From an uncultured Methanobrevibacter sp. (GTDB lineage: Archaea; Methanobacteriota; Methanobacteria; Methanobacteriales; Methanobacteriaceae), in contig NZ_CACYJE010000003.1 of NCBI RefSeq assembly GCF_902774605.1, positions 1-64,000 on the forward strand: a DNA stretch of 64,000 bases, in the 5' to 3' direction. Below are positions 1 through 64,000 of the stretch, one piece after another (within the stretch, counting starts at the first letter, position 1; the number at the start of each line of letters is the position of its first letter). Both the position numbers and the translations under genes were made by a program. A model generated the notes under the pieces. It made no database searches and was not told where the DNA came from. It saw only the letters and a program-made list of their open reading frames with translations.

Positions 1-237
1 GTATTTTACTCTGTTTAAGTCACCGTTTAAAATCATTTTAACTTCATCAGGTCCTGCTGCGTCTCCTTCAACGGTTACTTTGAAGAAGTCGGTTAATGGG
101 AATCTTGAGTTTCCGATTGGGACTTGATATTTTGCGAAATCAGCTTCAGTCCAGGAGTAAATTTCATCTGGAATTAATTCATCGAATTCTAAAGCGATTG
201 AAGAAGTTTTGATTTGATCAAATGTAATTGTTTTCAA
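1..237 (-). CDS. fwdC: Formylmethanofuran dehydrogenase subunit C, N-terminal part (cut by window start)
   Basis: Last visible gene of the fwd operon; only the first 79 codons lie in the window and the frame stays open to base 1. The protein begins [20 protein letters not shown] and continues into text typical of the FwdC/FmdC beta-helix subunit, which scaffolds FwdA and FwdB. The start is a TTG at 237-235, supported by a GGGGTG ribosome-binding site a few bases upstream and by the lack of any nearby ATG. It lies 11 bases after the fwdA stop, so it is co-transcribed. The assignment rests on the N-terminal text and on operon context. Confidence 0.85.
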
Positions 238-248
238 ATTAAACACCC

Positions 249-1961
249 CTATTTACCTTCAACGTCTATTCTAATTGGGTTGGATACGTAGTGGTCGTGT
301 ACTGGGTAGTTTTCCCATTTGACAGAGTAGTATTGGGTGAAGAACGGCATGATGTTGTCGATGACTTTTTGCTCGTTTTGTTCCCATCCTTTTACGTTAA
401 CCCAAATGTTTTGACTTTCTTTAACTTTAACAATTTCTTTGTCTTTTACTAAGATTTGACCATCTTTAATAGTGTAGTCAGCTACGTTGAAACCTTTTTC
501 GATTTCGTCAGCTTGTCTGGATGGATCAATTTCATTAGGATTTATGTCATATACTGCAATGTCTGCTCTGTAACCAGGGGTAAGTGCACCTCTGTCAGTG
601 AATCCGTAGATTTTAGCAGGAGCTGCTCTTGTAATAGTTGCAATATCGTAGAAATCGTATTCCCTTTCAAGAGTTGGGAGAAGAGTTCTTTTGTGTACCC
701 ATTTGTGAACTTCATTGTCACACATGTCTTGCCTTTTCTCATTACTCATTAACCAAGAGATGATTCTTGGGTATCTGGTGAAAGGACCTGCGTTAGGGTG
801 GTCAGTTGTTAAACATACTCTCCATGGATCTTCGATTAACAAGAATAATTCAAGACCGATAGCCCATTGTAATGTGCTAACTGGACTTTTCTTGGAGTAG
901 ATACATGGGATGATACCTGCTGCAGTTTCACATTCAATATCCTTGTTGGTCCATTTGAGACCGGATAATTTGAATAAGTCGTATTCCATAGGAGCGTCTG
1001 CAGTCATTGTGGTGGTTTCATCGAAAGTAACCTGACCGATATCACAAGTTAAGTTGTCAGCTTTGTTGAAGTGTTTAGCGACTTCTTCAGCACCGGATGT
1101 TACGTCTTTCCAACTGTTACCTAAGTAAGAGTGGAATTGTAAGTGAGTTAAGTGCATGACTTGGTCCCTAACTTCAGCTGCGCCTTTACCTTTCTTGATT
1201 CCTTTAACAGCATCCATTGTTTCAATGGTAGTTGGTACGTTACCAGGGTGTCCTAAGTCGTTAGGGTGAATGTGGATAGAGTGAGGTAAGTTTAACATTT
1301 CGTTAGCTTTTGCGAGTGCAACGATAACTTCTTTGGAAGTTACATCAAAGTATGGTGCTTTGTCGTTTACACCGTGCACGTTCATACCCCATCCCCATGC
1401 TTCACTTCCACATGGGTTTACGATTTTAATACCGTAACCTTTGGATATTTTTAACCAAGCAGATACGAATGCTGCGATGTCTTCAATGTTATTATCTTTT
1501 GCGTATTCCATTACAAACCAATTGTTACCGAATAATGGTAAAGCTGGGATGTCTATTTGTGGAATGGTTGCGATTTCTTCGTGAGTGTGTTTTGCTTCAA
1601 GAGGAGGCATAGCTGCTTCTACAACAGTACCGTAACCTAATCTTGAATATCTGTAACCGGTTGCAGGACAACTTGGGATGGAGAAACCAGATTCTGATCT
1701 TAATACTTTTGTTTTTTGAGTAACACCTCTTCTGGAATCTTCAGGCCTGTATAATCTTCCTACTACTAATTTAGGACCTGCAACGTGTGCGTGAGGGTCA
1801 ACACCTGCTGGCATGACTATTTTATCGGTAACGTCTAAGACTTCAGCATCTGCAGAAACACTGTCTACAATAATACCGTCTTTGAACATGACGTCCATCT
1901 TTTCCCCGTTAACTTCATTAGCTGGGTCGTAGACTATACCATTTTTAAGAATATATTCCAT
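249..1961 (-). CDS. fwdA: Formylmethanofuran dehydrogenase subunit A
   Basis: Amidohydrolase-like subunit that, in the known enzyme, condenses formate with methanofuran in the first step of CO2 reduction to methane. The text shows the metal-binding DPHAHV near residue 56, a [11 protein letters not shown] stretch whose Lys fits the carbamylated metal ligand, [11 protein letters not shown], and TTDHPNAGP near the C-terminus, all typical of FwdA. The 570-residue length is normal. I chose the ATG at 1961 (MEYILKNG) because a GGTGAT site sits three bases upstream; the frame extends further only into fwdB. It lies between fwdB and fwdC in one operon. Confidence 0.96.
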
Positions 1962-1971
1962 TATATCACCT

Positions 1972-3354
1972 TTATAGTGCGTTTGGATTTGGCACATATT
2001 TTGGAGCTACGTTTGGCTCTTCTCTGAGTTTCATTACTCTTTCTTTCAATTCACGGACAATCCATTCGTCGTCACGACAGGTTTCTGGTTTGTCGATTGC
2101 TTTTTTCATGTAGATAGGCACACCATCCATACGATAACTGGTACCGGCACATTCTACAGCGATGAATGAACCTGGAAGTACTACGTCAGCGAGTTCGGTT
2201 GATGGACCCCAGTGAATATCGATTTGAATAACTGGAATGTTAGCTAAGTGTTGGTTTGCTCCGTTAGGGAAGTGAGCACCTGGGTCAGCTGCAATAACCA
2301 TGAAACAGTCTGGTTCTTTCCTTACTAATAAATCGATAGTGTTGGTTTCACCCATCATGTATCTTGGGTAACCTCTAGCATAGTCTACACCGAAAGCGAA
2401 TCCACATTCGAATGCCATGAAAATGTTGAATCCGTTTACGTTAAAGTGACCTCTCATTGGAGTAAGACCCCATTTACTGTATTTGTTTAGGTCTTGTACC
2501 ATTTTAATAGCAATGTCAATGTTTCTTTGTTTTGATAATGTGTGGGTTAAACCTAAACCGAAGAAGAGAACACCGAATTCAGCTTTCTTCATTTCTTCTG
2601 CTAATTCGTAAATGTCTTCTTTAGGAATACCGGAAATTACGTCTTGGTATAATTCTTTTCCTCTGAGAACAGCTCTGATAGCGTTGTAGAAACCGTAGTC
2701 TCCGTTTTGTTCAAATCCAATCCATTTGTCGGAACATTTTGCGGTATCGGAGAATTTTGGATCCATGGTAACAACTGTTCTGTCGAATCTTCCTCTTTGT
2801 CTGAAGTATCCACGGCAGAACACAGCGTATCTTGCCATGTGTCTTGGGTGAGAGTTCATAGCGTTACTTCCAGAGTAAACAATCATGTCTGCTCTGTTTT
2901 GAACTTCTCCTAAGGTTTGGATAGGGTAACCTGCGTTTTGCACAGCTTGGAGAGAAGGTCCGTGACAGATGGTAGCTTGGTTGTCTAATACTGCACCGAT
3001 GTATTCACCTAATGCTACTCCTTCTTTCATACATTCAGTAGAGGTTTCGGACCATCCGTAGAATACTGGTCTGATGGAATTAGCAATGTATTCTGCAGCT
3101 TTGTCTAAAGCGGTATCCCAGTCTACTTCTTTGAGTTCTCCGTTTTCATCCCTAATCATTGGAACAAGTAACCTTTGGTCCATATCTTCCATAATTTTAC
3201 TTGCCCCTAATCTGCATGCGTGTCTAACTGCAACTACGTGATTGTCTTTTACCAAGTAGTCTAAGTCGTCACAGTTACAACCACAGAATGCACAGGTACA
3301 GTTTTCAACAATGTAATCATAATCAGTTACAGGTGGTTCATAAGTCATGGTCAA
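1972..3354 (-). CDS. fwdB: Formylmethanofuran dehydrogenase subunit B (Mo/W pterin catalytic subunit)
   Basis: Catalytic subunit that reduces CO2 to formate at a bis-pyranopterin Mo or W centre with one [4Fe-4S] cluster. The N-terminus has the cluster ligands in [13 protein letters not shown] (residues 19-31) and a later Cys in HACRLG. The metal-ligand position is Cys130 in [13 protein letters not shown], so this is a Cys form and not a selenocysteine form. The sequence cannot tell Mo from W use. A GGAGG motif is best spaced for a TTG start at 3354; ATG at 3348 is the alternative. It overlaps the end of fwdD by 17 bases, which implies translational coupling. Confidence 0.95.
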
Positions 3355-3907
3355 TCAACTCCTCCCATTTACGTCCGTGATAAACAGGTAATTCACCTAA
3401 AGATTCCATGTTTTCTACAACATCGTCATCTTCTTCATCAACGTATTTTTTGTATACCCATCTCATTAAGTCAGCCATGAGTAATACTTTTCTGTCGGTT
3501 TTTTCGACAGTACATCTGATTCCTTTGTAGGTTGGGTCAGAACAGCAGTAAGTGTCGTGACTTACGATAGTGTTAGCCCATGGTCCTTTACAAATGAATA
3601 CAGTTCCTTCGTGAGGTGCATCTCTTGATACTGCACAGTTTACTACAACTTCACCGAAGTCGGTTTTTACAAGTACGGTATCCCAGTTGTTTACACCTAA
3701 TTTTGCCATATCTCTAGGATCCATGTAGCAAGTACCGGAAGCGTTTTTGTATTCTTCTTTTAAAGTGGATCCTCTTTTTTTACAAGCACCTTGGTAGATG
3801 TCAGAACCTGTGTTTAACATACATTTGAGTACGTCAGTTGTTCCTTCACCAGTAATCTTTACATCAGGTACTACAGGTTTTTCTAAATAAGTATTAGCGT
3901 AATGCAT
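3338..3907 (-). CDS. fwdD: Formylmethanofuran dehydrogenase subunit D
   Basis: Molybdopterin-dinucleotide-binding subunit that completes the fold of FwdB. The core (about residues 15-130) has the [19 protein letters not shown] text typical of MGD-binding beta barrels. At 189 residues it is longer than the roughly 130 residues I expect for the family; the extra part is a C-terminal tail of about 55 residues with an acidic run (DEEDDD). GGGGGATT lies upstream of the ATG. It sits between fwdG and fwdB and overlaps fwdB. Confidence 0.93.
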
Positions 3908-3919
3908 ATAATAATCCCC

Positions 3920-4150
3920 CTATTCTAACCATATAGCATTTACTGGACAAAACATTTGACATGTTCCGCATTCTTCACATTTTTCTGGACTGAAGAGTTT
4001 GATGAATCCGTTTTCAACCATCATGATGACTTCTTCAGTCTTTGCACCGTTACCACCAGCGTTTTCTGGACTGATAGCAGCATTTACAGGACAAGCGATT
4101 ACACAAATCCCGCATCCTAAACAATTATCTTGATTTACTTTAAGTTCCAT
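3920..4150 (-). CDS. fwdG: Formylmethanofuran dehydrogenase subunit G (8Fe ferredoxin)
   Basis: Small two-cluster ferredoxin subunit of about 76 residues that passes electrons to the FwdB active site. It has CLGCGICVIACP near the N-terminus and CEECGTCQMFCP near the C-terminus, separated by about 30 residues. I prefer ATG 4150 over the adjacent ATG at 4153 because GGTGAT then has a workable spacing. The gene follows the fwdF stop by 8 bases, and that stop lies within the ribosome-binding region. Confidence 0.93.
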   Translation of the reverse strand: MELKVNQDNCLGCGICVIACPVNAAISPENAGGNGAKTEEVIMMVENGFIKLFSPEKCEECGTCQMFCPVNAIWLE

Positions 4151-4158
4151 CATATCAC

Positions 4159-5256
4159 CTAGTCTTTAATAGCGTCTAAAGCTTCTTTCCAAGTAGTTGA
4201 GCTGATAGGTGTGTGGTCAATTTCAGTTCTTTTTACAGTAATTGCACCGTTAGGACATGCGTTAGCACATGCTTTACATTTTACACAGTAGTCGTTGTTT
4301 GCAATTACGTGTTCCATTCTTGAACCAGGACCTGAGGATACAGGGAATGCTAATGCGTTACATCCACAAATATCTACACAAGCTCCACAAGCTTGACATT
4401 TATCGTCGTCGATTTCAATAGAACCTTCGAATGGTTTTTTGTGTTTTGCTGCGTCAGTTGGACATACGCCTTCACACCATCCACAGAATACACATAATTC
4501 TGAGTCGATGACGGAGTTTCCTTTAACGACAGCTTTTGAAGGATCTAAGTCGTATTCACCATAGTTACATGCTCTACAAATCGCTTTGATAGCGTTGGTA
4601 GGACAGGATTTTTTACATACCAGACAGTATACACATGCATCCTTGTCGATAACGATGGATTCTTTTCCGGTTTCTTTGTCTACGACGATTGCTTCTGCAG
4701 GACATAATTCTTCACATACTCCACAGTAGATACATTCATCTTCATCGACGTCGATTTCACCAGTTACTAAGTCAGCACGGTTTGGTAAAATTCTTTCGAT
4801 AACGATTGCATCACGAGGACATGCGATTTCACATCTTTTACAGTAAATACATTCATCATCATCAATTTCTGAGAAAGCGTTGTAATGAGGATATGCGTCG
4901 ATTTCTTTGATCGGTGTTCCGTCAATGGTTAATACTAATGCATCAACTGGACATAATCCGGAGCACATACCACATAATACACATTTACTTTCGTCAATGC
5001 TTATTCTTTGAACATCAAAGTCTTCTTTGAAGTTTTGAGCGATCTTTTCGTGACCACTGAAGTATACGTCGTTTGAGATTCTGTGACGTGCGTCCACAGC
5101 AATTGCGTTTAAGGTAATTGCTTCTACAGGACAGGTTGATTCACAAATCCCACAACCTAAACATACGTGGTCGTTGAAAGACAAGTTTCTGACTTCTTCA
5201 GCAGCTCTTGTGATGTCAAAGTTGTTGTCTTGAACCTCTTTTAAATTTCTAATCAT
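4159..5256 (-). CDS. fwdF: Polyferredoxin FwdF with eight [4Fe-4S] motifs
   Basis: Electron-wire subunit of the formylmethanofuran dehydrogenase complex, which links the Fwd cores with heterodisulfide reductase and hydrogenase. I count eight CX2CX2CX3C-type motifs across 365 residues, for example CLGCGICESTCP, CVLCGMCSGLCP, CIYCKRCEIACP and CVKCKACANACP, as expected for FwdF. The start is ATG 5256, seven bases after GGAG; the upstream TTG is too close to that site. It overlaps the end of the upstream HTH-ferredoxin gene by 8 bases, which suggests coupled translation. Confidence 0.95.
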   Translation of the reverse strand: MIRNLKEVQDNNFDITRAAEEVRNLSFNDHVCLGCGICESTCPVEAITLNAIAVDARHRISNDVYFSGHEKIAQNFKEDFDVQRISIDESKCVLCGMCSGLCPVDALVLTIDGTPIKEIDAYPHYNAFSEIDDDECIYCKRCEIACPRDAIVIERILPNRADLVTGEIDVDEDECIYCGVCEELCPAEAIVVDKETGKESIVIDKDACVYCLVCKKSCPTNAIKAICRACNYGEYDLDPSKAVVKGNSVIDSELCVFCGWCEGVCPTDAAKHKKPFEGSIEIDDDKCQACGACVDICGCNALAFPVSSGPGSRMEHVIANNDYCVKCKACANACPNGAITVKRTEIDHTPISSTTWKEALDAIKD

Positions 5257-5707
5257 ATTCAATCTCCAAAATTTTTATAGAATTAGTTGGGCAATCCTCG
5301 CTACATAGCTGGCAACCGCAACATTGTATGGAGTCTGCATGCGCTTGCAATGATTCCAACTTAATGGCTTTCATCGTGCATGCATTTACACATAAGCCGC
5401 AACCAATACAGGAATCTTCTATAATTACTTCGAAATTTCTTTCTCTGCAAATATTCACAATTTTTCGACTCTGTTCTGGTTCGTCAAATATTGCCTCGGC
5501 CATTTTCAAGAAATCCTGGGGGCACAGTTCGATTATTGTTCTTGCAACGTCGATTGAGTTCCAAGAAAGGTTTCTGCCATTCAGGTAGTGTGAGATGGTA
5601 GACCTGTCGACTCCGAGCTCGTCAGCAATTGCTTGGTGACTTTTACCAGCATCCTTCAACTTGACCGCAGCCAAATATTTTAGACCAGATGCAATATGTT
5701 TTGGCAT
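5249..5707 (-). CDS. fwdH: HTH-ferredoxin fusion protein leading the fwd operon (FwdH-like)
   Basis: A 152-residue protein with two visible parts. Residues about 21-44 form a classic helix-turn-helix (SHQAIADELGVDRSTISHY). Residues 100-139 carry two [4Fe-4S] motifs, C100/C103/C106/C110 and C129/C132/C135/C139. ATG 5707 is chosen because GGTGG lies five bases upstream. Its place at the head of the operon matches the fwdH slot of other Methanobacteriales, where the product is described as a ferredoxin-like protein of unclear function. The HTH suggests, as inference, a DNA-binding sensor of iron-sulfur or redox state that could act on its own promoter. The symbol rests on position; the domains are seen directly. 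Confidence 0.75.
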   Translation of the reverse strand: MPKHIASGLKYLAAVKLKDAGKSHQAIADELGVDRSTISHYLNGRNLSWNSIDVARTIIELCPQDFLKMAEAIFDEPEQSRKIVNICRERNFEVIIEDSCIGCGLCVNACTMKAIKLESLQAHADSIQCCGCQLCSEDCPTNSIKILEIEYD

Positions 5708-5743
5708 TTGAACCACCATGTGTAATGATATTAAATATATTTA

Positions 5744-5753
5744 CTTATATAAA
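5744..5753 (-). promoter_or_regulatory. Putative TATA box of the fwd operon
   Basis: On the minus strand the bases read TTTATATAAG, a good archaeal TATA box. It lies 37-46 bases upstream of ATG 5707, so transcription would start near 5720. The half-site ATGTGTAA at 5718-5725 sits about there. No other strong TATA is closer. Confidence 0.55.
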
Positions 5754-5794
5754 TATAGTTGCCTACTAAAATCAAATAGAAAGTCTTATATATT

Positions 5795-5814
5795 AGTGTG
5801 GTAGAACTACACAT
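5795..5814. promoter_or_regulatory. Degenerate copy of the 19-bp palindrome near the fwd promoter
   Basis: Reads AGTGTGGTAGAACTACACAT. The right half CTACACAT is identical to that of the two perfect palindromes at 6043 and 6233; the left half is shifted and imperfect. It sits about 40 bases upstream of the fwd TATA box, a place suited to an activator or auxiliary operator. Binding is inferred from similarity only. Confidence 0.45.
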
Positions 5815-6025
5815 ATTGACTTGACAATACCAATCATCATGAGCCCAAATAAGATATTAAATAAGCATGAAAGCTTATCTGCTATGAAAATAAATATCAG
5901 TATGTTTTGTTAGAAATACGATGATTTAAATAGTAATCTTATGAAATAAATGAGAAAATTCAACGAAATTAGTAATAAAAAATTATCAAAAAAGTATTAC
6001 GAAATCAGGAAAAATTATAGAAAAT

Positions 6026-6043
6026 TTTTAGGTTAGCCTAAAA
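6026..6043. promoter_or_regulatory. DtxR/IdeR-like palindrome (metal-dependent repressor box)
   Basis: TTTTAGGTTAGCCTAAAA has perfect 7-base arms around TTAG. Its core TTAGGTTAGCCTAA (6028-6041) equals the first 14 bases of the classical 19-bp DtxR consensus. It abuts the palindrome at 6043-6061. DtxR-family regulators occur in methanogens, and the fwd operon encodes at least twelve [4Fe-4S] clusters, so iron control would make sense. It lies more than 200 bases from either annotated promoter, and no DtxR gene is in the window. Confidence 0.45.
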
Positions 6044-6061
6044 TGTGTAGTAACTACACAT
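6043..6061. promoter_or_regulatory. 19-bp perfect palindrome, copy 1
   Basis: ATGTGTAGTAACTACACAT: 8-base perfect arms around TAA. An identical copy lies exactly 190 bases further on. Its location between two divergent Mo/W operons suggests an operator for a shared regulator; candidates are the FwdH-like HTH protein or the ModE/LysR-like protein at 14507. The partner is inferred. Confidence 0.6.
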
Positions 6062-6232
6062 CAAATTTTGAAAAAACCATCAAAATTGAGAAAGGCCCAA
6101 AAAAGGGAATTATCATCAATTTTTCATGCATCATCAGGATTGTTGCAACTTCCAGGGATTCACCATAAATTCATCGATTTCCATATTTCCCAAGGGACGG
6201 AACATGTAAGAAAAACACTACATTCCATGAAA

Positions 6233-6251
6233 ATGTGTAGTAACTACACAT
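6233..6251. promoter_or_regulatory. 19-bp perfect palindrome, copy 2, upstream of mobB
   Basis: Identical to the 19 bases at 6043-6061. It lies about 10 bases before an AT-rich TATA-like stretch (GATATAATTAA, 6262-6272) and 58 bases before the mobB start, so a bound protein would touch the mobB-moaA promoter. Confidence 0.6.
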
Positions 6252-6308
6252 GCCTATTGAAAAGATATAATTAATACAAAAACATATAATATTACAAGGG
6301 GATTACAA

Positions 6309-7346
6309 ATGAAAATAGTATCAATAGTTGGCAAGAAAAATACAGGAAAGACTTCACTGACCGTGAAGGTCATTGAAGAGCTGACAAGAAGAGGCTACAA
6401 CGTCGCCTCAATAAAGCATTCCCACCACTCAATAGAAATGGACAAGGAAAACACAGACACCTGGAAGCACAAGCAGGCAGGTGCAAACCTCGTGGTGGGC
6501 GTTGGATCAACCACATTCTTCAATGCCCGAAGGGAACATGACCTCAACAGGATACTATACCTTCTAAAGCACTTCGACGACTTTGACTTCGTAATAATCG
6601 AAGGCTACAAGAGCTACAACTATCCCAAAATAATAACCTCCCCGAACGTGAAAGACCCGTACACAATAAAGGAAGTGGACTCATTCACTATAGATGAAAG
6701 GGGAGTGAGCGAACTGGCTGACATCATAGAGCAGAAGGGCCATGATATAGTCGACACATTGTTTGCAAACAACTGCGGATACAATGACGGGGAACTGATA
6801 GCCAAGGAAATCCGTAACGGAAACCTGACAGTTGAAGACCTGGACGATGTCAAAAGCTACCTTTCCATTGACGGCAAGGTGGTTGGGCTGAACAGATTTG
6901 TCAGCGACTATCTGAAGCAAAGCGTGACCGGTGTCATCAACACCCTCAACCTCAAGGATTTCGGCGTTGACGAAATAGGAAAGATAGAGCTTGTAATCCC
7001 GAATGAGAAATCCCCTAAAAAACAGACAGATGCCCAATGCAGCATTCTGATCAATGGTGAAAACCTTGAAATCAACCAATTCACAGGAAATATTGTTTCA
7101 AACTCCATAAGGGGAATGGTGAATGCAATCAAGACAGAGGACAATGTCAAAAAAATCGACATTGAAATAACAGGCATCGGCGATGACCTGGCCAGTGCGG
7201 GAATTTGGCTCAAAACCAATGACCATGACGTGGAACTGAATGATTTCACACAGGCGATTCTGAAAGAGACAATATTTGCAACAATAAATACATTAAAGAT
7301 TGACGATAAAATAACTGATATGAAGATACAGGTGAAAGGGGAATAG
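6309..7346 (+). CDS. mobB: MobB-type GTPase with a C-terminal triple-repeat domain
   Basis: Residues 1-160 match MobB, the P-loop adapter for attaching a guanine nucleotide to molybdopterin: [15 protein letters not shown] is the Walker A, and [26 protein letters not shown] follows. The rest (about 184-345) is not part of ordinary MobB, which is about 170 residues. It consists of three similar units of 48-60 residues (184-243, 244-297, 298-345) with the shared pattern N-x-F ... N-[AT]-[IL]-K. I do not recognise this domain. The stop is one base before moaA, so the two are one operon in the pathway feeding Fwd and Fdh. GGGG lies before the ATG. Confidence 0.85.
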
Positions 7347-7347
7347 C

Positions 7348-8277
7348 ATGCTTGAAAACGTTGTTCATGACAAATACGAAAGACCGATTCTTTCACTGAG
7401 AATCACACTGACAAACAGATGTAACGTGAACTGCCTGTACTGTCATCATGATGGAATGGTGAAGTCAAAAGATGAGATGACAGCCGATGAGCTCCATACC
7501 ATCTGCAAGATAGCCAAAAAGATTGGCGTTCGAAAAATCAGACTGTCCGGCGGAGAGCCTTTGCTTAAAAAGGATATTGTTAAGATTGTTGAAAGGATTG
7601 CAAGCCTCGGCTTCAAGGACATTTCAATGACCACCAACGGAATACTGCTTGAAAAGTACGCTCAGGCTTTGAAGGATGCCGGTCTTGACCGTGTCAACGT
7701 CAGCCTGGACACCCTTGACCGTGAGACTTTTGAGTTCATCACCAAGAAGGATTATCTTGAAGACGCCAAAAAGGGAATTTTGAAGGCCGTTGAGGTTGGA
7801 CTCTACCCTGTCAAAATCAACATGGTCATCATGAAGGACATCAACCAGGATGAGATCGATGACATGTTCGAGTTCTGCAAGGAGAATGATATTGTGCTTC
7901 AGCTCATCGAGCTTATTGAAAGCGAGAACTGTGATGATGACAAGTTCAGTGCGGATTACCATTATAAGCTGGATGACATTGAAAAAGAGTTGGCTGATAT
8001 ATCTGATGATGTTCGTGAACGTGAGTTTATGCAGGGGCGTAAGAAATATTACATAGACGGTGGAGAAATCGAGGTAGTCAAGCCTGTTGACAACTCTACC
8101 TTTTGCGCAAATTGCTCCAGATTAAGGATCACACCTGACGGAAAAATCAAGCCATGCCTTCTCAGGAACGACAATCTTGTCGAGCTGATTTCACATGTGA
8201 GAAACGGTGCAAGTGAAGATGAGCTTGAAGAGATTTTCATCAATGGAATCAATAAGAGAGAGCCTTTCAACCAGTAG
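7348..8277 (+). CDS. moaA: GTP 3',8-cyclase, radical SAM (first step of molybdopterin synthesis)
   Basis: Rearranges GTP to 3',8-cyclo-GTP with S-adenosylmethionine chemistry. The radical-SAM cluster ligands are C25, C29 and C32 in [15 protein letters not shown], and the SGGEPLLKK segment follows. The second cluster motif is near the C-terminus ([19 protein letters not shown]). At 309 residues it is typical of archaeal MoaA. It overlaps the mobB ribosome-binding region and pairs functionally with moaC at 52139. Confidence 0.95.
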
Positions 8278-8365
8278 GTTCACTTATTTTTTTAGAAAAG
8301 TTATATAACACTGTTATGTCGGTTTTGGTAAAAAAAAGAAAAATTGGAAATAAGGAAAATAATCC

Positions 8366-9571
8366 TTATAACCATTTAGCTTTGGATACGTGGTCGGTAA
8401 ATGGAAGTGGATCGTCACTGCCCATACCTGGGATGTATCCGTAGATTTCTCTTACTTTGTTGTTTACGGTACTCCATACTTTAGCTACAGGGATTTCACA
8501 TGGACATACTTCGGAACATTGACCACAGTTAGTACATGCGTCAACCATGTGCACCATACGTGTTAAGTGGAAGAATGGAGCAGCAGGAGTGTATCCACCA
8601 GGAACCCATTCAGGACCTTCAGCTTCAAGACAGCAGTCTTCACAGAAACATAATGGACATGCTTCACGACAACCGTAACATTTCATACATTTGGAGAATT
8701 CGTCTTCGTATTGGTAGAATACATCGATGATGTCTCCAGTAGTACCTGCATAATCGATTTCTTTTTTAGCTTGGGATTCTTTTAACATGAAGTTGTTAAC
8801 GTTTTCTCTGATTTTGATACCTTTTTCGATTGGTTCTTCGGTAGCAATTAAACCTGCGTCAATTACTTTACCTAAAACTTCAGCACCAGTTTCGGAGAAC
8901 ACTTCAACAAAAGTAGCTTTTCCTGCTAAAGGACCGATTACTCCCCAGTTACCTAAAGCTAAGTCAGCGTTGGAAGGGATTTTGAGATTACATCTTTGAC
9001 AGTTTTCTCTTCTACCCATACCTTGTTCTTCTAATTCATCGATTTTGAAAGCTTTTTCGCCGTCAGCGGTTTCCATGATGAGTTTACCTTTAGCGATTTC
9101 TTCTTTGATAACATCTTTAGGATCTAAATCGTATACATCTCTAATCATGTTCATGGTTGGAACAGGTGACATAGTTCCACCACAGTTTACACCGATCATA
9201 ATGACGTTTTCTTCGATGATTTTTCCTTTTTTCATTAATTCACGGATGGTCATTGCATCACATGGTTTACATGCAACAGCAAGCTTCATGTATCTTGCAC
9301 CATCTAAGTATTTGGATACAAATTTAGCAATGTTTAAAGTACCACAGTGAATGGAACCTGCAGTTTTAATTACATCAGCAGGGTCAGTAATGAGAGTTGG
9401 TACACCGTCGTAAATATCGTGACCTTGGGTTACACCAACAACACCATCAACAATACCTTCTTCTAATAAGTATTTCATGATGGTAGTTACTACTCCTCCG
9501 TACTCTCCTTTTTCTTTGATGTCATCAATAGCAGAGTATGCGTAGTACATATCGTTAATTTTTGCGCTCAT
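8366..9571 (-). CDS. fdhB: Formate dehydrogenase beta subunit (F420-reducing)
   Basis: Iron-sulfur flavoprotein that transfers electrons from FdhA to coenzyme F420. The 401 residues resemble the FrhB/FdhB family, with [16 protein letters not shown] near the N-terminus and [21 protein letters not shown] mid-protein. The C-terminus has two Cys-rich motifs ([16 protein letters not shown] and [12 protein letters not shown]). It lies 17 bases after fdhA and is the last gene of fdhCAB. A GGGAG site precedes the ATG. It converges on moaA. Confidence 0.95.
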
Positions 9572-9588
9572 TTAAATCTACTCCCTAT

Positions 9589-11754
9589 TTATTTACCTAC
9601 TTTTACGGTGGTAGTTGCCATGTTTTCAGCTTTAATTTCAGTGTCAGTACCTTCTTTGTAGACTTCTCCTTTCATTTCAACAACTTCTGGGAGTTTTTCT
9701 ACTTGGATAGCACAAGCTTTTAATTCAACCATTTTGGATTTAGGGTCGAAAGAATCGGAGTTGGTTAATACATTTGCAGCACATTCTACAAAGTGCATTG
9801 GAATGTTTACAATACCTTCTCTGATGTCGTCAGTTACACGAGCAGGAATTGCGATTTCTCCTCTTCTAGAGAAAGCTCTTACAACTTCACCATTGAGGAT
9901 TCCTCTTGCTTCAGCATCTTTAGTGTTGATTTCGATGAATCCAGTTTTTACCTCATTGTTTAAGGTTTCACATCTTCTGGTCATTGCTGCGTGGTAGTGG
10001 AACAATATCCTTGTAGTGGTTAATAATAATGGATATTCTTCATCTACGGTTTCGACAGGTCCTTTGTGTTCTAATGCTTGGAAGACACCTAAACCATCAG
10101 GGTGTGCAAATTTAACTTTGTGCATTAATGGTTGACATGGGTCGTCTTCGGAAGGACAAGGCCAGTGAAGTGCTTCTGGAGTGTCTAATCTTTCACGGTT
10201 CATACCTGCCATGATAGGAGCACATTCTCTGATTTCATCGAAGATTTCTTCAGCAGATTCGTAGTGGAATAATTCTCTTGGTACGCCCATTCTAACAGCG
10301 ATTTCTTCCATGATTTTCCAATCTACCCATGCGCCTTCAGGAGGTTCTTGTGCTTTGTGTAAGCATTGTACTCTTCTTTCACCACTGGTGAAGGTACCTT
10401 CTTGTTCACCCCAACCTGCTGCAGGTAATACAACATCAGCACATTGTGCAGTGTCGGTTAAGAAACATTCTTGAACGATTAACATTTCTAAGTTTTCAAG
10501 TGCTTCTTTTGTGTGTGCTACGTCTGCGTCAGAGAGAACTGGGTCTTCCCCGTGGATGTATAATACTTTTAAGTCACCAGCGTGAGCAGCGTTCATCATT
10601 TCTACTAAGGTTAAACCAGGAGTGGTTGGTAAGTTTACTTCGTAACCGTATCCACTGTAGTAGTCGTTGAACCATGCTGTGGTTTCTGGGTCTTTAACTT
10701 TTCTGTATCCTACGTAATCGGAAGGTAATGCACCCATATCACAAGCACCTTGTACGTTGTTTTGTCCCCTTAATGGGTTTACACCAGTACCTTCTCTACC
10801 AATGTTACCAGTTAACATTGCGAGGTTTGCGGTGGACATAACGTTGTCTGCTCCGTGAGAGTGTTCGGTAATACCTAATGAGTATACGATAGCTGCTTTG
10901 TCAGCGGATGCATAGTCAATAGCTAAGTGTTCAATTACTTCAGGTTTGATTCCGGTAATTTCGGAAGCAACATCTAAAGTGTATTTTTGTACGGTTTCTT
11001 TCATTTCGTCGAAACCTTTGGTTCTGTAGTGGATGAACTCTTCATCTTGTAATCCTCTGTCGATGATTACTTTGATCATAGCGTTCATTAATGCTACGTC
11101 AGTACCGGTTTCAAATTGAACATACTCATCTGCGATTTTAGCAGTAGGAGTGAATCTTGGGTCTAATACAACTAATTTAGCACCGTTTTGTTTTGCTTGG
11201 ATTAATTTACGTCCGAACAATGGGTGTGCTTCCATGTTGTTTGATCCAATACAGAAGATGTAGTCAGCTTCTTTGATACTGTCGAATCCGTTGGTCATAG
11301 CACCGGAACCGAAAGTGTTAGCTAAACCTGCTACGGTAGGACCGTGACAGATACGTGCACAGTGGTCTACGTTTTGAGTTCCACAAGCTACTCTTGCTAA
11401 TTTTTGAGTAATGTAGATGTTTTCGTTTGGTGAACGAGCACATGCGTAGAATCCAACTTTGTTAGGATCTTCGTCAGATACTTCTTTGAGTTTGTTAGCA
11501 ACAAGGTCTAATGCTTCATCCCATGATGCTTCTCTGAATTCACCGTTTTCTTTTATTAAAGGAGTAGTTAATCTGTCTTCCCTATTAATAAATTGGTATC
11601 CAAAGTTTCCTTTTGGACATACTTTACCCTCGTTTACAGGGTGTCTTTTTAAAGGTTCTACACCAACAATTTTTCCGTCTTTTACAACGAAATTGAGTCC
11701 ACAACCGGTACCACAGTATGGACAGATTGTTGGAACATATTTAATTTCAACCAT
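9589..11754 (-). CDS. fdhA: Formate dehydrogenase alpha subunit (Mo/W pterin)
   Basis: Oxidises formate to CO2, letting the methanogen use formate as electron donor. The N-terminal [4Fe-4S] site is C11/C14/C18/C46 (CPYCGTGC ... VCPKG). Cys136 in [13 protein letters not shown] stands where selenocysteine occurs in some homologues, so no recoding is needed. At 721 residues it is slightly longer than the roughly 690 I expect; the end has a [14 protein letters not shown] tail. GGAG precedes the ATG. A 24-bp hairpin separates it from the upstream fdhC. Confidence 0.96.
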
Positions 11755-11800
11755 TTTATAATCTCCAAAATATTATAGTTTTTTTTAAAATATTTAAAAA

Positions 11801-11824
11801 AAAGAAGCTTTAGAAAGCTTCTTT
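11801..11824 (-). terminator. Hairpin between fdhC and fdhA
   Basis: Perfect inverted repeat with 11-base arms (AAAGAAGCTTT / AAAGCTTCTTT) and a two-base centre. On the transcribed minus strand it is followed by a T-rich run, as in an intrinsic terminator. Within the fdhC-A-B operon it could partly stop transcription after fdhC, or protect the 3' end of fdhC mRNA. Confidence 0.6.
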
Positions 11825-11838
11825 GAAAGTTAACAAGC

Positions 11839-12645
11839 TTATTCTTTTAAGTAGGTGTACCAGTAGATACATGCTACAAAGATTGCTCCACCAATGATGT
11901 TACCAATGGTAACTGGTATTAAGTTGTTTACAATGATAGTACTCCAAGTTACGCCTTTAGCACCTAAGAACATACCTAATGGTATGAAGAACATGTTTGC
12001 AACACTGTGCTCAAATCCTATGGTTACGAAAGCCATAATTGGGAACCAAATACCAACGATTTTACCGATGATATCATCAGATGCATTAGCTAACCATACA
12101 GCTAAACATACAAGCCAGTTACAACCAATAGCCTTAATCATGGCGACTGTAAATGGCATGGTGACCTTACCTTCAGCTACTGCAATCGCTTTTGCAGAAA
12201 TTGCGTAAGCTGGTGCGGTTGCGTCAGTAGGAGTGATTCCACCCATAAATGCTAAAACGTATGCAACGAATAAAGCACCTACGAAGTTGAAAATCCAACT
12301 TACAACCCAGTTTTTAGCGAGACCGCCAACAGATGCGGATCCGTCTAATACACCGAGAGTCATGAACATTACGTTACCTGTAAAGAGTTCTGATCCTGCT
12401 AAAACTACAATGATCAAACCTACAGGGAACACTGCACCAAATACGAATTTTTCTAAACCTAATGGAGCGCCTGCTTTTAACATACCTGCGCTTGCTACTA
12501 CTGCTAATAATCCACCGAATGCAATGTATGCTCCTGCTAAGAAGGAGAGTAAGATTACATTGACGATATTAGCTGAGTTTTTTGCTCCAGCAGTTCCTGA
12601 AATTGCTTTTGCAGTTTCTACTGGACTTTTAAAAGATGAACTCAT
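11839..12645 (-). CDS. fdhC: Formate transporter (FNT family)
   Basis: Membrane channel for formate uptake. The 268 residues show six hydrophobic segments. The FNT texts are visible: [11 protein letters not shown] near residue 42, [16 protein letters not shown] around 83-98, and [20 protein letters not shown] around 210-229, which includes the conserved His region. It heads the fdhCAB operon. AGAGGTTG precedes the ATG, and TTATATATAATAA on the minus strand near 12739-12751 is a likely TATA box. Confidence 0.95.
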
Positions 12646-13119
12646 ATTATCAACCTCTTTTATTCCCTTTAATTTAAATTTTTATAATACTAATGAATCC
12701 CACAATTTAGTTCAATGAGTATTATGATATTATATTAGTTTATTATATATAAAAAGGATTTGTTATTAGAACGTAAAAGAAATACTTAAATACTACGAAC
12801 TTACAAATTTAATCATAATGATAAATCATGATGGATTATATACACATCGTGAAAAAAATCTTTTTTTGCCAAATGGACTTTAATTTAACTTTAGAATATG
12901 CTAATTTTATAAATTAATCGTTAAATTCTCAAATGATTAATCATGCTGCCTTCTTAAAAAAATAAACGGCGATAATATCCATATGTTTAAAAATCACCCT
13001 CGTTGTTTTTTGATGAAAATGCTAAAAAAAGTTTACAATCGATGAAAAAAACATACCTAAATCGAGAAAAAAATAATTAAAATGGCATAATAATATTATA
13101 TTATGGAAAAGGTGAAAAC
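12646..13119. promoter_or_regulatory. Divergent control region between fdhC and fdhD
   Basis: A 474-base gene-free stretch with the fdhC promoter (TATA-like TTATATATAATAA, minus, 12739-12751) and an fdhD promoter near 13089-13102. Three short palindromes share the ATCAT/ATGAT half-site: 12812-12822 (ATCATAATGAT), 12825-12832 (ATCATGAT) and 12933-12944 (ATGATTAATCAT). The first two lie about 60-90 bases upstream of the fdhC TATA. The short frames inside are low-complexity and not convincing. Confidence 0.45.
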
Positions 13120-13866
13120 ATGAGAATCGAAGAAGTCGATGCAATACAATATAAAAACGATGAGGCAACCGAGGCAAAGGAAAAAGTCGTGAAGGATGAA
13201 ACAATAACATTGACAATCAACAATGACATTTCAAGAAGCCTGTCCGCAATAGAAGACTCCCTTAAGGAATTTGCAGTGGGATACCTCTTCAACGAGAACA
13301 TGGTGAGATCCCTCGACGACATTAAAAAAATAGACATTGACGGACCACAAATCAATGTTGAAATAGACGATACCCTGCTCAAGACTAACGAGACAGTGCT
13401 CTGCTCCGACTCCGCAGGAGGCTGGAGAAGCAAAATAAAGAATGTGAACCCCGTCGAATCAGATTTCCAGGTGGATGTCCATGAGCTGATTGACAGGATC
13501 GAAGAGCTTAAAAACAATGCGGAAATCTGGCAGGCGACAGGAGGAACACATGTTGCGGGAATAGTGCATGACGGTCAATTCATCGTTAAGGAGGATGTGA
13601 GCCGCCACGTTGCAGTGGACAAGGTGATCGGGTACGGAATATTGAACGGCTTTGACCTGAACCATTCATATGTCATCTACAGCGGCAGGATGCCGGCCGA
13701 CATGGTCATTAAGATGACCCGTGCAGGAGTGCCGATACTTGCATCGAACGCAGCTCCCGCTAATTCAGGATACAATATTGCAAAAAAAGGTAATATTACA
13801 TTGGTCGGCTTTTTAAGGGGCCAACGCTGTAATATATATAATAATCAGAATAGAATCCTATTCTAG
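13120..13866 (+). CDS. fdhD: Formate dehydrogenase accessory sulfurtransferase FdhD
   Basis: Passes sulfur from a cysteine desulfurase to the Mo/W cofactor of formate dehydrogenase. The 248 residues have FdhD landmarks: LKEFAVGYLFNE near residue 49, TGGTHVAGIV near 141, VAVDKVIGYG, YSGRMPADMVIKMTRAG and the C-terminal NITLVGFLRGQRCNIY. The usual CXXC sulfur-transfer loop reads CSDSAGG here (C95): only the first Cys is present. GGTGA precedes the ATG. It is transcribed away from fdhCAB, and its last 9 bases overlap the convergent hxlB gene. Confidence 0.92.
   Translation: MRIEEVDAIQYKNDEATEAKEKVVKDETITLTINNDISRSLSAIEDSLKEFAVGYLFNENMVRSLDDIKKIDIDGPQINVEIDDTLLKTNETVLCSDSAGGWRSKIKNVNPVESDFQVDVHELIDRIEELKNNAEIWQATGGTHVAGIVHDGQFIVKEDVSRHVAVDKVIGYGILNGFDLNHSYVIYSGRMPADMVIKMTRAGVPILASNAAPANSGYNIAKKGNITLVGFLRGQRCNIYNNQNRILF
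13847..13864. terminator. Bidirectional hairpin over the fdhD and hxlB stop codons
   Basis: AGAATAG / CTATTCT with a 4-base loop. The hxlB stop (TAG, minus, 13860-13858) lies inside the stem and the fdhD stop TAG begins at its last base. It is symmetrical, so it can act for both convergent genes. Confidence 0.55.
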
Positions 13867-14448
13867 AACTGTGTGTCTTGCTTTCAAGTCGCTTTCTGTT
13901 TGATGCATCTTCTCCATGAGTTCGGAAACGATTGCATCCAAGAATACGAGAGTGGTCAATTCGAAAGCGGTTCCCAATGGAGTGAGTGAAGTGTAGTTAC
14001 CGTGGATTTGACGTTTCATATAGTTTTCGTCGTCCACTTCTTTTTTTGTTCTTCCCTTGACTAGAATGTAACTGTCACATAACTGACCCAATGTTGAATC
14101 TGGATATGATGTTAAGGCAAGAACTTTAGAACCTCTATTTTTAGCAATCCTGGCGGCGGATACGATAGTGTTGGTTTCGCCGGAACCTGAAATCGCAACG
14201 ATGCAGTCATCTGCATAGATAGCTGGAGAAATGGTTTCGCCCACAACATATGCACTTAAGCCAAGGTGCATCAATCTCATTGCAAATGCCTTTGCAGCAA
14301 GACCTGACCTTCCCGCTCCGGTTACGAAAATGTTTTTAGACCCCATTATGATTTCTTCAAACTTTTCAATAGCTTCTTCATCCAAGTAGTCTTGTGCAGT
14401 TTCAATATTATTCAATATAGCTTTAATAGAGGTTTTCATTATTTCCAT
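13858..14448 (-). CDS. hxlB: 6-phospho-3-hexuloisomerase
   Basis: SIS-domain isomerase that interconverts 6-phospho-3-hexulose and fructose 6-phosphate. In methanogens this is part of the reversed ribulose monophosphate route that makes ribulose 5-phosphate. The 196 residues have VTGAGRSGLAAKAFAMRLMH near 42 and ISGSGETNTIVSAA near 85, followed by the PHI-type tail TPLGTAFELTTLVFLDAIVS. The start could be 14448 (GGT four bases upstream) or the internal ATG at 14439. A fused or adjacent hexulose-phosphate synthase is not in the window. Confidence 0.9.
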   Translation of the reverse strand: MEIMKTSIKAILNNIETAQDYLDEEAIEKFEEIIMGSKNIFVTGAGRSGLAAKAFAMRLMHLGLSAYVVGETISPAIYADDCIVAISGSGETNTIVSAARIAKNRGSKVLALTSYPDSTLGQLCDSYILVKGRTKKEVDDENYMKRQIHGNYTSLTPLGTAFELTTLVFLDAIVSELMEKMHQTESDLKARHTVLE

Positions 14449-14506
14449 TTTTACCTAATCCATAAATCGATATTATTAATTATGATTACAATTTTATTTA
14501 TAATTA

Positions 14507-15376
14507 ATGAAATTTGAAAGCAGGGGATTGATAAGTCTTGAAATCGATGGCAAAGTCTATGACTATAAACTGTACCAGAGCTTGGAATCCCTATCCCAAA
14601 CACATTCACAGAGGAAATCCGCAAAGGAACTGAACATATCCCATACGGTATTCAACAGACGTCTCCTAAAGGCTGAGGACAAGTTGGGAATAAAGATTAC
14701 CCGCAAGGAGGGCAACGGCAGTTATTTGACCGAGGACGGTTTGGGGTTGCTTGAAGAGTTCAGGAAATACTTGATCCAGATTGAAAAAACTCCCAATATA
14801 AATATTGCCGGAGGACATATAAGCACCGGATTGCTGGAAAGCATAGCCACACCATTCAATACGAACATTTACAGCAGCAACGACAATGACGCATTTGAAC
14901 TTGCAAAAAGGGGAGCGGTCGACATCTTAACATTGGACGACCCGCTGATTGCATATGAGCGCGACATCAATTTCATGCCGATAGCCTATGACTATCTTGT
15001 CCTGGTTGCAAATCCCAAATCAAGGAATATCGAGAGCATTTCAGACCTGGAGGGGCTTGACTTTGTCAACGTCAAGGGTTCGGCCCAGAGGCTTGCCTGG
15101 AACAGCCTTGACCATTATGATATCGAGTACAACCTCAAGGAGAATGTCAATTCGCAGTTTGATGCATTTAAGATGGTCAGGAATTCAGAGGACCTTTATA
15201 CATTTTTGAATGCCAGTTATTTCAAGGGAAATGAGCTTTTGAAGTATGACACACAGCATGTTATCAGCGTCATCAAGGTAAATGATGATAAGAGCGAAGT
15301 TGATGATTACATCCGTTTTCTGCTCAACGATGGTCAGAAGGCCATTGAAAATGAGGGTTTCACACCAATGGGTTAG
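14507..15376 (+). CDS. ModE/LysR-type regulator with a periplasmic-binding-protein-like domain
   Basis: The first about 90 residues form a winged HTH of the ModE/LysR kind (TYR-x-SLESLSQTHSQRKSAKELNISHTVFNRRL, residues about 25-55). Residues about 95-289 resemble a substrate-binding domain, with DAFELAKRGAVDILTLDD and the hinge region YDYLVLVANPK. Location between fdhD/fdhCAB and the fwd/mobB cluster suggests a molybdate- or tungstate-responsive regulator; this is inference. No clear ribosome-binding site precedes ATG 14507, so the mRNA may be nearly leaderless. The stop codon starts a 24-bp element repeated after polC. Confidence 0.75.
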   Translation: MKFESRGLISLEIDGKVYDYKLYQSLESLSQTHSQRKSAKELNISHTVFNRRLLKAEDKLGIKITRKEGNGSYLTEDGLGLLEEFRKYLIQIEKTPNINIAGGHISTGLLESIATPFNTNIYSSNDNDAFELAKRGAVDILTLDDPLIAYERDINFMPIAYDYLVLVANPKSRNIESISDLEGLDFVNVKGSAQRLAWNSLDHYDIEYNLKENVNSQFDAFKMVRNSEDLYTFLNASYFKGNELLKYDTQHVISVIKVNDDKSEVDDYIRFLLNDGQKAIENEGFTPMG

Positions 15377-15397
15377 GAATACTCATCATGCGCTCTC
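15374..15397 (+). repeat. 24-bp element after a stop codon, copy 1
   Basis: Begins with the TAG stop of the regulator gene and reads TAGGAATACTC, then CGCTCTC at its end. It matches 21 of 24 bases with 27258-27281, which begins with the polC stop codon. The genes are unrelated, so coding does not explain the match. Confidence 0.6.
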
Positions 15398-15470
15398 GGC
15401 AAAATTGGATATCATATATATTATAAAAGTATGTGCATTCACTCATGTTACATTATGATTTTGTGCAGGT

Positions 15471-15493
15471 GTGCATACTCGACCGATATGCAC
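15471..15493. promoter_or_regulatory. Inverted repeat GTGCATA-N9-TATGCAC upstream of the PfkB gene
   Basis: Perfect 7-base arms with a 9-base centre; a further half-like TATGTGCAT lies at 15430-15438. It is about 60 bases before the PfkB ribosome-binding site, and is a candidate operator. No known consensus is recognised. Confidence 0.35.
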
Positions 15494-15554
15494 TTTCAAA
15501 ACATTAAATAATGATGAAGCACAATATTAAATTGAAATATAAAAAGGCGATATT

Positions 15555-16469
15555 ATGGTTAAAAACAGAGATTTACTAGCAATTGGCCACTCTGCTCATG
15601 ATTATATTATTAGAGTGCCTGAATTTCCAAAAGCTAACTTTTCAGCCCCAATAACCAACATGAAAACTTTTAATGGTGGAGCGGCTGCGAATGTGGCTTG
15701 TGTTGGAGCGAAATTAGGTTTAAAGACCTCCCTTGTTTCAGCTGTTGGAGGAGATTTCAAAAGAACTGAATATTATGAACACATGCAAAATTTAGGTATC
15801 GACACCGAATCATTAATCATTGTTCCGGGCGAGGAAACACCGACCGCCTTTGTCCTGACAGATGACAATGATGACCAAATCAGTTACTTCTACTGGGGCG
15901 CCGCCAAGGAATTTGGCGAAAGTAAAGTTCCGGTCAAAGCCATTGAAAATGCTGAGGCGGTTCATCTTGCAACCGGTGATCCTGAATTCAATTGGAAATG
16001 TTCACAGGAAGCTAAAAACCAGGACTTGCTCGTTTCATTTGACCCTGGCCAGGACCTTGGAATGTATGATACCAAAAAGCTGGTCGACGTTATTGAAAAC
16101 ACCACCATACTCTTCGGTAATCATCATGAGATTGAAAGAATCCTTGATGCTCTTGAGGTGGACCTTGCGGGATTGAGGACAATGGGTCCTAAAATCATCG
16201 TCAAGACCTGCGGAGCCAAGGGATGTGAGATTTATTCAAATGAAGACAAAGTCGTCATTGAGGCAATTCCTACCGAGGCTGTTGACCCAACCGGTGCCGG
16301 GGATTCATATAGGGCAGGATTCTTATCAAGATTCCTGAATGGAGAATCACTTGAGGAATCCGCGAAGTTCGCATCTTCAGTTTCTTCATTTATCATCCAA
16401 CATCAGGGTTGTCAAACCAATATGCCAACTTTTGATGAGGCTTTTGAAAGAATGAGTGAATTTTATTAA
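15555..16469 (+). CDS. PfkB-family sugar or nucleoside kinase
   Basis: Ribokinase-fold phosphotransferase of 304 residues. It shows the sugar-binding GGAAANVACVGAKLGL near residue 42 and the catalytic DPTGAGDSYRAGF near 242, including the base Asp and anion hole. Methanogen members of this group include nucleoside kinases and ribokinase-like enzymes; the substrate cannot be read from the sequence. GGCGAT precedes the ATG. It stands alone, with a promoter of its own and the inverted repeat at 15471 upstream. Confidence 0.85.
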   Translation: MVKNRDLLAIGHSAHDYIIRVPEFPKANFSAPITNMKTFNGGAAANVACVGAKLGLKTSLVSAVGGDFKRTEYYEHMQNLGIDTESLIIVPGEETPTAFVLTDDNDDQISYFYWGAAKEFGESKVPVKAIENAEAVHLATGDPEFNWKCSQEAKNQDLLVSFDPGQDLGMYDTKKLVDVIENTTILFGNHHEIERILDALEVDLAGLRTMGPKIIVKTCGAKGCEIYSNEDKVVIEAIPTEAVDPTGAGDSYRAGFLSRFLNGESLEESAKFASSVSSFIIQHQGCQTNMPTFDEAFERMSEFY

Positions 16470-16699
16470 TTCCTACATTTTTTCAATTTTACTTTATTTT
16501 TATCCATACTGCTTTATTTTTATTGTGCTTTTTTTATGAATGCTATTTTTTAAAAAATACTTTATTTTACTCAATAAAATTGGAATTAAGTTTATCATAC
16601 TAATTTAAATACTATTAACTAAATATATGAGATTATCAATTTGATATGAGAGATTTTTAAATTAAATTTGACTGTTTTAAATTTTAATTGAGGGAAACT
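16470..16699. promoter_or_regulatory. AT-rich leader and promoter region of thiC
   Basis: A gene-free, very AT-rich region. I looked for a TPP riboswitch core (CTGAGA and ACCTGATCTGG-like text) and found none, so thiamine control here, if any, is not by a recognisable TPP riboswitch. Confidence 0.4.
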
Positions 16700-17998
16700 A
16701 TGACACAAATTAGCGATGCAAAAAAAGGCATATTAACAGATGAAATGAAGCACGTTGCAGAAATAGAAGGAGTATCCGAAGATTTCATCCTAAAATCAGT
16801 GGCACAAGGAACCATTGTAATACCAAGCAACGTCAACAGAGACATTGAAGCATCAGGTATCGGTGCAGGCCTCAGGACAAAAGTGAACGCAACAGTGGGA
16901 ACATCAACCGACATCGTTGACTTTGATGAGGAAGTGCTAAAGGCACAAATCGCAATCGACAACGGCGCTGACTGCCTTATGGAGTTAAGTATCGGGGGAG
17001 AACTGGACGTAATTAGACGCAGAGTCCTCGACATGTCCCCATTGCCTGTGGGATCCGTGCCGGTGTACCAGGCCGCAATCGAAAGCATAAGAAAGGACGG
17101 TTCAGTAGTCTACATGGATGAGGATGACCTCTTTAAAACCATTGAAAAACAGGCAAAAGACGGTATTGACTTCATGGCAATCCACAGCAGCATCAACATC
17201 GAAACACTAACCAGGCTCAAAAGACAAGGCCGTGTGACCGGATTGGTTTCACGTGGAGGGTCATTCATGTCCGGCTGGATTGTTGAAAACGAAAAGGAAA
17301 ACCCATTATATGAAAACTTCGACTATGTGCTTGAAATAGCCAAGGAACACGACGTGGTACTGTCACTCGCAAACGGTATGAGAGCAGGGTCCATTGCCGA
17401 TTCAACCGACAGGGCTCAAATACAAGAATTGATCATTTTAGGAGAACTGATTGACAGGTCACGTGAAGCCGGAGTTCAATGTATGATTGAAGGACCTGGA
17501 CACATTCCAATCAACGAAATCCCAACCAACGTAATGATTCAAAAGAAAATGTGCTCCAACGCACCATTCTATATGCTCGGACCAATCGTATGTGATGTTG
17601 CACCTGGATACGACCATATCGTATCAGCAATCGGAGCCGCATCATCCGCAAAGGCCGGAGCTGACTTCATCTGCTACGTGACTCCTGCGGAACACCTGGC
17701 ATTGCCTAACCCTGATGATGTGAGGGAAGGAGTTATTGCAACCAAGATCGGAGCATATGCAGGTGACCTTGCAACCGGCCAAATCGACGGTTCACAAGAC
17801 CTTGCAATGGCTGAAGCCCGTAAAAGACTTGATTGGGAAGCACAATACGAATGTGCAATGTTTCCGGAAGCGGCACGTGCCAAAAGGGATCAAAGACCAC
17901 CTGAAGAGGAAGACACCTGTACAATGTGCGGCAACTACTGTGCAGTGAAAATCGTTAACGAATGGCTTGACCAGTCAGATTCAGAATTAATCAAATAG
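16700..17998 (+). CDS. thiC: Phosphomethylpyrimidine synthase ThiC
   Basis: Radical SAM enzyme that turns aminoimidazole ribotide into the pyrimidine of thiamine. It has [15 protein letters not shown] near residue 265, and [21 protein letters not shown] after it. The C-terminal cluster motif is CTMCGNYC, a CX2CX3C spacing; the classical bacterial ThiC motif is CX2CX4C. ATG 16700 is used, since GAGGG lies 7 bases upstream and the in-frame TTG at 16688 overlaps that site. Length 432 residues, normal for the archaeal form. Confidence 0.95.
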
Positions 17999-18018
17999 AT
18001 AATCAATCATTATCTATT
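17994..18018 (+). terminator. Terminator hairpin over the thiC stop codon
   Basis: AATAGATAAT / ATTATCTATT with a 5-base loop; the TAG stop lies in the left arm. A T-rich run follows within a few bases. Confidence 0.65.
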
Positions 18019-18110
18019 CCTTCTATTTTTTTAAATAATGTAATTTATATATTCCAATGAACAAAATATTATACATCCATTTTAGATTATACTAAAAGAG
18101 GTGTATTGAA

Positions 18111-18614
18111 ATGAGAAAAATATTAATGATAGGAGTATTTCTACTCGCAGTTTGCATTACAATCGGTGCTGTGAGTGCTGATGACGGATTCAGTTTCAAC
18201 TGGTCTTCAAGCGACAGCAGCAATTCCGACGGAGGCCAAATCAGCTTCGACAATGGTAAATTAAAAATACAAGACGTGGAATTAAACATTCCAGACGGAT
18301 ACAAGGAAAACGAAAGTGCACAGAAATTAGCTGAAAAGGCTGAAGACCTGGAAGACGCTAAATTTTCACTATGCTCATTCCTCAACGGAGATAAGGAAAT
18401 AGTTACCAAAGTGTTCTTCTCAGATGAGGTTGACTTCAACAAGCTAACCCCTACTGACGATTCTTCCGTTGAAAAGACCATTGCAGGTATCGATGGACTC
18501 TACTTTAAGGACAAATACGGTGACGGAACTCCAACATTCGAATTTTTAAAAGACGGCAAAATCGTTGAAGTGAACGCTCCGGACGATGACACCATCGAAG
18601 AAGTTATCAAATAG
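18111..18614 (+). CDS. Small secreted protein, function unknown
   Basis: A 167-residue protein with a clear signal peptide (MRKILMIGVFLLAVCITIGA, then VSA-D as the likely cleavage site). The mature part starts with a Ser/Asp-rich linker and continues with beta-strand-like text, KLKIQDVELNIPDGYKENE. I do not recognise a family; such short exported proteins are frequent in Methanobrevibacter. GAGGTG precedes the ATG. It lies alone between thiC and the proteasome ATPase. Confidence 0.7.
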   Translation: MRKILMIGVFLLAVCITIGAVSADDGFSFNWSSSDSSNSDGGQISFDNGKLKIQDVELNIPDGYKENESAQKLAEKAEDLEDAKFSLCSFLNGDKEIVTKVFFSDEVDFNKLTPTDDSSVEKTIAGIDGLYFKDKYGDGTPTFEFLKDGKIVEVNAPDDDTIEEVIK

Positions 18615-18710
18615 GGATCAAATCATTCGATTTTATCCTTTCTTTTTTTCAAACACCAAAACATCAAACTATTTTTACATTCAATTCCATAATTATCAAT
18701 AGGTGAGATT

Positions 18711-19904
18711 ATGGAATCTATCAAGGATGCGTCAAAGGAAGAGTTGATTGACACTATCGAATCATTGCAGGAAGAGAATGAGAAAACCAAAGACGAACTG
18801 ATGGAGAAACTTAGAAAGCTTGAAGGGGAGCAGTTAAAAACTAATGTGAGCAACCGTCAGCTCGAAGGCAAGATCAAGGAACTTAAAGGGGAAATCAAGT
18901 CATTCAAGAAAACGCCGCTGATACTTGCCACCATAACCGAGGTCTTCGATGACAATCAGGTGGGGATTCAGGGAAATGTCGGCCATGAGTTCCTGGTTAA
19001 CTATCCCAAATCAATAAACACCGAGCACCTGGAGCCCGGCGCAAGAGTGGCCCTCAACCAGAACAACCTGACAGTGGTTAACGTCTTCCCAAAAAAGAAG
19101 GACAAGAACATCACCGCAATGGAGATTGAAGAACGCCCAAGCATCACCTATGATGATATTGGCGGCTTGAAATACCAGATTGTAGAGCTGAGGGAAACCG
19201 TGGAGCTTCCAATCAAGCACCCTGAAATATTCGAGGAAATCGGAATCGACCCGCCGAAGGGAATCCTTTTGTATGGGCCTCCGGGAACAGGAAAGACCCT
19301 GCTTGCAAAGGCCGTGGCGAACGAGACCCATGCAAGGTTCATTAAGCTTGTTGCTTCTGAATTCGTGAACAAGTACCTTGGCGAAGGTTCACGATACGTG
19401 AGGGAAGTTTTCGAGCTGGCGCGTGAAAAGACCCCTGCAATAATATTCATTGACGAGATTGATGCAATCGGTACAAAAAGAATGGGCGACACATCAGGTG
19501 CTGACCGGGAAGTGCAGCGTACGTTGATGCAGTTGCTTGCCGAGCTTGACGGTTTCGACTCCCGCGGAGACATTGGAATCATCGGTGCAACCAACCGTCC
19601 GGACATACTTGACGATGCACTCCTAAGGCCGGGCCGGTTCGACAGGACCATTGAGGTGCCTAATCCTTCAAAGGCGGGCAGAAAGCATATTCTTGAAATA
19701 CACACCAAAAGGATGAAGATCGATGATGGCATTGACTTTGAAAAGATTGGTGAAATCACTGAGGGATTCTCGGGTGCCGACCTCAAGGCAGTGTGCACTG
19801 AAGCCGGAATGTTTGCCATAAGGTCAGGTAGGAAAAAAGTAATCACCAAGGATTTCCTTGATGCAATCGACAAGATCATCAATCAGGTGCCTGGAATAAT
19901 TTAA
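18711..19904 (+). CDS. pan: Proteasome-activating nucleotidase PAN
   Basis: Hexameric AAA ATPase that unfolds proteins for the 20S proteasome. Residues about 8-65 are a coiled coil, 68-128 an OB domain, and the AAA core has GPPGTGKT (189-196), IIFIDEIDAIGTKR (Walker B) and ATNRPDILDDALLRPGRFDR (sensor and arginine fingers). The C-terminus reads INQVPGII; the usual hydrophobic-Tyr-X tail that docks PAN to the proteasome is missing. The frame runs cleanly to TAA. The start is ATG 18711 after GGTGA. Confidence 0.93.
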   Translation: MESIKDASKEELIDTIESLQEENEKTKDELMEKLRKLEGEQLKTNVSNRQLEGKIKELKGEIKSFKKTPLILATITEVFDDNQVGIQGNVGHEFLVNYPKSINTEHLEPGARVALNQNNLTVVNVFPKKKDKNITAMEIEERPSITYDDIGGLKYQIVELRETVELPIKHPEIFEEIGIDPPKGILLYGPPGTGKTLLAKAVANETHARFIKLVASEFVNKYLGEGSRYVREVFELAREKTPAIIFIDEIDAIGTKRMGDTSGADREVQRTLMQLLAELDGFDSRGDIGIIGATNRPDILDDALLRPGRFDRTIEVPNPSKAGRKHILEIHTKRMKIDDGIDFEKIGEITEGFSGADLKAVCTEAGMFAIRSGRKKVITKDFLDAIDKIINQVPGII

Positions 19905-20058
19905 GAATGATATTTTAATCATCATTGATTTTTAATTATCCATCGATTTAAAATCAATTCATTCCCTACCCTGTTAAATAGGTTATTTTTTATAGTACAA
20001 AAAACAGATATTAATTTATTATAAAACTTATTTTTATTATGACTAATGGAGAATAATA

Positions 20059-21642
20059 ATGACACATTGGATAGAAAACATAGCAACTGAACTTGCTAAA
20101 AGAGATGTAGAAGAACATATTATCGCAAGTGGAACCTCAATCTCAGGTTCCATTCACATTGGAAACTCATGCGACATATTTATCGCTAACGCAATAGGCA
20201 AAAAATTAAGGGAACTGGGAAAGGAAGCAAAAACCATCTGGATTGCAGACGACCATGACCCGTTAAGGAAAGTTCCATACCCATTGCCTGAAGATTATGA
20301 CAAGTACCTTGGAATGCCATACTCAATGATTCCATGCCCTGACGGATGCTGCGCTAACTTCGTGGAACACTTCGAAAAACCATTGTTAAGCGTGATGGAT
20401 GATTACGGCATTGAAATGGAAACCAAATCCGGTTTTGAAATGTACAAGAACGGAGACTACCTCGACTACATCAGAACCTCCCTTGAAAGAGTGGATGAAA
20501 TCAAGGAAATCTTCAACGAGTACAGGAGAGAGCCTTTGGCTGACGACTGGCTGCCATACAATCCGATCTGTGACGAATGTGGAAGAGTTAACACCACCTA
20601 CGCTTACGATTACGATGGCGACACAATCAAGTACCGCTGCGAATGCGGCCATGACGGTGAAATGGACATCAAGTCCGGCAACGGTAAATTGACATGGAGA
20701 GTTGAATGGGCTGCAAGATGGAAAATCTTCGGAACCACATGCGAACCCTTCGGAAAAGACCATGCTGCAAGCGGAGGATCATACGATGTCAGCAGCGTGA
20801 TTTCCGAGAAAATCTTCAACTACCCTGCACCATACCCTGTGCCATACGAATGGATCACCCTTGACGGGGAGGCAATGAGCAAATCCCATGGAGTGTTCTT
20901 CGCACCTGAAGAATGGCTGAAAATAGGACCTGCCGAAAGTCTCAACTACTACCTCTTCCGTTCCAAACCGATGAAGGCCAAGGACTTCTCACCTAAAATG
21001 CCGTTCCTCGATTTCATCGAGAATTTCGACACCGTGGAAAAGGTATTCTATGATGAAGTTGAAGCCCCATCCGAGAAGGAAGGAAGGAAATTCAGGGAAA
21101 TATATGAAATCGTGCAGATCAATGAGGGCAGTCCATTGCCGTTCAGACCATCATTCAGATTCCTCGTTAACGCTTATCAAATCGCAGGGGATGACTTGGA
21201 GAAAATCTTCGCTATCCTTAAGAAAAACTCTCAATTGACAAAAAGCTTTGAGAACAAGGAATTCAGTGACTTGACTGAAGTCGAGCTTGCACAGTACCGT
21301 GAAAGAGTCGATAACGTCATCTACTGGCTGGACACTTACGCTCCTAAGTTCGTCAAGTTCCAAGTGCAGGAGAAAAGCATTCCTAAATTGCCACTGACTC
21401 CAGAGCAAGACAAATTCTTAGCAGGACTTGCTGACTTGATTGAAAACACTGAATTTAATGATGCGGCAGTGTTGCACGATTCAATGTATGGAATTCTTGA
21501 AGAACAAGGATTGAAACCTCAAAAAGGATTCCAGGCAATCTATAAAATGATTCTTGGTCAAAAACAAGGCCCTAGGGCAGCATCATTCCTGTTAAGTTTG
21601 GACAAGGATTTTGTTGTTAAAAGATTAAGGAAAGAGGCTTAA
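20059..21642 (+). CDS. lysS: Lysyl-tRNA synthetase, class I
   Basis: Archaeal class I LysRS of 527 residues. It charges tRNA-Lys with lysine. The HIGH-like signature reads HIGN (33-36), and the KMSKS-like one reads AMSKSHG (about 273-279). Cys residues in [11 protein letters not shown] and CECGHDG form a zinc-binding pair of knuckles. A GGAG site precedes the ATG. It stands alone; a hairpin follows at 21668. Confidence 0.95.
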
Positions 21643-21667
21643 TCTTTAAATACTCTTTTTTTTAGCC

Positions 21668-21684
21668 GGTTACATTTTGTAACC
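21668..21684. terminator. Hairpin between convergent lysS and the acetyltransferase-like gene
   Basis: GGTTAC / GTAACC with a 5-base loop ATTTT, in the 75-base convergent gap with T-rich flanks on both sides. Suited to end transcription from either direction. Confidence 0.5.
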
Positions 21685-21717
21685 ATCTTAACTATTTTTT
21701 CAAAATTAGATTTTGTT

Positions 21718-22095
21718 TTAAATGAGGCTCTTGAATTCCTTTTTCATCAGGAGCTCTTCGACGAACTCGTAATCAAGTTTTTCAAAAACATCAATCAGAA
21801 TATCCTCTTTTGAATCGAAGCTGACCACTATGCTTTTGAATTCATAGTCTATGGCTATCTTTTCAAGTTGGCGGATAAGCTTATATGATATTCTTTCACG
21901 GTCATCGTATGAGTTTAAAAAGAGTGTTGTTATCTCTGCGGAATCTGCATCATACACCTTGAAGCTTGTGCACCCGACTATTTTGTTGAAACTGCTTAAG
22001 AGAAGCACCACTTGAGGGTCATTCACTTCGCATCCGAATGAATCGCACATTTCAATGAATCTTTCGTCACGCTCATCAGTCACTATTATCTCCAT
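21718..22095 (-). CDS. Possible GNAT-type acetyltransferase
   Basis: A 125-residue protein with text that fits a compact GNAT fold: a beta strand (VVLLLSSFNKIVGCTSFKVYD), a strand (SAEITTLFLNS), then YDDRERISYKLIRQLEKIAIDYEFKSIVVSF and a final EKLDYEFVEELLMKKEF. The classical Q/RxxGxG acetyl-CoA loop is not evident (YDDRERIS stands there), so the call is weak. It overlaps the cytosine deaminase by 20 bases and is surely co-translated with it. Confidence 0.4.
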   Translation of the reverse strand: MEIIVTDERDERFIEMCDSFGCEVNDPQVVLLLSSFNKIVGCTSFKVYDADSAEITTLFLNSYDDRERISYKLIRQLEKIAIDYEFKSIVVSFDSKEDILIDVFEKLDYEFVEELLMKKEFKSLI

Positions 22096-22567
22096 TCTGT
22101 TTCACCTCTGTTGTGTTTCCCACTTTTTTCAGTTCCTCATCCCACACTTCAGGGTTGTTGCAGCTGAACCTTAAAAACAGGTCCCTGCATCTGATGTCAT
22201 TCAAAACCACCACTTCAACATCATTGCATTCGAGCAGGTTCTCAGCGCCCATGAGGGTTGTGTTCTCACCGATCACCACCCTTGGAATGTTGTACAGTAT
22301 CACTGCCCCTGAACACATCGGGCATGGAGATAGTGTAGTGTAAAGTGTGCATTTGCGATAGTCCCCATAGTCGAGGCGCCCTGCATTCTCGATTGCATCC
22401 ATTTCCGCGTGAAGGATTACTGAATCGTTCTGTATCAGTCGGTTATGCCCCCTGGAGATAATCTCATCGTCCTTGACGAGCACCGCTCCGATTGGTATTC
22501 CCCCTTCGGTTAATGATTTTTCAGCTTCATTGATGGCTTCGGCCATGTAGTAGGTATCGGGTTTCAT
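22076..22567 (-). CDS. Cytosine deaminase of the fungal FCY1 type
   Basis: Zinc hydrolase of the cytidine deaminase fold. HAEMDAIE holds the His ligand and catalytic Glu, and PCPMC the Cys ligands. The text LYTTLSPCPMCSGAVILYN-IPRVVIGEN-...-NLLE-...-EVVVLNDIRC is notably like yeast cytosine deaminase, more than like tRNA adenosine deaminases. Role inferred: pyrimidine salvage, cytosine to uracil. I use ATG 22567 (MKPDTYY); the frame can extend to 22603, but those 12 residues are hydrophobic and not family-like. Neither start has a clear ribosome-binding site. Confidence 0.75.
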   Translation of the reverse strand: MKPDTYYMAEAINEAEKSLTEGGIPIGAVLVKDDEIISRGHNRLIQNDSVILHAEMDAIENAGRLDYGDYRKCTLYTTLSPCPMCSGAVILYNIPRVVIGENTTLMGAENLLECNDVEVVVLNDIRCRDLFLRFSCNNPEVWDEELKKVGNTTEVKQNGDNSD

Positions 22568-22603
22568 AAAAAAAATAAGGGCATAGATGATATTTATAAT
22601 CAT

Positions 22604-23785
22604 CTATTTGAATCTGTCAAAGAATCCTTTGCTTGATTCTTTTTCATTGATTTCTTCAAGTTTTGCAACTTGTTTTCTTAAATCAGAAATAGTTTTACTT
22701 GATTCGTTTGATAATTTATCATAGCTGCTTTCTTTAACTTTGAGTTGAGTTCTGAGTGTGGATATTTCTTCCTTGTATCCGTCCACTTCTTTTTTGCTTT
22801 GGGCTTCAACTTCTTCCTTGTAGTTACCGAATTCTATGATTTCCGCCCTTAGCTTGTCAATTTCTTCTGAAAGCTCAATGTTTTCTTTTCTTGAATCAGC
22901 TAATTTTGCTTTTACATCCTCGATTTCATTGGTTAATCTATTGTTCTCTTTAGTAATAGCATCAACATCTGATTCTTTTAGTTTGGCTTTTAAATCATCA
23001 ATTTTTGATTCCAATTCCTCTTTGATGGAGTCCACTTGGGATTCGAGTTTGTCTGCCCTCACCTTGTGGACAGCTGCGTCAGCACCCAGTTTTCCAATAT
23101 TGTTACTTAAATCAGCATTGATATCTAATTGATCAAAGTATTTTCTGGATGTTTTTTCAAGTGCTGCGGTTAGCTCGTCTTTTAAGCCTTTTAACTCAGC
23201 GTTTTCTTTTTTGAGTTTTGGAATTACTTTATTTGTCAAGTAGTTTAGCTCGTTTGATTGATTTGATAGTTTTTGGTCTTTTTCATCTAGCTTGTTTTTC
23301 AAATCATCAACTTTTTTAGAGTCCTTCTTGGAATGTTTGGAGTGTTTTTTAGGTTTTGATTTTGGTTTGCGAACTGGTTTTTCGTCCACGACTTCTTCAA
23401 TGTTTTTAAGGTCGTCGACTGTTTTGTCAGTTTCCTTATCAGCTGCTTCAGGCTCTTCAGCAACCTCTTCAACTTCCTCAACAGCTTCTTCAGCCGCTTC
23501 AGGTTCCTCAATTTCTTCCACAACAGGCTCTTCAACTGCTTCTACAGCTTCTTCAACCTCTTGGGGTTCCTCAATTTCCTCTACTACAGGTTCTTCAACC
23601 TCTTGAGGTTCATCAACTACTTGTTTGGTTTCAACAGCAGGTTCTGGAACTTGCACCTTGGCAGGTTCTTCCTCTACTGCTTTTTCAACTATTGGTTCTT
23701 TAGTTTTTGATTTACTCTTGAGTTTATCTAAATCCAATTTGATTTTACCACCGTACATGGTGTTTATTGGTTTCTTATCAGACAT
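22604..23785 (-). CDS. Acidic-repeat coiled-coil protein, function unknown
   Basis: A 393-residue protein in three parts. The N-terminal 35 residues contain GGKIKLDLDKLKSKSK. Residues about 35-115 are a Glu/Val/Pro repeat (units such as EEPVVEEIEEPQEVEE). Then comes a Lys/His-rich stretch and about 230 residues of coiled coil (SNQSNELNYLTNKVIPKLKKENAELK and following). No membrane segment or catalytic motif is visible. A structural or chromosome-associated role is possible but unproven. ATG 23785 follows GGTGAT by four bases. First gene of a minus-strand trio with the deaminase. Confidence 0.7.
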   Translation of the reverse strand: MSDKKPINTMYGGKIKLDLDKLKSKSKTKEPIVEKAVEEEPAKVQVPEPAVETKQVVDEPQEVEEPVVEEIEEPQEVEEAVEAVEEPVVEEIEEPEAAEEAVEEVEEVAEEPEAADKETDKTVDDLKNIEEVVDEKPVRKPKSKPKKHSKHSKKDSKKVDDLKNKLDEKDQKLSNQSNELNYLTNKVIPKLKKENAELKGLKDELTAALEKTSRKYFDQLDINADLSNNIGKLGADAAVHKVRADKLESQVDSIKEELESKIDDLKAKLKESDVDAITKENNRLTNEIEDVKAKLADSRKENIELSEEIDKLRAEIIEFGNYKEEVEAQSKKEVDGYKEEISTLRTQLKVKESSYDKLSNESSKTISDLRKQVAKLEEINEKESSKGFFDRFK

Positions 23786-23963
23786 TAAAATCACCATAAT
23801 AGCAATAATAACTTAAATAATTCGACTACTAAATACATTGATAATTTAAGTTGCTTTGAATATTTAAGTATTATTAAAATTTTTCACATCATCAAACATT
23901 ATTAATACGATGAGGAACAATACTAATTATACTGAATTAATTTTTATTGACTGTGGCGATATC

Positions 23964-26900
23964 ATGGATTATTTTGATAGATTAGAAGCTGAAACCAATC
24001 ACCTATACGAGATAGCTAATAAGGCAAGGTCCAGGGGCTTGGACGTTGAAACAGAAACTGAAGTTCCTCTTGCAAAGGATTTAGCTGAAAGAGTAGAGGG
24101 GCTAGTGGGTCCCGAAGGTGTGGCAAAAAGAATCAAGGAATTGGAAACCGATATGGACAGGGAATCCGTTGCCTTCGAAATTGCCGCTGAAATTGCATCA
24201 GGCAAGTTTCCCCTCACCGGCGAAAAGGCCAACTGGAACGAGGAGCAGAGATGCGACCAGGGACTGAGAAGCGCCCTCGCTATCCTGACAGAAGGAGTGG
24301 TTGCAGCTCCTTTGGAAGGAATTTCAGATGTTAAAATCAAGGAAAACTTTGACGGGACAAAATATATCGGAGTTTACTTTGCAGGACCTATCAGAAGTGC
24401 GGGAGGTACAGCCGCTGCACTGGCCGTGCTTTTAGGAGACAAGATCAGACGGGCAATCAACATTGACGCCTTCAAGCCGATTGATGACGAGATTGAAAGG
24501 TATGTTGAAGAGGTGGAGCTTTACGAGTCCGAAGTCACAAACCTGCAGTACTCACCAACACCAGAGGAAGTGAGATTCGCCGCAAATCATATTCCTGTCG
24601 AGGTATCCGGAGAGCAGACCGACCAGGTGGAAGTGTCACACAGGGACCTGGAACGTGTCGAGACAAACAACATTCGTGGAGGAGCGCTCCTGGCTATGGT
24701 TGAAGGAGTTATCCAGAAGTCCAAGAAAATCCATAAGATTTCCAAGAAACTGGGTCTTGACTGGGAATGGCTAAGCGAATATTCAAAGCCTAAAAAGGAC
24801 GACTCATCAGATTCGGACGATGATTCGGATGTAGTGAGTGAACCTAAATACATTCAGGATATCATCGGAGGAAGGCCGATTCTCGGATACCCTTCAGAGA
24901 AGGGTGCCTTCAGGTTAAGGTATGGAAGGTCCCGTAACACAGGTCTCGCCACAATGGGAGTCCATCCGGCCACAATGGCCCTGCTTGAGTTTCTGGCAGT
25001 GGGCACACAGCTGAAGATCGAATATCCCGGCAAGGGTAACTGTGTAGTTCCTGTGGATTCCATCGAGGGTCCGACCGTCAAGCTCAAGAACGGTGACGTT
25101 TTGATTTTGAATTCAGTCAAGAAAGCCCGTGAGGTTAAAAAGGATGTTGTTGAAATACTCTTTTTAGGCGACATGCTCGTTGCATTCGGAGAGTTCTTAA
25201 GGAACAACCAGCCATTATACCCGTCAGGTTGGGTTGAGGAATGGTGGATACAGCTTTTGATGAGAAGCGATAAGTTCGACAAGGACAACACTGACTTGGA
25301 CCTGCATGCATTGGAATACGATTACCTTCCAGCGGTTGAGGCCTTCAAACTGTCCAAGGATTATGATATTCCATTGCATCCAAAATACACTTACTGCTAC
25401 AATGACGTTACCATACAGGACTTGAACAACCTGATTGATTTGATTGAGAAGGCAAAGCCTGATTATACTCCTGGCGGAGAACTTAAACTAGATTTATCCT
25501 ACCAGAAAAGAGTATTGGAAGTTATTGGCGTGCCCCATATCGTTCGCGAAGGCAAGATCATAATCGACAAGGACCATTCCTATTCATTGCTCGTGACATT
25601 GTCCGCAAGCCTGCCTGAGATGAAAACCACTCTCGAGGCCGTGAACAGCGTTTCACCGGTAAAGATCATCAATAAGGCACCGGCCTATATCGGCACCCGT
25701 GTGGGAAGGCCTGAAAAGTCCAAGGAAAGGCTTATGCGCCCTGCTCCTCATGGACTGATACCTATCGGGAACAATGGAGGTGCCAGGAGGCTGGTTGCCA
25801 CTGCCGCCAAGAAGGGAAGCATCAAGGTCGACATTTCAAGGCGTAAATGTACCAATCCTGAGTGCGGCATAAGTTCATTCGGTTCCCTTTGCCCTAAATG
25901 CGGCCATCCGACCGAAATGGGCAAGCCTTCAGAGAAAAGCATTCCATTGGCATCCATGCTTAAGAAGGCCTCCGACAACGTTAAGGTAAGGCGTGTAGAT
26001 GAGGTCAAGGGCGTTGTTGGAATGATTTCCGAGTCCAAGCTGCCCGAACCTATCGAGAAGGGTATCCTAAGAGCCAAGCATGAGGTCTTCACTTTCAAGG
26101 ACGGAACCATCCGTCACGATTCAACCGACTTGCCGCTGACCCATTTCATCCCAAGGGAGATTGGGGTCACCGTTGAGAAACTGCTTGAGATGGGTTATGA
26201 GAAGGACTGCTACGGCAACCCTATCGAGAATGAGGACCAGATCATTGAGTTGAGGGTTCAGGACATTGTAATCAGTGACAATTGCGGAGAGTACCTAAAA
26301 AGGACCGCCCAGTTCATTGACGATGAACTAGTAAGGTATTATGATATGGAGCCGTTCTATAACGTCAAGGAGAAGGAGGACCTGATCGGACACCTGGTTG
26401 GAGGTCTTGCACCCCACACTTCCGCTGCGGTTCTTGGCCGTATCGTAGGTTTCACCAAGGCTTTGGGTTGCTATGCCCACCCGTACTTCCATTCCGCCAA
26501 GCGTAGGAACTGTGACAGTGACGAGGATGCCGTGATGCTTCTTTTGGATGCTTTGATTAATTTCTCCAAGACCTATCTTCCGAACACCCGTGGTGGAAGT
26601 ATGGATGCTCCGCTGGTTTTATCCTCCAGGATCGACCCTGAGGAGATTGACGATGAGTCACATAACCTGGACATTTTCGAGCGCTTCCCTGTCGAGTTTT
26701 ATGAGAAGACCTATTCCCCGCTGAAGCCTGCTGAGGTGTTGGAGTATATTGACAATGTTGAGATGCACTTGGGAACTCCGCAGCAGTATGAGGGTTTGAT
26801 GTTTTCCCATCACACTTCAAATATCCATGCGGGACCGACAGTTTGCCTTTATAAGCGTTTGCCTTCAATGAGGGAGAAAGTTGAGGCTCAGATTGCATTG

Positions 26901-27260
26901 GCTGAAAGCATTCGTGCTGTGGATCAGCGTGGTGTTGTAGAGAAGGTATTGTCCTCTCACTTCCTGCCGGACATCATGGGTAACTCCAGGGCATTTTCCA
27001 AGCAGAAGGTGCGGTGCACCAAGTGCGGTGCGAAGTATCGCCGTATGCCTTTGACCGGCAAGTGCAGGTGCGGAGGAAATCTTATCCTGTCTGTTTCCAA
27101 GGGTTCTGTTACTAAGTATCTTGAGATTTCAAGGGATTTGGTTAATCGTTATCCTGTTTCCCATTACTTGGAGCAGCGTTTGGAGATTCAGGAGTTCGGT
27201 ATCAACTCATTGTTTGAAAGTGACAAGTCTAAGCAGAGTTCGTTGGACGTGTTCTTCTAG
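23964..27260 (+). CDS. polC: DNA polymerase D large subunit DP2
   Basis: Catalytic subunit of the euryarchaeal replicative polymerase. It has the expected CTNPECG...CPKCG zinc motif around residue 628 and CTKCGAKY...CRCGG near 1018. The conserved NCDSDEDAVMLLLDALINFSK is intact and no intein interrupts it. An Asp/Ser-rich insert (DDSSDSDDDSDV) lies near residue 283. ATG 23964 starts the family text MDYFDRLEAE; the frame extends 18 codons further with no support. 1098 residues is normal. The partner DP1 is not in the window. Confidence 0.95.
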   Translation: MDYFDRLEAETNHLYEIANKARSRGLDVETETEVPLAKDLAERVEGLVGPEGVAKRIKELETDMDRESVAFEIAAEIASGKFPLTGEKANWNEEQRCDQGLRSALAILTEGVVAAPLEGISDVKIKENFDGTKYIGVYFAGPIRSAGGTAAALAVLLGDKIRRAINIDAFKPIDDEIERYVEEVELYESEVTNLQYSPTPEEVRFAANHIPVEVSGEQTDQVEVSHRDLERVETNNIRGGALLAMVEGVIQKSKKIHKISKKLGLDWEWLSEYSKPKKDDSSDSDDDSDVVSEPKYIQDIIGGRPILGYPSEKGAFRLRYGRSRNTGLATMGVHPATMALLEFLAVGTQLKIEYPGKGNCVVPVDSIEGPTVKLKNGDVLILNSVKKAREVKKDVVEILFLGDMLVAFGEFLRNNQPLYPSGWVEEWWIQLLMRSDKFDKDNTDLDLHALEYDYLPAVEAFKLSKDYDIPLHPKYTYCYNDVTIQDLNNLIDLIEKAKPDYTPGGELKLDLSYQKRVLEVIGVPHIVREGKIIIDKDHSYSLLVTLSASLPEMKTTLEAVNSVSPVKIINKAPAYIGTRVGRPEKSKERLMRPAPHGLIPIGNNGGARRLVATAAKKGSIKVDISRRKCTNPECGISSFGSLCPKCGHPTEMGKPSEKSIPLASMLKKASDNVKVRRVDEVKGVVGMISESKLPEPIEKGILRAKHEVFTFKDGTIRHDSTDLPLTHFIPREIGVTVEKLLEMGYEKDCYGNPIENEDQIIELRVQDIVISDNCGEYLKRTAQFIDDELVRYYDMEPFYNVKEKEDLIGHLVGGLAPHTSAAVLGRIVGFTKALGCYAHPYFHSAKRRNCDSDEDAVMLLLDALINFSKTYLPNTRGGSMDAPLVLSSRIDPEEIDDESHNLDIFERFPVEFYEKTYSPLKPAEVLEYIDNVEMHLGTPQQYEGLMFSHHTSNIHAGPTVCLYKRLPSMREKVEAQIALAESIRAVDQRGVVEKVLSSHFLPDIMGNSRAFSKQKVRCTKCGAKYRRMPLTGKCRCGGNLILSVSKGSVTKYLEISRDLVNRYPVSHYLEQRLEIQEFGINSLFESDKSKQSSLDVFF

Positions 27261-27281
27261 GAATACTCGTCAGACGCTCTC
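27258..27281 (+). repeat. 24-bp element after a stop codon, copy 2
   Basis: Starts with the polC TAG stop and matches the element at 15374-15397 in 21 of 24 bases. Both copies run into AT-rich DNA. Possible roles are a terminator, an RNA-processing signal or a mobile-element remnant; none is proved. Confidence 0.6.
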
Positions 27282-27339
27282 TTGGATTATTCTTTTTTAT
27301 TATTATCAATATAATAAATTTCATAGTACATGAAGAATG

Positions 27340-27366
27340 TTCGATTCAAGACGAACGATTTATATA
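27340..27366 (+). promoter_or_regulatory. MsvR-type box plus TATA, distal nrdD promoter
   Basis: TTCGATTCAAGACGAA (27340-27355) has TTCG and CGAA arms spaced by 8. It is followed directly by CGATTTATATA, a TATA box. This box-plus-TATA unit is repeated 55 bases on. As I recall, MsvR of methanogens recognises TTCG-N7-9-CGAA repeats; a V4R regulator of that type is at 62373-63143. Confidence 0.6.
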
Positions 27367-27394
27367 CTATGAGAATCTAAGTATTAAGTAGATG

Positions 27395-27421
27395 TTCGTA
27401 TTAATACGAACGATTTTTATA
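27395..27421 (+). promoter_or_regulatory. MsvR-type box plus TATA, proximal nrdD promoter
   Basis: TTCGTATTAATACGAA (27395-27410) is a perfect 16-bp palindrome, followed at once by CGATTTTTATA, the best TATA box for nrdD. A protein on this box would block TBP/TFB access. A second hairpin, GAGAGG/CCTCTC (27451-27466), lies in the predicted leader. Confidence 0.65.
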
Positions 27422-27450
27422 CATGTGACGACAAATATTAAACCAGTTGA

Positions 27451-27466
27451 GAGAGGCCACCCTCTC
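27451..27466 (+). other. Short hairpin in the nrdD leader
   Basis: GAGAGG-CCAC-CCTCTC: six perfect pairs and a 4-base loop. It lies about 45 bases before the nrdD ribosome-binding site. It may be a leader stem-loop; no known family. Confidence 0.35.
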
Positions 27467-27519
27467 GAAAATTGGATAATGAAAATTTTTAATAAACTAA
27501 GGAAAATGGTGTGAATTAA

Positions 27520-29838
27520 ATGGAAAAAATTTCAGAATTAGGAAATAATATGAATGAAACCGTTAAAATTAACGTAGAGAAAAATAACGGTATTAAAGAA
27601 AGATTCAGCTATGAAAAATTAGTAAAATCATTAGTGATGGTGGAAACCCCATTCTTTGAATCTGATAAAATCATCGCAACAGTAGTGTCCCAGCTATACG
27701 ACGGAATCAAAACCAAGGAAATCAAGAAAATCGTGCACGAATGTCTAGAAGACATCGACCCTGAAATCGCAAACAAATACCTGGCAAGCACACAATTAAA
27801 AGTAAGAACCTCAAGAGACACTATTGAAGCATTCGACTTATCAAGAATCGCTAACACCTTGATTGAAGAAACCGGTGCTAGCCAAGAAACAGCTTTCGAA
27901 ATCGCTACAGAAACTTGGAAAGAACTCAAGAAGCTAAACGTGGAATACCTGACCGCACCAATGATTAGGGAAATGGTCAACACAAAACTCATAGAATACG
28001 GACTGGAAGACTTAAGAAGCCGCTACACCCGTTTAGGAATCCCTGTATACAACATTACATCCCTTATCGAAAACGGTAACAGGGACAACGCAAACATGAT
28101 ACACAACCCTGAAAGTATCCACAAGCACGTAGCAGACGAAGCATTGAAACAATATGCATTACTTAAAATGCTGCCAGGACACCTAGCAGACGCACACATG
28201 TCAGGGGACATTCACATTCACGACTTAGAATTCTTCGCTGGAAGACCAATGAACTGTCTCCAACACGACATAAGAACATTCATCAAATACGGACTCAAAG
28301 TTGATGGAACAGGAGACCACACCTCAATTGCAGGTGCACCAAACCATATGGAAACCTTGATGAACCATACCGGTGAAATCATGCTTGCAGCACAACAGAA
28401 CATGTCCGGAGGACAATCAATGTCCCTTTGGAACGTATTCGTTGCACCATTCGCAAGAGGAAGAACCTATGATGAAATCAAACAGGCCGTGCAGATGCTC
28501 GTATACAACCTAAACATGGCATACGCAGCACGTGGATCACAAGTTCCATTCACAAGCATGGCATTGGAATTCGGTGTTCCTGACTTCCTGAAAGAAGAAA
28601 CCGCATACGGACCAAAAGGTCAAGTTGTTGGAACTTACGCTGACTTTGAAGAAGAAACCAGATTAATCCAAAGAGCATTCACTGAAACATTGCTTGCAGG
28701 TGACAATGAAGGTAAACCTCACTTATTCCCAAATACTATCTACACATTAAGACCTGAAACAATGACCAGTGAATACGAAGATGACTTAAGACTAGTTCAC
28801 GAACTATCCGCAAAATACGGCTCATCATACTTCGTGAACATGTTCCCTGAATACCGTGGCAAAATGGCAAACTACATGGGATGCAGAACATGTCTACAGG
28901 ACACATGGACCGGCGACTGGGACAAGGACTGCTTAAGAACAGGTAACCTTGCATACGTCACCTTGAACTTCCCAAGAATCGGATACCAATCCAAAGATGA
29001 AACCCAAGTCTTTGAATATCTCGACGAATACATGGACCTTGCAGTTGAAACATTAATGCTTAGAAGAGAACAAGCATTAAAATGCCTAAACGATTTCCAC
29101 ATCCTGCCGTTCCTAAAACAAAAAGTCGGAGAAGAATCATACTACAGAATTGAAAACTCAACATTATCCTTCGGATTCGTTGGATTGAACGAAATGCTGT
29201 TATCACTCTTCGGCGAAGGAATCGAAAACCCAGACGCTAACAAGTTCGGTGTAAAATGTCTCGAATACGTAAACGACAGGGCTAAAAAACTACAAGAGGA
29301 AACCGGCCTCAGATGGAGTGTACTTCAAACTCCTGCTGAATCAACCGCTTACAGATTCGCAACCCTTGACAAGAAACAATTCGGCGATCAGGCAATCGTA
29401 CAAGGTGAAGGAAACGCTAACTACTACACAAACTCATCTCACGTACCAGTAGACACAGGAGCTTCACTCATTGAAAAAATCAAAATCGAAGAACAATACC
29501 ACAGCTTAACCCCTGGTGGACACATCTTCCATGCATTCATGGGCGAATCATACTCAGATCCTGACTCATTAATGAGCTTAACCCACAAGATTGCTAAAAA
29601 ATCCGATATCGGATTCTGGGCTTACAGTTCAGCTTTAAGCTTCTGTCTAAAATGTAAAACATTAATGAAAGGATTGAACAATGTATGTCCTACCTGCGGT
29701 GAGAAAGAAGATGTGGAATGGTATGACCGTATCACCGGTTACGTCCAACAAGTCGGCCGTGCAAAATCCGCATCCGGTGGTTGGAACCCAGGTAAACGTC
29801 AAGAGTTAATTGACAGAAGAAGATTCGAAGATAACTAA
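27520..29838 (+). CDS. nrdD: Anaerobic ribonucleoside-triphosphate reductase
   Basis: Class III, oxygen-sensitive glycyl-radical enzyme that makes deoxynucleotides. The first about 95 residues and the next about 90 look like two ATP-cone modules (KERFSYEKLVKSLVMV, then TSRDTIEAFDLSRIANTL), the sites of dATP control. The C-terminus has the zinc ligands CLKCKTLMKG...CPTCGE (about 708-726) and the glycyl-radical region RITGYVQQVG (Gly about 741). 772 residues. GGTGTG lies five bases before ATG. The activator NrdG is not in the window. A hairpin over the stop ends the gene. Confidence 0.96.
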   Translation: MEKISELGNNMNETVKINVEKNNGIKERFSYEKLVKSLVMVETPFFESDKIIATVVSQLYDGIKTKEIKKIVHECLEDIDPEIANKYLASTQLKVRTSRDTIEAFDLSRIANTLIEETGASQETAFEIATETWKELKKLNVEYLTAPMIREMVNTKLIEYGLEDLRSRYTRLGIPVYNITSLIENGNRDNANMIHNPESIHKHVADEALKQYALLKMLPGHLADAHMSGDIHIHDLEFFAGRPMNCLQHDIRTFIKYGLKVDGTGDHTSIAGAPNHMETLMNHTGEIMLAAQQNMSGGQSMSLWNVFVAPFARGRTYDEIKQAVQMLVYNLNMAYAARGSQVPFTSMALEFGVPDFLKEETAYGPKGQVVGTYADFEEETRLIQRAFTETLLAGDNEGKPHLFPNTIYTLRPETMTSEYEDDLRLVHELSAKYGSSYFVNMFPEYRGKMANYMGCRTCLQDTWTGDWDKDCLRTGNLAYVTLNFPRIGYQSKDETQVFEYLDEYMDLAVETLMLRREQALKCLNDFHILPFLKQKVGEESYYRIENSTLSFGFVGLNEMLLSLFGEGIENPDANKFGVKCLEYVNDRAKKLQEETGLRWSVLQTPAESTAYRFATLDKKQFGDQAIVQGEGNANYYTNSSHVPVDTGASLIEKIKIEEQYHSLTPGGHIFHAFMGESYSDPDSLMSLTHKIAKKSDIGFWAYSSALSFCLKCKTLMKGLNNVCPTCGEKEDVEWYDRITGYVQQVGRAKSASGGWNPGKRQELIDRRRFEDN

Positions 29839-29849
29839 GTGTTATCTTC
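29827..29849 (+). terminator. Terminator hairpin over the nrdD stop codon
   Basis: GAAGATAAC / GTTATCTTC, perfect 9-base arms, 5-base loop that contains the TAA stop (29836-29838). A TTTTTTT run follows downstream. Confidence 0.65.
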
Positions 29850-29970
29850 CTCACACCATTTTTTTCAAACACCATAAAACCATCTCTAAAAAAAATTAAA
29901 AACCTGAATTTTCAGTGATAATCACTAAAAAACTAAAAGTATATTAATAGGATTAAACTAAAATTATAAT

Positions 29971-30062
29971 ATTATCATATCACTGGATGATAATTGTTAT
30001 TTTCACATTCCATGTTACTAGTATTTATGGGCTTTTTTAATACTAGGTCGCTGATAACATGG
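29971..30062 (+). ncRNA. Structured leader before rpl21e (candidate RNA element)
   Basis: Three sets of perfect inverted repeats: ATTATCAT/ATGATAAT (29971-29978 and 29987-29994); CCATGTTA/TAACATGG (30010-30017 and 30055-30062); and CTAGTATT/AATACTAG (30018-30025 and 30039-30046). The last two stack into one 16-bp helix with an 8-base bulge GTCGCTGA on the 3' side and a 13-base T-rich loop. It ends 35 bases before the L21e start, with a TATA-like TATATTAATAG near 29940. A ribosomal-protein leader or small RNA is inferred. Confidence 0.5.
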
Positions 30063-30097
30063 ATTAATACCCAGACTACTTATTAAGAGGTTATATT

Positions 30098-30388
30098 ATG
30101 CAAAGATCAAGAGGATTAAAAAGTAGATCAAGAAAAAAAATGACTAAAGTACAAAGACCGGGCAGAACCAACCCAATTACCAACAGGCTCCAAAGGTTCG
30201 AGGAAGGAGATTTAGTTCACATTACTATCAACCCATCCATCCAAAAAGGACAGCCTGCACCTAGGTTCCACGGTAAAACCGGTAAAATCAGTGGTCAAAA
30301 AGGTAAAGCTTACATTGTATCCTTAAAAGATGGTAACAAACCAAAAGAATTAATAGTAAGACCTGATCACTTAAAATTACAAAACTGA
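30098..30388 (+). CDS. rpl21e: Ribosomal protein L21e
   Basis: Basic large-subunit protein of 96 residues, [15 protein letters not shown] at the N-terminus and [19 protein letters not shown] near the C-terminus. Found only in archaea and eukaryotes. GAGGTT precedes the ATG. It opens the conserved archaeal gene order rpl21e-rpoF-DUF655-ksgA-hemK, here preceded by a structured leader. Confidence 0.97.
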
Positions 30389-30393
30389 TTTCT

Positions 30394-30738
30394 ATGATTG
30401 GAAAAGAAGTTATTGAAAGCGAACCAATAACCGGTTCTGAAGTTAAACAAATAATTGAGGAATTTGCTGAAGACAATGAACTTAACTATGAGCAAAACCT
30501 CACATTGAACCATCTTGCAAGGTTCAAAAGATACTCCGCTGAAGACGCAAAGGAAATCTTTGAAAAGCTTCAGGATGAATTTGGCTTAAGAGCTAAGGTC
30601 GCTGCTCATATTGTTGATTTGGTTCCGGTCGATTTGGCTGACATGAGATTGATTTTCGCCAAGGAACCAAGTAAAACCGACAAGGAAGACATGGAAAAAA
30701 TCCTTGAGTTTTTAGAACAATATGATGTTGTAGAATAG
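30394..30738 (+). CDS. rpoF: DNA-directed RNA polymerase subunit F (Rpb4-like)
   Basis: Stalk subunit that, with RpoE, binds the exiting transcript. 114 residues: an N-terminal helix pair and a C-terminal HRDC-like part (ARFKRYSAEDAKEIFEKLQDEFGL, then VDLADMRLIFAK). It starts 5 bases after the L21e stop without an obvious ribosome-binding site, so translation is probably coupled to rpl21e. A hairpin over the stop follows. Confidence 0.93.
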   Translation: MIGKEVIESEPITGSEVKQIIEEFAEDNELNYEQNLTLNHLARFKRYSAEDAKEIFEKLQDEFGLRAKVAAHIVDLVPVDLADMRLIFAKEPSKTDKEDMEKILEFLEQYDVVE

Positions 30739-30752
30739 TATCACTACTATTC
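30733..30752 (+). terminator. Terminator hairpin over the rpoF stop codon
   Basis: GAATAGTA / TACTATTC, 8 perfect pairs with loop TCAC, then CCTTTTTT. The TAG stop is in the left arm. It separates rpl21e-rpoF from the DUF655 gene, which has its own promoter. Confidence 0.65.
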
Positions 30753-30882
30753 CCTTTTTTTATTTATTTTATTCAAACTGTACCCTAATTTGTTTTTTAC
30801 AGATTTTATTTAAACCCTATTTTTAGTCCTTTTTTAGATATCTTTATTATACTTGAAAACAAAATTTATAAATAAGTATACT

Positions 30883-30905
30883 TTATAACAATTTAAACGT
30901 TATAA
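30883..30905. promoter_or_regulatory. Inverted repeat near the start site of the DUF655-ksgA operon
   Basis: TTATAAC / GTTATAA with a 9-base centre. A TATA-like ATTTATAAATA is at 30863-30873, so the repeat would overlap the transcription start. Candidate operator, or AT-rich chance. Confidence 0.3.
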
Positions 30906-30933
30906 GTAAATAAACTAATAGTGAGTGATTAAT

Positions 30934-31560
30934 ATGGCTGAAAGAAATAAAAATGAAAAAAGACCCACAGTTAAAAAAGAGGAAAATGCTGTGGTACTGG
31001 ATTATTTAAGTCGTGGATATGTCACATCAGACATGTCAAAATTCGGTGGTAAACCTATTGCTCAAGCTATTGGTACAGAACAATTCACTTTACTTGAATT
31101 AGCTCCTAAAAACGGTGTTGATTTGGAAATACAAGACACTGTATATATCGGTAAAGGAAAGAGAGACAAGATATACAGGGTTTTAGGGAAATTAGATTTC
31201 GAGAACTTAACCGCAACAAGCAGAATCGAGCTGGATTACGCTATCCGCGATATTGTTGAAGCGCAGGAAGAAAGATTCGTTGAATTCTTCAACACTACAG
31301 GTTCTGTGAGCACAAGAATGCATTCACTTGAATTGATACCTGGAATCGGCAAGAAATACATGTGGGACATCATCAAGGCCCGTGAGGAAAAGCCTTTTGA
31401 AAGTTTCAATGACATAGCCGAAAGGCTCCCTACATTAGCCGATCCTGCAGGAATGATAGTGAACAGAGTCAAACAGGAACTTGACACTACAACACCTAGA
31501 AGAGGCAAAAATAAGTACTACATATTTACCCAGCCTCCAAGAGCTGCAAGAAGAAAGTAA
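30934..31560 (+). CDS. DUF655 helix-hairpin-helix protein
   Basis: A 208-residue archaeal conserved protein. The central text has an S1/OB-like strand region (LELAPKNGVDLEIQDTVYIGKGKRDKIYRVLGKL), followed by two helix-hairpin-helix motifs (LELIPGIGKKYMWDIIKARE and the following FNDIAERLPTLAD), which suggest nucleic-acid binding. No enzyme motif. It is always near ksgA in archaea, so an rRNA or translation role is likely. ATG 30934 is used; the frame extends three codons to a GTG inside the likely ribosome-binding site. Confidence 0.85.
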   Translation: MAERNKNEKRPTVKKEENAVVLDYLSRGYVTSDMSKFGGKPIAQAIGTEQFTLLELAPKNGVDLEIQDTVYIGKGKRDKIYRVLGKLDFENLTATSRIELDYAIRDIVEAQEERFVEFFNTTGSVSTRMHSLELIPGIGKKYMWDIIKAREEKPFESFNDIAERLPTLADPAGMIVNRVKQELDTTTPRRGKNKYYIFTQPPRAARRK

Positions 31561-32442
31561 GTGATAGATTTGACTAGTGAAACTTCCCAATCATTATCTA
31601 AAACAACAAAAAGCATTTTAAGCCAGAATGGGATTACACTGAACAGGAATCTTGGTCAGAACTACCTTATTGACAAGAACAAGCGTGACCAGATAATCGG
31701 TTTCGGTGAAATCACAAAGGACGATGTTGTTTTGGAGATAGGCACCGGGATAGGGACACTGACAATTGAACTTGCCAAGAAAGCTCGAAAAGTGATAGCC
31801 ATTGAACAGGACACCAGGATTTGTGAAATATTGGCTAGACGACTTGAAGAAGAAAAGATAGATAATGTAGATTTGATTAATGATGATGCATTGAAGGTGG
31901 ATTTTCCGCATTTCAACAAGATCATCTCCAACCTACCTTATCAGATTTCATCACCAATAACCTTCAAATTTCTTGATTATGATTTTGACCTTGCCGTTTT
32001 GATGTATCAGAAGGAGTTTGCAGACCGCATGAACGGTGAAGTCGGCTCCAAGAATTATTCACGCTTATCTGCAATGCTTTATTTTAAATGTGACGTTGAG
32101 AAGCTGACTGATGTGAGTTGCGAGAGCTTCATTCCAAAGCCTCAAATCGACTCCACGGTCGTGAAGCTGACACCGAAGGAAAACAGGATTCCGGAGGATG
32201 AGTTCAGGATTTACTCAAGGTTCACCAGGGCATTGTTTCAGCACAGGAACAAGAAGATCCGAAATGCCCTTATTGATTCAAGGCATATCATCAACAATAT
32301 CGACAAGAAGGTGCTGAAGAAGAGATTAAATAGCATTGAGGATGAGGAATTGTTGGATTATCTCAAAAAGCGTGTCGTGGTTCTCACTCCAGAGGAAATC
32401 CTATACATTTCACTTAAGCTGCATCCATTGTTCAGGGAGTAG
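31561..32442 (+). CDS. ksgA: 16S rRNA dimethyladenosine transferase (KsgA/RsmA/Dim1)
   Basis: Dimethylates two adjacent adenosines in the 3' helix of 16S rRNA. Motif I is VLEIGTGIGTLTIELAKKA with acidic IAIEQD after it; motif IV is ISNLPYQISSPI, the adenine-pocket sequence. About 293 residues. The listed GTG start abuts the DUF655 stop; the TTG at 31570, with GTGAT four bases upstream, is at least as likely. Part of the rpl21e cluster. Confidence 0.93.
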   Translation: MIDLTSETSQSLSKTTKSILSQNGITLNRNLGQNYLIDKNKRDQIIGFGEITKDDVVLEIGTGIGTLTIELAKKARKVIAIEQDTRICEILARRLEEEKIDNVDLINDDALKVDFPHFNKIISNLPYQISSPITFKFLDYDFDLAVLMYQKEFADRMNGEVGSKNYSRLSAMLYFKCDVEKLTDVSCESFIPKPQIDSTVVKLTPKENRIPEDEFRIYSRFTRALFQHRNKKIRNALIDSRHIINNIDKKVLKKRLNSIEDEELLDYLKKRVVVLTPEEILYISLKLHPLFRE

Positions 32443-32449
32443 ATCATTT

Positions 32450-33034
32450 ATGCCCGATTTTATTTTAAACACTGACGACAACGTTTACAATCCCGCTGAG
32501 GACAGTTATCTCTTGGCCGATAATCTTGAAATACAGGAGGGGCAGAGCGTCCTGGAGATCGGTACCGGTTCGGGGATTGTTGCAATGTACGCATCCCGAC
32601 TGACCGATAGGATTACTGTCACCGACATCAACTTCGATGCGTGCGAGCTTGCCCGCAGGAATTTTGAGGACAATGGGATTGATGGGATTGAAATCCTGTT
32701 CGGCAACCTCTTCGAGCCTGTGGAAAATCGAAAGTTTGACGTGATTCTGTTCAATACTCCATATCTACCGACTGAAGATGATGATGTTATTGATGACACT
32801 ATAAATTATGCATTCGACGGTGGAGTAAACGGCAGGAAAGTGATTGATCTTTTCTTAAATGAAGTGGGAAATCATTTAAATGATGGTGGAATTGTGCAGC
32901 TCATACAGTCCTCGCTTTCAGGCAACCAGGAAACCCTGTCGATGCTTGATGAGTTGGGTTTCATAGCCGAGATAAAGGCCAGCGAGCACTTCTTTTTCGA
33001 AGACATAACATTGATTAATGCTTATAAGATATGA
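32450..33034 (+). CDS. HemK/PrmC-like protein methyltransferase
   Basis: S-adenosylmethionine enzyme of 194 residues that in homologues methylates the Gln of the GGQ motif in release factor aRF1 (Mtq2 type). Motif I is VLEIGTGSGIVAMYASR. The catalytic N-P-P-Y reads NTPYLP here. ATG 32450 starts 8 bases after the ksgA stop. The text continues with DGGVNGRKVIDLFLNE and ends in a beta strand. Confidence 0.88.
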   Translation: MPDFILNTDDNVYNPAEDSYLLADNLEIQEGQSVLEIGTGSGIVAMYASRLTDRITVTDINFDACELARRNFEDNGIDGIEILFGNLFEPVENRKFDVILFNTPYLPTEDDDVIDDTINYAFDGGVNGRKVIDLFLNEVGNHLNDGGIVQLIQSSLSGNQETLSMLDELGFIAEIKASEHFFFEDITLINAYKI

Positions 33035-33049
33035 CAAATGGTGAAAATT

Positions 33050-33214
33050 ATGGAAGAATGGAAAAAATCAGTACTGATAGGTGTAATACTAATAATACTT
33101 GCAATAGCCTTTGCAATAGCAAGAAAGGAATTCAACATCTGGATAATCTTAATCCTGATACTTGCAGTGGTTGACATCATATTCGGATTGATGCGTAAAA
33201 AAATGAACAAATAG
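33050..33214 (+). CDS. Small two-helix membrane protein, 54 residues
   Basis: ATG with GGTGAA four bases upstream, and a stop at 33212-33214. The product starts MEEWKKS, continues with two hydrophobic spans (about residues 8-23 and 30-47), separated by ARKEFN, and ends with KKMNK. It follows hemK by 15 bases, so it may be co-transcribed. It was found by eye. I do not recognise a family. Confidence 0.55.
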   Translation: MEEWKKSVLIGVILIILAIAFAIARKEFNIWIILILILAVVDIIFGLMRKKMNK

Positions 33215-33232
33215 GAGAATCTAGAATTCTCC
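33214..33232. terminator. Bidirectional hairpin between the small membrane gene and dapF
   Basis: GGAGAAT / ATTCTCC with a 5-base loop CTAGA. The dapF stop is inside the loop region (TAG, minus, 33223-33221), and the small membrane gene stop ends at 33214. Confidence 0.55.
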
Positions 33233-34081
33233 ATCAAAAACGAGTTCTGCTGGGCCTTCCATGAAAGCGCCCAATTTATCTTCTTTTTCATATACATTGA
33301 ATTTCAAGTCACCGCCAGGCAGGTGAAGCAGCACTTCACTGTCGAATAGCCCGAGCTTGAAACCTGATATTGCAGTTGAGGTTGCACCGGTTCCGCATGC
33401 GAGTGTGACTCCTGCGCCACGTTCCCAGGTCCTCATCTTGCCCTCGTTTTTGCTTATAACTTCAACGAAGTGGACATTTATTTTTTCAGGGAACACTTCA
33501 TGTGCCTCGATGGCCGGACCGTACTTGTCGATGTCGATTTCATCAACATCATCGACGAAGATTATCGCATGAGGGTTTCCGACGCTGATTGCTGTGACGT
33601 TGAATGTTGTGTCAACGACTTCAAGCTCACCGTCTAAAAACTCATCCTCATCCGAGGTCATTGGTATTTCCGGAGTCTTGAATGTGGACAGTCCCATGTC
33701 GACCTTGAAAAGCACCGGCTCGTCATCTTCAAGTGTTATTTCGATTGTCTTGATTCCAGCGCGTGTTTCAACAGTCATTTTTTCCTGCTTTAAGATGCCT
33801 TTACGGTAAACGAAATCGCCGAAGCATCTTATGCCATTTCCACACATTTCAGCTTCGCTTCCGTCAGGATTGAACATTCTGTAGCCGATATCGGCCACTT
33901 CTGAAGGTTCGACGAAGAGTACTCCGTCTCCCCCTACTCCGAAGTTCCTGTGGCACAGGATTCTGCATGCTTCAGGCTTGTCGGCTTCAGGTATGACTTC
34001 ACCGTCGAACTCGTTGATTATTGGGAAGTCGTTTCCGATTCCGTGCATTTTTGAAAATTTTAATCCTTTTAAATCTACCAT
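33221..34081 (-). CDS. dapF: Diaminopimelate epimerase
   Basis: Interconverts LL- and meso-diaminopimelate in lysine synthesis. Two catalytic Cys sit in EMCGNGIRC and in LACGTGATS. The N-terminus has FSKMHGIGNDFPI. 286 residues. It is 10 bases after lysA, the next enzyme in the same pathway, so the two form an operon. A weak GTTGAT site precedes the ATG. Confidence 0.96.
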   Translation of the reverse strand: MVDLKGLKFSKMHGIGNDFPIINEFDGEVIPEADKPEACRILCHRNFGVGGDGVLFVEPSEVADIGYRMFNPDGSEAEMCGNGIRCFGDFVYRKGILKQEKMTVETRAGIKTIEITLEDDEPVLFKVDMGLSTFKTPEIPMTSDEDEFLDGELEVVDTTFNVTAISVGNPHAIIFVDDVDEIDIDKYGPAIEAHEVFPEKINVHFVEVISKNEGKMRTWERGAGVTLACGTGATSTAISGFKLGLFDSEVLLHLPGGDLKFNVYEKEDKLGAFMEGPAELVFDGEF

Positions 34082-34091
34082 ATTATCAACT

Positions 34092-35375
34092 TTATTTTAA
34101 GTGTGGTGGGATGCATTGCTTAGCGTATAGGTCCTCGAATGTTTGTCTTTCACGAACCACGTTGCACTCACCGTCAGTGACCAGCACTTCTGATGCCAGT
34201 GGGCGTGAATTGTAGTTTGATGCCATTGTGAATCCGTATGCACCGGCGTTCAATATTCCTAAAACGTCTCCTTCCTCAACGTCAGGCATTGGCCTGTCAC
34301 GTGCGAACAGGTCTCCTGATTCGCATACGTTACCTGCTATGTCGACTTCCTGAGTGTTAGGAGCGTCCATTCTGCTTGCATCCACGATGTGGTGGTATGA
34401 GTCATACATTGCAGGCCTTAGGAGTGTGTGGAATCCTGCATCGACTCCGATGAACTTGCGGTAGCTTTGCTTTACGCTGTTGACTGTAACCAACAATACA
34501 CAGGCATCAGCAACAAGGTATCTTCCAGGTTCCAGATACATTGTAGGGTTTCCCATGTCATACTGTTCGAGTTTTTCCTTGAACAGTTCGATGTTGACTT
34601 CAGCGAACTTGTCAAGGTCCAATAATTTTTCTTCAGGAGTGTATGGAACGCCCACGCCTCCTCCGAAGTCAACGAACTCGAAGTCGATTCCCGCTTCCTC
34701 ATGGACTTTTCCTGCAATGTCCATTGTGGACTCGATTGCCAGCTTGAATGGTTCAGGGTCGAGAATTCCTGATCCGATGTGGGAGTGCATACCGATTGGG
34801 TTGAATCCTAATTCCTTAGCCATTTCATAGACTTCAACAGCTTCATTGTCCATGATACCGAATTTGCTCATCACTCCACCGGTGATGCAGTGGTCATGGT
34901 GTCCTGCACCTACCATAGGGTTTACCCTGAATGATATCTTCAATCCTTCCGGATCAACCATCTTGGCTAGCCTTTTAAGCGCTGAGACTGAGTCGATATT
35001 CAATACTGCACCTTCATCGTGAACGTACTTCAACTCTTCGTTGGTTATGTTGTTACCGGTAAATAGGATTCTGTCGCCGGAAAATCCGAGCATTTTTGAG
35101 ATGTGAACCTCGCCCGGTGAAACTGCATCGATGCAGCAGCCTTCGCTTTCCAGTATTTTCATGACTGCAAGGTTGGTGTTTGCCTTGCATGCGTAGAATA
35201 CCTTGAAGTCTGGATAGTATTTTGAAAATGTTGAGTGGAACTTATTGTAATTGTCCCTTATCCTGTTCTCATCCATTACATAGGTTGGAGTTCCGAATTC
35301 TTCTGCAATTTCCACTGCATCTGCGCCACCGATGTCAAGGTGGTTCTTGTCGTTTACCTTAATATTCAAATCCAT
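34092..35375 (-). CDS. lysA: Diaminopimelate decarboxylase
   Basis: PLP enzyme that makes L-lysine from meso-diaminopimelate. The Lys that binds PLP is in [12 protein letters not shown], and the phosphate loop is in [19 protein letters not shown] and NVCESGDLF are also present. 427 residues. AAGGAGT precedes the ATG. First gene of lysA-dapF. Confidence 0.96.
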
Positions 35376-35508
35376 AATCTAAACTCCTTAAAAAAGTTAC
35401 ATTATATATTTAGTTATCTAGTTTAATCTATTTAACATTAGTGAAGGAAAAGGTTTTGCCGGTAAAAAATGAAAAAATGTTTAAAAAACATTTCTTAAAG
35501 GTAATACT

Positions 35509-35913
35509 ATGAAAAGCGATTACGGACTTACAATGAGAGGAATCATCAAAAACTCTGACGGTGAAATACTGATAGTTAAAAGGCATCCCAAAAGCCGAAC
35601 CGACCCCGACACTTGGGAATTGCCCGGCGGAAAGGTTGATGAGGGCGAATCATTTGATGATGCGCTTGTTCGTGAAATCAAGGAAGAGACTAACCTTGAC
35701 TGCAAGGTGGGAGACCTTGCAATAGCCATACAGCACGATTACCCATATAAAAGGACTGTTCAGATGATAATGCATCTGGATGATGTTGAAGGCGAATTGA
35801 TGATTAGTGATGAGCATACTGATGCCAAGTACGCTTCAATCGATGAGATCAAGACTTTAACATTGTCAAGTTGTCTTGAAAAAGTTTTAGAAAAAAAGAA
35901 TTATGTGCTTTAG
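35509..35913 (+). CDS. NUDIX hydrolase
   Basis: A MutT-like pyrophosphohydrolase of 134 residues. The NUDIX box is GGKVDEGESFDDALVREIKEET with the REIKEE metal site. The rest is too short to name a substrate; house-cleaning of modified nucleotides or ADP-sugar is possible. GGTAAT precedes the ATG. Its TAG overlaps the argD stop on the other strand by two bases, inside a shared hairpin. Confidence 0.8.
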   Translation: MKSDYGLTMRGIIKNSDGEILIVKRHPKSRTDPDTWELPGGKVDEGESFDDALVREIKEETNLDCKVGDLAIAIQHDYPYKRTVQMIMHLDDVEGELMISDEHTDAKYASIDEIKTLTLSSCLEKVLEKKNYVL

Positions 35914-35930
35914 AGTATTTCATCTAAAGC
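35907..35930. terminator. Bidirectional hairpin over two overlapping stop codons
   Basis: GCTTTAG / CTAAAGC, 7 perfect pairs, 10-base loop. The left arm holds the NUDIX stop (35911-35913) and the argD stop (35912-35910 on the minus strand), so one structure serves two genes with no spacer. Confidence 0.5.
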
Positions 35931-37070
35931 TTTTACAAATTGGTCAATTTCCGCCTTGGTGATTGTCAATGGTGGCACGAACCTTAATACGTTGCCTGCA
36001 GTGCAGTTTATAAGGAATCCTGCTTCGCGCAACTTGTCAACGTATTCCGCTCCCGGCTTGGCCAGTTCCAATCCAACCATCAATCCTTTACCGCGCACAT
36101 CAGCGATTATTTCCTTGTCTAATTTTTTCAATTCTGAAATGAAGTATTCACCGACTTCATTGACATTGGATAATATGTCTTCCTCTTCAAAGACATCAAG
36201 CACTGCGTTAGCCGCTGCTGTGACCAATGGTCCTCCTCCGAAGGTGGTTCCGTGGTCTCCTGGCACGAATGCACTTGCCACTTTCTCGGTTGCAAGGATT
36301 CCTCCCATTGGAACTCCTCCACCGATTCCTTTAGCCATTGTCATGACGTCAGGCTTTACGCCGAATAGCTCATAGGCGAAGAGTGTTCCGCATCTTCCGA
36401 ATCCGGTCTGCACCTCGTCGACTATGAAGACTATGTCGTTTTCGTTACAGATTTTCTGGATTTCCTTGAGGTATTGCATGTCTGGGACGTGAACTCCGCC
36501 TTCACCCTGCACAGGCTCGACGATGATGGCAGCGGTGTTCTCATTGACCGCTTCCCTGATTGCTTCAATGTCATTGTATGGCACGTTGATGAATCCTTGT
36601 GGCATTATTTGCTTGAATGGCTCATGGTATTCCTCATGGCCTGTTGCCGCAAGGGTCATTATTGTCCTTCCGTGGAATGAGTCGACTGTGGATATGACTT
36701 CGCTTTTGCCGGTGTATTTAACTGCCAATTTAATGGCTCCTTCATTAGCTTCAGCACCGCTGTTTGCGTAGAATATCCTGTCGAAATCTGTTTTGTCAAC
36801 GAGTCTTTTAGCATATATTAATGCTGGCTCGTTGTAGTATATGCTTGAAATGTGTATCAGCTTTTCTGCCTGGTCCTGGATTGCCTTTACGAGTTTTGGG
36901 TGATTGTGTCCTAGGCAGTTGACTGCTATTCCTGCAAACATGTCCAGGTATTCGTTTCCGTCGATATCCCATACTTTAGCACCTTCCCCGTGATCAAGCA
37001 CGATTGGCTGTCTGGTGAAAGTGTTAATGAAATAGTCATCTTCAATTTTAATAAGTTCTTGAGTATTCAT
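35910..37070 (-). CDS. argD: Acetylornithine aminotransferase
   Basis: PLP transaminase in arginine synthesis; in methanogens it may also act in lysine synthesis. VDEVQTGFGRCG and MAKGIGGGVPMGG (the PLP lysine) are present, with YANSGAEANEGAIKLA before them. 386 residues. GGAGGATT precedes the ATG. It stands alone with a promoter divergent from the cyclophilin. Confidence 0.93.
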   Translation of the reverse strand: MNTQELIKIEDDYFINTFTRQPIVLDHGEGAKVWDIDGNEYLDMFAGIAVNCLGHNHPKLVKAIQDQAEKLIHISSIYYNEPALIYAKRLVDKTDFDRIFYANSGAEANEGAIKLAVKYTGKSEVISTVDSFHGRTIMTLAATGHEEYHEPFKQIMPQGFINVPYNDIEAIREAVNENTAAIIVEPVQGEGGVHVPDMQYLKEIQKICNENDIVFIVDEVQTGFGRCGTLFAYELFGVKPDVMTMAKGIGGGVPMGGILATEKVASAFVPGDHGTTFGGGPLVTAAANAVLDVFEEEDILSNVNEVGEYFISELKKLDKEIIADVRGKGLMVGLELAKPGAEYVDKLREAGFLINCTAGNVLRFVPPLTITKAEIDQFVKALDEIL

Positions 37071-37142
37071 TTAAATCCTCCATAAATTATTTTAATCAAT
37101 AATAACTATATTATTAATATTATATAAAAATTAGGTGATAAA

Positions 37143-37574
37143 ATGAAAGTCGCAACTATTGAAACTGATAAAGGGAATATCGTTCTTGAATTATTCCCAA
37201 ATGAAGCACCTGGAACCGTAGCTAACTTTGAAAAACTAATCAAGGAAGGATTCTATGACGGATTGACATTCCACAGGGTTATCCCTAACTTCGTGATTCA
37301 GGGCGGATGTCCTAAAGGCGATGGTACTGGCGGACCAGGTTACACCATCAAATGTGAAACCGAAGGAAACCCTCACAGACACGGAACTGGTGCATTATCC
37401 ATGGCACACGCAGGAAAAGACACCGGCGGAAGCCAATTCTTCATCACCCACTCACCACAGCCACACCTGGATGGTGTTCACACCGTATTCGGCCAAGTAA
37501 TTGAAGGCATGGATGTCGTCAACGCAATCCGCCAAGGCGACGTGATGAACAAGGTTACCATTGAAGAAAGATAA
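37143..37574 (+). CDS. Peptidyl-prolyl cis-trans isomerase, cyclophilin type
   Basis: Cytoplasmic single-domain cyclophilin of 143 residues without signal peptide. The active-site text is [25 protein letters not shown], and the later [21 protein letters not shown] is complete. It speeds proline isomerisation during protein folding. GGTGAT precedes the ATG. Confidence 0.95.
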
Positions 37575-37587
37575 GTCCTTATCTTTC
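37566..37587 (+). terminator. Terminator hairpin over the cyclophilin stop codon
   Basis: GAAAGATAAG / CTTATCTTTC, 10 perfect pairs at most, with TAA inside the left arm, and TTTTTTT 11 bases downstream. In practice the outer pairs would open to form a loop. Confidence 0.65.
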
Positions 37588-37617
37588 CCAATTTCTTTTT
37601 TTAATCAAAATAAAAAC

Positions 37618-38979
37618 TCAATTTTCTGATTTTATCCCAACGAATGATGCGAAAACCGAGAGTATGCACAGCACCACACAGATAATGCATGTAATCTGGC
37701 AGCTTTGGATGAGCAGCGGATAGTATTGTTCGATGATTGGAACATCACCCATGATGAATGCAAACACCAGCGTCAAAATCCCCATACTCATAGCCTGGCC
37801 CACGGTACGCATTGTAGCCACTGATGCTGATGCGATTGAAGTGTCGTTTGGCGGAACCGAACCCATTATGACGTTAGTGTTCGGCGGGGAGAAGAGTCCG
37901 AAACCGACACCGTAAATGATCATCGCCGCTACGAGGAATGTCATTGATGTTGCGCTGTCGAGGGATGAGAATAGAAACAGTGATATTGTTCCGAGAGCCA
38001 TTCCGATGGCTGCAAGGATTTGCGGAACGAACCTGTCGGAGAGCCTGCCTGCAATAGGCGCAAGCACCACCTGGCACAACGGCGCCACTAGAAGTATCAA
38101 ACCTGCGGTCTGTGAGTCGAACCCCTTGATGTATTGCAGGTGGTAGTTTAGGATGGTTGTCACCGCATATGTTGCAAGGTATGCGCACAGTGATGCGAAG
38201 TTTGCTGAGAGGAACTTGTGGTTTTTAAAGAATCTGATGTCGAAGACAGGGTGGTCTTGTCTCATCTCGATTACTGCGAACATGATTAGAATGATTACCC
38301 CAAGGACTGTTAAAATCATTCCCATTTGGGTGTTGAGTATTGTGAACCCGTACATGAAAAGAGCCATCCCGACACCGTAGGATAGTGCCCCCTTGATGTC
38401 AATCGGTATTCCCTCGAATGTTATCCATTCGTCCTTGATTGTTGTTAAAAGCAATGCCAGTATGACAAACAGGAACGGCACGCCAAACAATACCACTGAT
38501 CTCCAGCCCAGATTATAGTTCAGGATCCCGCCTAAAACCGGGGACAGTGACAGTCCAATGTATACTCCAGTGATGTTTATTCCAAGTGCTGTTCCGCGCT
38601 CTTCTGGGGGAAACGCTGAGACTATCATTGCCATTGATGTGACGTTGATGAAAGCCAATGCTATTCCCAGAATCAATCGGCATGCGAGGAACTGCTCCTG
38701 TGAGGTTACAAGGACATTGACGATTGATATTATTATGAATAGTATTGTGCTTATGATTGTTACTTTCCTTAGACCGTATTTTCCGGTGATTTGACCTGCC
38801 GGCACTGACAGTACCGCCACTACGAGCAGGAATATGATTGTAATCCAGTTCTGCATGATATTGCTCATATGGTATTCCGCTGCGATTGTTGGAATCACTA
38901 TTGTGACCGCATTTACTGCAAACACTGTGAAAAAGGACAATACCGTACAGATTAATAATAGTAGATTTTTCCTCTCCAT
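37618..38979 (-). CDS. MFS multidrug exporter (DHA2-like)
   Basis: Integral membrane protein of about 453 residues. About 12-14 hydrophobic segments can be counted. GQITGKYGLRKVTI after TM2 is the MFS motif A region, and GRLSDRFVPQIL its repeat in the second half. LGINITGVYIGLSLSPVLGGIL is the antiporter motif C. Drug or solute export by proton antiport is likely. ATG 38979 is preferred over a GTG at 38982. Alone between cyclophilin and a small orphan gene. Confidence 0.85.
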   Translation of the reverse strand: MERKNLLLLICTVLSFFTVFAVNAVTIVIPTIAAEYHMSNIMQNWITIIFLLVVAVLSVPAGQITGKYGLRKVTIISTILFIIISIVNVLVTSQEQFLACRLILGIALAFINVTSMAMIVSAFPPEERGTALGINITGVYIGLSLSPVLGGILNYNLGWRSVVLFGVPFLFVILALLLTTIKDEWITFEGIPIDIKGALSYGVGMALFMYGFTILNTQMGMILTVLGVIILIMFAVIEMRQDHPVFDIRFFKNHKFLSANFASLCAYLATYAVTTILNYHLQYIKGFDSQTAGLILLVAPLCQVVLAPIAGRLSDRFVPQILAAIGMALGTISLFLFSSLDSATSMTFLVAAMIIYGVGFGLFSPPNTNVIMGSVPPNDTSIASASVATMRTVGQAMSMGILTLVFAFIMGDVPIIEQYYPLLIQSCQITCIICVVLCILSVFASFVGIKSEN

Positions 38980-39182
38980 CACATAATGTATAGTTCAACA
39001 TGATATAATCATTTTTCCAAACACATGTCAATATCGATTCCAGTTTAAAATGTCTTATTTCACATTTACAGTGCCATATTATATTCATTATATGAAAAAA
39101 TGAATTAATAGTGAGTAATATTTATATACTATACGGCACTAACTATAATCAAGATTTAAAAAGATTATGGAGGTTAAAAATT

Positions 39183-39479
39183 ATGCAAAAAAATTACTCA
39201 CAGGGACTTGAAATGCAGATTCCTCGGGAAAATGCATACACCGGATTGGCCATCAGGCCAGATTTCGATGATGAGTTCGACAAGCTATCAGAAAATTATG
39301 CCATTAATCAAATCAATGATGTTAAGTGCTTCATCGAAAAGCATGAGAATATTCTTGAGTTCATTCATGAGTTAACACCATTAATCGACGAATACTTTCC
39401 AGACTATAGAAAAATCATTGAATTATGTAAAGATCCCGAATTTGGTGATTTGGATTTCATAATGATTTATGTAGATTGA
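39183..39479 (+). CDS. Small hypothetical protein, 98 residues
   Basis: ATG 39183 has a very good GGAGGT site eight bases before it. The frame extends back to 39111 with no support. The product, MQKNYSQGLEMQIPRENAYT and following, is acidic and helical. I do not recognise a family. It stands alone beside a possible remnant, in a region with the look of accessory DNA. Confidence 0.55.
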   Translation: MQKNYSQGLEMQIPRENAYTGLAIRPDFDDEFDKLSENYAINQINDVKCFIEKHENILEFIHELTPLIDEYFPDYRKIIELCKDPEFGDLDFIMIYVD

Positions 39480-39593
39480 GAGAATCATTATAAAGATAGA
39501 GCAACATTAAAAAAAATTTAAGGATGAACGATTATACAAATCCAAATTCTCAAAAAAAAATTAATGGTTTAGTTTGTGTGGAGTTATGGTAAA

Positions 39594-39680
39594 ATGAGTT
39601 TCGATTTTGAAAAATTTCATGATGTAGGAATCATTTACATCAATACTCCCAAGAGGAAGAATATCAACGTTCATCAATGA
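39594..39680 (+). pseudogene. Possible 3' remnant of a gene
   Basis: A 28-codon frame, MSFDFEKFHDVGIIYINTPK and eight more, reads like the end of a real protein and not like random AT-rich DNA. No ribosome-binding site is convincing. In-frame stops lie just upstream. It may be the tail of a decayed gene, in the 209-base gap between the orphan gene and the glycosylase. Confidence 0.25.
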
Positions 39681-39688
39681 CCCATTTA

Positions 39689-40594
39689 TTATTTTTTCAG
39701 CTTTTTCATTAGCCCACTCATTCTTGCATAGTGGAACATGTACAGCTGCACGTAGCCGGCATTCTTGCCGAACTCCTCCATTCCAAATTCTCTGACTTTA
39801 GCGACACTTATGTCTTTTCCATCAAAATATAAGTGTGAAACTATTCTTTTTATCCAAACATCTGACGGAAATGCTTCCCTAAAGTTAAAGCCATATAAGA
39901 GTATGCAGTCCGCCACTTTAGGACCCACCCCAGGCACTTCAAGCATTGTTTCGAATGCCTCATCATAGCTCATCTTGAAAATTTCTGAGAGGTGAATTTC
40001 ATCTGTAAACATCTCGGATGCCCTTCTCATGTAGGGTGCTCTATATCCGACGCCGCAGTTTTTAAGATTATTTTCACAGCTTGCAATATCTTGAATATCT
40101 GATGAGTTAAATTCCTCTTCATCATCCAAGTATGCTTTTGCAAGGACGTTGCTTTGAGGAAACATGCAGTAATTTTCATGCTGCTTTCCCCATTTCCGCT
40201 TCATGTCAGAAACTGATTTTGTCCATCTCTTGATGGAATTGTTAGCTGAGCATATCGATGAGATGATGCACTCGAAAGGGTCAGGTGCCAAAAAGAGTCT
40301 CAAGCCTTTGCAGAACCCGGACATTTCAGATAGTTCAGGCTGATTGTCCAGATACTTATAGAACTTGTTTAAATCATAATCCAAATCGAAAATATATTTA
40401 ACCTTTGAAACGGCCTTTTCATCATCCAGATTAAAATCAAGGCAATTGCCTGACTTTTTAACCTTAAAAACTGTTGGCTTGCCGTCAAGCATCACTGCAT
40501 TGCTGTAACAATCATCCGTTAAAGTCCATGGAGGCTGGGATGTCTGGCCCGAGTTGATTGTCAAGTCCAGGTTGATGGGTGAATCAATTATCAT
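39689..40594 (-). CDS. 8-oxoguanine DNA glycosylase, OGG1-like
   Basis: Helix-hairpin-helix GPD glycosylase of 301 residues. [18 protein letters not shown] holds the catalytic Lys (about residue 224), and FPSDVWIKR the Asp (about 246). The N-terminal half is the OGG_N-like beta domain ([15 protein letters not shown]). It removes 8-oxoguanine from DNA; relevant to oxygen damage. Its start overlaps the hisF stop by 4 bases, so the two are coupled. Confidence 0.9.
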
Positions 40595-41415
40595 AATCTA
40601 ACAGCCACATTGTTTTTGTTCAGGTAATCCTTGACCTCGCCAATGGAATACTGGTTAAAGTGGAATATGCTTGCCGCAAGCGCCGCTGAAACATCGGTTT
40701 TCTCGAAAACATCCAATATATGTTTAGGCTCGCCGACACCCCCGCTTGCAATAACCGGAATGTCAACCGCATCATTGATGGCCTTGTTAAGTTCAATGTC
40801 ATAGCCGTTCTGGGTTCCGTCACCGTCCATACTGGTCAGCAACACTTCACCGGCTCCGCGCTCCTGGCATTCCACTGCCCATTGGATCGCATCTATTCCT
40901 GTGAATTCCCGTCCGCCATAGATGCTTGTGTCAAACCAGCAGTAGCCCTTGTCGGTTTCAATGACTGTCTTGTCCCTTGCGTCATCCGGATGGTCAACGT
41001 ATCTTCTTTTCGCATCTATTCCTATGACGACAGCCTGTGAGCCGACGACCTTGCTTGCTTCGGTCAGGAGTTCCGGGTTCTTGATTGCTGCAGTGTTGGT
41101 TGAGCACTTGTCGGCTCCGGCCTTGAGCATCTTGATGTAGTCATCGACTTTCCTTATCCCTCCGCCGACGCAAATCGGCATGAAGACGTTCTCGGTCAAC
41201 CTGTCAATGACATCGGCCATGGTTGCACGGCGCTCATGAGAAGCGGTGATGTCCAGCACGACAACCTCATCGGCTCCTTCCTCATAGTAGCGTGTTGCAA
41301 GGTCAACTGGGTTTCCAGCGTATTTTATTTCCTTGAATTCAACTCCCTTGACGACACGGCCTTCGGGAACCTGCAGGTCACAGTCCAGACATGGAATTAT
41401 TCTTTTAGTCAACAT
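40591..41415 (-). CDS. hisF: Imidazole glycerol phosphate synthase, cyclase subunit
   Basis: TIM barrel that, with HisH, closes the imidazole ring of histidine. D11 in [22 protein letters not shown] near residue 82, and [13 protein letters not shown] near the end are all in place. 274 residues, slightly longer than usual. First gene of hisF-ogg. No ribosome-binding site is evident. Confidence 0.95.
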
Positions 41416-41460
41416 GAAAATCTATAAAAAAAAGTAGTGGTTTTTGTTTGTAAAATATTC

Positions 41461-41622
41461 TTAAGCAGAATATCTTAAAACAAAACATAAAATAGCTACA
41501 ATTACAGTAGCGACAATAACGTGCTCAGGTGAAAGTTTTGGTCCTAAACTTTCTTCATCAAAGTATCTAACTAAACCTGCACCAGTTTGAGGCATGGAAA
41601 TTTTATTATCTTTTTTTGCCAT
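41461..41622 (-). CDS. secG: Preprotein translocase subunit Sec61-beta (SecG)
   Basis: A 53-residue membrane protein not easily seen in long-frame scans. MAKKDNKISMPQTGAGLVRY, then FDEESLGPKLSPEHVI and one transmembrane helix (VATVIVAILCFVL), is typical of the archaeal Sec61-beta subunit. AGGAGAT precedes the ATG at 41622. Its job is support of the SecYE channel. It lies 45 bases ahead of hisF on the same strand. Confidence 0.9.
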   Translation of the reverse strand: MAKKDNKISMPQTGAGLVRYFDEESLGPKLSPEHVIVATVIVAILCFVLRYSA

Positions 41623-41725
41623 GATTAATCTCCTAATAATTTATTTATAAAAATAACTGTAATATAATTATTTTTTTCATCATATATAAAAATAGTGTTA
41701 AAATTTTATTTCAAAAAAATAAAAA

Positions 41726-41743
41726 GGGAATTTTAAAATCCCC
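41726..41743 (-). terminator. Terminator at the end of the giant adhesin gene
   Basis: GGG-A-ATTTT / AAAAT-C-CCC, with one mismatch; it ends at the last base of the stop codon. On the minus strand it is followed by CTTTTTATTTTTTT. Confidence 0.5.
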
Positions 41744-44700
41744 TATTTTTTTGCTTTTATATATCTTTTTATTTTATCGTTTTTGTAAGCTATTGTGTAT
41801 TTTACTTTTTTACCCTTCTTGAATTTCTTATTTTTCTTAAGCTTTTTCATTGCTTTTTTATTTATTTTGAACTTACCGACACCAAATTTGTTGGTTTTTA
41901 CCTTATAAGTCTTTTTAAGGAACTTTACTTTTACTTTGACTTTGCTGTAAATCTTTGATCCCTTAAATTTGACTTTAGTTTTATAATTTTTGCCTTTTTT
42001 AAGTTTCTTAGCTGTTTTCTTCTTCAATTTTAAAGTTCCCTTACCATTGGATTTCACTTTAACCTTGTAAGTTTTGCCTTTGAATCTGACTTTAACTTTT
42101 TGCTTTTTCATCTCGATTCCAAAGTTTACCTTAACCTTTCTTTTGCCTTTGTACTTGAACTTGACGTTTTTGCTCAGAGTTTTCTTTTTAGGGCCACTTA
42201 CAAGAATCTTGATAGTTGCCTTTTTGGCCGATTTTTTGATTTTTGTAGTCTTTTTAGCCCAGACAGCATGTTTTATCTTAATCTTTTTGGAAACTTTAAT
42301 TCCATTAAATTCTGATGTTACTTTATATGTCTTAGGTTTTAATCTAATTTTAAGGGAAGCATACCCTTTTGCATTAGTAACGCGATTATATGTTTTGCCA
42401 TTTACTGATATTTTAACATTAGCTTTTGAAACAGGATTATTATTGCTGTCAACAACCCTAACAGTGTAATAGGAGCCGTCAAGATAGAACATTACAAAAT
42501 TGTTAGCTATGATCCTATAAGTAACTACAGGTTTAGGAATAGTGAATATTGTATTATTGGCCAAATAATTAGCATCTCCATTGTAGACTGCAACTATAGT
42601 GCCGGTCAATCCAGAAGCAAATGTTGCATTTCCATCCTTAATTTGTGAAGTGAGGACAACTCCATTTGCATAAATTGTTATGTTGCCTGTAGCATTTGCC
42701 GGAACAGTGACGACAATATTATTGTCCACAGTAATCTTCATCGGAGTGTCCAATTTTGGAATAGTTATTGTGGTATTGACTGAAATCGGATAGTTATTTG
42801 AATCTCCTGAGTATTCAACCCTAAGAGGATATTCTCCAGATGTTAAATTGGACAGATCAAATGTTGCTACACCATCCGCAATATTGGCAGTATATGTACC
42901 ATTATCAATAGTAATGGTCACATTACCTGTGGCATTTTTATCCAATATGATGTTTAAGGTCCTGTTGTCCAAATCTATTATGACACTCGCATCGTTATAG
43001 TCAGGATTTTTATACTCTTTTATAAATGAAGCATGATATGTTTTGGCAGTGTAGTTCTCATTGCCTGTGGAGACTGTTATTTGATGAGTTCCAGTTGGCA
43101 AATCATAAATATCTAAAATTCCAGTGCCATCATCATTAAATATCACATCACGTTTAATATCATCAATCATTACTGTTACATTGTCCTTGAGTTGAGAAGG
43201 AACCTTGATTTCAACTGTATCATTGGCAATAGTGACATTAATATCATAATCATCAATAGGCAGGCCGATGAATGAATCATTTAAGGTCACATCATTGTAT
43301 TTTGTATCGTTTAAAAGTATTGCAGTCACATTATGCCTGCCCACTGTAGTGGTTACATTAATGGCATATATGTCCTTTCCAACTTTTACGCCAAGATATT
43401 CAACATCATCAATACTGATGGTCACGTTTCCATTGAAATCATCTGAAACTGTGACTGCAATGGAGGTATTCTGCCCATACTTGCCCGCAATTATAGTAAT
43501 ATTTGCTGTGAGATTGTTCAATTTACCTATGCTGAATTTTGCAACTGTTGCATTTCCTGCATACTTTGCATTACCTGAGTATGTGACATCCAAGGCATAA
43601 TTCGCTTTTGGCAGTACCCCCAGGTTAATGTTAGCAACACCGCCGGCAACATCCGCTGTTACATTTTCCCCGTTTGGCAAAGTTATATTGACTGTGCCAT
43701 CAGCATCAGTGTAATTAACGCCGACAACAACAGTTACATTATTATTTTTATCCACAATTACCTGCAGAACATTAATTGATGTGTTGAAAACAGGAATGGT
43801 GAATTCTGATTTGAATGAATCAGATGAAGTATAGTTATTGTCTCCAAGATACCTTGCAGAAACATTGTGTTTGCCCGGTTGAGCATTCACAACTGCACAA
43901 GTGGCTTTTCCAGCAATAACATCAACAACATGATCTACACCATCAACTGTAATGACGACCTTTCCTGTGGCTTTCAAATCAGTTTCAACAGTGATTGTGA
44001 CATTTTCTCCAGGAACACTGCCTTCAACAACAATGCCAATTGTCGGATTTGCCTTATCTATTTTGAAACTTGTGTAGTTAATTTTTGTAACGTATTTATA
44101 ATTGCCTGCACTCACTTCAAGCAAATGATTGCCTGCAGCCAATGTGGAAATGTTTAATACGCCACTACCATGTTCATTAATAGAAATGCTGTACTTTACA
44201 CCATCAATGGTTAAATTAACATTGTCTTTAAGCTCAGGAAGAACATCCACTATGATAGTTGTATTTTCACCGTATTGACGCGGAATTACTGTAATTTCAA
44301 CTACATGGTCGATAACATCTCTTCCGGTGAAGCTTGAAGTGTTTACAGTATCATCGTATCCTGTGTCATTTACTAACTTGGCAACGACTTCATGAATGCC
44401 AAAATTTGTCATTACTTCAGCAGTGAATGATCCATCAGGATTTTTGATAACTGGAGTGATGTTTTGCCCGTCAACACTGATTGTAACGTTACCGTCAGCA
44501 TCATCTGGAACAATTACTGTTATTGTGGTGTATTCGCTGACATGTCCCGGATGTATATGAATGATGACTGTGGCATTGTTTAACTTGCCTACTTTGAAGT
44601 TGGTCAATGTTGAGTTGTGGCTGTATTTATCATCTCCTGAATAGTGTACTGGCAATGTGTAGTTGTCATTGTTTTGTTTTAAAATTCCTAAATTGATAAC

Positions 44701-47700
44701 AGCCTGACCGTTTACAACATCGGCTGTGATAGTTTCACCGTTGATGAGAGTTACATTAACCTTACCTGTTGCATCATCCTTATCGATTTTTACAGTGATT
44801 GTAACATTATTATTATCCCCTATATCAACACTTATAACATTGACGGATGCATCAAAGAGCGGAACATTCAATGTCTTGTTTTCTTGTGCTTCAACTTCAA
44901 GGTAGTTATCATTACCAAGGTATTTTGCAGAAATGTTATATTGACCCGGCTGGATATTGAGGATTGTGAATGTAGCGTTTCCATCATTTTTAATGGCTAC
45001 AATATTGTCTTCTCCATTAATGAGGATATTCACATAGCCTACTGCATCATCAGCAACACTTACACGAATGTCAATGTCACTACCTGGAGCAATTGTCTCA
45101 GGCGCGTGGATAACAATTGAATGTGTAGCTTTTGGAACTGTTATCCAGGTCATATTTGTTTTAGAAGCATAGTTTAGATTGCCTGAAGTTACGCTTACAA
45201 CATGATTGCCTGCAGATAATGTTGAAACATTTAAAATGCCTGTGCCTTTTTCATTAATAATGATTTCATATTCATCATCATCGATGGTTAAGGTTACATT
45301 ATCCTTAAGTTCGCTTGGAACGGTCACAGTAATGGTAGTGTTTTCGCCATGAGGACGCACAACCACCTCAAGTCCTATAATATAATCAGTGTTTGCTTCT
45401 CCAATGAAAAAGGTAGTGTTTGTTGCATCCTCGTATTTGGTATCATTCACCAACCTTGCAATTACTTCATGAGATCCTAAAGTTGTAGTTACATTAACAG
45501 TGTAAGTGCCATCAGTATTTTTAACAACTGGAGTGATATCTGCACCGTCAACACTTACAGTGACATTTCCATCAGCATCATCCGGAATGATTACAGTAAT
45601 GGTAGTGTTTTCACCATACTTGCCGGGATTAATCACAATAACAACAGTCGCATTTGATAATTTACCTACTTTAAAGTTAGCGGTTGTAGTGTTTCCTGAA
45701 TATTTTCTATCTCCTGAGTAGTGAACAGGTAACGTGTAATTCTCATTGCTTTTTTGTAAAATTCCAAGGTTAACAACCGCAATACCATCAATGACCTTAA
45801 CTGTTACGTTATTGCCGTTCGGCAAGGTTATGTTCACAGTGCCGGTTGCATCCAATTTGTTTACTTTAACAGTGATTGTTACATTGTTGTTATCACTGAC
45901 TGTGACATTTATGACACTTATTGATGCATCGAAAACTGAAACATTGACAGTGGCATTTTCTTTTGTTTGTGCTTGTGTATAGTTATCGTTTCCGAAGAAT
46001 TTGGCTGAGATATTGTATATGCCCGGTTGGACATCCGTAATGTTTAATGTTGCTTTGCCATCGTTTCCGACTGCAAGGGTAGTTTCCTGACCGTTAATTA
46101 ATATGGCCACATAACCTTCAGTGACATTTAAGACACTTACAGTAATTGTTGCATTATTTCCAGGAGCCACTGTAGCAGGTGCATCAACAATAATGTCTGG
46201 AGTGGCTTTTGGAACTATAATCATTGTGGAGTTGGTTTTAGTTGCATAAAACTCATTTCCTGATGTGGCTTGAATATAATGATTGCCTGCGGACAAGGTG
46301 GATATGTTTAACACTCCTGTGCCGTTGTCCACAATATTAATTGTGTATGAAATGCCGTCGATAGTCAATTTCACATTATCCTTAAGTTCGCTTGGAACTG
46401 TCACCTTTATGGTGGTGTTGCTTGCGTAACTTCTGACAGTGACATTTAACTTGATTTCATAAGTGTTGTTAATCGCTTTGATTGTTACAGTTCCATTATT
46501 GATTGTCACCTGATTGAATCCCATATATTGTCCTTTAATGTCGTATGATCCTTCTCCTCCCAGGTAGTACATGAACCACCATGTTTTATTGTCTCCACTT
46601 AAAAATGGACGAATGACCTGGTTGTTTGGTAGGAGGAATTCAAATCTTCCGCCAAGCTCTGAATTGTTGAAGTCACTTACGGCAGTAATGTTTACAACAC
46701 TGTTTGTTGTGACAATGCTTGTAATGTTAATGACATAATCCTTATTTTTAACAACATGGAATGTCGATGAGTTTGAACTGGCTTCATATTCATCATCTCC
46801 GTCGTATGATACAATAATGGTATAAACACCGGTTTCAAGGTTGTCCAATACCAATTGACCTTTTTTGATTGTGTAAGTTTGAATCAAACCGTCTTTGGTA
46901 AGAGTTGCATTGATCAAATCTGGCTTATTTCCATTGAGTGTGACGTTGATTATCTCAACTTGACCCTGCTTGATGGAATCTGTTTCGATTACAATTATAG
47001 GATCATACTTGTATGAGTATATTAAACTGTCTTTTGAAGGCCAGTTAGTACGATTACCATTATAAATGGCAGTGATATTATATATTCCAGCCCGTAAATG
47101 ATTGACATTACATTCAGCTACGCCATTTGTTAAATCAACAATACGGGAATACACGAGTCTTCCTTCACTGTCAGTTAAAAAGAAGGTAACGTTGCCCCTA
47201 GCAGGGTTTACTTTAGCATCAACTTTCGCAATCAATTTAATTCCGATAGCTGTTTTTTCCACGGTTAATTTGGTGGTAGTTTCATAACCTAAAATTTCCA
47301 AGGTTTCCTGTTTGACTGCACCGGTGTAATACTCATCGTCATCGTGTCTGACATTTATTTTAAAAATGCCTGCACTGTGCATGGTGAGGACTATCTGACC
47401 GTTTTCATCAGTCACAAAAACACCATCCACCATAGAAATATCATCATGGGAAATTGATACGGTAATGTTTTGACCAGATTCATTAGAATTTGCAGCAAGT
47501 ACATTGGATCCAGTGTTTGAAATTCCTTTAGCTCCCCAATAGGTAACGTTTTCAAATTCTAAAGCCTCATCATTTCTTGTATAAATCGCATTCAAGTGAT
47601 TGTCGTTACCTGAAAATGTGATGGTGAATACGTTTGCACTCTGCTCAATTGAAAATGATTTGGCATCCGCCTTATTTTTTAATAAAACTGTATTGGTAAT

Positions 47701-50700
47701 TTTACTTTCACCCGGATTGTAGTAATAAATAGCGGAACCTATTTTTGCACGATTATATGTGAAATTGGAACTGTCAACAGTACCTTTGGCGGCGAAATAT
47801 ATTGCACCACCATAATAATTGGCGGAGTTATTAGTAAAAGTGGAATTAACCACATTACCTGTGCCTGCAAATCTTATAGCTCCTCCACCATTATAACTAT
47901 ACAGAGCATTATTTGTGAAATTACAATGGTAAACCTCACCTACTGATGAAGTGCCGCTAAAGCAGATTGCTCCACTACCATATGACCCCGGTGTGGAAAT
48001 CTCAGCAGTAGCACTGTTGTTTACAAAGCTGCTGTAATACACCTTACCATCAGACAGGAATAGTATTACTCCGGAAGCGTCCCTTCTGTTGGATTTTGAA
48101 CTGCAATTAGTAAATGTACAGTTTGTTACAGTACCGGTTGATGCAAACATGACCGCTCCAGCAGCCCATAAAGAGGTATCCCCCATCACAAAGCTATTGT
48201 TGAAATTACAATTGGACAATGTACCTTTAGATGCAAATGATATTGTTCCCGCACTGTACTCGGAACTCCTCGCATAATTATTTGTGAAATTACAATATTC
48301 AACCCTACCATCAGAGACGAATCTTATTGCTCCTGCTGTGTAAGCACCTCCGTTAGCAGTGTTGTTTATAAAATTACAATATAATACGTTTCCAGAAGAT
48401 AATGAAATGGCTCCCCCTGTCATACGGGCATGATTATTGTCAAAACTGGAATTGGTCACCACACAGGCAGAACCGGAAACGGCTCCTCCATAATACCCTA
48501 CACGGTTATTTATGAACTTACAATTTTCAACAATTGCACTTGCCCCGGAGTTAATATAAATTCCAGCACCTCCACCATCTTTTGCAGCATTATTTATGAA
48601 AATACTGTTTGAAACCTCACCAACAGAGGCATGGAAGTATACTGCTCCACCATTCCCCTCCTTTACACTGTTATTTGTGAAATTTGAATTGTCAACAATT
48701 CCTGAACGAATAAAGACTACAGCACCCCCGTGCCCATCTGCAAAATTATCAGTGAAATTACAATATTCAACCAATCCAGAACTTCCAGCCCCATTACTCC
48801 TAAAGAATACTGCCCCACCACCAGGAGTTAATGTTATGCCAAATCGAGAGTTATTAACAAAATTGGAATTTGAAACTGAACCTCCATTATAGAAATAAAC
48901 TGCTCCTCCACCACAAAAATTAGTATATGATGAATAAGCAGTATTATTTTTAAAATTACAGTCATTTATAGTTCCATCACCCAATATACATATTGCTCCG
49001 CCGCCAAAATCATTATAACGAGCATAATTATTGGTAAAATTACAATTATCCACCATAGCAGTTGCTCCATTAGCTGCGCATCTGAAAAAGATTGCACCCC
49101 CTCCAGTGTTTTGGCCGGCATTTAATTTAGAGTTATTGATGAAATTAGAACTGGAAACTGTCCCGCCGTAATTGAAGTGGATAGCTCCACCCCCATTTAA
49201 ATTCATATTCCCTATTGCAGTATTATTTATGAAATTACAATTTTCCACAGTACTTGTATCAGTGAATCTTATTGCTCCACCGAATGCTGCGGAGTTATTT
49301 GTAAAGTTACAATCGCCAACAGCACCCTTGGATGATGTATATATAGCCCCACCGCTTAAGAAATTACAATACTGAATGTTACCTGTGCTTGAACTAATTG
49401 CACCACCGTTTCCATTGGTTGCAACGTTATCTGTAAAATTACAGTACATGACTGTAACGGAACTCATTAAAATAGCTCCACCATTTCCAATATCTGCAGT
49501 GTTTTTTGTAAAATCACAATATGCAATTTCACCTGATTTTAAAAATACAGCACCTCCACCATATCTTGTGTTTTTTACAGTATTGTTTGTAAAGTTACAA
49601 TATCCAATAGTGCTTGACTCGGAATATATTGCGCCACCAGCAGCTTCGGAAGATCCAACACTGCTGTTTATAAAATTACAATATTCAATAGTGCCGGATC
49701 TAGAATAAATTGAACCTCCATTTATATATGCATTGTTGTTTGTGAAGTTACAGTTGATAATTGTTTCACCCGGACTGTTGACATATATTGCACCTCCAGA
49801 ACTGGTTAGAGCAGTGTTATTGAAGAAAATACAATTTTCAACTGTGCCAAAATTGTTAATAAATATTGCACCCCCTAGACGGGCAGAATTATTTGTAAAA
49901 TTACAATCAGATATTGTACCTCTGTTGGTTGATACAGCACCACCCCTTAAGCCTATAGAATTATTAATAAAAAGACAATTGAATACGATTCCTGAGTTAA
50001 TGTGGAGAGCTCCGCCACTTCCAAATGTTGCAGTGTTGTTGGTGAAATTACAGTTCAAAACACTTCCCTCTTGGGAAATAGATACTGCACCTGGAGCGAT
50101 ACTATCTGTACTCCTAGCACGATTACCCGCAATATTACAGTTTTCAACAATACCATCATAAAGTAAAAAAGCAGAAGCAGATTTAGCAGTATTGTCTATA
50201 AAATTACAGTTTAATATATTAGAATTTCCCTGAATCCTAAAAGCTCCACCAGAAGCACCGGCATTATTTTTTGTGAAATTACAATATGATAAGTGAAGTG
50301 AAGAACCGCAATAGATGGCACCACCACTATTACTGTTTCCACAAGTGTTATTTACAAAGGTAGAATTAAATATGCTTCCCCCAACGCCATAATAAGATAC
50401 TGCACCGCCAGTACCGTTTGCGGAATTGTTATTGAACTTACAGTTAACAATTTTACTAACTCCTGTAAAAAAGTAAATGGCACCTCCATGTCCACTAGCA
50501 GTGTTATTATTGAATGTGCAGTTTTCAACTATATTTGTAAATGAGCCGGCCTGGCCAAAGTAAATAGCACCACCCCAAGCTTTTGAAGTATTATTAGTAA
50601 AAATACAATTTGATACGGTGCCTCTGGAAATAGTAAGTCCACCACCAAATGAACCTGCAGAATTATTAGTAAAGTTACAGTTTACCACATTTCCTAATTT

Positions 50701-51660
50701 CTCAATTGTAACTATACCTGCCCCCTCACAATTTATAAAACTAGAATTTTCAATATGGGCATTGCCGCCAACAACAAGAGAGGTATTTCTTAAAGTAGAA
50801 TTGTATAACTCAAAGTCATATGCAAATCTCAATCCTCGGTTACCGGTGTTATCGGTAAAATTAGAATTGGAAATGATACCGGAAGATTGGGAATAAATTG
50901 CTCCAGCAACACCTGTTAGAGCACGATTGTCTATAAACTTACAATTATCAACTATTACATATGAGGAATAAATAGCTCCACCATTCCATCCTGCCACATT
51001 GTCTGTGAAATTAGAATTCAGCAAATTTAAATTATTGGTCCATCTAATGGCACCACCATTGCCTGCATAATTATCGGTAAAACTGCAATTTTCAACAGTG
51101 CCAAACTTTGAATAAACGGCACCCCCGGTTATGTTTGCATAATTGTCAATAAACTGGGAGTTTATCAGATTTAAGGTGCCAGAACATAAAATAGCTCCCC
51201 CATCACCATTGGAATGATATCCGTTCTTAATGATTATGTTCTTAAGGGTTAAAGTATACCCATTGTCTATTTTAAATATTCTTCCCTGTTTGCTTGCATC
51301 GATATAATTGCCCTTTCCATCGATTTCAAGGTTTTTAGAAATAGTAATGCCGTCACCACTGCTTGCAGTAAAGGTGTAATTTTTGTTTAGCTCAAGAGTT
51401 GCTGCAGCATTGTTTATTTCAGTCTCTAAATCAGAAACATCCCCATCTGCAGTTAAAGTTTCCTGATTTTCATCAGTGCCAAGAATTTCATCATCTAACT
51501 TCATCGTTGACGATTCATCAACTTCACTGACAATTTCTTGATCAACTGTAGCTAATGTTTCGTTATCATCAAATGCATTAACTGAATTGATTGAAACGAA
51601 CAGAAGCAATAATATTGATAAGATCGTCAGAATTTTTATATTTACTTTAATAATAGCCAT
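41743..51660 (-). CDS. Giant adhesin-like surface protein, 3305 residues
   Basis: Signal peptide at residues 1-29 (ILTILSILLLLFVSINSVNA). Residues about 60-1330 form a right-handed beta helix with dozens of short repeats of the NCNFTNN...GGAI type. Residues about 1370-3030 hold Ig-like domains (Asn-rich, NNVTITVKV), including three long units of about 357 residues. About 3040-3125 is a further Ig-like domain (PVSKANVKISVNGKTYNR), and the last 180 residues are very rich in Lys with two repeats (KTYKVK...). The basic tail may bind the anionic pseudomurein wall; no sortase or membrane anchor is seen. GGATGA precedes the ATG. Role in host or microbe contact is inferred. Confidence 0.85.
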   Translation of the reverse strand: MAIIKVNIKILTILSILLLLFVSINSVNAFDDNETLATVDQEIVSEVDESSTMKLDDEILGTDENQETLTADGDVSDLETEINNAAATLELNKNYTFTASSGDGITISKNLEIDGKGNYIDASKQGRIFKIDNGYTLTLKNIIIKNGYHSNGDGGAILCSGTLNLINSQFIDNYANITGGAVYSKFGTVENCSFTDNYAGNGGAIRWTNNLNLLNSNFTDNVAGWNGGAIYSSYVIVDNCKFIDNRALTGVAGAIYSQSSGIISNSNFTDNTGNRGLRFAYDFELYNSTLRNTSLVVGGNAHIENSSFINCEGAGIVTIEKLGNVVNCNFTNNSAGSFGGGLTISRGTVSNCIFTNNTSKAWGGAIYFGQAGSFTNIVENCTFNNNTASGHGGAIYFFTGVSKIVNCKFNNNSANGTGGAVSYYGVGGSIFNSTFVNNTCGNSNSGGAIYCGSSLHLSYCNFTKNNAGASGGAFRIQGNSNILNCNFIDNTAKSASAFLLYDGIVENCNIAGNRARSTDSIAPGAVSISQEGSVLNCNFTNNTATFGSGGALHINSGIVFNCLFINNSIGLRGGAVSTNRGTISDCNFTNNSARLGGAIFINNFGTVENCIFFNNTALTSSGGAIYVNSPGETIINCNFTNNNAYINGGSIYSRSGTIEYCNFINSSVGSSEAAGGAIYSESSTIGYCNFTNNTVKNTRYGGGAVFLKSGEIAYCDFTKNTADIGNGGAILMSSVTVMYCNFTDNVATNGNGGAISSSTGNIQYCNFLSGGAIYTSSKGAVGDCNFTNNSAAFGGAIRFTDTSTVENCNFINNTAIGNMNLNGGGAIHFNYGGTVSSSNFINNSKLNAGQNTGGGAIFFRCAANGATAMVDNCNFTNNYARYNDFGGGAICILGDGTINDCNFKNNTAYSSYTNFCGGGAVYFYNGGSVSNSNFVNNSRFGITLTPGGGAVFFRSNGAGSSGLVEYCNFTDNFADGHGGAVVFIRSGIVDNSNFTNNSVKEGNGGAVYFHASVGEVSNSIFINNAAKDGGGAGIYINSGASAIVENCKFINNRVGYYGGAVSGSACVVTNSSFDNNHARMTGGAISLSSGNVLYCNFINNTANGGAYTAGAIRFVSDGRVEYCNFTNNYARSSEYSAGTISFASKGTLSNCNFNNSFVMGDTSLWAAGAVMFASTGTVTNCTFTNCSSKSNRRDASGVILFLSDGKVYYSSFVNNSATAEISTPGSYGSGAICFSGTSSVGEVYHCNFTNNALYSYNGGGAIRFAGTGNVVNSTFTNNSANYYGGAIYFAAKGTVDSSNFTYNRAKIGSAIYYYNPGESKITNTVLLKNKADAKSFSIEQSANVFTITFSGNDNHLNAIYTRNDEALEFENVTYWGAKGISNTGSNVLAANSNESGQNITVSISHDDISMVDGVFVTDENGQIVLTMHSAGIFKINVRHDDDEYYTGAVKQETLEILGYETTTKLTVEKTAIGIKLIAKVDAKVNPARGNVTFFLTDSEGRLVYSRIVDLTNGVAECNVNHLRAGIYNITAIYNGNRTNWPSKDSLIYSYKYDPIIVIETDSIKQGQVEIINVTLNGNKPDLINATLTKDGLIQTYTIKKGQLVLDNLETGVYTIIVSYDGDDEYEASSNSSTFHVVKNKDYVINITSIVTTNSVVNITAVSDFNNSELGGRFEFLLPNNQVIRPFLSGDNKTWWFMYYLGGEGSYDIKGQYMGFNQVTINNGTVTIKAINNTYEIKLNVTVRSYASNTTIKVTVPSELKDNVKLTIDGISYTINIVDNGTGVLNISTLSAGNHYIQATSGNEFYATKTNSTMIIVPKATPDIIVDAPATVAPGNNATITVSVLNVTEGYVAILINGQETTLAVGNDGKATLNITDVQPGIYNISAKFFGNDNYTQAQTKENATVNVSVFDASISVINVTVSDNNNVTITVKVNKLDATGTVNITLPNGNNVTVKVIDGIAVVNLGILQKSNENYTLPVHYSGDRKYSGNTTTANFKVGKLSNATVVIVINPGKYGENTTITVIIPDDADGNVTVSVDGADITPVVKNTDGTYTVNVTTTLGSHEVIARLVNDTKYEDATNTTFFIGEANTDYIIGLEVVVRPHGENTTITVTVPSELKDNVTLTIDDDEYEIIINEKGTGILNVSTLSAGNHVVSVTSGNLNYASKTNMTWITVPKATHSIVIHAPETIAPGSDIDIRVSVADDAVGYVNILINGEDNIVAIKNDGNATFTILNIQPGQYNISAKYLGNDNYLEVEAQENKTLNVPLFDASVNVISVDIGDNNNVTITVKIDKDDATGKVNVTLINGETITADVVNGQAVINLGILKQNNDNYTLPVHYSGDDKYSHNSTLTNFKVGKLNNATVIIHIHPGHVSEYTTITVIVPDDADGNVTISVDGQNITPVIKNPDGSFTAEVMTNFGIHEVVAKLVNDTGYDDTVNTSSFTGRDVIDHVVEITVIPRQYGENTTIIVDVLPELKDNVNLTIDGVKYSISINEHGSGVLNISTLAAGNHLLEVSAGNYKYVTKINYTSFKIDKANPTIGIVVEGSVPGENVTITVETDLKATGKVVITVDGVDHVVDVIAGKATCAVVNAQPGKHNVSARYLGDNNYTSSDSFKSEFTIPVFNTSINVLQVIVDKNNNVTVVVGVNYTDADGTVNITLPNGENVTADVAGGVANINLGVLPKANYALDVTYSGNAKYAGNATVAKFSIGKLNNLTANITIIAGKYGQNTSIAVTVSDDFNGNVTISIDDVEYLGVKVGKDIYAINVTTTVGRHNVTAILLNDTKYNDVTLNDSFIGLPIDDYDINVTIANDTVEIKVPSQLKDNVTVMIDDIKRDVIFNDDGTGILDIYDLPTGTHQITVSTGNENYTAKTYHASFIKEYKNPDYNDASVIIDLDNRTLNIILDKNATGNVTITIDNGTYTANIADGVATFDLSNLTSGEYPLRVEYSGDSNNYPISVNTTITIPKLDTPMKITVDNNIVVTVPANATGNITIYANGVVLTSQIKDGNATFASGLTGTIVAVYNGDANYLANNTIFTIPKPVVTYRIIANNFVMFYLDGSYYTVRVVDSNNNPVSKANVKISVNGKTYNRVTNAKGYASLKIRLKPKTYKVTSEFNGIKVSKKIKIKHAVWAKKTTKIKKSAKKATIKILVSGPKKKTLSKNVKFKYKGKRKVKVNFGIEMKKQKVKVRFKGKTYKVKVKSNGKGTLKLKKKTAKKLKKGKNYKTKVKFKGSKIYSKVKVKVKFLKKTYKVKTNKFGVGKFKINKKAMKKLKKNKKFKKGKKVKYTIAYKNDKIKRYIKAKK
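43010..46465 (-). repeat. Tandem Ig-like supermodules in the adhesin, period about 1.07 kb
   Basis: Equivalent points recur at about 46460, 45390, 44315 and 43250 (ELKDNV...LTID text) and at 45930, 44855 and 43790 (FDAS/FNTS...NNNVT text). So there are three full units of about 357 residues plus a partial fourth. Units have diverged at DNA level, which suggests duplication that is not recent. Confidence 0.7.
47690..51480 (-). repeat. Short beta-helix repeats in the adhesin
   Basis: About 25-30 residue coils repeat across 1.27 kb of residues, each with a core of the NCNFTNN-A-x-x-x-GGAI kind. On the plus strand the DNA shows a frequent short word like GTAAAATTACAAT about every 75-85 bases. 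These are suited to slippage or recombination. Confidence 0.65.
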
Positions 51661-51781
51661 AGTATTTCATCCTATAAAAGTTTATTAATAATTTGAAAAT
51701 CATGAAAAATTTTAAAATATTTATCAAAAAATAGTCTTAAAATTATTGAAATATCACAAATCTTATTGTTTATGAAAGATA

Positions 51782-51805
51782 TAACATATGCAATATTATA
51801 TGTTA
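51782..51805. promoter_or_regulatory. Palindrome at the adhesin transcription start
   Basis: TAACATAT / ATATGTTA, perfect 8-base arms with an 8-base centre, about 20-45 bases downstream of the TATA box. A protein here would block transcription, so a repressor site is likely. AT content makes chance possible. Confidence 0.4.
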
Positions 51806-52000
51806 CATATATTACATAACACCATATATAAATGTTTCTTTAAAACAAGAAACTTTCATAAAAATAATCAGATTTATAAAAAATTATAGAAATTATATAC
51901 ATTACTATAAATTTTTAAAAAAAATGGAAAATATCAAAAAAATTACGCAAAAATAGAAAATTAATTAATTTATTGTTAACTTTGAATGATATCTTCCCAT

Positions 52001-52037
52001 TGAACCACTCCGGCTTAAAGAAGCCGGAGAATTCTTG
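52001..52037 (+). mobile_element. Solo IS200/IS605-like end hairpin (possible TnpB element remnant)
   Basis: CTCCGGCTT-AAAG-AAGCCGGAG (52008-52029), preceded by TGAACCA and followed by AATTCTTG. This GC-rich 9-bp hairpin in AT-rich DNA resembles the end structure found downstream of tnpB genes of IS200/IS605 elements. No tnpA or tnpB is nearby. It would be a solo end or a non-autonomous element. Confidence 0.45.
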
Positions 52038-52138
52038 CACAATAATGTTAAAATAATTCAATACCTACCTTACAAAACAAACAAAAAAAATATTCAAAAT
52101 GATGGAAATTTAAATAAGAAAAATAAAAAAAATGAAAA

Positions 52139-52606
52139 TTAAATTTTTTCTTTCTTAATGACCTTAATGTCACTTATTCTGGTGTCAGGGTATTGGCCAT
52201 CCTCATCCTTTTCAACAGCCTTTACCATATCCCATACTGTTAAAAGCGCAACGCTCACACCAGTGATTGCTTCCATTTCCACACCAGTCTTGCCTAAAGT
52301 GTTCACTGCACATTTTGCGATGATTTCATCATCCTTGACCTCAAAGTCAAGCTCGATTCCGGTCAATGCCAACGGGTGACATAACGGAATTATTGAAGAG
52401 GTATTTTTAACGGCCTGTATGCCGGCAATCTGGGCTGTGGTGAGTACATTGCCTTTCTTGATTTCCTCATTCTGTATCAGTTCGATGGTATGCTTGTCCA
52501 GGAATATGCTTCCTTGAGCAATAGCCCTTCTTTTCTGGTCAGGCTTGTTTCCTACTTCAACCATGTGTACTCCGCTGTCTGTTAAGTGTGTGAATTCTTC
52601 TGCCAT
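52139..52606 (-). CDS. moaC: Cyclic pyranopterin monophosphate synthase
   Basis: Second enzyme of molybdopterin synthesis; converts 3',8-cyclo-GTP to cPMP. The 155 residues hold KKGNVLTTAQIAGIQAVKNT, the active-site IPLCHPLALTGIELDF and GVEMEAITGVSVALLTVWDM. It works after MoaA (7348), though it lies 44 kb away. It is last in an operon with srp54 and pus10, 4 bases after pus10. Confidence 0.96.
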   Translation of the reverse strand: MAEEFTHLTDSGVHMVEVGNKPDQKRRAIAQGSIFLDKHTIELIQNEEIKKGNVLTTAQIAGIQAVKNTSSIIPLCHPLALTGIELDFEVKDDEIIAKCAVNTLGKTGVEMEAITGVSVALLTVWDMVKAVEKDEDGQYPDTRISDIKVIKKEKI

Positions 52607-52610
52607 ATTA

Positions 52611-53819
52611 TCATTTCTCGCTTACTTCCAATACATCCAATTGTTCGCATATTGCCTTGACACCAAGTATATCGCTCACGTTGGGCTGGCTTCTTCCCTC
52701 GTCGCCTGAAATCAATTCCTTGATGTAGAGTCCCCCTTCGGTTTTTATCTTCATGTTGAAGGTGGTCTCGTCAATGATTTCATATGATAGGTCAAGAACG
52801 TGCTTTACGCGAACCATATCTGTTCTTCTTCTTAAAACCCTTAATGGGGTTTGCTGGTTGATTTCATTCAATTCAAGTAATTCCTCAAGCTTACCTGCAT
52901 CATATGCCTCTTCGCATTTCACGATTGCATTGTAAACCTTATATGCGTCAGGTGAGGATTGCTTTATCTCCGCCTTTCTTGGCCTTTCGCATAGGTGAAG
53001 GTTGTGGTAAGCGGTCTTGCCCTCATTGATTTTATTGATTTCAGCTTCCATTTTAGCCAAATCAAGGTTTCTTATCTTCGGCTCCTTTATTTCGAGGACG
53101 AATTGCCTTCCTGAGCCAAGCATTAGCACGTCAATGTCTTCCCTACCTGCCCCGTGGAATTTGGCTTCCTTGCCGTGAGTTACTTTAAGGAAGTGCTCGG
53201 ATATTAGTTCCTCGACAGATTCAGGGTATTGCTTGCCTGTGAAGTTGCATTCCTCACATCCTCTTCCCTTGCATTTGGTGCATGGCCATTTTGTCTGCGG
53301 GATTCCGCGCTTGTACTTATTGTATTTTCCCTCAATGTATAATGGGTTGATTTGTATTCTCACCTTCGGCTCGCCGGTGAGGTCGATGTTGAACACGATG
53401 TCCTGCCTTTCGAATTCCGCATCCTTGTCGAATCTTTCCCAGATTCCAAGTCCGATTAATCTGTTGACTTCCTTTTTAAGTGTTTCCACACCGAGATTGA
53501 ATTTTTCAGATAGCTCCTCATCCCTATTTTGAATGTCCTTTGGAATCTGTGAGCCGACCAGGAAAGTGTTGAATTCAACGCCCAGCTGGCTTATCTTGGC
53601 ATCAATCTTATCATAGAGCGTGTCATCGAGCTTGTCGAATATATTATCACATATTACACAGTCGACATCATTCAAATCAATGTTAAGCTCATCGCAGACC
53701 TTATCTGCCCTTTCGATGTTGTTTGTGCCCTCGATTGTTTTTGAAAGTTTCCTGCCGAGGCAGTGCTTGCATATTCTGCCGTCACATTCGTCAATTATCT
53801 GTTTAGCTAGTTCGTACAT
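52611..53819 (-). CDS. pus10: tRNA pseudouridine synthase Pus10
   Basis: Makes pseudouridine 54 and 55 in the T-loop of archaeal tRNAs. The N-terminal zinc part has CDGRICKHCLGRKLS and CVICDNIF. A THUMP-like domain follows, and PCTKCKGRGCEECNFTG is a second Cys4. The catalytic domain has GAGREDIDVLMLGSGRQFVLE with the Asp, near residue 221. 402 residues. It follows srp54 by one base. Confidence 0.93.
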   Translation of the reverse strand: MYELAKQIIDECDGRICKHCLGRKLSKTIEGTNNIERADKVCDELNIDLNDVDCVICDNIFDKLDDTLYDKIDAKISQLGVEFNTFLVGSQIPKDIQNRDEELSEKFNLGVETLKKEVNRLIGLGIWERFDKDAEFERQDIVFNIDLTGEPKVRIQINPLYIEGKYNKYKRGIPQTKWPCTKCKGRGCEECNFTGKQYPESVEELISEHFLKVTHGKEAKFHGAGREDIDVLMLGSGRQFVLEIKEPKIRNLDLAKMEAEINKINEGKTAYHNLHLCERPRKAEIKQSSPDAYKVYNAIVKCEEAYDAGKLEELLELNEINQQTPLRVLRRRTDMVRVKHVLDLSYEIIDETTFNMKIKTEGGLYIKELISGDEGRSQPNVSDILGVKAICEQLDVLEVSEK

Positions 53820-53820
53820 G

Positions 53821-55164
53821 TTATCTGTTCATGAATTGACCCATCATACGGTTCATGGCTCCTCCGCCCAGGCGGCCGCCACGTTTTCCCAATCCTTTCA
53901 TGGTCTTTTTGGTATTGTTATAGTATTTCAACAGCTCCCTGACTTCACTCTCATCCACACCAGAACCGCGTGCGATTCTCTGGATACGTGACTGCTTGAT
54001 GATTTTAGGGTTTAGCATTTCCTCATCGGTCATTGATGACATCATTATCTTATATGAGTCAATCTTGTCCTCGGTCATCTTTGAGGCTTCCTTGGTAATC
54101 TTGTTTCCCATTCCGGGAATCATGTTGAGCACCTGCTGCATCGGACCCATCTTGTTCATCATCTCGAACTGGTTCTTCATGTCCATCAGGGTGAACTTTC
54201 CGGTTAGCATGTTGTTCATTGTCTTTTCGGCAATGTCCTCGTCAATGTTCTCCTCAGCCTTCTCGATGAGGGACTTGATGTCGCCCATTCCAAGGAGTCT
54301 TGAGATGAACCTTTCAGGGTCGAAGAGCTCGAAGTCATCCACCCTTTCACCGGTACCGATGAACTTGATTGGCGCGCCGGTTTCCGCCACTGCAGACATT
54401 GCGCCCCCACCTTTGGCTGAACCGTCGAGCTTTGTGATTATGATTGAACCGATGTCGGTAGCCTGGGAGAATGCCTTTGCCTGCTCGCCGGCCTGCTGGC
54501 CGATGGTACCGTCGATTACAAGTATTGCCTCGTTAGGGTTGATGATATTGTCCAGCTCATCCATCTCTGCGATGAGGTCTGATTCCTCCTTGTGCCTTCC
54601 GGCGGTATCGAATATGATGACCTTACGGTTCTTGAACTCCTGAAGACCCTTGGCGGCCAGGTCGAGGGCGTCCTTGTTGTTCGGATCCCCATACAACGGC
54701 ACATCCATTTCCTCTGTCAGCTGCCTTAGCTGCTCATATGCTGCAGGCCTCCATGTGTCTGTACATACCACCGCAGGGTTGAAACCCTTTTTCTGAAGGT
54801 ATCTGCATAACTTGCCGATGGTTGTGGTTTTACCTGAACCCTGAAGCCCTAGGAAAAGTATCTTGTAGGGCCTTTCGTTGATGTCAAGGCCTGCGGCCTC
54901 GCTGCCCAACAGGTTTACCATCTCTTCATAAATGATTGTTATAACATGCTCCCTTGGAGTGATTCCCTTTGGAGGTTCCTCTTCAAGAGCACGGTTTTCT
55001 ATTTTCTTTGATAAATCCAATACTAATTTGATGTTAACGTCTGATTGAATTAATGCACGCTGAATGTCCTTCACTACTTCCTTGATTGTTTTCTTGTCGA
55101 TAACGGACATTCCCACTAATTTTTTCATCGTATTAGTAAGGTTTTCTCCTAAATTTCCGAGCAT
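53821..55164 (-). CDS. srp54: Signal recognition particle 54 kDa protein
   Basis: GTPase of the signal recognition particle; directs ribosomes with membrane or secreted proteins to SecY. The N domain begins [18 protein letters not shown]. The G domain has [26 protein letters not shown] and [11 protein letters not shown]. The Met-rich M domain is at the end (MTGKFTLMD to [11 protein letters not shown]). Start ATG 55164 after GTGAT; an upstream GTG is rejected. First gene of srp54-pus10-moaC. Confidence 0.96.
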
Positions 55165-55249
55165 AATAATCACTTGTAATAATAATTTATAAATTATATT
55201 AGAATATATTTATATTTATATAAGTTTTAATAATTTTCGTGTGATTACC

Positions 55250-55819
55250 ATGTTAGAAGAAGTAATAAAATCATTAGAAGCATCCCCAATCGTTAAGAAA
55301 GGAGACTACAACTACTTTGTAAACCCAATAAGTGATGGCGTTCCGGCAATGGACCCTATAATGCTTAGGGAATTATCCCTTGCAGTTCACAAGTATGCTA
55401 ATTTAGACATTGACAAGATTGTGGCCGTTGAAGCAATGGGAATACATCTTGCAACCGCACTGTCACTTGCAACCGACATTCCATTCGTAGTGATCCGTAA
55501 AAGGCAATACGGACTTCCAGGCGAGAAGGAAGTTTATCAGAAAACCGGCTACGGCTCATCAAACCTTTACGTCAACGACCTGCATGAAGGCGAAAAGATC
55601 CTGCTCATAGATGACGTTGTGAGTACCGGAGGAACACTGGTTGCCTTAATCAGGACACTTGAGGATATGGGCCTTGACTTGAAGTCCGTGGTGGCAATCA
55701 TCGACAAGGGCAAGGGAAAGGAAATAGTCAAAAAGGAAACCGGCATAGACGTGCTGTCCATCGTGAAGCTTGACGTCATTGACGGCAAGGTAGTTATCGA
55801 AAGCACAATTGAAGATTAA
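55250..55819 (+). CDS. hpt: Purine phosphoribosyltransferase (Hpt-type)
   Basis: Salvage enzyme of the archaeal hypoxanthine/adenine group. The PRPP-binding loop is [17 protein letters not shown], and [23 protein letters not shown] precedes it. 189 residues. Base specificity (hypoxanthine, guanine or adenine) cannot be read. ATG 55250 after GTGAT. It is 2 bases ahead of dph2 and divergent from srp54. Confidence 0.83.
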
Positions 55820-55821
55820 TC

Positions 55822-56826
55822 ATGTCAATGTATGATATGGATGTCGATAAGGTAATCCGCAAGATTAACTCAATCGATGCAAAGACCGTTGGCCTGCAGT
55901 TTCCCGAAGGGTTGAAGATGCAGGCGACAAAGATTGCCCGCATCATCGAAGAGGAAACCGATGCGATCGTCATAATATCAGGCGACCCATGCTTCGGGGC
56001 GTGCGATGTTGGTGACTGGAAGATGAAGGGTTCAGTTGACCTCATCGTTCATTACGGCCACACCCCACTTCCGCTGAAGTATGAGATTCCTACACTCTTC
56101 ATCGAGGCCTACTCAAAGATTGACATCAAAAAGGACCTTAAGAAAAGCCTTGAATACTTAAAACCATACTCAAGAATAGGATTGGTGACTACAACACAGC
56201 ACCTGCATCTTTTAAGTGAAACAAGGGATTTTCTTGAGGACAACGGCAAGGAGGTTATCCTCGGCTCCTCCCCTTCAACACGGAAGGGCCAGGTATTGGG
56301 ATGCAACTTCTCATCCATCAAGGACCTTGAGGTTGACGTGATACTCTTTATCGGAAACGGCAACTTCCACCCATTGGGGATAAAGCTGTTCTCAAACGTG
56401 CCGGTTCTGGCATTGGATCCGTACAATTCTGAAATCAGAAGCATGGACGAGTTTGCCGACAGGATATTGAGGATTCGCTTTGCAAGAATAACCAAGGCCC
56501 GTTCAGCCAAAAAATGGGGAATACTCGTTTCTTCCAAGGAAGGACAGTACCGCATGGCATTGGCAAAGGAAATCAAGAAAACACTGGAGGATGCAAAGAT
56601 GGAGGCCTACATCATCCTCGTTGATAACGTGTCCCCTGATGCACTGCTGCCGTACATGGATTTGGAGGCATTTGTGGTTAGCGCATGTCCAAGGATAGCT
56701 GTTGACGATTCGCAAATGTACAAGAAGCCACTCCTGACACCGCAGGAATTGGAGATTGTCTTGAACAAGCGTGAATGGGAGAATTATCAGTTGGATGAGA
56801 TATTATTCCATGAACGCTACCAATAA
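55822..56826 (+). CDS. dph2: 2-(3-amino-3-carboxypropyl)histidine synthase (diphthamide)
   Basis: Non-classical radical SAM enzyme for the first step of diphthamide on elongation factor 2. The three cluster Cys are in [16 protein letters not shown] and [10 protein letters not shown]. 334 residues. It forms a tight pair with the phosphoribosyltransferase. No riboswitch or terminator is seen behind it. Confidence 0.93.
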
Positions 56827-56950
56827 CCTTATTTTTTTTAAAATTTTCAAACCGCACCATTTATATATAAATAGTTTTAAATATTAAGTGAAATCAAAAT
56901 TATAATATTAAAGAAAATTTAGTATATCTTTATGTTTGGTGGATTTTAAT

Positions 56951-57520
56951 ATGAGTGTAAAAGAGGATAAAATCGTAATGCCTGGAGACAAAATCGGAAT
57001 CATAGAGCAATACCTCCCAGGCGAGGGTACTTATGACGACAATGGCGACATTAAGTCAGCAGTACTCGGAAATGTTAAAATTAATCAAAAAATGAAGGTT
57101 ATTTCTGTTGTGTCAGATGCTAAACCTGCCCTTTTGAAAGTGGGCGATATCGTTTATGGTCAGATAACCGACATCAAGCCTCAAAGGGCCAACGTCAAGA
57201 TTGACTGCATGAAGGATAATGGAAGGCCATTGGCCCTACCTTACATGGGTGCAATACACATTTCACAAGCCAAAAAGGATTATTTGGAAAAATTGTCCGA
57301 TGCCTTTAGAATAGGAGACATTGTTCAGGCGAAAGTTGTTAAGATAACCGGAGACAATGTTGATTTAGGAACCGTTGATGATGATTGTGGAGTCCTAAAG
57401 GCAATGTGCACACGCTGCAGGGATTTCATGCACACTACACAAAAGAAAGATGAGCTTCAATGCAATACTTGCAATAAAAAGGAAAGACGCAAAGTCTCTA
57501 AAAACTATGTTAATGATTAA
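56951..57520 (+). CDS. csl4: Exosome RNA-binding subunit Csl4
   Basis: RNA-binding cap subunit of the archaeal exosome, 189 residues. Residues about 1-65 form the N-terminal barrel (MPGDKIGIIEQYLPGEGTY). 65-150 is an S1 domain (KVGDIVYGQITDIKPQRANV). The end has a zinc ribbon, CTRCRDF ... CNTCNKKE. ATG 56951 is used because GGTGG is 8 bases upstream. First gene of csl4-rpoL, a known archaeal pairing. Confidence 0.93.
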   Translation: MSVKEDKIVMPGDKIGIIEQYLPGEGTYDDNGDIKSAVLGNVKINQKMKVISVVSDAKPALLKVGDIVYGQITDIKPQRANVKIDCMKDNGRPLALPYMGAIHISQAKKDYLEKLSDAFRIGDIVQAKVVKITGDNVDLGTVDDDCGVLKAMCTRCRDFMHTTQKKDELQCNTCNKKERRKVSKNYVND

Positions 57521-57534
57521 TTAAGGTTGATATA

Positions 57535-57813
57535 ATGGAAAATTTTGAAATAGTTGAAGATAAAACCCTAGAACTCACATTTATTGTACATGATGAAAGT
57601 CACGGTGTCTGCAATGCCTTAAGGCACATTCTGATGCAGGACCCTGACGTTGAATACGCTGTCTACAATATCGATCACCCCCTAACCGGCAAGCCTGAAA
57701 TGACTATCAAGACCAAAAGGGGAAAAAGACCAAGGAAAGTGTTGAAAAAGGCAGCTGAAGAATTGCAGAAGGAAAGTTCTGAATTCAAAAAACTTATCGA
57801 CGAAGCTTTATAA
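57535..57813 (+). CDS. rpoL: DNA-directed RNA polymerase subunit L (Rpb11-like)
   Basis: Assembly subunit that dimerises with RpoD. Typical text: TLELTFIVHDESHGVCNALRHILMQDPDVEYAVYNIDHPLTGKPEM. 92 residues. GGTTGAT precedes the ATG, 14 bases after the csl4 stop. A hairpin with the stop codon ends it. Confidence 0.95.
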   Translation: MENFEIVEDKTLELTFIVHDESHGVCNALRHILMQDPDVEYAVYNIDHPLTGKPEMTIKTKRGKRPRKVLKKAAEELQKESSEFKKLIDEAL

Positions 57814-57818
57814 GCTTC
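57802..57818 (+). terminator. Terminator hairpin over the rpoL stop codon
   Basis: GAAGCTT / AAGCTTC, seven perfect pairs, 3-base loop, with TAA across the loop and right arm (57811-57813), then ATTTTTTATTTTTT. Confidence 0.65.
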
Positions 57819-57846
57819 CGATTTTTTATTTTTTAATAGTGATTAA

Positions 57847-58263
57847 ATGGCAGATTATAAGATTCCTTCACTGACAGCCGACATTTTTATTTTTGACGAT
57901 GACCTGAATTTCATTCTGATTAAGAGATTGAATGACCCGTTCAGGGACTGTTGGGCATTGCCTGGAGGATTTGTCGAATACGGTGAAAGTGTGGAAACCG
58001 CAGCAGTGCGGGAAGCAAAGGAGGAAACCAGCATTGACGTTGAGCTCGTTGATCTGGTTAACGTTTACTCAAATCCAGACAGGGACCCTAGAGGACACAC
58101 CGTAACTGTAGCTTACACTGCCAAAGGCGATTTTGACAGCAGGAATGCCGATAGTGATGCAAAGGACATCAGCATTTTCAATATCAATGACTTGGACGAT
58201 ATCAATATCGCTTTTGACCATGGGCAAATAATAAGAGATTGTTACAATAAAGCCAAAAAATAG
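57847..58263 (+). CDS. NUDIX hydrolase, ADP-ribose pyrophosphatase-like
   Basis: 138 residues. The NUDIX box is GGFVEYGESVETAAVREAKEET, and the context CWALPGGFVEYGES plus SNPDRDPRGHTVTVAY is typical of archaeal ADP-ribose pyrophosphatases. GTGAT precedes the ATG. Its own promoter lies after the rpoL terminator. Confidence 0.83.
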   Translation: MADYKIPSLTADIFIFDDDLNFILIKRLNDPFRDCWALPGGFVEYGESVETAAVREAKEETSIDVELVDLVNVYSNPDRDPRGHTVTVAYTAKGDFDSRNADSDAKDISIFNINDLDDINIAFDHGQIIRDCYNKAKK

Positions 58264-58346
58264 CTTTTAAATGTATAATATTTAAATAACTTGAAAAAAA
58301 GATATTTTAATATTAAAGTTTATTAAATTGAGTGGGAGAGAGTTAA

Positions 58347-58658
58347 ATGGATTTTTGTCCGAAATGTAACGCGATGATGTTTCCGGTTGACGGTGTTTTG
58401 ACATGCAGAACATGCGGATACACTGATGAGTTAAAGGATAATGACTCATATGAAGTTTCACGTGAAATAAAGGCTGAAGAAAATGTTAAAATGCTCGGAG
58501 AAGATGTTAACGTTGGTCCGGAAACCAATGAAACCTGTCCTGAATGCGGACACGATAAAGCTACTTATAAATTATTACAAACCCGTAGTGCCGATGAGGC
58601 ACCTACACGTATTTTCACATGCACTAAATGTAAGCATACATGGAGAGCATACGATTAA
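58347..58658 (+). CDS. tfs: Transcription factor S (TFIIS-like)
   Basis: RNA-cleavage factor that rescues arrested RNA polymerase. Two zinc ribbons: CPKCNAMMFPVDGVLTCRTCG at the N-terminus and CPECGHDKATY ... CTKCKHTW at the C-terminus, with the catalytic acidic pair in RSADEAPTR. 103 residues, full length. The stop is 11 bases before the next ATG. Confidence 0.95.
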   Translation: MDFCPKCNAMMFPVDGVLTCRTCGYTDELKDNDSYEVSREIKAEENVKMLGEDVNVGPETNETCPECGHDKATYKLLQTRSADEAPTRIFTCTKCKHTWRAYD

Positions 58659-58669
58659 GAGGTTTTTTC

Positions 58670-59656
58670 ATGAAGGATTCTAAAGAAAAGGAGCATAGAA
58701 TCTCCAATTTGAAAAGCATGATCAATCATGTCAAGGATGAGGATGAGCCTCAACCCCTTGACGACCTTGAGGAGGACAGCGAGCTAATCGAGTACCTCAA
58801 CGAGGATGCAGTTGACTTTGACAAATTGGAAATCAATGATGAATTCATCTACCATCCGGGGGATGAAGACTCTAATGCCGTTAATTTAGAAGAAAACCAG
58901 ATTGATGAGGATTTCATCATTAAAGCCCCAAAAACTGAGGATATTGATGAATCAGATGAAATCCAAGAAGTCGACGAGTTCGGCGACGACCTTGTCGGTG
59001 ACATAAGTGAGAATTTTGACAATGTCATTAATGCAAGAATCGGTGGAAAACCTATTCTAGCGATTGTCAGTACTGTTTTAGGAGTGATACTTTTAATTAT
59101 ATCCTCTTTTATTTTCCAATCACGCAGCGATAGAGTGATTGACAATGTGGTAGCTGGAGAAACCAGTTTCATATTTATCATATTCCTTATTTTAGGATTA
59201 TTGTTATTAGGCTATGGAATCTACAGATTATTCAACATCAGCAATCCGTTGAGCAGGATGACATATAGCATAGATTCTATTGAGAAGGATAAAGACGATG
59301 ATGATAAAACTGAAACACCTAAGGAAAAACCATCTCCGAAAGTTATACCGAAAAGCAAAATCCCATTGGATAAGGAATCCTTCAAGATTGGGGAATTCAA
59401 TAGGGATGACCTGAAGACTACTCTTAAAAAACCTGCTGATTCTATAAGTAAACCTAAAGTCAAAGAGGATTTGGAAGATATTCCACCCGCTAAGGAAAAG
59501 CCTGATGAGAAGAAGGGCCTGACCAGCGAGGAGATTGAGGATATGGAATATGAGCAAGTCAAGCTTGACACCGAATCCATTGACGATATTTTTGCTGAGG
59601 TAGAGGATATTGATGACTTGCCTATAATTTCAATTGACTCAAAAGAAGAAAAATAA
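58670..59656 (+). CDS. Acidic protein with two central membrane helices, function unknown
   Basis: 328 residues. The first about 125 are acidic, then two hydrophobic helices at about 135-157 and 173-195 (PILAIVSTVLGVILLIISSF and FIFIIFLILGLLLLGYGIYR). The C-terminal 130 residues are a Lys/Pro/Glu-rich cytoplasmic tail. AAGAGG precedes the ATG. It follows tfs closely, so it may be co-transcribed. No family is recognised. Confidence 0.65.
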   Translation: MKDSKEKEHRISNLKSMINHVKDEDEPQPLDDLEEDSELIEYLNEDAVDFDKLEINDEFIYHPGDEDSNAVNLEENQIDEDFIIKAPKTEDIDESDEIQEVDEFGDDLVGDISENFDNVINARIGGKPILAIVSTVLGVILLIISSFIFQSRSDRVIDNVVAGETSFIFIIFLILGLLLLGYGIYRLFNISNPLSRMTYSIDSIEKDKDDDDKTETPKEKPSPKVIPKSKIPLDKESFKIGEFNRDDLKTTLKKPADSISKPKVKEDLEDIPPAKEKPDEKKGLTSEEIEDMEYEQVKLDTESIDDIFAEVEDIDDLPIISIDSKEEK

Positions 59657-59683
59657 TAATATTATATTTTAATTTATTTTTAC

Positions 59684-59757
59684 GGGCCTGTGGTCTAGTC
59701 AGGAATGACGTAGGACTTCGGATCCTGAGGTCGGGGGTTCAAATCCCTCCAGGTCCG
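59684..59757 (+). tRNA. tRNA-Arg (anticodon UCG)
   Basis: Full cloverleaf: acceptor GGGCCTG with CAGGTCC and discriminator G; anticodon stem TAGGA/TCCTG around the loop CTTCGGA, anticodon TCG; T-arm GGGGG-TTCAAAT-CCCTC. No CCA is encoded and there is no intron. It ends one base before the stop codon of the convergent helicase gene. Confidence 0.95.
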
Positions 59758-59758
59758 C

Positions 59759-61585
59759 TTATTTTAATCTTACAACCGCTTCCTTGAAAAAGTCAGGTAT
59801 CAGTGAACGGTACATTGGGCTTTTAAACAGCATGTTGATGTCGCTGTCTATGATGTAGGTGTAGCAGGAATCGTCTTCCGCACGCATTCCGCGCCCGTAG
59901 GCCTGCATCAGTGTCATCACTGTCTTGTAGGCATACCATTTCTTGTCCCTTTTCATTCTCATGTTGACCTGCTTGTCGCCGAGGTATGGGAATGGTATCT
60001 TGTATATTATCTGGAAGCGGCACTTGTCGTATGGCAGGTCAACACCCTCGCTCATTGACGGTGAAACCAGCACCAGCGGGTTTTCATCCTTTTCAAAGAA
60101 GTTCAATACCTGTTCACGGTTCTGGGATGAATGTGACACGAGCCTTGAATTGTTAAGGTTTCTTGTGATGTATTGTTGGCACTTGTAGCTGTGGGTGTGT
60201 ATGAGCCCCTTGTCCCCCTCGTGCTTCTTAAGGATTTCCTGAAGTATCGGGATTGTCTTTGGTGCGGTTCTCTTTATCCTGTTGGCGGACATCTTCCCTG
60301 CAAGGTTGAGTATAATCGGCCTTTTCTCCTTTGTGAATGGGCTGTCGACTTTTATATGGTAGACTTCGTTCGGGTTGAGTCCGAGCCATTTGGCGAACAT
60401 CTTATGGGAGAGTATTGTTGCGCTCATGAAAATCACGACATCCCCGTATTTTAGGAGATTGTCCTTTGCGTAGTGGTGCACTCTCAGCGGCTTGAATGAT
60501 ACGCTTGTCTCGTCGGTGTCTATGACCCAGTTCTTAGGTTCCTTTTCAAGATTGTTCCTTAATGATTTCAGTCTTCCAATTGTGGATCTTATCCTGTCGG
60601 CCTTGTTCTTTTTAACCTCTTTAAGGTCGATTTCCTCATATGCGCTTCTGAGAGCATCGACTTCCATTATCCAGTCTTCAAGCTCACCCTCTTCGAGAAG
60701 GTCCTTGGTCATTGTCTTGTTGATGTCCTTTTCGATTACGCGATTGTAGATTGTGACTTCCATTGTGGACATCAGCTTGTTTTCAATGTTATGGGCCTCG
60801 TCCAGTATCAGCAGGGATCTTTTGCCGAAGTGCTTGACGTAATTGAGCTCCACGATGGCGTAATCATAGTTCATGAGTGTTATCGGGGAGTTCACAGCGT
60901 TGGCCTTCTGGTTCCAGTAGTGGCAATGGGCATCGGACTGGTAGAAGACTGTTCCTCCGAATGAGTCCTCAAATGCAAGTTCCGCATCCAGTGTAGGGTT
61001 TTTGGCCACGCCGTATGGGCAGAAGAATTTCTGTGATGTCGGTGTTGTCTTGCACGCTCCCATGTCACAGGTTGACTCGAGGTTGTCATGGAGGCATGCG
61101 AAATTGCCCCTTCCCTTGACGAGCGGGAAGCTGAACTCATCGGAGTATTGGGCCTGCAGTTGCTTGGTCATTGTCAGGATATATGCTGACTCGTACATCT
61201 TGGCCAGGGTGGTTGCTATGGCTGATTTGCCTGTACCGGTTCCGGCTTCAAGAACTATGTACTTGTATCCTTTCCTTATCGCATCGTTTATATCCTGTAT
61301 GATTTCAAGCTGGCCGCTTCTCGGTTCCTTGAACGGGAAGTTCACTATTATCTCATCGTCGATGTGAGGGTAAATCTCCTTAAGGTATGCTGCGGTTCCC
61401 TCATCCTGCTGGAAATTGTCAATTGAATAAACGTCAGGTATCTCATCATCAATGACTGATGATTTTCTTGGCTTAGCAAAGCTAAACAGGTTGGTTGGGC
61501 CTTTCGGTTTATTTTTAGAGTATTTTCCACAGGTACAGTTACTTTTAAGCATGCCGCAATTTGGGCAAAACATAGAATTAGACAT
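59759..61585 (-). CDS. Rad3/XPD-family DNA helicase with Fe-S cluster
   Basis: Superfamily 2 helicase, 608 residues. An N-terminal zinc knuckle (CPNCGMLKSNCTCG, residues 7-20) is followed by Walker A EAGTGTGK (113-120), the four Fe-S Cys C164, C173, C178 and C189, the DEAH box (262-265), and QAYGRGMRAEDD near the C-terminus. It may act in repair or replication; XPD versus DinG type cannot be set apart here. ATG 61585 is used; the frame extends 6 codons, and no strong ribosome-binding site exists. Confidence 0.9.
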   Translation of the reverse strand: MSNSMFCPNCGMLKSNCTCGKYSKNKPKGPTNLFSFAKPRKSSVIDDEIPDVYSIDNFQQDEGTAAYLKEIYPHIDDEIIVNFPFKEPRSGQLEIIQDINDAIRKGYKYIVLEAGTGTGKSAIATTLAKMYESAYILTMTKQLQAQYSDEFSFPLVKGRGNFACLHDNLESTCDMGACKTTPTSQKFFCPYGVAKNPTLDAELAFEDSFGGTVFYQSDAHCHYWNQKANAVNSPITLMNYDYAIVELNYVKHFGKRSLLILDEAHNIENKLMSTMEVTIYNRVIEKDINKTMTKDLLEEGELEDWIMEVDALRSAYEEIDLKEVKKNKADRIRSTIGRLKSLRNNLEKEPKNWVIDTDETSVSFKPLRVHHYAKDNLLKYGDVVIFMSATILSHKMFAKWLGLNPNEVYHIKVDSPFTKEKRPIILNLAGKMSANRIKRTAPKTIPILQEILKKHEGDKGLIHTHSYKCQQYITRNLNNSRLVSHSSQNREQVLNFFEKDENPLVLVSPSMSEGVDLPYDKCRFQIIYKIPFPYLGDKQVNMRMKRDKKWYAYKTVMTLMQAYGRGMRAEDDSCYTYIIDSDINMLFKSPMYRSLIPDFFKEAVVRLK

Positions 61586-61671
61586 TAAAAATATATTAGT
61601 CAAGTAGTACTATAAATAAGTAGTAGACAAGTATTTTGCAATATTGAATTTAAATTATTTAAGTGATTATA

Positions 61672-62376
61672 ATGGTTAAAAAAGGAAAACTAATCGGAAT
61701 CGGTGTTGGTCCCGGCGACACTGAATTATTGACCCTTAAAGCGGCAAGGGTTTTGAAATCAGTGCCTGTCGTGTTTTCACCGAAATCATCTAAGGAAAAA
61801 GAGAGCATAGCATTATCAATAGTGAGGCCTGTGCTTGAGGAAAGAAAGGATTATAAGAGATTGATGCTCGTTGAGCCAATCTTCCCTATGATTGAGGATA
61901 AGGATGAGCTTGAAAAGATTTGGAGCAATGCGGCTGAAATGATTGCCCAGTACCTGGACAGCGGAAGGGATGTTGCCTTCATCACCCTTGGCGACACTTC
62001 AATCTTCAGCACCTATTCTTATGTTCAAAAGAAGCTCTTCGGCAGGTATGAGATTGAGACAATTCCTGGAATCACATCATTCACCGCATGTGCGGCTGCA
62101 AGGAACAAGGCTCTTGTTGAGCAGAATGACATCCTCACCATCGTTCCTAAGATTGATGACAGGCTGGAGAATGTTCTTGAGTATAGTGATTCTGTAGTTC
62201 TCATGAAGGCTTCAAGAAACACCAGCGATTTGGAAGCGACTATTGAAGCTAAAAACAGGCCTAAGGAAATCTATTCAGTGCAGAATTGCACTCGTGAAAA
62301 TGAAAAAATAATTGAAGGCTTTTCCAATGAAAAACCTTACCTGACAACCACCATCATTAAGTTCGATGATGACTAG
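61672..62376 (+). CDS. cbiL: Precorrin-2/cobalt-factor II C20-methyltransferase
   Basis: Tetrapyrrole methylase of the cobamide (vitamin B12-type) pathway, needed for the corrinoid of methyltransferase Mtr. IGIGVGPGDTELLTLKAARVL at the N-terminus, VAFITLGDTSIFSTYSY and IPGITSFTACAAA are family landmarks. 234 residues. ATG 61672 after GTGAT. Its last 4 bases overlap the end of the convergent V4R regulator. Confidence 0.93.
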   Translation: MVKKGKLIGIGVGPGDTELLTLKAARVLKSVPVVFSPKSSKEKESIALSIVRPVLEERKDYKRLMLVEPIFPMIEDKDELEKIWSNAAEMIAQYLDSGRDVAFITLGDTSIFSTYSYVQKKLFGRYEIETIPGITSFTACAAARNKALVEQNDILTIVPKIDDRLENVLEYSDSVVLMKASRNTSDLEATIEAKNRPKEIYSVQNCTRENEKIIEGFSNEKPYLTTTIIKFDDD

Positions 62377-63143
62377 TAGTTCTTGATGTGTTGAGGTTCT
62401 ATCTCAAACACACACTTCTCATCACCCATTGTGTAGCATTGGGTTTCTATGACGCTTACCGGCAGGTTGAAGAATTCTGTGAATAACCCTTCGAATATTC
62501 CTGTGTCCAGAAAGCAGGCAGGCTTTCCTGTTCTTGGCAGGAGCTGGCATTCGAAGCAGTCGTAAGTGGTGATTTTTATGATTTGACCGATTTTATAGGT
62601 CATTCTTCCCAGCCCTTTTGTCTGCCAGAATTCTGCTATGTTTTCCATGAACACGTCAAGGTCCTCATCGTACATCTTGTCGAAGATTGACCTTCCGATG
62701 CTGTTTCCTGTGGATTGCAGGATCGGGTCGATGTTTACTCCTTCCTGTATGAGCATTGCCTTCAGGGTGTGGAATAGCAGTGTTGAGAATTCGGCGTCCT
62801 CATCTACTATGTTTTCTATGAGGTAGTTGGATTGGGTCTGCTCTATTTCCTTAGGTTCGGATATGTTTACTGAGCCGATGTATTTTGAGTTGAGGTAGAA
62901 TATTTTTTTACGGTTGTCGACGGGATGGACTCGATAGGAGATTATTCCGTTTTCCCGCAGGCTTTTCAAATGAACTGAAACTGTGGATTTTGATTTTCCG
63001 GTGTTGTTGACGATTTCATCAAATTCCATGTCTCGATCTCTAAGCATTTCTAGTATTGTCAGTTTTACTGGACTTTTTACAACGTTGACCCCAATGTTCT
63101 CGTTGAGGTTGGAAAAAATCTGTATCGGTTTTTTTTCGCTCAT
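62373..63143 (-). CDS. msvR: HTH-V4R redox regulator (MsvR-like)
   Basis: 256 residues. N-terminal winged HTH, ArsR-like (residues about 25-85: LTILEMLRDRDMEFDEIVNN and TGKSKSTVSVHLKSLRENG). C-terminal V4R domain with C196, C199, C210, C236 and C244 (CFECQLLPRTGKPAC ... CYTMGDEKCVFE). This is the design of MsvR, the methanogen-specific regulator whose Cys sense oxidation and relieve DNA binding. GGGGGAT precedes the ATG. Matching box sequences lie at nrdD (27340, 27395), and a related palindrome is upstream of itself at 63281. Confidence 0.75.
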   Translation of the reverse strand: MSEKKPIQIFSNLNENIGVNVVKSPVKLTILEMLRDRDMEFDEIVNNTGKSKSTVSVHLKSLRENGIISYRVHPVDNRKKIFYLNSKYIGSVNISEPKEIEQTQSNYLIENIVDEDAEFSTLLFHTLKAMLIQEGVNIDPILQSTGNSIGRSIFDKMYDEDLDVFMENIAEFWQTKGLGRMTYKIGQIIKITTYDCFECQLLPRTGKPACFLDTGIFEGLFTEFFNLPVSVIETQCYTMGDEKCVFEIEPQHIKNY

Positions 63144-63280
63144 TACTAATATCCCCCAATATATATAGTTTAATTTATATTTTATTGATTAATAAAGTTA
63201 TCTGAAAATTAAAAATTAATCAAAAATATAATAAAAATGATAATTATTGAACAATTATAAAAATTAAATAAACAAAAAAT

Positions 63281-63293
63281 ACGAACTGTTCGT
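63281..63293. promoter_or_regulatory. 13-bp palindrome ACGAACTGTTCGT upstream of msvR
   Basis: Perfect palindrome about 140 bases upstream of the msvR start; a further TTCGT lies at 63313-63317. It has the same CGAA/TTCG half-sites as the nrdD boxes, but in the opposite order (CGAA-N3-TTCG). Autoregulation is plausible. Confidence 0.4.
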
Positions 63294-63346
63294 TTAAATA
63301 CATATAAAATAGTTCGTGCAATTAAAACATTCCACCATGGCGAACA

Positions 63347-64000
63347 TCAAAAAACCTCAAACCCAAACAATTCCCCGGCATTCTTCGAGGTCATCTCAAT
63401 GACACCCTCCTCGGCAATGCCCAGCTCATCGGCGATTTTTGCAGTAATGTGTTTCAGGTTCAGCGGCGTGTTGCGCTCACCACGCACTTCCCCTGGAGCA
63501 AGATAGGGCGAATCGGTTTCCAAAAGCAATCGGTCAAGGCCGACTTCACTTACGGTTCTGCGCACCTTCCTGTTGTTTTGATGAGTGACCGGCCCTCCGA
63601 CGCCAATATAGAAGCCCATCTTGATGAATTCCCTAGCCATCTCAACGGAACCCTGATAGCAATGAAGGGACCCTACAACGTCATGGCTCTTCAACATGTC
63701 ATAAGTGTCCTGGATCGATTTTCTTGAATGCACAATGACCGGCAAATCATGTTTCTCGGCCAATTCAAGCATCCGATTGAAGAGATGAATCTGGGCATCC
63801 CTATTTTCCTTGCCGTGATAATAGTCAAGGCCGATCTCGCCAACTGCAATTACATTTTCATCCTCAAGTTGCAAGTCCAAAAGGTCAATATCCCCCTCAT
63901 CCACATCATCGGCGAAAGTGTAGAGGAACCCCAGTGCGGCATGGACATTGTCATACTCACCGGCCAGCTCCAGCACTTCCCTGTTGCTTGATGGGTCGGT
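63347..64000 (-). CDS. tatD: TatD-family metal-dependent hydrolase, 5' part missing
   Basis: The frame stays open from the stop at 63347 to the window end, so the gene start is outside. Visible text: IAVGEIGLDYYHGKENRDAQ, LPVIVHSRKSIQDTYDML, GSLHCYQGSVEMAREF and LLLETDSPYLAPGEVRGERNTP, which provide the metal ligands Glu, His, His and Asp of TatD DNases. About 218 of the expected 250 residues are present. It lies 203 bases ahead of msvR on the same strand. Confidence 0.88.
   Translation of the reverse strand, partial: TDPSSNREVLELAGEYDNVHAALGFLYTFADDVDEGDIDLLDLQLEDENVIAVGEIGLDYYHGKENRDAQIHLFNRMLELAEKHDLPVIVHSRKSIQDTYDMLKSHDVVGSLHCYQGSVEMAREFIKMGFYIGVGGPVTHQNNRKVRRTVSEVGLDRLLLETDSPYLAPGEVRGERNTPLNLKHITAKIADELGIAEEGVIEMTSKNAGELFGFEVF

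Follow-up and report, generated by a model that had tools for sequence, protein, structure and literature searches.

Bacterial iron-sulfur (Fe-S) regulators of the IscR, SoxR, FNR and WhiB types combine cluster-binding and DNA-binding domains, sense Fe-S or redox state and are often autoregulatory. Hydrogenotrophic methanogenesis, the main methane route in Methanobrevibacter of the rumen and gut, begins with the fixation of CO2 by formylmethanofuran dehydrogenase. MsvR, a methanogen-specific redox regulator of Methanothermobacter and Methanosarcina, binds inverted-repeat boxes in the promoter of its own gene and is autorepressing (PMC3729527), the same arrangement as the one proposed here. In Methanothermobacter, MsvR boxes are also found in a divergent intergenic region, as at the present locus, and the boxes overlap BRE/TATA or the start site, similar to the sites described below (PMC3729527). 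Tfx is linked to fmdECB, the operon of the Mo formylmethanofuran dehydrogenase. Its gene lies beside the operon acted on, and the protein binds near the operon promoter (PMC3087415), a situation like that suggested here for FwdH and fwd. The W-Fwd enzyme was reported to be formed constitutively in Methanothermobacter, with no named regulator (PMC3087415), and this leaves little room for strong regulation.

In this study, we analysed the intergenic region between fwdHF..., which reads leftward, and mobB-moaA, which reads rightward, in a stretch of 64,000 nucleotides, hereafter the window. The original prediction was that twin palindromes in this region serve a regulator shared by the two divergent operons. 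On the strength of sequence comparisons, we propose that FwdH, listed until now as an enzyme subunit, senses Fe-S or redox state and regulates its own operon, fwd, as well as mobB-moaA in this genus.

Palindromes upstream of fwdH

The 19-bp palindrome ATGTGTAGTAACTACACAT exists in two exact copies, O3 and O4 (Table 1), which are 190 bp apart, as noted earlier. These were the only matches at ≤1 mismatch in the 2.14-Mb genome. At ≤3 mismatches, a single further match was found, with 2 mismatches, approximately 100 bp before hdrA (G000:C3:89585-89603, which is L134:1586-1604). In dinucleotide shuffles, 0.02 matches were expected at ≤3 mismatches, and the observed number was reached in 0 of 100 shuffles. 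The genome-wide search for the 19-mer gave no scatter of many copies, and beyond the twin copies only the weaker hdrA site appeared. The specific motif was not found before any other Mo/W gene of the genome at ≤3 mismatches, and no operator was found before any fdh gene of the window, so the idea that the 19-mer might also precede such genes was not borne out. The motif was nearly private to the fwd locus in its own genome, in 13 further genomes, and in 15 genomes with the core pattern. A Mo/W-wide regulon of the ModE or TunR type was rejected, because the sites were essentially confined to the fwd locus in the own genome and the 13 others searched.

Table 1. Coordinates of the operators, promoter elements and genes at the fwd-mobB locus (window positions)
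Feature	Position	Strand	Remarks
Operator O4, ATGTGTAGTAACTACACAT	6233..6251	+	57 bp upstream of mobB start codon; exact match
Operator O3, ATGTGTAGTAACTACACAT	6043..6061	+	-354 relative to fwdH start; exact match
Operator O2, ATGTGTAGTTCTACCACAC on fwdH strand	5796..5814	-	-107, directly upstream of fwdH TATA box
TATA-box-like element AATATATAAG, fwdH promoter	5785..5794	-	directly after O2; alignment
Operator O1, left half decayed, ATTTAATATCATTACACAT	5718..5736	-	-29, abuts GGTGG ribosome-binding site
fwdH, proposed autoregulator	5249..5707	-	Pfam HTH_3 and Fer4 matches
fwdF, polyferredoxin, second gene of the controlled operon	4159..5262	-	NCBIfam FMH_DH_FwdF, 2.4e-130
mobB with long C-terminal extension, proposed co-regulated	6309..7346	+	Pfam MobB, TIGR00176
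moaA, GTP 3',8-cyclase, downstream of mobB	7348..8277	+	TIGR02668 and NF001199 above cut-off
Probable DtxR-type iron box TTTAGGTTAGCCTAAA, palindrome abutting O3	6027..6042	.	recurrence across genomes, copies before feoB

The degenerate copy noted earlier at 5795 corresponds to O2, and the half-site at 5718 corresponds to the decayed O1. Judged alone within the window, neither is significant. In relatives, an intact palindrome stands at both positions. O2 has the core TGTGT-N7-ACACA with one mismatch, and the intact O1 of most relatives reads ATGTGTAATCATTACACAT. Operator distances were counted from M5 (window 5707), the conserved FwdH start (MPKHIASG...). The ATG at 5719, which is not the conserved start, overlaps the decayed O1 and is absent in many relatives.

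The fwdH upstream regions of approximately 100 genomes of the family and 13 genomes from other families were compared. The consensus ATGTGTA-N5-TACACAT recurred at set distances upstream of fwdH in approximately 110 relatives, with O1 at -29, O2 at -107, and O3 usually present near -354. Of the fwdH regions examined, 65 had O3 at -350 to -366 with ≤3 mismatches. Among 64 genomes of 17 genera, ≤1 mismatch over 10 core positions was seen in 86% for O2 and 69% for O1, against 0.2% of random windows. The O2-O1 spacing was 77-80 bp in all 66 genomes with both sites readable, and the O3-O2 spacing was 244-248 bp in 43 of 56 genomes and 250-260 bp in the remainder. Between O3 and O2 the sequence was not conserved and the spacing alone was kept, so a conserved small ORF or RNA in this interval was rejected. 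Outside the window's family, families f2 and f3, which are probably Methanothermobacter and its kin, have O1 at -28 as ATGTGTGATTAACACACAT or AAGTGTGATTAGCACACAT and O2 at -106. The conservation upstream of fwd on which the original prediction was staked was thus found, with O1-O3 at fixed distances. Judged by sequence, the palindromes are genuine regulatory sites that have been conserved.

The 190-bp distance between O3 and O4 is real, at 189-191 bp in 8 genomes, but only some close relatives have it. The spacings that are conserved widely are those of O2-O1, at 78 bp, and of O3-O2, at about 246 bp. O4, at approximately -545, is an extra site in some same-genus genomes, the window's included. 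The mobB-proximal operator lies near -76 from the mobB ATG in most same-genus genomes, and in most same-genus relatives, which are without the 190-bp insert, this site is O3. O1 was decayed in all 10 genomes with O4 and intact in 36 of the 44 without it; independent pairs on the fwdH tree were too few for the association of O4 gain with O1 loss to be significant. The alternation of O4 and O1 architectures among close relatives possibly reflects cassette recombination. In genus g9, a tandem pair at -387/-411 replaces O3. In genera with mobB elsewhere or co-directional, the sites remain with fwdH, which indicates that fwd is the core target. O3 is present even where mobB is not adjacent, a point against the scheme proposed below.

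Some relatives carry inserts in this region. Four genomes (G043, G057, G075 and G088) have an additional site upstream of a stretch that lies between this outer operator and O3, and in G043 and G088 the stretch contains a polyferredoxin gene. At loci L139 and L076, a FwdF-like polyferredoxin gene in the direction of fwdH was observed between the outer operator and O3, accompanied in L076 by a small ferredoxin ORF. In G043 and G057, a polyferredoxin insert separates O3 from O4, and we considered whether the 190-bp unit is what is left of such an insert. This was rejected, as the blastn similarity did not extend beyond the operators and a few adjacent bases.

FwdH as the candidate reader

fwdH is the first gene of the fwd operon. 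It encodes a Cro/C1-type helix-turn-helix (HTH) domain (residues about 1-50), a helical linker, and a 2[4Fe-4S] ferredoxin domain (about 91-150), and these features bear out the earlier view that the protein is worth testing. HTH_3 (PF01381) was matched in 46 of 47 FwdH N-terminal domains (best E 3.8e-10), with the window member above the gathering score, and the AlphaFold2 model has a pLDDT of 93. The recognition segment RSTxSHYLNGxN is nearly invariant across FwdH, and the linker is variable. PHROGs matches of the N-terminal half were mostly phage repressors and other HTH proteins. In PDB sequence searches, FwdH matched only generic ferredoxin domains (FwdF, FwdG and others), and its HTH part matched HTH proteins only and no Fwd chain. 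Foldseek returned only ferredoxin domains for the full-length protein and HTH matches, each individually weak, for the HTH domain alone. A Pfam scan gave HTH and Fer4-type families only, with no V4R sensor domain.

The closest named relatives of the window's FwdH are Methanobrevibacter records, and the genome is Methanobrevibacter-like. FwdH is present in every member of the class with fwd, and a related palindrome lies beside fwdH in nearly every genome with fwdH. In genus g12, which appears to be Methanosphaera-like, 20 genomes have neither FwdH nor a motif match, and FwdF too is missing from those complete g12 genomes that were tested. A further 12 same-genus genomes, mostly incomplete assemblies, have neither FwdH nor an orthologous FwdF. 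Since FwdH is never lost without the fwd operon, nor the operon without FwdH, patterns of co-occurrence do not distinguish FwdH from a different regulator of fwd. Residue 34 of FwdH tracks positions 7/13 of the O1 operator, with D accompanying A/T and N accompanying G/C; this correlation comes mostly from one clade and has exceptions (L104 and L271). FwdH is favoured as the reader because the motif is locus-private and local regulators are usually encoded nearby. We believe that the palindromes, with the core TGTGTA-N5-TACACA, probably serve as operators for a dimeric transcription regulator specific to the locus, and that this regulator is most likely FwdH itself. In the literature searched, mostly non-subscription papers, no work was found on FwdH as a regulator or on the 19-mer motif. 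A metal-, pterin- or redox-responsive signal had been predicted. With a 2[4Fe-4S] ferredoxin as the sensor domain, the signal is more likely to be Fe-S- or redox-related than a metal oxyanion or pterin.

The palindromes could instead be operators of a different, unlinked regulator of fwd and mobB-moaA, metal-, pterin- or redox-responsive and ModE-, Tfx-, TunR- or MsvR-like, which we regard as unlikely. Such a factor would suit the W/Mo-pterin dependence common to both operons, and archaeal genomes encode many HTH proteins; however, the other Mo/W genes of the genome and the fdh genes of the window are without sites, and where mobB has changed position the sites have stayed with fwdH. The related fmd operon has a known regulator linked to Mo/W, Tfx (PMC3087415), and the presence/absence data suit any factor lost with fwd, but the palindrome is unlike the MsvR box TTCGTA-N4-TACGAA. 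Of the predicted shared regulator of the divergent operons, the shared sites and their conservation before fwd stood, but the Mo/W-wide regulon did not, the sites being nearly confined to the locus.

It is very improbable that the sites act as RNA, with palindromes of the 5' leader forming hairpins that control translation or termination. O1 does lie next to the ribosome-binding site, within what is presumed to be the 5' leader, and hairpin formation by a perfect palindrome is feasible. The motif is also found outside the leader, however, upstream of the TATA box (O2) and the mobB promoter (O3/O4); one arm of O1 is lost in the window genome; and no family was matched in an Rfam search, on which ground a known RNA element was rejected. 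Chance or a mobile-element duplication without regulatory function is scarcely credible, for although the 190-bp O3-O4 unit is lineage-specific and its spacer sequence drifts, the sites are conserved at fixed positions in 17 genera from several families, far more than random windows are.

Sites before hdrA and a probable iron box beside O3

HdrA is part of the enzyme from which Fwd obtains its reduced ferredoxin. A site related to the motif, with the sequence ATGTGTATTTACTACATAT or one like it, lies before hdrA in 28 of 29 same-genus loci, at one of two alternative positions (-118 or -73), and also in genus g3. The copy of the window genome is weaker than the O3/O4 motif. The related site is absent in 9 readable g12 loci, which have hdrA without FwdH, and in most other genera examined. 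Its presence in the same-genus loci and its absence from the g12 loci count for FwdH as the reader. We tentatively suggest, with more doubt than confidence, that FwdH founds a family of ferredoxin-HTH regulators that would read low-potential ferredoxin or the Fe-S state and, via the operator, couple the opening step of methanogenesis, through fwd, with pterin cofactor synthesis, through mobB-moaA, and partly with hdrA in the class Methanobacteria.

Other repeats were observed in these searches. A different palindrome, TTGTTAAATTTTTAATAGTTAACAA or close variants, lies before hdrA in several g12 genomes without FwdH (L313-L322). The hdrA leader region of several genera (e.g., L283 and L328-L330) has an inverted repeat TATCTAA...TTAGATA. 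An identical TGTGTATGAGACACACA was found in three f3 genomes (G143:C1:360045, G148:C1:1643784 and G150:C1:320266) and may be a further regulator target or a coding match. On the fwd side of O3, at 5972-6000, an inverted repeat GTAATAC...TATTAC is kept in many same-genus genomes.

The palindrome that abuts O3 is kept beside it in many relatives. Its pattern TTTAGG-N4-CCTAAA gave 140 exact matches against 11 control matches in 12 genomes. The exact box occurs 15 times in the window's genome, and paired boxes approximately 70 bp apart precede feoB in G000 and G043. It is probably a DtxR-type iron box, resembling the DtxR/IdeR/MntR boxes in sequence, with copies that recur before feoB. On this reading, iron supply probably also bears on the intergenic region. 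The box is distinct from the 19-mer beside it and probably serves a regulon of its own across the genome.

Proposed mechanism and comparison with known systems

A TATA-like sequence follows O2 within 12 nt in 63 of 64 genomes, and O1 runs into the GGTG ribosome-binding site. Transcription generally starts approximately 25 bp past the TATA box, and O1 would then lie approximately 30 bp downstream of the presumed fwdH transcription start. O3 and O4 are just upstream of the A/T-rich mobB promoter.

We infer the binding, the sign of regulation and the signal as follows. FwdH dimers would bind O2 and O1, bridging or blocking them, over BRE/TATA and the early transcribed region. Bound FwdH would exclude TBP/TFB or RNA polymerase, and fwd would thereby be kept in a negative feedback loop. 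Activation from O2, instead of repression, is possible. In the window's genus, FwdH at O3/O4 would adjust mobB-moaA. The signal, the least certain step, may be the state of the two [4Fe-4S] clusters, that is, iron-sulfur supply or ferredoxin redox state, which would set the affinity. In this way, the synthesis of an Fe-S-rich, ferredoxin-using W/Mo enzyme could be matched to supply. A separate iron regulator of the DtxR type probably acts at the box beside O3.

With a class-wide operator and a candidate sensor in the same operon, the control of fwd is directly testable. FwdH, called a subunit, would gain a function, and the scheme suggests how the large Fe-S load of methanogens could be kept in step with the supply of iron and ferredoxin.

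The target of Tfx is the Mo isoenzyme, and no ferredoxin domain is described for Tfx in PMC3087415. In the literature searched, we found no Tfx site comparable to the 19-mer palindrome. MsvR senses through a cysteine-containing V4R domain and its box is TTCGTA-N4-TACGAA, whereas FwdH carries a ferredoxin domain and the sites here read TGTGTA-N5-TACACA. Unlike the case of MsvR, the target here is a core methanogenesis operon. The folds also differ from those of IscR, SoxR, FNR and WhiB: FwdH is an archaeal protein in which a Cro/C1 HTH is joined to a 2[4Fe-4S] ferredoxin domain of bacterial type.

Follow-up and report, generated by a model that had tools for sequence, protein, structure and literature searches.

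In an uncultured Methanobrevibacter sp., nrdD, the only ribonucleotide reductase (RNR) gene found in the genome, is preceded by two tandem units, each composed of an MsvR-type TTCGN8CGAA box and a TATA element. These boxes are no chance occurrence, either at the scale of the genome or at that of the genus, and their assignment to MsvR over two tandem nrdD promoters, as proposed in a preliminary description of the same DNA, is well supported by comparison among related genomes. The analysed window is a stretch of 64,000 nucleotides (64 kb), in which the boxes and TATA elements sit between nrdD (from 27520) and a gene named from its sequence as the DNA polymerase II large subunit (ending at 27260). 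Coordinates of the features are collected in Table 1.

Table 1. Predicted and identified features of the nrdD, msvR and fpaA loci. Positions refer to the window unless a contig (C3) is indicated.
Feature	Position	Strand	Remarks
Distal operator (predicted), GTTCG-ATTCAAGA-CGAAC, 18-mer GTTCGATTCAAGACGAAC	27339..27356	+	inverted repeat with asymmetric core
Distal TTCG-N8-CGAA box, 16-mer TTCGATTCAAGACGAA	27340-27355		followed by CGATTTATATAC
TATA element of distal nrdD promoter, TTTATATA	27359..27366	+	3 bp past the 16-mer, 2 bp past the 18-mer
Proximal operator (predicted), GTTCGTATTAATACGAAC	27394..27411	+	
Proximal box, 16-mer TTCGTATTAATACGAA	27395-27410		perfect palindrome; followed by CGATTTTTATAC
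TATA element of proximal nrdD promoter, TTTTTATA	27414..27421	+	3 bp past the 16-mer, 2 bp past the 18-mer
Predicted hairpin	27443..27475	+	near where the proximal nrdD transcript is expected to start; z = -5.0 (window sequence)
nrdD	27520..29838	+	anaerobic (class III) ribonucleoside-triphosphate reductase, 772 aa
msvR	62373..63143	-	256-aa HTH + V4R redox regulator; NF053755, 308 bits (cut-off 220)
Everted half-sites in msvR promoter, CGAACAGTTCGTA	63280..63292	-	
Half-site plus TATA in msvR promoter, CGAACTATTTTATA	63303..63316	-	same module as at nrdD
fpaA, F420H2 oxidase	C3:73093-74316		~10 kb from msvR; 81% identity to the gene next to msvR in G009

Both boxes lie where the preliminary description had placed them (27340 and 27395, the latter a perfect palindrome), and the TATA text noted directly behind each was recovered as the two listed elements. 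The proximal 16-mer is an exact match to the published MsvR box, TTCGTAN4TACGAA, which adjoins BRE/TATA and mediates repression in the reduced state (PMC3729527), and the distal box fits the looser TTCGN7-9CGAA form. The BRE of the distal promoter would overlap the end of the distal box. Further downstream, the predicted hairpin consists of GAGAGG-CCAC-CCTCTC within CCAGTT..AATTGG. A hairpin was also present in the same position in 50 further genomes of the genus whose nrdD leader is long, its sequence varying by clade and its stem being kept (GAGAG..CTCTC; GATAG..CTATC in the millerae-like clade), with a median z of -2.1 and z < -2 in 27 of the 51. No Rfam match to a known leader RNA at nrdD was obtained.

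Within the 64-kb window two such sites are unremarkable, as at least two TTCGN8CGAA matches occurred in 17 of 100 shuffles (17%), and the evidence of the preliminary description alone was therefore thin. The genome-wide tests, carried out as pattern searches, included the TTCGN8CGAA search that had been suggested there: the pattern was found 7 times in the 2.14-Mb genome, versus 35 times for the reversed control pattern, and two of the seven sites are the nrdD pair, located 55 bp apart in one intergenic region. The strict form TTCGTAN4TACGAA was found once in the 2.14 Mb, at 27395. The module CGAACNATT(N0-2)TATA was present at both nrdD units, in the msvR promoter, and at one further site, which was rejected as a promoter, being inside a coding sequence. 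The half-site/TATA pattern (CGAACNATTN{0,2}TATA) was composed with the msvR promoter already in view, so the msvR match was not blind, and the informative part of this search is the genome-wide rarity of the pattern.

Absence of the boxes from the nrdD promoters of close relatives had been named in advance as the observation that would speak against the proposal. Of 59 genomes of the genus, 58 carry TTCGN8CGAA upstream of nrdD, with a spacing of N8 without exception, and the sole genome without a box (G062) is fragmented. The perfect form was found in 34 and two boxes in 36 of the 59 genomes. In the family, the strict TTCGTAN4TACGAA is usually single per genome where present, and nrdD adjoins it in 25 of the 29 other loci inspected. 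The matches listed for GTTCGN8CGAAC include 69 in 35 genomes of the genus; of these, 53 were at nrdD, and all 35 genomes had the motif there.

Across 49 distinct nrdD upstream contexts, the flanking G and C were almost invariant and the core was mostly free, with mostly 0.2-0.6 bits per column in the upstream flank; the eight letters TTCG/CGAA were invariant, partly because the contexts were chosen for containing a near-consensus box. The distance from box end to TWTATA was 3-5 bp in every relative in which TWTATA was found. As judged from the alignments, this conservation pattern is the one left by a dimeric DNA-binding protein acting at a promoter.

On the NrdD tree the boxes arise in the gut clade; lineages associated with termites (M. 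cuticularis, M. curvatus, M. filiformis, Methanovirga, and others) lack them. The second box unit characterises the thaueri-like clade, with one loss, and all box states were accommodated on the tree by 4 changes, versus 25 in shuffles. Two box-plus-TATA units, 103 bp apart, also precede nrdD in the 2,937,203-bp genome G019, so that the tandem arrangement may have an earlier origin or may have evolved twice.

Apart from those at nrdD, the GTTCGN8CGAAC sites inspected in the genus resembled terminators, lay in coding sequence, or were intergenic palindromes specific to a clade, and one secondary site, in G037, has a TATA-like element. TTCGN8CGAA was located near an isopropylmalate/isocitrate-dehydrogenase-like gene in three genomes (L007, G000:C95:2151-2166; L010 in G008; L295 in G042), in two of which a HEAT-repeat gene lies opposite the dehydrogenase-like gene; this locus is a possible second conserved target. 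Recurring palindromes resembling the MsvR box, such as GTTCGATACAATACGAAC, were also observed (L156, L159; also L147, L148, L162); they look like hairpins or terminators, and those of L156 and L159 are bordered by A/T runs. Similar palindromes occur in the interval separating a gene for a Cdc48-like ATPase from a dehydrogenase gene.

The MsvR-like V4R regulator reported at 62373 proved to be MsvR according to NF053755, the curated equivalog model for this protein. It comprises an ArsR-type HTH_5 domain (residues 24-70) and a V4R domain (190-250); in the latter C210, C236 and C244 are invariant in the alignment, and C196 and C199 are present in addition. Compared with the MsvRs of more distant genera, the protein retains the V4R cysteines and the residues of the recognition helix. 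Presence or absence of MsvR was useless as a discriminator within the family, with 138 of 139 genomes matching at E ≤ 0.001. In six more distant family genomes (G009, G133-G137), all seven GTTCGN8CGAAC sites were located in the intergenic region upstream of msvR, facing fpaA or an hcp-like gene, and one of them (L245, GTTCGATTTATATCGAACAATATATATATA) is arranged, like the nrdD units, as a box plus TATA. MsvR is named as the binder mainly because the motif accompanies msvR independently of nrdD in these distant genera, and on this ground we infer, with good support, that it binds the nrdD boxes. The TTCGN8CGAA sequence alone is insufficient for binding, since MaMsvR did not bind such a site in the rpoK coding region (PMC3729527).

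A point beyond the preliminary description is the everted half-site arrangement at the organism's own msvR and fpaA promoters. In the genus of the window, the half-sites of these two promoters stand back to back (CGAACAGTTCGTA, TACGAACAWTTCGTA) and do not form the N8 palindrome. Everted CGAACANTTCGTA was found twice in the genome, at msvR and at fpaA (C3:72988, 9 kb past the window). At fpaA the everted TACGAACATTTCGTA (C3:72988-73000) directly precedes the TATA; a second fpaA homologue is located at C71:8-1030. The same half-site is thus used in two geometries, inverted with N8 at nrdD and everted at msvR and fpaA; recognition of both falls either to a single MsvR or to more than one factor. 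A second MsvR-like gene of this genome (G000:C45:11447-12145, 254 bits) carries an in-frame TAA. Second copies, intact in some relatives, are over the cut-off in about one quarter of the genus, and for this reason do not account for the near-universal nrdD box.

The class I/II RNR family (PF02867) had no match in this genome and matched in 2 of 139 family genomes; with its absence from 137 of 139, a class I/II enzyme as another source of dNTPs was ruled out. The usual RNR repressor is NrdR. TIGR00244 gave just a 20-bit match in this genome, far under the cut-off of 124.65, and NrdR was over the cut-off in 2 of the 139 family genomes; owing to this near-absence it was excluded as a common regulator of nrdD. 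An RNR gene with tandem palindromic boxes near its promoter recalls the NrdR-controlled RNR operons of bacteria, with control being putative here; unlike MsvR, however, NrdR is a nucleotide sensor with a different box.

In the reduced state, known MsvR proteins occupy their boxes and exclude TBP/TFB, and oxidised MaMsvR releases the DNA (PMC3729527). As far as Karr 2010 is relayed in PMC3729527, the MthMsvR system at PmsvR/fpaA of Methanothermobacter thermautotrophicus shares with the present locus the box consensus TTCGTAN4TACGAA, a location over or beside BRE/TATA, more than one box, and an HTH + V4R regulator with V4R cysteines. The targets given there are oxidative-stress genes and msvR itself, whereas here the putative target is nrdD with two tandem box-plus-TATA units. 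MaMsvR of Methanosarcina acetivorans, an autoregulating and only distant relative, likewise has at PmsvR an inverted TTCG..CGAA upstream of the TATA, with AT-rich flanks, and blocking of the BRE was proposed there (Isom 2013, PMC3729527). MaMsvR tolerates N7-9 in vitro (PMC3729527), whereas the nrdD boxes are always N8. No paper linking MsvR to an RNR gene was found in the freely readable literature, in line with the preliminary description, which knew of none for nrdD; nrdD would thus be a new target of a known regulator, in an unusual tandem layout.

The reading that we consider probable is that the tandem nrdD promoters carry MsvR operators at which reduced MsvR dampens transcription, and that oxidation raises nrdD together with fpaA and msvR. 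An MsvR dimer with its V4R cysteines reduced would bind GTTCG-N8-CGAAC, the downstream half-site of each operator abutting or overlapping the BRE/TATA of its promoter, and would hinder TBP/TFB, so that both promoters are dampened. Oxidation of the cysteines would release or reshape MsvR, and the increased transcription of nrdD would supply fresh NrdD in place of enzyme that has lost its glycyl radical to oxygen. Binding, repression and redox direction at nrdD are here transferred from the known systems, and the direct redox repression suggested by the preliminary description is retained as the putative mechanism. Since it is the reduced form that represses according to the known logic, nrdD should rise under oxidative stress and not be shut off. 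In reduced cells, steady repression of the only RNR would need to be partial.

Expression data from a lauric-acid treatment of M. ruminantium M1 bear on this direction. In that study (PMC5816558), nrdD was up (log2 1.47), as were fprA1 (1.37), fprA2 (3.58) and the rubrerythrin gene rbr2 (1.27); in total 147 of 2280 genes were changed, hcp was down, and no msvR was recognised among those changed genes named in the part of the paper considered. These values point modestly toward derepression of nrdD together with oxidative-stress genes.

The opposite sign of control is unlikely, although it retains some weight: the boxes would be MsvR sites, and MsvR would activate or tune nrdD, e.g. by aiding TBP/TFB from a site immediately 5' of the BRE, or would repress when oxidised. 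Then nrdD would be kept up under reducing conditions and shut down upon oxidation. A site just upstream of BRE/TATA is also known to fit an archaeal activator, and NrdD is needed by the cell while it is reduced; moreover, MthMsvR binds DNA in either redox state with differing effects (PMC3729527). The geometry, however, is that proposed for box B of MaMsvR, which was read as BRE blocking (PMC3729527), and nrdD rose with the fprA and rubrerythrin genes in the one data set (PMC5816558). It is improbable that the nrdD boxes belong to another regulator sharing the half-site, i.e. a second MsvR-like or other HTH protein, with MsvR itself using the everted sites. The two operator geometries in the genus and the second MsvR-like gene of some genomes would suit such an arrangement, but in other genera the N8 form is characteristic of the msvR locus, NrdR is almost absent, and the second MsvR, limited to about a quarter of the genus and interrupted in this genome, stands against a near-universal box.

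We attach hardly any probability to the palindromes being transcript hairpins, terminators of the upstream polymerase gene, or products of chance, and not operators. The proximal palindrome could fold and has a T5 behind it in this genome, and in the genus a small number of N8 sites away from nrdD resemble terminators (L156, L159). However, it is the TATA and not the T-run that is conserved, the stem letters are invariant rather than co-varying, and the asymmetric distal box is unable to form the same hairpin. Chance is opposed by conservation in 58 of 59 genomes with diverged flanks, against ~0.15% expected per 450 bp (estimated from the genome count).

A wider proposal, which we regard as tentative and rather doubtful, is that MsvR has been re-aimed in gut Methanobrevibacter, the inverted N8 operator marking nrdD and the everted half-sites serving the oxidative-stress genes. 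If so, nrdD would be a main high-affinity target, the N8 operator having gone from the msvR/fpaA locus; one thiol-sensing dimer would read two operator geometries, with a distinct response through each, and the synthesis of DNA precursors would rank among the chief outputs of oxygen sensing.

An MsvR-type operator at the nrdD promoter is shared by nearly all of a genus that is dominant among the methanogens of gut and rumen, which touches on the question of how strict anaerobes synthesise DNA after exposure to oxygen when their only RNR is destroyed by it. The nrdD boxes suggest that in gut methanogens the supply of DNA precursors is tied to the oxidative-stress response, and the MsvR regulon would, if the preferred reading of redox-relieved repression is true, reach from oxidative-stress genes to DNA-precursor supply.
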